Position numbers and translations under genes: made by a program
The notes under the pieces: model-generated
What the model was told of the DNA's origin: nothing
The model's input: the letters and a program-made list of their open reading frames with translations, nothing else
Database searches by the model: none
IMG/VR virus record: IMGVR_UViG_3300046535_000539
Coordinates: 1 to 24,343 of that record
Direction: 5' to 3' (one strand)
DNA: 24,343 bases
Source: a virus
Shown here: piece by piece, positions 1 through 24,343 of the stretch
Layout of the letters: every line of letters starts with the position of its first letter
Numbering within the stretch: position 1 is the first letter of the stretch

Positions 1-17
1 TTAGGCCACGACCTCAC
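1..17 (-). CDS. Possible start of a leftward gene cut by the window edge
   Basis: A GTG at 17-15 lies four bases after an AAGGGGAAC element (22-30), the same spacing seen before three other genes here. Only five codons are visible (M R S W P), so the product is unknown. The start is inferred only from the ribosome-site pattern. It lies beyond the terminator that closes the recombinase operon, so it would need its own promoter or read-through. Confidence 0.25.
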
Positions 18-21
18 GCAA

Positions 22-30
22 GTTCCCCTT
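22..30 (-). promoter_or_regulatory. AAGGGGAAC ribosome-binding element
   Basis: Reverse-strand AAGGGGAAC, identical to the elements before the genes starting at 946, 1658, 1951, 2106 and 3937. It points to a leftward start at 17 or just outside the window. Confidence 0.5.
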
Positions 31-41
31 GCAGGACACAC

Positions 42-65
42 AAAAGGCCCCTCGCGGGGCCTTTT
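42..65 (-). terminator. Rho-independent terminator, bidirectional, after the recombinase operon
   Basis: Ten-base perfect stem (AAAAGGCCCC pairing with GGGGCCTTTT) around a four-base loop. Each strand ends in a T run, so it can work in both directions. It lies 21 bases beyond the stop of the small helix-turn-helix gene and most likely ends the leftward transcript. Confidence 0.8.
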
Positions 66-86
66 GTTATTCCAAGGCGATGCCTG

Positions 87-281
87 TCAGGCTCGCAGAT
101 CGTCAACGCCCTTCTTGGTGTCCAGCATCAGATTGACCAGACAGGCAACGGCACCGGGAATGCGTGTCCTGCCGCCGACCCAGTCTCTGACCGTGGTTTC
201 GTTGACGCCGATGGCGCGGGCGAACCCCATCTGGGTGGTTCCCAACAGCGTCAAGGCCTTGCTGAGTTGCCGCTGGGTCAT
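87..281 (-). CDS. Small helix-turn-helix (XRE/Cro-like) DNA-binding protein
   Basis: A 64-residue protein, probably a DNA-binding regulator. Residues about 12-40 fit an XRE-type helix-turn-helix: a helix, then [18 protein letters not shown], where the [11 protein letters not shown] part resembles a recognition helix, followed by [15 protein letters not shown] chose the ATG at 281 rather than the upstream one at 347 because it overlaps the recombinase stop as ATGA, a usual sign of translational coupling. It may control the recombinase or the nearby palindromic operators; that is inferred from position only. Such small Cro-like proteins are common in prophages and plasmids. The fold call is fairly safe; the target is unknown. 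Confidence 0.75.
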
Positions 282-946
282 GTCAGGCCCGCCTCTTGCG
301 GTGCCGCCAGCCTCTCGATCAGTCTGAGGACGGTCTTTGACGACCACTGACCGCCGGTCGAGGTCTTAGTGCCCGCCTCGTTCAAGGCCTGTGCGATCAA
401 CCGCGATGAGAAACCTTTTGCGATCAACGGTGCCACAACGTCCTTCAGGCCTTCAGCGAAGGCCACCGATGCGTCCCGGTTCTTGGCCGGTGTCGTCGGC
501 GATCCCAGCTTGACGCCGCGCTGCTTGGCCGCGCCAAGGGCCGCCTTGGTGCGCTCAGAGATCATGGTGCGTTCCTTCTCGGCCAAGGCCGCGTAGATGT
601 GCAGCATGAACGGATCGACGTTGAGGCCCAACTGGCAGACGATGAACGGCACGCGGCTACTCATCAGGCCCGAGATGAAGTGAACGTCGCGGGAGAGCCG
701 GTCGAGCTTGGCGACGATTACGGGGCAACCGAGTTCCTTGGCTGCGGCGAGCGCCGCCTTCAGTTGCGGGCGCTTGTCGAGGGCATCTGAACCCTTGCCG
801 GTTTCGACTTCGGTGAAGGTCTGCGAGATCAGGAAGCCTTCAGCGTCGGCGAAGCGCATCAGGGCTGAACCCTGCGCCTCGATGCCAAGGCCGGACTGGC
901 CCTGCATGGCGGTCGAGACGCGGATGTAGGCGATGGCGGGTTTCAT
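278..946 (-). CDS. Serine recombinase (resolvase/invertase family)
   Basis: A 222-residue serine recombinase that would cut and rejoin DNA through a covalent phosphoserine link. The N-terminal domain opens with [16 protein letters not shown], giving catalytic Ser11 with Arg9 nearby. LDRLSRD at 81-87 supplies the conserved arginines. The long E-helix region ([18 protein letters not shown], about 120-137) precedes a C-terminal helix-turn-helix at about 170-212 for site binding. The length matches resolvases and invertases rather than the roughly 500-residue large serine integrases. It starts six bases after an AAGGGGAAC element, under a promoter with a palindromic operator, and is coupled to the small regulator downstream. 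It could resolve dimers, invert a segment or integrate the element. No attachment site or invertible segment was recognised here. Confidence 0.93.
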
Positions 947-952
947 AGTGGT

Positions 953-961
953 GTTCCCCTT
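953..961 (-). promoter_or_regulatory. AAGGGGAAC ribosome-binding element of the recombinase
   Basis: Reverse-strand AAGGGGAAC ending six bases before the recombinase ATG at 946. One of six identical copies in the window. Confidence 0.65.
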
Positions 962-975
962 GTGTTGACGATCGA

Positions 976-1004
976 GTATTAGGGTATTTCACCCTGCCAC
1001 GCAA
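976..1004 (-). promoter_or_regulatory. Recombinase promoter with palindromic operator in its spacer
   Basis: Read leftward: a -35-like TTGCGT (1004-999), a 17-base spacer and a -10-like TAATAC (981-976). The spacer holds most of the palindrome AGGGTGAAATACCCT (995-981), which would put a bound repressor on RNA polymerase's site. Almost the same palindrome lies in the promoter at 1990-2018. The boxes are read by eye against the sigma-70 consensus; the palindrome itself is exact. Confidence 0.55.
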
Positions 1005-1030
1005 TAGGCTTGCGAGGCTGTGGACAAAAG

Positions 1031-1054
1031 AAAAACCCCGCTAGATGCGGGGTT
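1031..1054 (-). terminator. Rho-independent terminator after the signal-peptide gene
   Basis: An eight-base perfect stem (AACCCCGC with GCGGGGTT) around a five-base loop. Leftward it runs into TTTTTCTTTT, a good U-tract. It starts a few bases after the stop at 1060 and closes the two-gene unit 1658-1060, separating it from the recombinase promoter. Confidence 0.85.
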
Positions 1055-1059
1055 CTGTC

Positions 1060-1365
1060 TTACTTCTGTTTGCCGGGCGGCTTGACCGGGACGTATTTGG
1101 GCGTTCCGAAGACCGGCGCGGTGAGATCGATCATGCTGCCGTAGCTGACCATCGAGCCGTTCATCTTGTAGGCCAGCATCAGCGCCTCGCGAACGAGGTC
1201 GTCGTCGGGACGCTGCGGCACGATGTACACCGTGCCGTCGGGATCGATGCAGGTGGTCCTGAAGCCTGCGGCGATGTCGCAGGCCGGGAACTTGGGCTGG
1301 GCGATGGCTGGTGATGCCAGCGTGATGACGATGAGTAGCATTTTCGGGCGCAAAAAGAGGGTCAT
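1060..1365 (-). CDS. Small exported protein of unknown function
   Basis: A 101-residue protein with a clear signal peptide: a basic start, then a hydrophobic stretch (MLLIVITLASPAIA at about 9-22) and a likely cleavage after Ala-Ile-Ala. The mature part of about 79 residues has two cysteines in CDIAAGFRTTC, which could form a disulphide, and a Lys/Pro-rich tail. Its ATG overlaps the stop of the upstream gene as ATGA, supporting the start at 1365; a second ATG at 1341 would also keep the signal peptide. A strong terminator follows at once. It may be an envelope-acting accessory (moron-type) product, but no family is recognised. Confidence 0.7.
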   Translation of the reverse strand: MTLFLRPKMLLIVITLASPAIAQPKFPACDIAAGFRTTCIDPDGTVYIVPQRPDDDLVREALMLAYKMNGSMVSYGSMIDLTAPVFGTPKYVPVKPPGKQK

Positions 1366-1658
1366 TGATGCACCACCGATCTGCCGCCCATCGTTGAGCC
1401 AATGATTTCGAAGGCCATATCCTTTGACAGCCCGATGTGCTCGTTGAGTTCGTAGGCCCAGCGGTGCGCTTCGTCATAGGTGGTAAAGGTCTTTCCCTCG
1501 ATGGGGCTGTAACCTTGTTCGTTGGCGACGGCCACGCCAAGGCAATAGCCAGCCCGAGAGACGGTGGCAACGAAGGCATAGACCTTGCCGTGGAACGCGC
1601 CCGCGACCGTCTGGTCGAGGATCGCGGCCTCGAGGTTCCGGTTGGTGATGTCAGTCAT
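1362..1658 (-). CDS. Hypothetical protein, 98 residues
   Basis: Not recognised. It starts at ATG 1658, four bases after an AAGGGGAAC element, and is coupled by an ATGA overlap to the exported protein downstream. The sequence looks like a compact alpha/beta protein: a strand-rich middle (GKVYAFVATVSRAGYCLGVAVANEQGY) followed by a charged helix (TTYDEAHRWAYELNEHIGLS). The later part has the same flavour as residues 18-45 of the protein at 1748-1951 (DEAHRWA against DAQAYADQAHRD), which hints at distant kinship but does not show it. The role is unknown; it sits with the accessory genes beside the recombinase. Confidence 0.75.
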   Translation of the reverse strand: MTDITNRNLEAAILDQTVAGAFHGKVYAFVATVSRAGYCLGVAVANEQGYSPIEGKTFTTYDEAHRWAYELNEHIGLSKDMAFEIIGSTMGGRSVVHQ

Positions 1659-1662
1659 TCTA

Positions 1663-1671
1663 GTTCCCCTT
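1663..1671 (-). promoter_or_regulatory. AAGGGGAAC ribosome-binding element
   Basis: Reverse-strand copy ending four bases before the ATG at 1658. It is preceded by GC, as are the copies at 22 and 1958. Confidence 0.65.
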
Positions 1672-1699
1672 GCGAGACGGGATGTCTCTACGGCCTCAA

Positions 1700-1726
1700 G
1701 CCGGGTAGCTGTTTCCAGCGCCCGGC
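1700..1726. other. GC-rich two-part hairpin between two leftward genes
   Basis: An outer stem GCCGGG (1700-1705) with CCCGGC (1721-1726) encloses an inner stem GCTG (1708-1711) with CAGC (1716-1719) around a TTTC loop. No T run follows on either strand, so it is not a standard terminator. It lies in the gap between the genes at 1951-1748 and 1658-1362 and could be a processing, pausing or transcript-end structure. Confidence 0.5.
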
Positions 1727-1747
1727 GTGAGTAGCGTGTGGGAGGGG

Positions 1748-1951
1748 TCAGACGACCTTACGGTAGAGGTCCGAGAGACGCATACTGCCGCCGCACCACT
1801 TGATCTCGATCACCCGATAATGGGTTGTGAGGTTGTCGCGGTGGGCCTGATCGGCGTAAGCCTGAGCGTCCTGAAGACGGTCGAACTCAGCCATGAGCGT
1901 GTCATTAGTTTCGCTGATGACTTTGAACGGGCGGCCAGAGTAGATGGACAT
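1748..1951 (-). CDS. Hypothetical protein, 67 residues
   Basis: Not recognised. A small soluble-looking alpha/beta protein: N-terminal strand (SGRPFKVISETN), an acidic helix (LMAEFDRLQDAQAYADQAHRD), a strand (HYRVIEIKW) and a basic C-terminus. The ATG at 1951 lies six bases after an AAGGGGAAC element, and the promoter with the palindromic operator at 1990-2018 fires toward it. It is the first gene of the leftward arm at the divergent junction, the place where phages often keep early or control genes, but nothing in the sequence shows DNA binding. Confidence 0.72.
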   Translation of the reverse strand: MSIYSGRPFKVISETNDTLMAEFDRLQDAQAYADQAHRDNLTTHYRVIEIKWCGGSMRLSDLYRKVV

Positions 1952-1957
1952 TGGGTA

Positions 1958-1966
1958 GTTCCCCTT
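1958..1966 (-). promoter_or_regulatory. AAGGGGAAC ribosome-binding element
   Basis: Reverse-strand copy ending six bases before the ATG at 1951. Confidence 0.65.
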
Positions 1967-1989
1967 GCGGGCCGGAATGGCCCTGACGG

Positions 1990-2018
1990 TTTATGGCACA
2001 GGGTGAATTACCCTGCAA
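1990..2018 (-). promoter_or_regulatory. Leftward promoter with palindromic operator at the divergent junction
   Basis: Read leftward: TTGCAG (2018-2013), a 17-base spacer, then CATAAA (1995-1990). The palindrome AGGGTGAATTACCCT (2000-2014) overlaps the -35 box and spacer. It matches the one in the recombinase promoter at 14 of 15 bases when oriented alike, and both promoters share TATTGC at the -35. One repressor probably serves both. Confidence 0.55.
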
Positions 2019-2023
2019 TAGGG

Positions 2024-2056
2024 TTGACGCAGGTTTCATGTGAAATAGCCAAAATA
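2024..2056 (+). promoter_or_regulatory. Possible rightward promoter for the small-gene train
   Basis: A good -35 hexamer TTGACG (2024-2029) faces right beside the palindromic operator. No convincing -10 sits at normal spacing; TAGCCA (2046-2051) at 16 bases and AAAATA (2051-2056) at 21 bases are the nearest candidates. Position between divergent genes supports a promoter; the boxes alone do not. Confidence 0.35.
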
Positions 2057-2092
2057 GTTTTCCGCCGTCGCTGCGCTATGGCGCGACAAGCC

Positions 2093-2101
2093 AAGGGGAA
2101 C
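2093..2101 (+). promoter_or_regulatory. AAGGGGAAC ribosome-binding element
   Basis: Forward-strand copy ending four bases before the ATG at 2106. It is the only rightward copy and leads the small-gene train; later genes in the train are coupled by overlaps instead. Confidence 0.65.
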
Positions 2102-2105
2102 CGCC

Positions 2106-2336
2106 ATGAAGCCCTGTCCGATCTGCCAGCATGAAGGCCAAGCCGCGATCTGGCCCTATCTGAAGGGTGGCACGGGCGCGGCGGGCGAGCGCATCGACTG
2201 GATGCGGTGTTCGTTCTGCCACGCTCTGTTCAGCGATCTGACGGTGCCGGGAGCGCCGCGCGGCAGCTATCCTGTGAAGGATGACGAGCCGCAGGCCAAC
2301 CGAGGTTATCCACATAACGACTATGGGCGGTCGTAG
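2106..2336 (+). CDS. Small zinc-ribbon-like protein
   Basis: A 76-residue protein with CPIC at 4-7 and CSFC at 35-38, a CxxC...CxxC pattern typical of a zinc ribbon. The two pairs are separated by a Gly/Ala-rich linker (LKGGTGAAGERIDWMR). The C-terminal half is polar and probably flexible. It starts four bases after an AAGGGGAAC element and leads the rightward train of small genes; the next gene starts directly after its TAG. Zinc ribbons of this size in phages are often nucleic-acid or protein adaptors. No specific family is recognised. Confidence 0.75.
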   Translation: MKPCPICQHEGQAAIWPYLKGGTGAAGERIDWMRCSFCHALFSDLTVPGAPRGSYPVKDDEPQANRGYPHNDYGRS

Positions 2337-2588
2337 ATGTCCAACATGAAGACGGTCTCCCTAGTCGCCGCTGAAAGCCGCCGCGTGCAGGCCGCCAACG
2401 AAGCCGAGTTGCACGCCGTCACGCTCGACCTGTATGCTGCGCTGGAGCCGATCAGGGCGCAACTCAAGGGACTGGAAGCAGCAATCCGGCTGACCAACGA
2501 AATGGTGCAGCGGCAGGATGAGGCGACCACCAAGACGCTGTCGCAGCTATTGACCGATGTGGAAGACCTGAAGCGGAGACCAACATGA
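2337..2588 (+). CDS. Hypothetical helical (coiled-coil-like) protein, 83 residues
   Basis: Not recognised. Nearly the whole chain reads as one long amphipathic helix (SRRVQAANEAELHAVTLDLY, LEPIRAQLKGLEAAIRL, then QRQDEATTKTLSQLLTDVEDL), suggesting a coiled-coil oligomer. The ATG abuts the previous stop with no gap, and its own stop overlaps the next start as ATGA, so it is translated within the train. Function unknown. Confidence 0.72.
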   Translation: MSNMKTVSLVAAESRRVQAANEAELHAVTLDLYAALEPIRAQLKGLEAAIRLTNEMVQRQDEATTKTLSQLLTDVEDLKRRPT

Positions 2589-2650
2589 AGCTGACAGCCA
2601 AATGCCCGAAGTGCGGCATGCGCCACAAGCCGGGACCGTGCCCGAAATGA
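2585..2650 (+). CDS. Cys-rich mini-protein, 21 residues
   Basis: A mini-gene encoding MKLTAKCPKCGMRHKPGPCPK, too short for usual gene callers. It has three cysteines and a histidine in a C-x2-C...H...C arrangement that could bind one zinc ion, and it is strongly basic. Both ends are ATGA overlaps: its start with the stop at 2586-2588 and its stop with the start at 2647. That double coupling is the main reason to believe it is translated. It resembles a single zinc knuckle. It could also be only a coupling relay between its neighbours. Confidence 0.6.
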   Translation: MKLTAKCPKCGMRHKPGPCPK

Positions 2651-2892
2651 CCAGAGACCAGTGGATCGAGCGTTGCCGGGCGGGCGAAGAAATACCGCGA
2701 GCCGTCATCGATGAGCATCATCTGGGCGATCAGTTCATGTTCATGTGCGACGACAAAACTCGCGACGCCTATGTGGTGTTCGCGGAAGCAACCGGCGAAG
2801 TGGTCGATCACGGAACATGGATCAACCGGCTGACCGGCGAAGAGCGCAAGGGACGCTTCAGCGAGCCGCCAGAGGGTGAGGGCTGGAAATGA
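2647..2892 (+). CDS. Hypothetical acidic protein, 81 residues
   Basis: Not recognised. I chose the ATG at 2647, in an ATGA overlap with the mini-gene, over an upstream in-frame ATG at 2602 whose extra residues lie inside the mini-gene's reading frame. The chain is acidic: a helix (TRDQWIERCRAGEE), a mixed region with DAYVVFAEATGEVVDHG, and a polar end (GERKGRFSEPPEGEG region). Its stop overlaps the next start as ATGA. It belongs to the same translational chain as its neighbours. Confidence 0.72.
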   Translation: MTRDQWIERCRAGEEIPRAVIDEHHLGDQFMFMCDDKTRDAYVVFAEATGEVVDHGTWINRLTGEERKGRFSEPPEGEGWK

Positions 2893-3035
2893 GACAGGCC
2901 AGCGCCAGACAGTTGAAGACGCTGCGCGCCAAGGGCAAGCTATTGATGCGCAAAACACGCGGCGTGAAATGGGGAACGAAGCGCGGATCGTACCAGCGCA
3001 GACCGATCAAGATGACACAGACAGAGGGAACCTAA
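2889..3035 (+). CDS. Small very basic protein, 48 residues
   Basis: Not recognised. It begins MRQASARQLKTLRAKGKLLM and is rich in Lys and Arg throughout (KTRGVKWGTKRGSYQRRPIK), which suggests nucleic-acid binding. The start overlaps the previous stop as ATGA, and its TAA is followed directly by the GTG of the next gene. It is short enough to be missed by length-filtered callers. The coupling and open frame are clear; the function is a guess. Confidence 0.6.
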   Translation: MRQASARQLKTLRAKGKLLMRKTRGVKWGTKRGSYQRRPIKMTQTEGT

Positions 3036-3323
3036 GTGGCGAAGGCCGTTCTGGATATTCGATCATTGGCACGCACTCATTCAACCATGTGCGTCAGGAC
3101 ACTGGCGGCGATAGCAAAGCAGAAGACAGCGCCTGCTGCTGCGCGTGTGGTCGCAGCCAATAGCTTGCTCGATCGCGGCTGGGGCAAGGCTGATGTCGTG
3201 CATGCTGGTCCAGATGGTGGACCGATCCAAGTCATCATCCGCCAACTCGTTGATGTCGTTCAGGTATCTGACGGTAAGCAGGCTCTGGTGATAGAGCACG
3301 ACGACAGCGAGTGCGACAAGTAA
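3036..3323 (+). CDS. Hypothetical protein upstream of the terminase, possible small-terminase-like
   Basis: A 95-residue protein starting at GTG 3036, directly after the previous TAA, with AGAGGGAA upstream as a ribosome site. The core is two alpha-helices, LARTHSTMCVRTLAAIAKQK and APAAARVVAANSLLDRGWGKAD, a helical pattern I recall from phage proteins encoded next to large terminases. The C-terminus (IQVIIRQLVDVVQV) looks strand-forming. A small terminase subunit normally sits just before the large one, and no other candidate exists here, but 95 residues is short for one and two leftward genes intervene. I treat that role as possible only. Confidence 0.65.
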   Translation: MAKAVLDIRSLARTHSTMCVRTLAAIAKQKTAPAAARVVAANSLLDRGWGKADVVHAGPDGGPIQVIIRQLVDVVQVSDGKQALVIEHDDSECDK

Positions 3324-3458
3324 ACGTTCGTATGCCTGCCGCAGCTAGGCATCACCTCACCACCTAAGCCCTTGATAGTGCTAGACATTCGCATCGGAGG
3401 GTGGGGTGGTCTCCGGGGGGTATGTCGGGGTTGAATGCCGGTCAGGTACCGGTACCGG

Positions 3459-3683
3459 TTACTGCCCCACATTCCCGCGCTGTTTCAGAGACTTATCCCG
3501 TTCCGCGACCGCTTGTTCCCCGGCTTCTCGCAAGCTGGCCTTGTCGGTGGCGGGCGTCAGGCCGTTGGCCTTCAGCCGGTGCAGGCGGGCTTTCTTGGCG
3601 GCGAGGCGGGGGTTGAAGTGGAATGGACGCCAGTGCTTGCCTGACGTGGAGAAGGTGTTTCCAGAGCCGCGTAACCGTTGCAT
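3459..3683 (-). CDS. Hypothetical basic protein on the opposite strand, 74 residues
   Basis: Not recognised. Among several overlapping open frames here this one has the codon pattern of its neighbours: runs of GCC, AAG, CGC, CTG and GGC, with G or C in most third positions. The chain is basic and helical (FNPRLAAKKARLHRLKANGL, then ASLREAGEQAVAERDKSLKQ). It starts at ATG 3683 after a GAGG site that falls inside a hairpin. It faces the rightward train, so read-through from that train would run antisense through it. Confidence 0.55.
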   Translation of the reverse strand: MQRLRGSGNTFSTSGKHWRPFHFNPRLAAKKARLHRLKANGLTPATDKASLREAGEQAVAERDKSLKQRGNVGQ

Positions 3684-3687
3684 GAGA

Positions 3688-3706
3688 GACCTCGTTTGCA
3701 GAGGTC
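3688..3706 (-). promoter_or_regulatory. Hairpin covering the ribosome site of the 74-residue gene
   Basis: Inverted repeat GACCTC (3688-3693) and GAGGTC (3701-3706) around a seven-base loop. Leftward, the second arm contains the GAGG ribosome site that ends about six bases before the ATG at 3683. Folding would hide the site. A second, imperfect stem lies just before it (about 3707-3725). Confidence 0.4.
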
Positions 3707-3814
3707 GAGGGGCGATGGCCCTCGCGCCATAGCAAGAAATCGTCCGTGTGTCATCGGTGTGCCAGCAACCTCAGATGATGGTGACGCCCATAAATATGTG
3801 GATGGGATGACGAT

Positions 3815-3937
3815 TTAATGGACGCCCCTGTTTGCAGGACGTGCGGCAACGTCGCTGGCCGGACCCATGATGAGCCGGAAATGTTTGTCGCAGAAGCAGC
3901 GTTCGCCTTCGCAACTGGCACTGACAAATTCGGTCAT
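3815..3937 (-). CDS. Small Cys-rich protein, 40 residues
   Basis: A 40-residue protein with the core ASCEGERCFCDKHFRLIMGP. Cys9, Cys14, Cys16 and His19 could coordinate a metal ion. I chose ATG 3937 because it follows an AAGGGGAAC element by four bases; an upstream in-frame ATG at 4000 would place the element inside the coding region and overlap the terminase gene. It diverges from the terminase with only 11 bases between the starts. I recall similar CEGERCFC proteins from rhizobial phages and prophages, without known function. Confidence 0.65.
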   Translation of the reverse strand: MTEFVSASCEGERCFCDKHFRLIMGPASDVAARPANRGVH

Positions 3938-3941
3938 GTGA

Positions 3942-3950
3942 GTTCCCCTT
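3942..3950 (-). promoter_or_regulatory. AAGGGGAAC ribosome-binding element overlapping the terminase start
   Basis: Reverse-strand copy ending four bases before the ATG at 3937. Its complement contains the first two bases of the terminase TTG start on the other strand. Confidence 0.65.
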
Positions 3951-5307
3951 GAAGCTAGAACTTCCGCATAATGGCTGGCAGGCGCGTCCGCATCAAGCAA
4001 ATCTGTGGACCTATCTCGATCAGGGCGGCGATCGGGCGCTCGCGATCTGGCACCGCCGTGCGGGCAAGGACGAAATCTGCCTGCATCATGCAGCGGTCAG
4101 CGCGATGAAGCGCCCCGGTAATTACTGGCATTGCCTGCCCGAGTTTTTGCAAGGTAGAAAAGCAATCTGGACCGCGATCAACGCGCATACGGGAAAGCGA
4201 AGGATCGATGAAGTCTTCCCCGACGAGATCAGGGAGAACGTCAGTGACAACGAGATGTTCATCCGGTTCAAGAACGGATCAACATGGCAGATCATCGGAA
4301 GTGACCGCTACGACGCGACGGTTGGCGCAGGCGTTGCGGGAATTACTTATTCTGAATGGGCGTTGGCCAATCCCTCAGCGTGGGCCTACCACCGGCCTAT
4401 GCTGGCGGAAAATAAGGGTTGGGCCTGTTTTATCAGTACGCCCCGAGGTCACAACCATTGCAAGGCCCTGTTCGACCACGCCAGCCAGTCTCCGGACTGG
4501 TTCTGCGAACTGCAAACCGCGAAAGACACCGGGGCACTGAGTGATGCCGAACTGGACGAGGCGCTAGCCGAATATTGCGCGCTGTACGGCGAAGACATTG
4601 GCCGCGCCCAGTTCCAGCAGGAGTATCTCTGTTCGTGGAACGCCGCGATCCTTGGGGCCTTCTATGCGCTCGAAATGGCGAGCGTGCGAAACGAAGCGCG
4701 CATTGCCGAGATCGACGTGCCGGAAGGCACGATCGTGAACCGTAGCTGGGATTTGGGTGTCCGGGACGATACTGCGATATTCTGGTTCGCCACCGTGGGA
4801 GGACAGTGTTTCATTCTGGATTGCTATTCCGCCTCCGGTGTCGGCGTCGAGCACTTCGCCGAAGTGATCGAGGCCAAACAGCACAAATACGGCTGGAAAA
4901 GTGGATCTGATTTTGTCCCCCACGACGCCAAGATCAAGGAATGGGGGACGGGGCGAACCCGCGTGGAAACCATGCAGAGCCTTGGCCTGCATCCGATGCT
5001 GGTGCCGCTGACCACGATCGGCGACGGCATCAATGCGGTGAGAAGGGTACTGCCCTTGAGCGTGTTTCATCCGCGATGCGAGGAAGCCATCACGGCACTC
5101 GAACAATACCGAAGAGAGTGGGATGACGAGAAGAAGGCGTTCAGGGCAAGCGCCGTCCACGACTGGACATCGCATTACGCCGACAGTTTCCGCTACCTCG
5201 CGCAGTCATGGCGCGGCGGCCACAAGCGGACACCGATTGCCGTGCGACCCGCTTGGGGAATGCACATCCCGCCGCCATCCGAACCACGCAAAGGAATGAT
5301 CTTGTAG
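3949..5307 (+). CDS. terL: Terminase large subunit (DNA-packaging ATPase/nuclease)
   Basis: A 452-residue packaging motor that would translocate DNA into the prohead and cut it. The ATPase domain has a Walker A-like HRRAGKD (35-41), Walker B-like GITYSEWA with Glu137, and coupling motif FISTPRG (161-167). The C-terminal RNase H-like nuclease shows SWDLGVRDDTA (Asp268), an Asp at 291, and HDWTSHYADSFRY (405-416), whose aspartates complete an acidic site. The start is TTG 3949: an in-frame stop lies at 3922-3924 and the next in-frame ATG would delete the Walker motif. The ribosome site is weak (GTGAG). Its TAG abuts the portal start. Length and motifs look complete. Confidence 0.93.
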   Translation: MKLELPHNGWQARPHQANLWTYLDQGGDRALAIWHRRAGKDEICLHHAAVSAMKRPGNYWHCLPEFLQGRKAIWTAINAHTGKRRIDEVFPDEIRENVSDNEMFIRFKNGSTWQIIGSDRYDATVGAGVAGITYSEWALANPSAWAYHRPMLAENKGWACFISTPRGHNHCKALFDHASQSPDWFCELQTAKDTGALSDAELDEALAEYCALYGEDIGRAQFQQEYLCSWNAAILGAFYALEMASVRNEARIAEIDVPEGTIVNRSWDLGVRDDTAIFWFATVGGQCFILDCYSASGVGVEHFAEVIEAKQHKYGWKSGSDFVPHDAKIKEWGTGRTRVETMQSLGLHPMLVPLTTIGDGINAVRRVLPLSVFHPRCEEAITALEQYRREWDDEKKAFRASAVHDWTSHYADSFRYLAQSWRGGHKRTPIAVRPAWGMHIPPPSEPRKGMIL

Positions 5308-7605
5308 ATGAGCGTCGAAGACGATCTCAGGCACGACGACATCGAATTTGACCCGACCTTAGAGCCAAAGAAAGCCGACGCTTGGCTGAACCTGATCTCC
5401 GAAAGCGAGCGTGCGTTCGAGAAGTGGAACGACCACTGCGACAAGATCGACAAGCAGTTCGCCTCGCTGGATCGATTGTCGAACATGGCCCGCGACAAGG
5501 AGTTCCAGATGTTCTGGGCCAACGCATCGGTGCTGATGCCGTCGATCTATGCCAAGCCGCCGGTGCCGGTGGTGGTGACCAAGTTTCTCGACCGCCGCCC
5601 GGTCTACGAGGCTGCGGCGGAAGTCTTGGAACGATGCTGCGTCGTCGCCTTCGATCTCGCCGGAATGGACGAGTTGATGAAGCTGGTCAGGGACGATCTC
5701 GCCCTGATCGATCGCGGCGTGGCGTGGGTGCGCTACGAGAGCGCGAAGAGTGGCTATTACGACACCGAACACGTCTGCATCGACTTCAAGAACAGAAAAG
5801 ATTTCCTGCATTCGGTAAGCCGCAACTGGCGCGAGGTGACGTGGGTGGCGGCGGCTTCCTACCTGACGCGCAAGGAAGCCCGCGAGCGTTTCTTTGAACA
5901 TTCAGGCGACGAGTACCAGAGCGCCGACTATCGCGTTGACAAGGACACCCAAGAGGTGGGCGGTGCCGACAACCGGGAACGGGCGAAGTTCTGGGAAATC
6001 TGGAGCAAGGGCGACGCCCGCGTCGTCTGGGTCGCCGAGGGCTGCGAGAATATCCTCGATGAGGACGATCCGCACCTTGATCTTAGAGGATTTTTCCCCT
6101 GCCCGAAGCCCGCGTATGGGACCGTACAGCGAGGGTCTCTGGTGCCGGTACCTGATGTCCTGCAATACCGCGACCAACTGGAAGAAATCAACCTCCTAAC
6201 GGGCCGCATCCACGCGCTGAGTGATGCCATCGAGTGCAAGGGCTTCTATCCCGCAGGCGGGGCTGAATTGGGCGACGCCATCCAAGCCGCGATCCAGCAC
6301 AAGACGCCGGGCAGGGTCTTGGTGCCGATCTCGAACTGGGCGGCGTTTGGTGGTTCGAAGGAGATCATCATCTGGTTGCCGATCGACCAGATCGCGACGA
6401 CGATCCAAGGGCTGGTGGCCTTAAGAAAACAGATCATCGACGACATCTACCAGATCATGGGTCTTTCCGACATCATGCGGGGATCGACTTCCCCCGAGGA
6501 GACCCTTGGCGCGCAGCAACTGAAGTCCGAATACGGTTCGACCCGCATCCGCGACAAGCAGCAGGAACTGGTCAGGCTGGCGAGAGACCTCGTCGAGATC
6601 ACGTCAGAGATCATCACCGATAAATTCTCCGACAAGACCATCATCGAGATGAGCCAGACGCAGCTTCCCACGCAGGCGATGCAGAAGAAGCAGGTCCAAG
6701 ACATCCAGACCCAGTTGCAGGCCGCGCAACTGTCGATGCAGAAGGCGCAAGCCACGCCGCAGTTTCAGCAGGCACAACAGCAAAAGCCGGATCAGGTCGC
6801 ACAAGCCCAGCAGCAGTTGCAGCAGATGGTGCAGACCGGGCAGGCCTCGATCAAGAAAATCATGGAGAAGCCGACAATAGAACAGGTGCTGCACCTGTTT
6901 GGGGATTTTCGGACCAAGTGCTTCGTTCTCGACATCGAGACCGACTCGACCATCATGCCGAACGAACAGGTCGAGAAGCAGCAACGCACCGAGTTCATCG
7001 GCGTGCTCTCTCAACTGATGCCGCAGCTTTCCCAGATGATCATTGCCGATCCGCACTCCGCAAATCTGTGCGGCCAGATTTTGAAGTTCGCCACCGGCCC
7101 GTTCAGGGCGGGCAGGTCATTGGCCGCCTCGATCGACGAATATGTAGCTACTCTGGAAGACAAGGCCGATCAACCCCGGCCCGACGATCCCGCCACCGCG
7201 CAGAACAAGGCCGCAATCCAGATCGAACAGATCAAGGACCAGACCAATCAGGCCAAGATCAAGCAGGAAGGTGCCATCGAGGCCGCGAAATTGAAACAGA
7301 ACGACGATCACAAGAAGGCCGAACTGGCGGCTCAGGTGCAGATGAAGCAGATGGAGTTGCAAGCAAAGCAGGGCGACATCCAAGAGCGCAAGGACCATCT
7401 CAACCTGCAAGCGATGCACGATCAGGAAACCCACCAGCAGTCGATGATCAAGAACCAAGCCGACATCGACCTTCAAAGGCAGAAGGCCGACTTTGCCGTC
7501 CAGCAACACCAGATGAAGCAGAACGATTTTGCGCAGCGCGCACAGGAGAGGCAGGCGGCGCAGCAGTTCAAAATGACACAGCCGCCGAGAGAGGGACCGA
7601 TCTGA
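5308..7605 (+). CDS. Portal protein, P22-like
   Basis: A 765-residue portal, the dodecameric ring through which DNA enters and leaves the capsid. The size is close to P22 gp1 (about 725). The N-terminal and middle parts (FQMFWANASVLMPSIYAKPP; VLQYRDQLEEINLLTGRIHA; DIYQIMGLSDIMRGSTSPEE) resemble the P22-like portal family by recall. From about residue 450 the chain becomes Gln-rich (QTQLQAAQLSMQKAQ, QQAQQQKPDQVAQAQQQ), and residues about 610-755 are a long charged Gln/Lys coiled coil, fitting the helical barrel of P22-type portals. It follows the terminase without a gap, and its stop overlaps the next start (TGATG). An open frame in another phase across the second half is a shadow. Confidence 0.9.
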   Translation: MSVEDDLRHDDIEFDPTLEPKKADAWLNLISESERAFEKWNDHCDKIDKQFASLDRLSNMARDKEFQMFWANASVLMPSIYAKPPVPVVVTKFLDRRPVYEAAAEVLERCCVVAFDLAGMDELMKLVRDDLALIDRGVAWVRYESAKSGYYDTEHVCIDFKNRKDFLHSVSRNWREVTWVAAASYLTRKEARERFFEHSGDEYQSADYRVDKDTQEVGGADNRERAKFWEIWSKGDARVVWVAEGCENILDEDDPHLDLRGFFPCPKPAYGTVQRGSLVPVPDVLQYRDQLEEINLLTGRIHALSDAIECKGFYPAGGAELGDAIQAAIQHKTPGRVLVPISNWAAFGGSKEIIIWLPIDQIATTIQGLVALRKQIIDDIYQIMGLSDIMRGSTSPEETLGAQQLKSEYGSTRIRDKQQELVRLARDLVEITSEIITDKFSDKTIIEMSQTQLPTQAMQKKQVQDIQTQLQAAQLSMQKAQATPQFQQAQQQKPDQVAQAQQQLQQMVQTGQASIKKIMEKPTIEQVLHLFGDFRTKCFVLDIETDSTIMPNEQVEKQQRTEFIGVLSQLMPQLSQMIIADPHSANLCGQILKFATGPFRAGRSLAASIDEYVATLEDKADQPRPDDPATAQNKAAIQIEQIKDQTNQAKIKQEGAIEAAKLKQNDDHKKAELAAQVQMKQMELQAKQGDIQERKDHLNLQAMHDQETHQQSMIKNQADIDLQRQKADFAVQQHQMKQNDFAQRAQERQAAQQFKMTQPPREGPI

Positions 7606-8012
7606 TGGCCGTCACCTATAACGCCACCCTAAAAACCAACCGGATGCAATTGGTCGCCGACCTAGTGGCGAGCAAGACCGCTGCCGCCTCGACCGGGGCG
7701 GGCAGCGCCGGGCAACTGGTGATCGGCACCGCCTCGCTTTCCGGGGCCACGGGTGTGCTGGCGACACTGGCGTTACCCAATCCCCCGATGACGATCTCGG
7801 GCGCGGTGGCGACACTGGCAGGCGTGCCGCTGTCGATCGCGGCGTCGGCCAGCGGCACGGCGGCGTTGGCGGAGTTCAGAAACAATGCCGGCACCACCGT
7901 GGTGAGTGGTCTCACCGTCGGCACCTCGGGCACCGACATCGTCCTCGGCACCACCACCATCACGTCCGGTGGCACGGTGACGATCACGGCCGGAACCCTG
8001 ACACACTCATAG
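7605..8012 (+). CDS. Probable virion structural (decoration-like) protein, 135 residues
   Basis: The start at ATG 7605 overlaps the portal stop by one base. The frame is open much further upstream, but that part lies inside the portal and lacks its codon pattern. The chain is rich in Ala, Thr, Gly and Ser with repeated beta-type segments (SGAVATLAGVPLSIAASASG, TTVVSGLTVGTSGTDIVLG, TITSGGTVTITAGTL) and no cysteine, typical of phage surface or decoration proteins. MAVTYNATLKTNRMQLVADL at the front is a short helical lead. I recall similar proteins next to portals of rhizobial phages. The exact role is not visible. Confidence 0.7.
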   Translation: MAVTYNATLKTNRMQLVADLVASKTAAASTGAGSAGQLVIGTASLSGATGVLATLALPNPPMTISGAVATLAGVPLSIAASASGTAALAEFRNNAGTTVVSGLTVGTSGTDIVLGTTTITSGGTVTITAGTLTHS

Positions 8013-8017
8013 GTTGT

Positions 8018-8476
8018 ATGATGGTTGCATTGAGGGGAGCGGAGAAAACCGCGCGATATCGTTTGCTGCACCCGGACAAGGTGAGGGCCTATCGACAGAG
8101 TGACCGCGGCAAACAGGTTGTTCGGGATGCGATGGCGCGTTGGCGCGCCCGCAATCCAAAACCAAAGAAGGCGCTGCCCCCGCCTCCGACGCTGGACGAG
8201 CAAACCGCAAGACTACGCCGCGAGCGCGCAGCATATATGCGTTCATGGAAGGCAAAAGACGCCGGGTTCATTCCCTGTTTCGACTTTCCGCCACCTCCAG
8301 ATGATAGCCGGTGCTTCAACTGCCGGGAAGTCGCAAAACTGCACATGGATCACGATCACACCACCGGAAAATATCGCGGCTATCTTTGCATCAAGTGCAA
8401 CATGGGCATCGGCCAGCTCGGCGATACGGTCGAGGGCTTGGAGAGGGCACTCTCTTACTTGCGGGGACAAACCTAA
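8018..8476 (+). CDS. Recombination endonuclease VII-like nuclease
   Basis: A 152-residue protein whose C-terminal half fits the endonuclease VII family (T4 gp49), which cuts branched DNA such as Holliday junctions. Zinc ligands C99/C102 (CFNC) and C124/C127 (CIKC) bracket MDHDHTTGKYRG (110-121), which holds the catalytic Asp-His residues of a beta-beta-alpha metal site; GIGQLGDTVEGLERALSYL is the usual family ending. The N-terminal 80 residues are basic and helical. In T4 the enzyme clears branches from DNA before packaging, so a place in the packaging and structural operon makes sense. It could alternatively be a mobile HNH nuclease. The domain looks complete. Confidence 0.9.
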   Translation: MMVALRGAEKTARYRLLHPDKVRAYRQSDRGKQVVRDAMARWRARNPKPKKALPPPPTLDEQTARLRRERAAYMRSWKAKDAGFIPCFDFPPPPDDSRCFNCREVAKLHMDHDHTTGKYRGYLCIKCNMGIGQLGDTVEGLERALSYLRGQT

Positions 8477-9415
8477 ATGTCCTCGCAGATCAAATGCTAT
8501 TATGCGGGATCGCCGGATCATATTGCGGATGCCGGCAGCTGGCCGAAACCTCTCAATGCCATCGGACATCGCGTCATCTGCATCGGCGGTGGCGGTGGTG
8601 GCGGGGGCGGGGATAAACAGGCTACGGGCGTTGCCGTCTCTGGTGGCGGCGGGGGCGGCGGCGCGGCGCGCGCGGAAGCGTATTTTCTGCCCGGCGATCT
8701 CGGCTCGACCGAAAGCTACACGCTCGGCGCGGGCGGGAACGGCGGTTCTGCCGGTACGGGTTCAGGCGGCGGCAACGGCACGGCGGGCGGCAATTCTACA
8801 TTCGGCGGTAGTACAGTTGCGATCATGACCGCTTACGGCGGCGGTCGGGGCGGCGGCGGTGGCAACGCGGCGGCGGGTGCAAGTGGCGGTGGCGCGGGGT
8901 TATCTACAGCGGGCGGCGACGCAACGACAAGCAGCGCAGGCGTGGCGGGTGGCAATGGCGGCGCGGCGGGGGCGACAAACACAAACAACCCAAACACAAC
9001 AGTTGGCGGTTCTTCTGGCGGTGCTGATCCTGCAACCGGGGCGGCGGGCAGTATTGGGGGGCAATCCATTATTGGGGCCAGCGGTGGCGGTGGGGGCGGG
9101 GGCAAAACGACCGGTGATGCTTACGCCGCTGGGGGTAATGGAGGCTTTGCTGGAAACATTATTGGTGGAACGGGCGGCGTCGTATCCACGGGCAACGCGG
9201 GTTCAAACGGCAACCCCGGCCCTCTCGGCTTCTGCGGCTCCGGCGCGGGCGGCGGCGGTTCATCCGCAACCACCGCAGGCGCGGGCGGCACAGGCGGCCT
9301 TGGTGGTGGCGGTGGCGGTGGTGGAGGCGGAAGCATCACCGCAGGCACGGCTGCGGCTGGTGGCGCAGGGGGCGGTGGGGTCGTAATTATCGTAACTGAT
9401 TTCGGCGGCGTTTAA
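8477..9415 (+). CDS. Glycine-rich tail/adhesin-like protein 1
   Basis: A 312-residue protein with a short non-repetitive head (SSQIKCYYAGSPDHIADAGSW, then VICI) followed by about 260 residues rich in Gly, Ala and Ser with many GGGG runs, and a hydrophobic end (GGGVVIIVTDFGGV). Glycine-rich domains of this sort occur in phage tail fibres and adhesins such as T-even gp38, where polyglycine helices pack together. The head is closely similar to that of the protein at 9807-10760, so the two are paralogues. The ATG directly follows the nuclease TAA. The Gly runs come from GGC/GGT repeats, which may favour slippage and recombination. The adhesin role is inferred. Confidence 0.78.
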   Translation: MSSQIKCYYAGSPDHIADAGSWPKPLNAIGHRVICIGGGGGGGGGDKQATGVAVSGGGGGGGAARAEAYFLPGDLGSTESYTLGAGGNGGSAGTGSGGGNGTAGGNSTFGGSTVAIMTAYGGGRGGGGGNAAAGASGGGAGLSTAGGDATTSSAGVAGGNGGAAGATNTNNPNTTVGGSSGGADPATGAAGSIGGQSIIGASGGGGGGGKTTGDAYAAGGNGGFAGNIIGGTGGVVSTGNAGSNGNPGPLGFCGSGAGGGGSSATTAGAGGTGGLGGGGGGGGGGSITAGTAAAGGAGGGGVVIIVTDFGGV

Positions 9416-9427
9416 AGGACACTGACA

Positions 9428-9511
9428 ATGACTGGATTGGAAATATTCATGTGTGGTAGTGCCGCGTTTTCGGTGTTTTTGTTCGCGGTTTACTACGCGC
9501 ACAATCATTGA
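9428..9511 (+). CDS. Putative membrane mini-protein, 27 residues
   Basis: A mini-gene between the glycine-rich gene and the next small gene. The product starts MTGLEIFMCG, continues with the hydrophobic run AAFSVFLFAVYYA, and ends His-Asn-His, which is one membrane span with a polar end. The upstream AAAGGACA (about 9415-9422) is a fair ribosome site. There is no sequence family to lean on; support is the open frame, the ribosome site and the hydrophobic pattern. It could be a small lysis, membrane or tail-anchoring factor. Confidence 0.45.
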   Translation: MTGLEIFMCGSAAFSVFLFAVYYAHNH

Positions 9512-9523
9512 GATTTCAGCCTG

Positions 9524-9712
9524 ATGGCCGACGAAGATCGCAAACTAATTCAAAACCTGATCGCCGCGATCAATGGTCTGTCGGCCTCCATCGCCCAGAT
9601 GTCTAGAAGCATCACGATTTACGATCCGCAATATAGACCACCCGGTGGCCGCAGTATCAGCGTAGTCCTAGGGAGAAGCGGTGGCACAGGCGGCTACGGT
9701 GGCGGCGTCTGA
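9524..9712 (+). CDS. Hypothetical protein, 62 residues
   Basis: Not recognised. The N-terminal half is one amphipathic helix (EDRKLIQNLIAAINGLSASI); the second half is polar and Gly/Arg-rich (RPPGGRSISVVLGRSGGTGG). The Gly-rich end echoes the neighbouring glycine-rich proteins. Its stop overlaps the start of the next mini-gene (TGATG). A helix plus glycine tail would suit a small tail or chaperone component, but that is only a guess. Confidence 0.6.
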   Translation: MADEDRKLIQNLIAAINGLSASIAQMSRSITIYDPQYRPPGGRSISVVLGRSGGTGGYGGGV

Positions 9713-9807
9713 TGGCAAAGATAAACATCCCTCTGTGGGCTGGCCTCCCGCTCGTTTGGGGCGGGCCGACCATCGTGTTTTACATCACGATGTGGTGGTG
9801 TCTGTAA
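9712..9807 (+). CDS. Putative membrane mini-protein, 31 residues
   Basis: A mini-gene overlapping the previous stop (TGATG) and the next start (TAATG). The product is hydrophobic over most of its length (LWAGLPLVWGGPTIVFYIT, ending MWWCL) and Trp-rich, fitting one membrane span. Tight coupling on both sides argues that it is translated. With the 27-residue protein at 9428 it makes two tiny hydrophobic genes between two glycine-rich paralogues. A holin-like role is possible but unproven. Confidence 0.5.
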   Translation: MAKINIPLWAGLPLVWGGPTIVFYITMWWCL

Positions 9808-10760
9808 TGGCGATCATCAGCCTGAAAAAATACTACCCCGGATCGCCGGACGACATCGCTGACAGTGGCACCTGGCGGAAACCTCCAAACAGTGTCTATG
9901 TACGGCTGATCCTGATCGGCGGCGGTGGGCCGGGAGGGGGTGGTGGACAATATATTGCTTCGACTACTTCTTCGGGTGGCGCAGGCGGTGGCGGTGGTGC
10001 GTGTATTGACCGCACCTATGCCGCTTCTGAATTTGGCGGCAGCGAAACATACACGGTTGCGGCGCAAGTAACTGGTGGCGCGGGTGCGTCCTCGCCAACA
10101 AGTGCGGGCGGTCAAGGTAGTGTCGGCAACAATACGACATTCACAAAAAACGGATCGACGATCACAGCTTACGGTGGGGGTGCCGGGGTTGGCGGCTCCA
10201 GTGCTGGCACTGTGGGCGGTGGTGGTGGTGCGGGACTTGATGGCGCTGGCGGAAACGGTTCCGGCGCGACGGCGGGAACGGCGGGCGCAAACGGTGGTCA
10301 AGTCGCAGCTAATCCGGGCTTTGCAAATACAGGCTTGTTTGGCGGCGGTAGTGGATCGTCGGCGTTAGGCGGTAACGCAACTGGCGGTGCTGGTGGCAAC
10401 GCCGTCCGTGGCGGTGCGGGCGGGGGCAACGGCTGCGGCAAGGGCAACGCCGTCTATGGGTCGGGCGGTGCAGGCGGCATCTCCAGAGATCGCGTGCAGG
10501 CAACCCACGGTGCCAACGCTGGTGCGGCTGGCTTCAGCTATCCGGGTGGTGGCGGCGCGGGCGGCGATAGCTCGGCAACCGTGCCCACCGGAGGCGGAAA
10601 TGGCGGAACGCCCGGCGGTGGCGGAGGAGGAGGGGGCGCAAGTTTGAATGGCGTCACAGCTGGCAATGGCGGCGCGGGCGCGAGGGGCGAGATCTGGGTG
10701 ATTGTCTACGGCGACGATCCGAACAATGCGCGGCCCTCTTATCATGTCGGGATTTCATAG
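9807..10760 (+). CDS. Glycine-rich tail/adhesin-like protein 2
   Basis: A 317-residue paralogue of the protein at 8477-9415. Its head, YYPGSPDDIADSGTW, matches YYAGSPDHIADAGSW of the first at 12 of 15 positions; VRLILIGGGG replaces RVICIGGGG. A long Gly/Ala/Ser-rich body follows, ending in a strand-like tail (ARGEIWVIVYGDDPNNA). I set the start at ATG 9807, which overlaps the preceding TAA; the frame is open upstream to 9681 but those codons lie in the mini-gene's region and do not match the paralogue. The two may give alternative or co-assembled tail tips. Confidence 0.78.
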   Translation: MAIISLKKYYPGSPDDIADSGTWRKPPNSVYVRLILIGGGGPGGGGGQYIASTTSSGGAGGGGGACIDRTYAASEFGGSETYTVAAQVTGGAGASSPTSAGGQGSVGNNTTFTKNGSTITAYGGGAGVGGSSAGTVGGGGGAGLDGAGGNGSGATAGTAGANGGQVAANPGFANTGLFGGGSGSSALGGNATGGAGGNAVRGGAGGGNGCGKGNAVYGSGGAGGISRDRVQATHGANAGAAGFSYPGGGGAGGDSSATVPTGGGNGGTPGGGGGGGGASLNGVTAGNGGAGARGEIWVIVYGDDPNNARPSYHVGIS

Positions 10761-11072
10761 ATGGCCTATCCCTATAATCCCCCCGCGCGCGGCGAAGACT
10801 TCCTGGTGCGGATTTCTCTCAACGACATGGCGTCGTCCGGAAGCTTCAAGTCCAATCCGACGATTGCCAGTGGCGACTTCAAGGTCGACAAGGATGGCGG
10901 TGGCTTGAACAACCTCGCGACCTTGCCGACCGTCAGCCCGGCGTCGTCGGTGCTGGTGCTGATTTCTCTTTCGGCGACCGAAATGACGGCAGACGTGGTG
11001 ACACTGGTGTGCGTCGATCAGACCTCGCCGAAAGAGTGGGCTGACTTCGTGCTGTCGATCCCGACCACTTAA
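10761..11072 (+). CDS. Probable virion structural protein, 103 residues
   Basis: The ATG directly follows the stop of the second glycine-rich gene. The product reads as a small beta-sandwich: FLVRISLNDMASSGSFKSNP, SGDFKVDKDGGGLNNLATLP, then SSVLVLISLSATEMTADVVT and an EWADFVLSIPTT end. I recall this pattern (ISLNDMA, ASGDFKVSKDGG, VSLSATEM) from tail-associated phage proteins of several Gram-negative phages. No catalytic residue is visible. Tail or tail-tip part is the best guess given the adhesin-like neighbours. Confidence 0.7.
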   Translation: MAYPYNPPARGEDFLVRISLNDMASSGSFKSNPTIASGDFKVDKDGGGLNNLATLPTVSPASSVLVLISLSATEMTADVVTLVCVDQTSPKEWADFVLSIPTT

Positions 11073-11088
11073 ATCATAGGGCAAAAAA

Positions 11089-11550
11089 ATGCCCATCAGG
11101 ATTTACTTCGGTAGCCGGGTCGTCGCAGCAGGCGCGGTCAGCGGCACATTAGCCGCCACCGAAGCGCAGGACATCGCGGTTTTCACTGGCAGCTACGCTG
11201 TTACGGGAACGCTGGCCGCGACCGAAGGTCAGGATGTTGCCGCCTTCACCGGCAACGCGGGTGCCAGCGGCACGCTCGCCGCGACCGAGGCACTGGACGC
11301 TGCCGCCTTCATCGGCAGTTTTACCGGCGTTGCAAGCGGCATCCTCGCCGCGACGGAAGCGCCCGACCTCGCCGCCTTCACCGGCAGCGTCACGGCGGTG
11401 CCAGTCGGAATACTCGCGGCAACGGAAGCATCAGACGTGGCCCACATCACCGGCAATTTTGTGGGACTGGAATTTCCACCGCCCTTCGATCCCGGTCAGC
11501 CCGGCAGGCTGGTGTTTGGTGTTCCGGCTTATTTGGTGTTTCGATGGTGA
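11089..11550 (+). CDS. Protein with five tandem GTLAATE repeats
   Basis: A 153-residue protein built mainly of five imperfect 21-23-residue repeats, starting at Gly19, 40, 61, 84 and 107, with consensus G-T/I-LAATEA-x-D-x-A-A-F-T-G. Each unit likely forms two short strands, so the whole may be a beta-solenoid or elongated stalk. The end (PFDPGQPGRLVFGVPAYLVFR) is hydrophobic and non-repetitive. A poor ribosome site precedes the ATG (a run of A). Surface-exposed virion protein is the likely role; the repeats allow copy-number change by recombination. Confidence 0.72.
   Translation: MPIRIYFGSRVVAAGAVSGTLAATEAQDIAVFTGSYAVTGTLAATEGQDVAAFTGNAGASGTLAATEALDAAAFIGSFTGVASGILAATEAPDLAAFTGSVTAVPVGILAATEASDVAHITGNFVGLEFPPPFDPGQPGRLVFGVPAYLVFRW
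11143..11460 (+). repeat. Five tandem 63-69-base coding repeats
   Basis: Direct repeats coding for the GTLAATE units, starting at 11143, 11206, 11269, 11338 and 11407. They share the core CTCGCCGCGACGGAAGC-like segment with synonymous and conservative changes, so they are diverged rather than fresh copies. Confidence 0.75.
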
Positions 11551-11553
11551 AAG

Positions 11554-11721
11554 ATGAGTGACGACTGGGTGATGGGCGATCTTGCGGGACAGGACGCCTA
11601 CGACCCGATGACCGGCATTCCGATAGGCGCGCCGCAGACCGGCGGCAACCTCTTGGGCGGGCTGGCGGGCAGAATAGGATCGCAGGCCGAATACATGGCG
11701 TGCAGGGCACCTACGGCCTGA
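11554..11721 (+). CDS. Hypothetical protein, 55 residues, perhaps the front half of a split gene
   Basis: Starts at ATG 11554 after a GAAAG site and encodes SDDWVMGDLAGQDAYDPMTG, then PIGAPQTGGNLLGGLAGRIG, ending EYMACRAPTA. The last residues look out of place. If the ribosome shifted back one base at 11700, the frame would continue into the conserved-looking QGTYGLIADATRQF of the next gene, giving one 150-residue protein. So this may be a gene broken by a one-base change, a programmed -1 frameshift, or a true short gene with an overlapping partner. No classic slippery heptamer is visible. Confidence 0.5.
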   Translation: MSDDWVMGDLAGQDAYDPMTGIPIGAPQTGGNLLGGLAGRIGSQAEYMACRAPTA

Positions 11722-12005
11722 TAGCGGATGCCACCCGCCAGTTTGCGGCGGAAAACGGCCTATTGCCGCGCGCCGGGCAGTCGGCTACATGGGAACCGGT
11801 TCGCGAACTATTCCCAGCGGATTGGAAGAATGCTAGAAATGCCACAGCCGTTGACGACATCTGGAGAGCGCATGATCGCGGGGAAATCTCACTTGGACAG
11901 GCTAGAGACGCCATCTTCAACCTTGCGGGCGGAATTGGAACGCCTGAGTGGGCACGAAGCGGCATTAGCGCGCGTTCTCCGCAACTCGGATCAACATACC
12001 GGTAA
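11700..12005 (+). CDS. Hypothetical phage protein, 101 residues (GTG start or frameshift continuation)
   Basis: Opens at GTG 11700 inside the end of the 55-residue gene. The chain QGTYGLIADATRQFAAENG, SATWEPVRELFPADWK, VDDIWRAHDRGEISLGQARD and GGIGTPEWAR has the look of a conserved helical phage protein (I recall TYGAIADAA, ATWEAVRSLFP and DDIWRAH versions in rhizobial phages). The conserved look starts right at the GTG, and the frame is open upstream to 11562 without a start. This fits a continuation of the upstream gene after a -1 shift better than an independent start. Function unknown. Confidence 0.6.
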   Translation: MQGTYGLIADATRQFAAENGLLPRAGQSATWEPVRELFPADWKNARNATAVDDIWRAHDRGEISLGQARDAIFNLAGGIGTPEWARSGISARSPQLGSTYR

Positions 12006-12126
12006 GCTGGCCGAACGCTTCGTGTTCATCAACTGGTTTGGTGAGACACCGGAAGAGATCGAGCCGGAAGAACAGCACATCATCGATCTGCTGAAACAGT
12101 ACGACGAGGCTCTCGCGCGGGAATAG
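11872..12126 (+). CDS. Hypothetical protein, 84 residues, overlapping the previous gene
   Basis: Starts most likely at ATG 11872 after GGAGAG; an in-frame ATG at 11833 is an alternative. The first 134 bases overlap the previous gene in a different frame. The product is a charged helix (STLRAELERLSGHEAALARVL), then RFVFINWFGETPEEIEPEEQ and a C-terminal acidic helix. The second half, outside the overlap, has the codon pattern of the region. It ends just before the terminator at 12156. Not recognised. Confidence 0.58.
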   Translation: MIAGKSHLDRLETPSSTLRAELERLSGHEAALARVLRNSDQHTGKLAERFVFINWFGETPEEIEPEEQHIIDLLKQYDEALARE

Positions 12127-12155
12127 CCGCCGCAACATTTTATAAGCCGGAATAG

Positions 12156-12179
12156 CCGCCCCCTTTAGGGCGGTTTTTT
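12156..12179 (+). terminator. Rho-independent terminator inside the late operon
   Basis: Six-base stem CCGCCC (12156-12161) with GGGCGG (12168-12173) around a six-base loop, followed by six T. It lies 30 bases after the stop at 12126 and 20 bases before the next gene, so it probably reduces rather than blocks downstream transcription, or is bypassed by antitermination. Confidence 0.8.
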
Positions 12180-12199
12180 ATTACCCAGAGGAGACCGCA

Positions 12200-12853
12200 A
12201 TGGCCCAAAGCGCACTGACCGTGACCTCGCCAAACCCGACGCCGCCGACCAATCTGTCATTTGTCGGAGCCACGCCGCCGCACGATGTCTTGCAGGCCAT
12301 TGCCGACGACGGCATTGCGCTCGCAACCCCGAACGCGACCTCCAGCGCCGCCGCCAACGGCAATACGCTGAACGAACCCAGTGGTTCGCGCATCGTGTTC
12401 GCGGCCAAGACGGCGGCGGCGGGATCGGGCACTAGCGTCGATGGCGAGGGCAAGGGCACGGAAGTGGTGGTCACCGCGACCGTTCCGAACCCCAGTCCGG
12501 CGGGCCAATTGCAGATGGTCAGTTGCGGCCCGGTGCTGACACCGGGGACGCTGCCGGTGCCCAATGCCCTGCATCCCTCGACATTGTCGGGATCGGCGGT
12601 GCCGACGCTGACCGGCGCATCCGGCGCGAGCAACGTCTCGGGCGCAGGCACCACGCTGATGACGGCGACCGGCACCAACTTCAATCGCGGCAGCATCGTC
12701 AACATCAACGGCATCCCCTATCAGACCAACTTCGTCAGCGCGACTTCGATCACGGTGACCAACGCACCGAAGCGGGCGACCGCTGGCACCGTGCCGGTCA
12801 CGGTGACCAGTAACGGCATCACCACCGCACCCGTGAACTGGACCTTCACATGA
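12200..12853 (+). CDS. IPT/Ig-like virion protein, 217 residues
   Basis: Starts at ATG 12200 after a strong AGGAGA site. No signal peptide. Rich in Thr, Ala, Pro, Val and Gly. The C-terminal part (about 135-217) resembles an IPT/TIG immunoglobulin-like domain: TATGTNFNRGSIVNINGIPY, ATSITVTNAPKRATAGTVPV, then TSNGITTAPVNWTF, the usual large-gap GTNF...V...NG pattern. The N-terminal 130 residues are beta-rich and unrecognised. Ig-like domains in phage often decorate capsid or tail and bind loosely to cell-surface sugars. Its stop overlaps the next start as ATGA. Confidence 0.75.
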   Translation: MAQSALTVTSPNPTPPTNLSFVGATPPHDVLQAIADDGIALATPNATSSAAANGNTLNEPSGSRIVFAAKTAAAGSGTSVDGEGKGTEVVVTATVPNPSPAGQLQMVSCGPVLTPGTLPVPNALHPSTLSGSAVPTLTGASGASNVSGAGTTLMTATGTNFNRGSIVNINGIPYQTNFVSATSITVTNAPKRATAGTVPVTVTSNGITTAPVNWTFT

Positions 12854-13350
12854 TGGGTATCGAGAGCATCAACGAACCGAACTCCGGTCACACATGGATG
12901 GTGACGCCGGTCTCGATCAACGAGCCGCCGAAGCTGGATCAGGATGTGCCCGTCATCACATCCATCGCACCGGATACCGCTGTGATTGGTGATCCCAGCT
13001 TCACACTGGTGGTCACCGGCACCGGCTTCTCAGCCGACAGCGTCATTGTCTTTGCAGGCCATGACGAACCGACCACCTTGGAAGCCGACGGCACGCTCTC
13101 GACCGGCGTCAATATGGGCGTCTGGCTTGGACCGGACACGCTGCCGGTTGTCGTTCGCAATTTCAACGTGGTGAGCAATGCGGTGGAGTTCACGTTCACC
13201 GAACCCGCCGGGACAAGGATGGCAGTGGAAGAGGGCGTCGATCCCGACGATCTGGAGGAAGAGATCGAGGAGGAGATCGACGAGGGCGACATCCAGCCCC
13301 TGCACCGTGGCAGGCCTTCCAAGACCCTGCCGCGCAATAGGAAGAAGTAA
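12850..13350 (+). CDS. IPT/Ig-like virion protein with acidic tail, 166 residues
   Basis: Coupled to the previous gene by ATGA. Residues about 34-118 form a second IPT/TIG-like domain (PVITSIAPDTAVIGDPSFTL, VVTGTGFSADSVIVFAGHDE, DTLPVVVRNFNVVSN, AVEFTFT). Then comes a strongly acidic stretch (DDLEEEIEEEIDEGD) and a basic end (RGRPSKTLPRNRKK). The pair of IPT proteins in tandem suggests duplication and specialisation. The acidic and basic tail could act as a docking segment to the capsid or to a partner. The function is inferred only from fold and position. Confidence 0.75.
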   Translation: MMGIESINEPNSGHTWMVTPVSINEPPKLDQDVPVITSIAPDTAVIGDPSFTLVVTGTGFSADSVIVFAGHDEPTTLEADGTLSTGVNMGVWLGPDTLPVVVRNFNVVSNAVEFTFTEPAGTRMAVEEGVDPDDLEEEIEEEIDEGDIQPLHRGRPSKTLPRNRKK

Positions 13351-13542
13351 ATGTCAACCCCAGTCGTGACGGTCGCTTCTGGCGGCTATCCCGTGGTCGA
13401 TGTCACCGCAACCAACCCGAAACTCGGCATGGCTGTCACCGAAAGCCTCAACGGCCAAGGCCGCCACGTCACCAAGGTCGCCAATTTTGGTCTGCCCGTC
13501 ACCTACATCGTGGTGAGCACGACTGGCGGGCATCCAAAATGA
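13351..13542 (+). CDS. Small structural-looking protein, 63 residues
   Basis: The ATG directly follows the previous TAA. The chain consists of short beta segments: TPVVTVASGGYPVVDVTATN, KLGMAVTESLNGQGRHVTKV, FGLPVTYIVVSTTGG. I recall VASGG-PVVDVT, LG-AVTE and VTKVA-GLPVTY patterns from repeated modules in rhizobial phage proteins, where longer versions carry several copies. Here there is a single copy. Its stop overlaps the next start as ATGA. A minor virion component is likely. Confidence 0.68.
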   Translation: MSTPVVTVASGGYPVVDVTATNPKLGMAVTESLNGQGRHVTKVANFGLPVTYIVVSTTGGHPK

Positions 13543-13844
13543 GGCTGGTCGAGGTCGAACCGGGCAAGTTCCGCGTACAACGGCCAAGGCCTCGACCAGC
13601 ACGCTCCGACCTGTCGCTGCCCAACATCATCTCCGATCAGATGCCGCCGACCGAACAGGTGGACGGCAAATTCTACGAGAGCAAGCGCGCCTTCCGTGCC
13701 GTCGGCAGATCGCTGGGCCTGATCGAGATCGGCAACGAGAAGCAGAAGCCGAAGACGCGCGTGAACGACAGGGCAGGTCGCCAGAAGTCGATCCGCAAAG
13801 CCATCGAGAAGTACAAGGCAGGGCACCGTGCCGTCAGTGAGTGA
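13539..13844 (+). CDS. Hypothetical basic phage protein, 101 residues
   Basis: Coupled to the previous gene by ATGA. Basic and mainly helical: RVQRPRPRPARSDLSLPNII, GKFYESKRAFRAVGRSLGLI, EIGNEKQKPKTRVND, then QKSIRKAIEKYKAGH. The FY-SKRAFRAVTK...EIGNEK pattern is familiar from small proteins encoded just before scaffold genes of podovirus-like phages, with no assigned function that I know. The high charge suggests DNA or portal contact inside the head. Overlaps the next small gene by 17 bases. Confidence 0.68.
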   Translation: MRLVEVEPGKFRVQRPRPRPARSDLSLPNIISDQMPPTEQVDGKFYESKRAFRAVGRSLGLIEIGNEKQKPKTRVNDRAGRQKSIRKAIEKYKAGHRAVSE

Positions 13845-14001
13845 GAAGCAGCGCCGCATGATGGCGGCGGTCGCACACGATCCAGCCTTCGCCAAGAAAG
13901 TCGGCATCCCGCAGTCGGTTGGGCGCGAGTTCAACAAGGCCGATCAGGCCAAGGCCCGACGCAACGCCGTCAGGAAGGCGTTCAAGAAGCACCTGAAATA
14001 A
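13828..14001 (+). CDS. Small basic phage protein (MPSVSEKQRR type), 57 residues
   Basis: A GTG-started gene reading MPSVSEKQRRMMAAVAHDPA, then KKVGIPQSVGREFNKADQAK and a Lys/Arg-rich end. This matches a small phage protein type I recall well (MP-VS-KQ-R-M-AAAH...GIP-SV--EF--AD), found beside structural genes in many tailed phages with no known role. It is 57 residues, and overlaps the previous gene by 17 bases in another frame. The next gene's ribosome site follows at once. The recall of the family supports the GTG start. Confidence 0.68.
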   Translation: MPSVSEKQRRMMAAVAHDPAFAKKVGIPQSVGREFNKADQAKARRNAVRKAFKKHLK

Positions 14002-14015
14002 CCCGGAGCACGAAT

Positions 14016-15233
14016 ATGTCAGACGTTACCGTTGCCCCCGATGGGGGCGGCGCACCTGTTGCTGCGTCCGAAGTCGTCATCAACGAGAACCCGGTCGCCT
14101 CGCCGAACCCGGTTGGAAGCCAAGCGCCCGACAAGCCGGTCGATCACGCCGACGCGCGCCGGGAGAGCATCAAGGCGGCCTTCGACCGCGCCAACAATCC
14201 CCAACCGAAGGCCGAACGGCCAAAGCCCAAGGTCGAGCCAGCCGAGGCGAAGGCGGGCCACAACAACCCTCCTGAAGAGACACCGAAACTCGACCTCAAG
14301 AAGCGCCCCGACAATCAGGAGCCGCAGCCCCGAGATCGGGGCCGGTTCGCGCCGCGCCAAGAGGGGGGAGAACAGATTGCGGCGAAGGGTACGATTGGAA
14401 CAGAACAAGGCAAGCCGGTTCGTACCCTTCCCGAAGGCACGCCCTACCGCGAGCCGCCGCCGCGCATGGCCGAACATGCCAAGCGGGAATGGGCCAACGC
14501 GCCAGAGAGCGTGCGCGGCGAAGTCCATCGCATGCATCAGGAGTTTGGTGCGGCGTTCCAGCGTCATCGCGCCGACGCCGAGGCGTTTGCCCCGATCCGG
14601 CAATTCCATCAGATGGCGCAACAGCACGGCACCACGCTGGAGCGTGCGCTCAACAACTACGTCTCGATGGAACAGAAGCTGCGCGCCGACCCGATAGGGG
14701 GCTTGGATGTGATCGTGAACAACTTGAATTTACGAACACCTGAAGGCCAGAAGCTGACCTTCCGCGACATTGCCTACCATGTGCTGTCGCAATCGCCCGA
14801 GCAACTCAAGATGCTGCAACAGGGTAACGCGCAGCAGGCGGCATCGCATCAGATCGGAGCACTGCATCAGGAAATCGCGGGCTTGAAAAATCACCTCGCC
14901 CAGATGCATACTCAGCAGCAATTCGTCTACACCCGGTCACAGGTCGATCAATTCGCTGACAGCCATCCGAGGTTTGACGAACTGGGCGACCTCATCGAGC
15001 AAGAACTCAAATTCGGGTTCGACCTCGAGACCGCCTACCGGCGTGCGGAGCTATTCCGCCCGACCACCCACGCGGCTCAGACCCGCACCCCATCGGCTCA
15101 GACCCGACCTGCCGACAAGAGCATTTCTGGAAGCCCTGACGTGTCTCCCTCAAACGGAGCGTCACGATCCAAAAAGCCAGTCGGTCGCCGTGAAGCAATC
15201 CAGAACGCCATGCGCGCCAACGGAGTGCTTTAG
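14016..15233 (+). CDS. Capsid scaffolding protein
   Basis: A 405-residue protein directly before the major capsid gene, the usual place for a scaffold that guides prohead assembly and then leaves. The first 150 residues are disordered and rich in Pro, Lys, Glu and Gln (PKAERPKPKVEPAEAK; EEPQ-type runs). The middle, about 150-330, is helical (EVHRMHQEFGAAFQRHRADA; RALNNYVSMEQKLRADP; ALHQEIAGLKNHLAQMH), and the C-terminus ends in a basic helix (GRREAIQNAMRAN) like the coat-binding end of P22 scaffold. The CGGAGC ribosome site fits ATG 14016. The call rests on order and composition. Confidence 0.8.
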   Translation: MSDVTVAPDGGGAPVAASEVVINENPVASPNPVGSQAPDKPVDHADARRESIKAAFDRANNPQPKAERPKPKVEPAEAKAGHNNPPEETPKLDLKKRPDNQEPQPRDRGRFAPRQEGGEQIAAKGTIGTEQGKPVRTLPEGTPYREPPPRMAEHAKREWANAPESVRGEVHRMHQEFGAAFQRHRADAEAFAPIRQFHQMAQQHGTTLERALNNYVSMEQKLRADPIGGLDVIVNNLNLRTPEGQKLTFRDIAYHVLSQSPEQLKMLQQGNAQQAASHQIGALHQEIAGLKNHLAQMHTQQQFVYTRSQVDQFADSHPRFDELGDLIEQELKFGFDLETAYRRAELFRPTTHAAQTRTPSAQTRPADKSISGSPDVSPSNGASRSKKPVGRREAIQNAMRANGVL

Positions 15234-15257
15234 CCCCTCTGAACCCTTGGAGCCAAC

Positions 15258-16280
15258 ATGCCCAACATCAACAGTAATGCTGCCTACCAGCAGATACTGT
15301 CTATGGCGCTGGAGGATCGTTCTTCCAGCTACCAAGACTTGGTATCGAACACCAACGCCCTTCTCGCCGTCATCAAGCGCAAGGGCTTGTGGCAATCCTA
15401 CTCTGGACCGCGCATTCGCCAGACCTTGCAGGTCTCGAAGAACGTCGCCCAGTGGTACTCCGGCTACGATCAATTGCTGAACCCGGCCATCGATCTGTTC
15501 AATGACGCCTTCTTCGACCCGAAGATGGTCGTCGTTCCCGTCATCCTCTCGATGCAGGAAATTCTGAACAACGAAGGCCAGTCGCAACTGATGGACGTTT
15601 ACGACAGCTATATCGATGCTGCCGAGCGCCTTCTTCAAGACACGATGGACGCAGGCATCTACAGTGACGGCACCGCCAATGGCGGCAAGCAGATCACCGG
15701 GCTTGCCACCGCCGTGCCCATCGTCGTCAACTCCGGTACCTACGGCGGTATCGACCGTAGTGCCGCCGCGATCTGGCGCACCTCGATCTTCGACGCCCAG
15801 ACCTACAATACCGGCATCGGCACGCAGGTGTTGTCCACCACGATCCGCCCGTTCCTCAACGCGATCATGACCAACCGTTCGCGCAACCGCGACTACGCGG
15901 ACTTGCTGATCATGTCGCCGGAACACTACGCGGCCTATGACGCGGCGACGGTTGCGATCCAACGGCAGCAGAACGAGACCTCGCTTGGCAAGCTGGGCTT
16001 CTCGGCTCTGGAGTATATCGGTGGCGGCAAGCGCGCCGAGATCGTGCTCGACGGCGGCATTGGATCGAACTGCCCGGCCAACACCACGTTTGGCTTGAAC
16101 ACCGACACCTTCCGGCTGCGCTATCATCCCAACCGTAACTTCGACAAGGTGTTCGACGGCGACGGCATGATGCCGATCGACAAGGACGCCATCGCCCAGT
16201 TCATCGGCTGGATGGGCGAGCTCACCATGACGAACCCCCTCTTCAATTGGAGGTTCTACGACAGCAACCCGGCGGCCTAA
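15258..16280 (+). CDS. Major capsid protein
   Basis: A 340-residue coat protein, following the scaffold and preceded by a GGAG site. The chain shows features of HK97-fold major capsid proteins as I remember them: an N-terminal helical arm (SSSYQDLVSNTNALLAVIKR), a long helix with EILNNEGQSQLMDVYDSYID, a TGLATAVPIV turn, an IMSPEHYAAYDAATVAIQRQ helix, and a C-terminal strand region with RYHPNRNFDKVFDGDGMMPID. It is shorter than P22 gp5 (about 430), so the insertion domain of P22 is probably absent. A strong hairpin terminator follows, allowing high relative output. A long antisense open frame across it is a shadow. Confidence 0.87.
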   Translation: MPNINSNAAYQQILSMALEDRSSSYQDLVSNTNALLAVIKRKGLWQSYSGPRIRQTLQVSKNVAQWYSGYDQLLNPAIDLFNDAFFDPKMVVVPVILSMQEILNNEGQSQLMDVYDSYIDAAERLLQDTMDAGIYSDGTANGGKQITGLATAVPIVVNSGTYGGIDRSAAAIWRTSIFDAQTYNTGIGTQVLSTTIRPFLNAIMTNRSRNRDYADLLIMSPEHYAAYDAATVAIQRQQNETSLGKLGFSALEYIGGGKRAEIVLDGGIGSNCPANTTFGLNTDTFRLRYHPNRNFDKVFDGDGMMPIDKDAIAQFIGWMGELTMTNPLFNWRFYDSNPAA

Positions 16281-16309
16281 TCAGCCGACGTTAGATGCAC
16301 CTCGCATCG

Positions 16310-16346
16310 AGCCGCGCGATGGCCCCCCGCCGCGCGGCTTTTCTTT
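16310..16346 (+). terminator. Rho-independent terminator after the capsid gene
   Basis: Nine-base stem AGCCGCGCG (16310-16318) with CGCGCGGCT (16331-16339) around a 12-base loop, followed by TTTCTTTT. It lies 30 bases after the capsid stop and ends just before the next gene's ribosome site, so it likely limits downstream expression relative to capsid. Confidence 0.8.
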
Positions 16347-16360
16347 TCATGGAGAACCAC

Positions 16361-17056
16361 ATGCGTAACGATCCCGACGACGCGCTGGTCGCGTTGTTCA
16401 AGCACCACGCCAATCACAACGAGGCCAAGAGCATCATCGCGGGCCGCCCGATCTTCGATGATGTCGAGGTGGTGGAAATCCGCAAGCCGGGCTCGAAAGA
16501 CTACAGCGTGCATCCGGCCACGGAATTTTCTCACTGGGATGTCGATCCGATCACCGGCAGTCAGGTCAAGGTCACCTATGCCGAGCGTTTCCAAAGGCAG
16601 TACCAGCAGTTCAAGGCCAAGGCGGCGCAGACCAAGTCCGGCACGCCGCTGGAGCATGCCAAGTTCCTGACCGAGGGCAGACGGGCCGAGTTGCGTGCCC
16701 AGAACATCTACACGGTCGAGGCGCTCGCCACCATCGACGGGCAGGAATTGAAGAACCTTGGACCCGGCGGCAGGGAATTGAAGAACGCCGCGATGGAATT
16801 TATCGAGGAGAGCAAGGCGAGCGTGCCCTCGATGGTGATGCAGGCCGAACTGGAAGCCCTGCGCGCCAAGAACGCCGTCCTACAGGAAGACCTCGAAGCG
16901 GCGAAAGCCAATAACGAGGGTGAGTTCAAAGACATGAACCTCGACCAATTGCGGGAGTTCATCACCGCAAACACCGGGCATGCCCCGATAGGCACGGCGA
17001 ACCGCAAGACGCTGGTGCGGATGGCGATGGAAGCGCGGCCCGAGAAGGTAGCCTGA
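16361..17056 (+). CDS. Phage protein with helix-hairpin-helix-like and HeH/SAP-like segments
   Basis: A 231-residue protein. I chose ATG 16361, which follows GGAG, over in-frame ATGs at 16349 and 16295 that overlap the ribosome site or terminator. Residues 20-110 are mixed alpha/beta. Residues 113-150 (AQNIYTVEALATIDGQELKN, LGPGGRELKNAAMEFI) look like a helix-hairpin-helix element, followed by a coiled coil (about 150-185) and a terminal DMNLDQLREFITANTGHAPI...RKTLVRMAMEA, which resembles the HeH/SAP small helical domain. Such proteins often sit between coat and adaptor genes in podophages. A head-completion or DNA-contact role is possible. Confidence 0.7.
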   Translation: MRNDPDDALVALFKHHANHNEAKSIIAGRPIFDDVEVVEIRKPGSKDYSVHPATEFSHWDVDPITGSQVKVTYAERFQRQYQQFKAKAAQTKSGTPLEHAKFLTEGRRAELRAQNIYTVEALATIDGQELKNLGPGGRELKNAAMEFIEESKASVPSMVMQAELEALRAKNAVLQEDLEAAKANNEGEFKDMNLDQLREFITANTGHAPIGTANRKTLVRMAMEARPEKVA

Positions 17057-17057
17057 G

Positions 17058-17765
17058 ATGACCCTGTTGTCGGTGGTGAAGGATGTCTGCGCGAACGTCG
17101 GTGTGCTCGTCCCGCAGAGTGTGTTCTCCTCCATCACCGGCAATCGCACCATGCAGGAGATGCTGTCGCTTGCCAACGAAATGGCGCAGCGCATCGCCTA
17201 CGACACACGGGACTGGACGAAGCTGAAGGTGATCGCGACCTTCACCGGCGACGGAACCACGCAAAACTTCAACTTGCCCGCCAACTACAAGAGGATGCTG
17301 CTGACATCCAACGTCTGGCTGTCTACTACACCGAACCACCCGATGCGGTTCGTGCCCGATCTCGACGTGTGGATGCAGCGCCGCACCCTGAACCGCAACG
17401 ACCCGTGGGGAGAATGGACGATGGTCGGCGGCCAGATGCTGATCTTTCCCATCATGGGCGTCGGCGTCACCGCGACCTTCGCCTACCTCGACAAGAACTG
17501 CATCGGTCTTGCCTCAGGCGGCAAGGGTGACAGCTTCCTCGCCGATGGCGACAGCTTTGCGCTCGATGAACGTGTTCTCAAACTGGGCATGACGTGGCAG
17601 TGGAAAGCACAGAAGGGAAGCGCCTACTCCGAAGACATGGGCACCTACGGTGACGCGCTGACCTATGCGATGGGCCACGACAGCCCGTCACCGACCATTG
17701 TGGGAAGCCTACCGTCTTCCGCAGCCCCCAATGTCGCCTATCCCTATCCGGTGCCGACGCCGTGA
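17058..17765 (+). CDS. Head-tail adaptor (P22 gp4-like)
   Basis: A 235-residue protein located where P22-type phages keep gp4, the adaptor that sits under the portal ring. The N-terminal 60 residues are helical (LSVVKDVCANVGVLVPQSVF; MQEMLSLANEMAQRIAYDTR), then DWTKLKVIATFTGDGTTQNF and NLPANYKRMLLTSNVWL start a beta-rich part with WTMVGGQMLIFPIMGVGVTA and FAYLDKN, and the chain ends in a helix and Pro-rich tail. The ANEMAQRIAYDTRDW type of start is common in podophage proteins. Stop and next starts overlap at 17762-17765. The name rests on order and pattern. Confidence 0.75.
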   Translation: MTLLSVVKDVCANVGVLVPQSVFSSITGNRTMQEMLSLANEMAQRIAYDTRDWTKLKVIATFTGDGTTQNFNLPANYKRMLLTSNVWLSTTPNHPMRFVPDLDVWMQRRTLNRNDPWGEWTMVGGQMLIFPIMGVGVTATFAYLDKNCIGLASGGKGDSFLADGDSFALDERVLKLGMTWQWKAQKGSAYSEDMGTYGDALTYAMGHDSPSPTIVGSLPSSAAPNVAYPYPVPTP

Positions 17766-17809
17766 GGTATCGCAAGCGCGAACCCGATATTGCGAGGGCA
17801 AAATCGTGA
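17762..17809 (+). CDS. Possible 15-residue coupling mini-ORF
   Basis: GTG 17762 overlaps the previous stop as GTGA and the 15-codon frame (basic, MRYRKREPDIARAKS) ends in a TGA that overlaps the next gene's GTG as GTGA. It may relay ribosomes from one gene to the next rather than make a functional peptide. Chance cannot be ruled out. Confidence 0.25.
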   Translation: MRYRKREPDIARAKS

Positions 17810-19482
17810 GCCAGCATCAGGCGCTTCGACGGGTGGCGGTGCCGGGGCAGGTCGCGCAGCAATTGCAGACCACCACGCTGCCAGCACCGACGCGCGGCAT
17901 CGTGCAGAACGAGAACGAGAGTTTCATGTCGCCGGGCGGGGCTCTGGTCTGCGACAACTGGGCACCGACCATGAAGGGCGTCAAACTGCGCGGCGGCTGC
18001 GTCCGCTGGTGCGTTTTGCCCGAGACGACGCCGGTCATTTCCGGGTTCGAATACGCATCCGGTAACGTCCAGAAGATGTTCGCGGGCAACGCCACCAAAC
18101 TCTACGACGTGAGCGCGACGACGCCCGTTCTAGTGAAGTCGGGCCAGCTATCCGGCAACTACTGCGCCAGCCAACTCGCCAACCAAAGCGGCGGCGACTA
18201 TTTGATGGTGGTCAACGATGCCGGTGACTATCCGTTGCGCTATGACGGCTCGACGTGGACGACGCTGAACGCGGGCCAGATCACCGGGCCTGCGGGGACC
18301 ACTGTCGTCGCCGGGCACAATCTCGTCTACGTCTGGAAATACCGCAACCGATGGTTCTTCATCGAGGGCGGCACCATGAACGCCTACTACCTTCCTCTCA
18401 ACGCCATACAGGGCGCGCTGAGTGCGATCCCGCTGTCGGGAGCCGCGACCAAGGGCGGCAAGCTGTTGTTTGGCGCGACGTGGAGTATCGACGCAGGCGA
18501 CGGCATTGACGACAAGTGCGTGTTCGTCACCGATCAGGGTGAACTTTTGATCTTCACCGGCAGCAATCCTGCTGACGCCGCCAACTGGCGGCAGGAGGGT
18601 CGCTATCAGGTGCCTGCCCCGATGGGGATGAACGCCCACATGGCGATGGGCGGCGACATGCTGATTGCGACGGTGGCTGGCATCGTGCCGATCTCGGCCT
18701 CGATCTCGAAAACCCCGGAGCAACTCGAGCTCGCCGCCATCACCCTGACCATCAAGCCGATGTGGCGCGACGAGGTCAACGCCAAGCGCTCATGGTCGTG
18801 GACCCTGAAGAACTGGGAGGAGTATGGCGCAATCTTCGTGACGTGGCCCGGCGGCAATCCCGGCAACCAGTATTGCGCCGTCGTCAATGCCGCGACCGGA
18901 GCGTGGTGCCGCTTCGTCGGCTACGACGCCACCTGCTTCATGCGCTCGCGCGGCGATATGTTTTTCGGGACGCAGACCGGCATCGTCATGCAAGCCGACC
19001 GCACCGGTCTGGACGACGGCTTGCCCTACACGGCGACGCTCGTTGGCGGCTGGGAGATGTTCCAAAGCCCGTCGCAGACCGTCACATGGCGGCAGGCAAG
19101 GGCGTCGTTCTCCGCTTCCAACGGACAGCCGTTCCAGCCGCAACTGTCCGCGACCGTGGACTATGTCGTCACATTGCCGACGCCGCCGCCGCCCGGCATC
19201 GATCCGGGGATCGCCGATGTCTGGGATCAGGGCCATTGGGGACCGGACATGGGCGGGCCGCCGCCGCCGGTCCCGACAGCGCCGCAGCGGGCGCAATATG
19301 CGCAGTGGGATCAGGCCGCGCCGGGCAAGCCCGTGGTGAGGAACACCGGCTGGGTGAGCATCGGGATCACCGGCTATTCGCATGCGCCGATCGTGCAGGT
19401 CACGGTGGCGCAGCAGGCCAAGCCGGTCGTGGAATTGATTTCGATAGCCGCGACGTTCGAACGTTGCGGCATCAATGTGTGA
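17806..19482 (+). CDS. Tail hub / DNA stabilisation protein (P22 gp10-like)
   Basis: A 558-residue protein that should plug or seal the portal channel. I set the start at GTG 17806 after a GAGG site; the frame is open to 17665 but that part overlaps the adaptor. The front (ALRRVAVPGQVAQQLQTTTL, PAPTRGIVQNENESFMSPGG, ALVCDNWAPTMKGVKLRGGC) is the typical opening of phage stabilisation and hub proteins. Repeated WD-like beta segments (YLMVVNDAGDYPLRYDGSTW; KCVFVTDQGELLIFTGSN; GNQYCAVVNAATGAWCRFVG; GDMFFGTQTGIVMQADRTG) suggest a beta-propeller. The Pro-rich insert near 460-500 is exposed. Length fits gp10 (about 470) with an extra C-terminal region. Confidence 0.8.
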   Translation: MSQHQALRRVAVPGQVAQQLQTTTLPAPTRGIVQNENESFMSPGGALVCDNWAPTMKGVKLRGGCVRWCVLPETTPVISGFEYASGNVQKMFAGNATKLYDVSATTPVLVKSGQLSGNYCASQLANQSGGDYLMVVNDAGDYPLRYDGSTWTTLNAGQITGPAGTTVVAGHNLVYVWKYRNRWFFIEGGTMNAYYLPLNAIQGALSAIPLSGAATKGGKLLFGATWSIDAGDGIDDKCVFVTDQGELLIFTGSNPADAANWRQEGRYQVPAPMGMNAHMAMGGDMLIATVAGIVPISASISKTPEQLELAAITLTIKPMWRDEVNAKRSWSWTLKNWEEYGAIFVTWPGGNPGNQYCAVVNAATGAWCRFVGYDATCFMRSRGDMFFGTQTGIVMQADRTGLDDGLPYTATLVGGWEMFQSPSQTVTWRQARASFSASNGQPFQPQLSATVDYVVTLPTPPPPGIDPGIADVWDQGHWGPDMGGPPPPVPTAPQRAQYAQWDQAAPGKPVVRNTGWVSIGITGYSHAPIVQVTVAQQAKPVVELISIAATFERCGINV

Positions 19483-19491
19483 GGCATAGGC

Positions 19492-19947
19492 ATGGCACAA
19501 TTCGCGCCCGGCGAACTGTTCGCACCGGCTTGGATCAAGGGCAATCCGCAGGCCGAGCAAGCGGTCAACGACTGGCAGCAGAAGTATTTCGCCGTCAACA
19601 ACGACACGGTCAATGCGTCGCGCGCACCCGCGACATTCGGCACCGGCAATGCAGCCGGGGCTGTCGATTACAATGCGCTGATCGCAATGGCGCAGGGCGG
19701 TCTGTACGATCCCGCCGCGCGGCGCAATGCGATTGCAGCGCAGGTGCAGGCCAATCAGGCGGCAGCACCGCAGCAGCCGGTACCGCAGTCGCAGGCGATG
19801 GTACCGCAACAACAGGCGCAGCAGCAGGCGGCGGCACCGTATGTTGCTCCCAATGGTGCAATTGGTGCTCCACCACTGGCCTACACCTATTACGGTAACA
19901 CTTACCTGCCGCCAGAATATCGGGACGCAGGTGCAGGCGGCGCATAG
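19492..19947 (+). CDS. Gln/Ala/Pro-rich protein with RRNAIAAQV motif, 151 residues
   Basis: First of a set of low-complexity proteins at the right end. The N-terminus is ordered (FAPGELFAPAWIKGNPQAEQ; VNDWQQKYFAVNNDT). Residues 77-85 read RRNAIAAQV, followed by a Gln/Ala/Pro stretch and a C-terminal YTYYGNTYLPPEYRDAG. The motif resembles QRDAIAQQLM and QRNAIAQQMM in the next genes. P22 places ejection proteins (gp7, gp20, gp16), also Ala/Gln-rich, after its tail genes, so a virion-ejected or internal protein is possible. No family is recognised with confidence. Confidence 0.65.
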   Translation: MAQFAPGELFAPAWIKGNPQAEQAVNDWQQKYFAVNNDTVNASRAPATFGTGNAAGAVDYNALIAMAQGGLYDPAARRNAIAAQVQANQAAAPQQPVPQSQAMVPQQQAQQQAAAPYVAPNGAIGAPPLAYTYYGNTYLPPEYRDAGAGGA

Positions 19948-19958
19948 CGAGGAGAACG

Positions 19959-20759
19959 ATGGTGCCCGATCCAAACCCACAGCGCGACGCCATTGCGCAG
20001 CAACTGATGCAGCAGCCACAGCATTGGGACATGGACGTGGGGTGGATTGGAAACGACGGCACGGTGCTGGGGCGCGGCGTTAGCGGTGCCAGTGTCGGCG
20101 GTGGCTATAGTGCGCCTGCGCCGCCAGACATGAGCGCATATTATCAGGCACCGGCAACGCCTCCCCCGGCGGCTGCGACGCCAGACATGAATGCCTACTA
20201 TCAGGCGATAGCTGATCAATGGCAGCAGCAGGCGATAGCGAACAGAGCCGCCGCCGCGCAGTTACGAGACACTCCCCGCGCTGCGCCTGCCGGTGCGCAG
20301 CCGCTGCAAGTAGCAGGCGCTCCGTGGTTCGATATGAGCACAGGCTGGAATTATCCCGTTAGCGGCGGCGGTAGTGGCGACAGCGGTGGAGTAGGCGCTG
20401 GCGGTTCTGTCGGCGGGATCGGTGGTAGCGGTGTCGGTGCCAGTAGTGTCGGCAGTCCCGGTCCCGGCCCCGGTCCCGGTGGACCGCCCGGCGGGTTTGG
20501 TGCAGCACTAGCGGCAGCCATCGCAGCCCAGCAGGCCGAAGCCAATCCAGCAATGACGGCACCCGTCTCGGCCTTCGATCAAGCCTTTTCGGGCTTTGCG
20601 CCCGCACTTGGCGATCCAAACGTCAGCGTATCCGAAACCACGACCGGCTTTGAAGGCATGACAAATGCGGCAATAGCCCAAGACCAAGCCGAACAGGCCA
20701 GCAACCCCGGCATCGGTGACGAAGGCGAAGGCGATAATGGCGACGGCGACGGATATTGA
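19959..20759 (+). CDS. Low-complexity protein with QRDAIAQQLM motif, 266 residues
   Basis: Starts at ATG 19959 after CGAGGAGAAC. The motif QRDAIAQQLM lies at residues 8-17. A short repeat follows (PDMSAYYQAPATPPP and PDMNAYYQAIAD), then long Gly/Ser/Val runs, a GPGPGPGGPPGGFGAALAAA stretch with Ala-rich helix, and an acidic end (DEGEGDNGDGDGY). Composition suggests a flexible particle-associated protein. At DNA level its motif is nearly the same as in the gene at 20792, so recent duplication is likely. Function unknown. Confidence 0.62.
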   Translation: MVPDPNPQRDAIAQQLMQQPQHWDMDVGWIGNDGTVLGRGVSGASVGGGYSAPAPPDMSAYYQAPATPPPAAATPDMNAYYQAIADQWQQQAIANRAAAAQLRDTPRAAPAGAQPLQVAGAPWFDMSTGWNYPVSGGGSGDSGGVGAGGSVGGIGGSGVGASSVGSPGPGPGPGGPPGGFGAALAAAIAAQQAEANPAMTAPVSAFDQAFSGFAPALGDPNVSVSETTTGFEGMTNAAIAQDQAEQASNPGIGDEGEGDNGDGDGY

Positions 20760-20761
20760 CC

Positions 20762-20778
20762 ATGCTTGACTACGTCTA
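20762..20778 (+). repeat. 17-bp direct repeat: remnant of the GNAT-like gene's start (copy 1)
   Basis: ATGCTTGACTACGTCTA here differs from 21444-21460 at one base. It encodes the same MLDYV but is followed by a stop at 20777-20779. The two copies bracket the gene at 20792-21442 (682 bases apart). Confidence 0.7.
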
Positions 20779-20791
20779 AAGGATCATCGTA

Positions 20792-21442
20792 ATGGCCGAT
20801 AATTCAGACATTCCCGCCAATCTACTTTCGCGGATGTCGCCAAGCGACATCATGCAATTCCGTCAGGCGCTGGCGGCCTCGCAAGGCGGTGGCGGCCTTG
20901 CACCACAAGCTGATGCCCAGCGCAACGCCATCGCGCAGCAGATGATGCCGCAGCAGGCGTTGAGTGGCGGCACCGTGCAATACTCGACACCTACCGCGCC
21001 GACCGGTGTCGCGCCGCAGCCGGGCAATGCCGATATTCCTCCCGAGTTGCTGGCGCGGATGTCGCCGACCGACATCATGTTGTTCCGGCGGGCCAGTGCG
21101 GGACAAGCCATCCCAACCGGCGTTGCCGGGCCTTATGGTGGTGGTGCGATGGGCCAGCCGCAGGTGCCAAGCGGCTATAACGCCTTCAGCGGCGCGGGCC
21201 TGCCGGGATATGCCGGTGGCACCGGCCTGACACCGCCCGGTGCAGGCGATACGTTTGCTGGCGGTGGCGGCGCTCCACCACCACCACCCCCGCCGCCCGC
21301 CGATTTCAACAGCAGATTTGGCAATTGGGGTCTGGTTGCGCCTCCCGGCTACTTCGACAGCACGTTTAGGAGCATTCCCGGTCAGCCATACGGGCCGGGC
21401 TACTTCGACAATACGTTTGGTAGTGTCAGCCCCGGAAGCTAG
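20792..21442 (+). CDS. Low-complexity protein with duplicated DIP-MSP-DIM segment, 216 residues
   Basis: Contains two copies of a 21-residue segment: DIPANLLSRMSPSDIMQF from residue 6 and DIPPELLARMSPTDIMLF from residue 81, both likely amphipathic helices. QRNAIAQQMM lies between them at 43-52. The second half is Gly/Pro-rich (a run of eight Pro) with a repeated GYFDSTF/GYFDNTF element near the end. A ribosome site AAAGGATCATCG precedes ATG 20792. The gene lies between two 17-bp repeats and looks like an inserted or duplicated unit. Particle-associated role assumed from neighbours. Confidence 0.62.
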   Translation: MADNSDIPANLLSRMSPSDIMQFRQALAASQGGGGLAPQADAQRNAIAQQMMPQQALSGGTVQYSTPTAPTGVAPQPGNADIPPELLARMSPTDIMLFRRASAGQAIPTGVAGPYGGGAMGQPQVPSGYNAFSGAGLPGYAGGTGLTPPGAGDTFAGGGGAPPPPPPPPADFNSRFGNWGLVAPPGYFDSTFRSIPGQPYGPGYFDNTFGSVSPGS

Positions 21443-21443
21443 T

Positions 21444-21460
21444 ATGCTCGACTACGTCTA
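21444..21460 (+). repeat. 17-bp direct repeat: true GNAT-like gene start (copy 2)
   Basis: ATGCTCGACTACGTCTA, the first codons of the GNAT-like gene, matching 20762-20778 at 16 of 17 bases. Confidence 0.7.
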
Positions 21461-21917
21461 CGACCACGACCAGATCGTTGCGCGATTTGTCGCCGATCTG
21501 ATCCCGCATTGCCACAGAGGCTTTGGGCCGAACATCAAGGCAATGGGCGTAATCGAGGACGACAAACTGATCGCGGGCATCGTCTGGCACAATTACGATC
21601 CAGATGCCGGGATCATCGAAATCAGCGGCGCAGCACTGCCGAAGAAATACTGGCTGACCCGACAGACCATCCGCCGCATGTTCACCTATCCGTTCCACCT
21701 CTGCGATTGCCAGATGGTGGTGCAGCGAACGCCCGCCGACGACACGGCGCTTTTGTACACGCTGTCGCGCTACGGTTACGCTTTCATCACGGTGCCGAGA
21801 TTATTCGGCAGGGAACGTGACGGCGTGATCTGTTGTCTGACGCGTGAGGCGTGGGAAACCAACCGATTTAATCAAAGGCTACGACATCACGTCGAGCCAG
21901 CAGAAGAGGCCGCATGA
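21444..21917 (+). CDS. GNAT-like acetyltransferase-type phage protein, 157 residues
   Basis: The true start is ATG 21444, directly after the upstream TAG; the frame is open to 21240 but that part is the shadow of the previous gene. Pattern: MGVIEDDKLIAGIVWHNYDP and IIEISGAALPKKYWLTRQ (central strands), a helix TIRRMFTYPFHLCDCQMVVQ, then DDTALLYTLSRYGYAFITVP and LFGRERDGVIC. This fits proteins in podophage structural regions that are called GNAT family by recall. The acetyl-CoA loop (Q/R-x-x-G-x-G/A) is not evident, so activity is doubtful and a structural role is possible. Its stop overlaps the next start as ATGA. Confidence 0.72.
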   Translation: MLDYVYDHDQIVARFVADLIPHCHRGFGPNIKAMGVIEDDKLIAGIVWHNYDPDAGIIEISGAALPKKYWLTRQTIRRMFTYPFHLCDCQMVVQRTPADDTALLYTLSRYGYAFITVPRLFGRERDGVICCLTREAWETNRFNQRLRHHVEPAEEAA

Positions 21918-22264
21918 TGCCAGCCAACTATCTCAATCCGATGGCGAACAATCAGCGTAACTCCATCACGCAAGCCCTGATGAACGTCGCCAGTCCGCCG
22001 CCGCGCCCGCAGATGCCACAGATGCCGCAGCCGCAGCAACAGATGCAGATGCCGCAACAGCCGATGCCCGGAGCACCTCCGCAAGGACAACCTGTTCCGC
22101 AAGCGCCGCCCGCGCAGATGCCGTTGTCGCCGGGCGCACCGCCGATGCAGACGCCACCGGGACAGCAACCGGCACCGTTGCCGGGGACAGCGATGGCTTC
22201 ACCGCAAATGCCGCAGCAGCAACCGATGCCTCAACAGCAGATGCCGCAACCGCAAGGATACTGA
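21914..22264 (+). CDS. Pro/Gln/Met-rich protein with QRNSITQALM motif, 116 residues
   Basis: ATGA-coupled to the GNAT-like gene. After an N-terminal QRNSITQALM (14-23), it is almost entirely low-complexity: PQMPQMPQPQQQMQMPQQP and similar to the end. The DNA is a degenerate CCGCAGATGCCG-type run that can expand or contract. Disordered, probably virion-associated. The motif links it to the neighbouring low-complexity proteins. I see no enzyme or domain. Confidence 0.6.
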   Translation: MMPANYLNPMANNQRNSITQALMNVASPPPRPQMPQMPQPQQQMQMPQQPMPGAPPQGQPVPQAPPAQMPLSPGAPPMQTPPGQQPAPLPGTAMASPQMPQQQPMPQQQMPQPQGY

Positions 22265-22265
22265 T

Positions 22266-22727
22266 ATGCGGGCAGGGCCAAGAGTATCGCGAGAGGAGCG
22301 CTTCTTCGAGAAAGTAAAGCGTAGTGATGGATGCTGGGAATGGCTCGCCAAGAAAAATAACAAGGGATACGGGATGTTTGGTGGCACCAAGGCTGAGGGG
22401 TTCAGCCTTGCGCATCGTGTCTCGTATGAGTTTGCGCGCGGTAAAATTCCGAAAGGAAAGTGGGCGTTGCATAGCTGCGACAATCGCGGATGCGTAAACC
22501 CGGATCATCTATTTTTAGGCAGAAACATCGACAATGTTCAAGACATGCACCGCAAAGGTCGTGGTTGGGGCGGCATTGGACCGGCAGTTGCTTATGCCAT
22601 TCTGTGGCAATGGGCAGCCGGTGACAGTCGTCGGAAAATTGCTCGCGAGTACAATGTTAGTATGCATGCTGTGAAGCATATCGCCCTGCGCCAAACGTGG
22701 CGCTCCCTTTCACAAAGTCACGATTAA
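22266..22727 (+). CDS. HNH endonuclease with C-terminal helix-turn-helix
   Basis: A 153-residue HNH nuclease that would cut DNA. Residues 23-100 match the HNH_3 pattern: CWEWLAKKNNKGYGMFGG, FSLAHRVSYEFARGKIPKG (His50), HSCDNRGCVNPDHLFLGRN (His69, Cys71, Cys76, Asn78, Pro79, His81) and NIDNVQDMHRKGR. Residues about 105-146 look like a helix-turn-helix (AYAILWQWAAGDSRRKIARE, NVSMHAVKHI). The gene uses more A/T in third positions than its neighbours, indicating transfer, and its last 31 bases overlap the next gene's frame. This is the usual form of a free-standing homing endonuclease lodged between phage genes. Confidence 0.9.
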   Translation: MRAGPRVSREERFFEKVKRSDGCWEWLAKKNNKGYGMFGGTKAEGFSLAHRVSYEFARGKIPKGKWALHSCDNRGCVNPDHLFLGRNIDNVQDMHRKGRGWGGIGPAVAYAILWQWAAGDSRRKIAREYNVSMHAVKHIALRQTWRSLSQSHD

Positions 22728-24169
22728 TAGGAGAGCGTGTCACGGGAAAACCGGATGCTCCAACACCACCTAATCCGATAGCGACAGGCGCAGCACAGAC
22801 CGGGACCAATGTCTCGACCGCAATTGCAAATGCATTCCTGAACAATACTGGACAGGTCACGCCTGACGGCAGCTTGCGCTACGACGTGACCGGCAATTAC
22901 GGCTGGACCGACCCGTCAAGCGGGAACACCTACCAGATACCGACCTTCACCTCGACGCAGTCGCTGTCGCCGCAGGGCGAGGCGATCAAGCAGCAGACGC
23001 TTGGCGCGCAGATGAACATGGCCGGGATGGCGAACGCGCAGTCGGGGCGCATTTCCGGCCTTCTCTCCAACGAAATGAATTTGAGTGGCGCGCCCTCCGC
23101 AGGCAGCGCCAGCAGTATCACCGGGCTTCCCGGTGCCGCTACGTCATTCAATGCGGGCGGCCCGATCCAGACCTCGCTGGGCGATGCAGGCGCAATCACC
23201 CGCAGTTATGGCGCTGGCGATTTCTCCACTGATCGACAGAACGTGCAAGATGCCTTGATGGCGCGGATCAATCCGCAACTCGACATCCAGCAAAATAAAC
23301 TACAGCAGCAACTCGCCGATCAGGGCATCCGCTACGGCAGCGACGCCTACAACAATGCGTTCACGCCGTTTAACCAGCAGGCCAACGACGCGCGCTTTGC
23401 CGCCATCAATCAGGCGGGGCAAGAACAGCAGCGCATGATGGACATGGCGGCGCAGCGTGCCGGTTTTGAAAACTCCGCGCAGCAGCAGGCCTATACGCAA
23501 GCGTTGGGCGCGGGCAGTTTTGCCAATGCCGCGCAGGGCCAGCAATTCGGCCAGAACGCCTCGCAGGCGACGTTCCAGAATGCCGGTCTGGCGCAGCAAT
23601 TGGCGCAGCAGCAGGCGGGCTTCAACGCTTCGCAGACCGCGCGCAATCAATACATGCAGGAGCAATACGCCACCCGGAACCAGCCGATCAACGAGATCAC
23701 AAGCCTGTTGTCCGGGTCGCAGGTGCAAAGCCCGAACTGGCTGAACACGCCCACGTCGCAAATCCCGACCACCGACATTGCCGGGATCATCAACAATAAT
23801 TTCTCGCAGCAGTTGGGTGTCTACCAGCAGCAGAACCAGAACTACCAGTCGCTGATGGGCGGCATCCTTGGGCTGGGCGGCAAGGTAGGCAGTGCGTTGG
23901 CGTTTAGTTCAGACCGCCGCGTCAAGGAGAACATCGACCGGGTTGGCACGGTGTTCGCGGCATCAAGCGTTGCCGATGTTGATCACGACGAAAAGAAAAA
24001 GCTGCCAATCTACAGCTATAGCTACAAGGACGATCCGGCCTCGATCCGCCACATCGGCCCGATGGCGCAGGACGTGGAAAAGATCGCGCCAGAAGCCGTG
24101 ACCGAGATCGGCGGCGTCAAGCACATCTATCCGGATAAGGTCATGGGTTCAATCCTGAGGGCTTCGTAA
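22697..24169 (+). CDS. Long virion protein with S74 self-cleaving chaperone domain
   Basis: A 490-residue protein. The C-terminal 88 residues fit the peptidase S74 intramolecular chaperone: FSSDRRVKENI with Ser405 and Lys410 (a Ser-Lys spacing of five, as in endosialidase), then LPIYSYSYKDDPASIRHIG, PMAQDVEKIAPEAVTEIG and VKHIYPDKVMGSIL. It should guide folding or trimerisation and then cut itself off before Ser405. The rest is Gln/Ala/Asn-rich with coiled-coil character (DIQQNKLQQQLADQGIRYGS; RMMDMAAQRAGFENSAQQQA), like tail-fibre or needle proteins. The visible start is GTG 22697, inside the HNH gene; the natural start may have been at 22738, where a GTC follows AGGAGAGC. Confidence 0.82.
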   Translation: MALPFTKSRLIGERVTGKPDAPTPPNPIATGAAQTGTNVSTAIANAFLNNTGQVTPDGSLRYDVTGNYGWTDPSSGNTYQIPTFTSTQSLSPQGEAIKQQTLGAQMNMAGMANAQSGRISGLLSNEMNLSGAPSAGSASSITGLPGAATSFNAGGPIQTSLGDAGAITRSYGAGDFSTDRQNVQDALMARINPQLDIQQNKLQQQLADQGIRYGSDAYNNAFTPFNQQANDARFAAINQAGQEQQRMMDMAAQRAGFENSAQQQAYTQALGAGSFANAAQGQQFGQNASQATFQNAGLAQQLAQQQAGFNASQTARNQYMQEQYATRNQPINEITSLLSGSQVQSPNWLNTPTSQIPTTDIAGIINNNFSQQLGVYQQQNQNYQSLMGGILGLGGKVGSALAFSSDRRVKENIDRVGTVFAASSVADVDHDEKKKLPIYSYSYKDDPASIRHIGPMAQDVEKIAPEAVTEIGGVKHIYPDKVMGSILRAS

Positions 24170-24343
24170 TGCCGACTATGTCGCCACAGCAGGCACGCCT
24201 GCTAGCTTACCAGCAGGCGGAAATGCGCAAGCGCATCGCCATGCAGATGATGGCACAACAGCAGCAACGGGCAAGGCCCGCTGCACCCGCCATCGCCGCG
24301 CCCGATCTCGCAGCCGCCCAGATGCAGCAGATGCAGGCGCAGC
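24169..24343 (+). CDS. Gln/Met/Ala-rich protein, partial (runs off the window)
   Basis: ATG 24169 overlaps the previous TAA. 58 residues visible: MPTMSPQQARLLAYQQAEMR, then RIAMQMMAQQQQRARPAAPA, ending Gln/Met-rich. KRIAMQMM at 21-28 resembles the QRNAIAQQMM motif of upstream genes. Same composition class; function unknown. Confidence 0.65.
   Translation, partial: MPTMSPQQARLLAYQQAEMRKRIAMQMMAQQQQRARPAAPAIAAPDLAAAQMQQMQAQ

Follow-up and report, generated by a model that had tools for sequence, protein, structure and literature searches.

Two palindromes in a phage genome fragment are probable operators of a small HTH protein encoded with a serine recombinase

The locus and its two leftward operons

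The DNA analysed, here called the window, is the whole of a 24,343-base IMG/VR virus record, a linear fragment of a soil phage that carries near its left end two operons read leftward (Table 1). One begins with a small serine recombinase, whose Resolvase domain (residues 4-145) is accompanied by a C-terminal HTH-like part, and ends with a 64-residue HTH protein. Upstream of it, where a reading made from the sequence alone (the sequence-only reading) had proposed a second leftward gene, there proved to be a small operon of three ORFs extending from 1951 to 1060. To the right of the divergent junction lie small ORFs and the terminase, portal and capsid genes.

Table 1. Features at the left end of the window and their coordinates
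Feature	Position	Strand	Details
64-residue HTH protein, proposed repressor	87-281	-	last gene of its operon; 4-base overlap between its start and the resolvase stop codon
Small serine recombinase (222 aa)	278-946	-	first gene of the operon; Pfam Resolvase PF00239 4.9e-24; PHROG 125 DNA invertase 5e-32
Resolvase-HTH operon promoter (putative)	976-1004	-	TTGCGT (1004-999), 17 bases, TAATAC (981-976)
O1, proposed operator	981-995	-	reads AGGGTGAAATACCCT; inside spacer of resolvase-HTH promoter; exact match
Intrinsic-terminator-like hairpin	1032-1056	-	separates the two leftward operons
101-aa ORF	1060-1365	-	leftward cassette; 66-90% identical in L010 and L003
98-aa ORF	1362-1658	-	leftward cassette; PHROG 16631 (function unknown); 93% identical in L003
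67-aa ORF	1748-1951	-	leftward cassette gene 1; AAGGGGAAC upstream
Leftward junction promoter (putative)	1990-2018	-	TTGCAG (2018-2013), 17 bases, CATAAA (1995-1990); kept in L003, L010, L014
O2, proposed operator	2000-2014	-	AGGGTAATTCACCCT on minus strand, AGGGTGAATTACCCT on plus strand; covers -35 and spacer of leftward junction promoter
parS-like site	2032-2047		GGTTTCATGTGAAATA; 17 bases right of O2; 3 mismatches to TGTTTCACGTGAAACA

The genes of the leftward cassette vary between relatives of this phage, the loci of which are given L-numbers throughout. The 67-aa ORF matched no family in Pfam or PHROG and yielded no homologue in a search of the relatives, where other small ORFs take its place. 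The 101-aa ORF, which is kept in L003 and L010, is possibly an exclusion protein. None of the cassette ORFs matched an acr or other named anti-defence family in Pfam, NCBIfam, PHROGs or PADLOC. Two further observations concern this region: The N-terminus of the 101-aa ORF resembles a signal peptide (as judged by eye), and the motif AAGGGGAAC stands ahead of many early-region start codons (at 953-961, 1663-1671, 1958-1966, 2093-2101 and 3942-3950), in relatives as well as in the window.

Each of the two operons is preceded by a putative promoter. Because a consensus promoter scan of the window called neither of them, both being weak matches to the consensus, these assignments rest on conservation across relatives. 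The geometry of the resolvase-HTH promoter recurs, in the form TTGACC-17-TATnnT, in relatives that have other operators.

Paired palindromes in the window and its relatives

The pattern AGGGT-N5-ACCCT occurs as an exact match at 981-995 and at 2000-2014, just where the sequence-only reading had reported it, and a search for further sites recovered no third copy in the 24,343-base record. Only 0.02 exact matches would be expected by chance, and not one of 100 dinucleotide shuffles contained two. When as many as two mismatches were permitted, the record showed no excess (4 found vs. 6.4 expected), so that the signal is confined to the exact pair. The central bases differ between the two copies, and the arms have centres that are 10 bp (i.e., one helical turn) apart, a spacing that fits a dimer occupying two successive major grooves.

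The placement of both palindromes relative to the putative promoters is also as had been described. The first falls between the -35 and -10 elements of the recombinase promoter, within the 17-base spacer, with its last base serving as the first of the -10; the second starts within the -35 of the junction promoter and takes up most of the spacer. Both are indeed bordered by TATTGC, but this hexamer, previously taken as the -35, does not hold in that role: The hexamer situated two bases further in (TTGCGT and TTGCAG, respectively) is the one that gives a 17-base spacer.

Examination of related phages revealed the same arrangement in three diverged types (the window, L003-L006, and L010/L011), in each of which the AGGGT palindrome is present exactly twice, ahead of the resolvase operon and at the divergent junction. 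The resolvases of L003-L006 are 82% identical to that of the window and those of L010/L011 about 74-75%; between the three types the flanks diverge, whereas the 15-mer and the TTGC stay constant. The position of O2 is likewise occupied in L014. In both L014 and L264, the resolvase lies downstream of cassette ORFs and has no promoter of its own, such that these loci have the junction operator only; and in L003, the operator promoter is separated from the resolvase by an additional small ORF. The two sites of L008 have switched together to CGGGC-N5-GCCCG at the same two promoters. The retention of the pair in three diverged types and its concerted change in L008 support the earlier suggestion that one regulator controls both promoters.

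Scanning 2.9 million viral contigs for AGGGTGAAWTACCCT returned 72 stretches, and only six contigs contained two sites (3300046511_000419, 3300020016_000070, 3300020000_000075, 3300046724_000173, 3300047319_001001 and 3300046517_000575). These are precisely the six that encode a relative of the HTH protein at 87-98% identity. The combination of TATTGC with the palindrome was present in 19 contigs, which include none of the six carrying the HTH gene; most of these occurrences are due to chance.

A lone copy of AGGGTGAAWTACCCT, without a partner, was found in about 65 viral contigs, which might be taken to imply that the palindromes of the window arose by chance as well. We give this explanation almost no credence: No shuffled sequence contained a pair, and the conservation of position across three diverged phage types refutes it.

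Operator variants and the candidate binder

The 64-residue protein matches Pfam HTH_3 with an E-value of 0.0099 (below the curated cut-off) and YdaS weakly, and it is assigned to PHROG 4779, a regulator family, at 3.1e-7. Its AlphaFold model (pLDDT 94) adopts a HigA/Aca2-like fold, with structure matches to HigA2, Aca2, Aca10, Aca1 and 434 Cro; superposition on Aca2 gives a TM score of 0.81 and an rmsd of 1.1 Å. The protein is thus predicted to have an HTH fold of the XRE/HTH_3 type.

By profile search, about 45 of the 80 viral resolvase loci contain a member of this HTH family, in nearly every case as the next gene downstream of the resolvase. A 19-row alignment of the family was too variable for scanning the collection, and a 4-row alignment led to one new phage. 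Resolvase relatives in bacterial genomes are mostly without an HTH gene within 8 kb; some bacterial genomes in which the two occur together emerged from a profile search with the whole HTH family, and three Xanthobacteraceae loci (L386, L390 and L393) contain the resolvase, the HTH gene and a palindromic promoter. At L408, also from Xanthobacteraceae, a palindromic promoter is followed by one small ORF and then by the HTH gene, with no resolvase between.

Lineage-specific 15-bp palindromes (with AGGCA, AGGAA or CGGGC arms) occupy the same offset (TTG+9, spacer 17) at 10 loci. The form TTGACCnnn-[AGGCAnnnnnTGCCT] occurs in L044, L046, L051, L052, L055, L056 and L058, and the AGGCAATCATTGCCT variant in L025; other arms are AGGAA in L021, CGGGC in L008 and TGGGC in L061. 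An arm is repeated in at least two promoters in L008, L025, L039, L041 and L063, the numbers of copies per locus, where the available sequence is long enough, being two of AGGCC in L039 and in L041, two of CGGGC in L008, and four and three of the TAGGC type in L063 and L065, respectively. The promoter rule was applied by eye for some of these operators, and no clear palindrome could be made out at several HTH loci. A subgroup of the phages (L020, L049, L060, L028, L063 and L065) has, in addition, a second recurring palindrome, NCGTAATNATTACGN.

If the HTH protein reads these sites, changes in the operator would be expected to accompany changes in its recognition helix. Among 21 HTH-operator pairs, the two inner bases of the arm track the eight residues of the recognition helix (Mantel r = 0.41, p = 0.0002), as they do when the rest of the HTH protein is controlled for (partial Mantel r = 0.36, p = 0.0002), and the association persists among 18 pairs when the resolvase is controlled for (r = 0.32, p = 0.002); these p-values are indicative only, since the rule was already known when the operators were assigned. 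Arginine at position 7 of the helix accompanies C at arm base 5 in all seven cases, aspartate accompanies GT in three of three, and the phages having the RMVRNW helix (L021 and L264) both have AGGAA. Operator similarity correlates with resolvase similarity as well (r = 0.41), such that shared ancestry accounts for part of the covariation.

This last correlation, together with the location of one palindrome ahead of the resolvase gene, could be read as evidence that the serine recombinase itself binds the palindromes or recombines at them, whether to autoregulate or to invert the intervening 1 kb. For serine recombinases of this class, sites measure about 26-28 bp, with half-sites of 12 bp; here, however, just 15 bp are conserved, and the central bases differ between copies. 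Moreover, L063 has four promoter copies, the operator of L408 heads an HTH operon in which no resolvase intervenes, and the resolvase of L008, being 77% identical to that of the window and so near those of L010 (75%) and L014 (74%), is nevertheless associated with a different operator. On account of L408 and the short length of the sites, we rejected the recombinase as the binder of the palindromes, and consider a role for them as recombinase sites highly improbable.

It is only slightly more credible that the sites are bound by a regulator from the host or from another phage, with the HTH protein reading other DNA. Such a regulator would not account for paired sites that are confined to contigs carrying the HTH gene, or for an operator type that shifts from phage to phage along with the HTH recognition helix. 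The XRE-type protein, originally nominated as the binder for its proximity alone, now has support from its co-occurrence with the sites, from the covariation of operator and recognition helix, and from L408; judged from these sequence comparisons, the 64-residue HTH protein is probably the correct candidate.

The sites themselves, their conservation and concerted change, and their co-occurrence and covariation with the HTH protein are direct observations. The reading that we favor, and consider likely, is that both palindromes are operators of a single phage-encoded dimeric HTH autorepressor, the product of 87-281, which would act in the manner of an Aca protein and has a serine recombinase in its operon.

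Phage lineage, proposed regulation and likeness to known systems

The first 4 kb of the window have no DNA similarity to known phages. The portal is shared by the relatives at 63-95% identity, so that these phages constitute one lineage. Two of the loci, L264 and L418, come from the same contig (IMGVR_UViG_3300036846_000608), with the resolvase and the junction at opposite ends of its 42.7 kb, an arrangement suggesting that this genome is circular or permuted and about 42.7 kb in size. On this basis, the genome of these phages is probably about 43 kb, of which the window would represent about half. Tyrosine integrases, as open frames of 396-494 aa, are encoded by the contigs of L011, L021, L060, L065 and L264, so that the serine recombinase is not the only recombinase of these relatives, some of which are probably temperate. 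The idea that the serine recombinase belongs to a phage-plasmid lifestyle lacking integration is weakened by these integrases and by the occurrence of a ParA-type protein in only one of 20 contigs.

Because integrases are present in some relatives and a CI-like protein in almost none (a LexA/CI-like S24 protein was found in just one of 18 contigs), a serious rival to Aca-like feedback is that the HTH protein binds both operators as a lysogeny (immunity) repressor and forms part of a lysis-lysogeny switch. The differences among palindromes from phage to phage resemble immunity specificity, and one cassette protein starts like a secreted protein, as do some exclusion proteins. However, the HTH gene stands at the end of the very operon that it would repress, in the style of Aca operons, and the rightward genes lack an operator copy of their own; nor was a second divergent repressor or a Cro-like pair seen in the window. 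As the window probably comprises about half of the genome, a separate repressor could be encoded beyond it. We regard the immunity-repressor explanation as unlikely, albeit the strongest of the alternatives.

Under the Aca-like model, in which the activity of the promoters, their binding and repression by the HTH protein, the timing and the roles of the cassette genes are all inferred, both leftward promoters would be free upon entry of the DNA, and transcription would proceed through the cassette (1951-1060) and through the resolvase-HTH operon (946-87). As the HTH protein builds up, it would occupy the two operators, which lie between the -35 and -10 elements or overlap them, and thereby close both promoters, its own included; activation by the HTH protein in place of repression is conceivable. 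Such a circuit would combine the logic of an Aca repressor with a serine recombinase in the operon and with cassette genes that are freely exchanged among relatives, genes for which, by analogy with acr operons, an anti-defence role may be supposed.

The junction contains, in addition, a sequence resembling the chromosomal parS element TGTTTCACGTGAAACA, which is clustered in Bradyrhizobium-type genomes. There are three mismatches to this element in the window, two in L003 and none in L030 and L031. With at most one mismatch allowed, 15 of 18 related contigs have exactly one TTTCACGTGAAA each, against an expectation of about 0.08, and one of the 18 has a reversed control pattern; in viral contigs generally, at least 120 stretches contain the perfect parS 16-mer. 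Single parS-like sites (TTTCAYGTGAAA) are situated at 4553 in L003, 4864 in L008, 5136 in L010, 5235 in L021 and 9659 in L030. Within the window's lineage the site is located at the divergent junction, and since it is not at a fixed position with respect to the rightward start among relatives, a ParB site, proposed here from sequence likeness, would fit better than an operator. A fuller and more speculative version, which we put forward as improbable, is that a repressor of the Aca type, its operator retargeted, governs an exchangeable cassette of undescribed anti-defence genes, and that the junction also carries the phage's single host-type ParB site. If so, the phage would use host ParB at the junction, either to segregate or to silence its early region, beside its own repressor.

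If the Aca-like reading is right, the operator offers a means of finding the promoters targeted by this regulator in soil phages of alphaproteobacteria, and flags variable cassettes of small genes as promising places to look for anti-defence functions. With its many natural operator variants, the HTH family forms a ready data set for the code linking recognition helix to DNA, and the conserved single parS-like site makes phage use of host ParB testable.

Several known systems share elements with this locus. The recombinase of the window has the Resolvase domain of small serine recombinases of the invertase/resolvase type (PHROG 125), but more than half of its close phage relatives differ from these in that a small HTH gene follows. 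SGI1 is likewise a mobile element with parS-like sites, which are those of another replicon, and uses the ParB of a plasmid (PMC10954446); the window site, in contrast, is known from its resemblance to the chromosomal parS sequence of candidate hosts. The predicted HTH fold superposes on Aca2, HigA2 and MqsA (PDB 7ezy, 5j9i and 3fmy) at 1.1-1.8 Å, although Aca2 has an extra domain where the window protein consists of the HTH only, and HigA is paired with a toxin, none being recognised beside the HTH gene of the window.

The closest parallels are with Aca1 through Aca10. Most Aca proteins associated with acr genes are 60-65 aa long, and their inverted repeats lie within the core promoter (PMC9410906); that of Aca1 contains AGGCACAATGTGCCT (PMC9410881), which is close to the AGGCACGTCGTGCCT of L009. 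As in these systems (PMC9410906, PMC9410881), a single-HTH protein of 60-65 residues is here the last product of a short operon of small genes, and an inverted repeat (981-995 in the window, and likewise in relatives) is located inside the core promoter of its own operon; furthermore, the AGGCA-N5-TGCCT class of operator is common to Aca1 and to the present HTH family. Because a profile search against the PDB entries for Aca10, Aca1 and Aca2 gave no significant match (E 0.025-0.032), we describe the HTH protein as one that would work like an Aca and do not file it as a member. Unlike Aca1-10, this system has a serine recombinase that is co-transcribed, operators that vary from one family member to another, and a site that is shared by at least two promoters of one phage.
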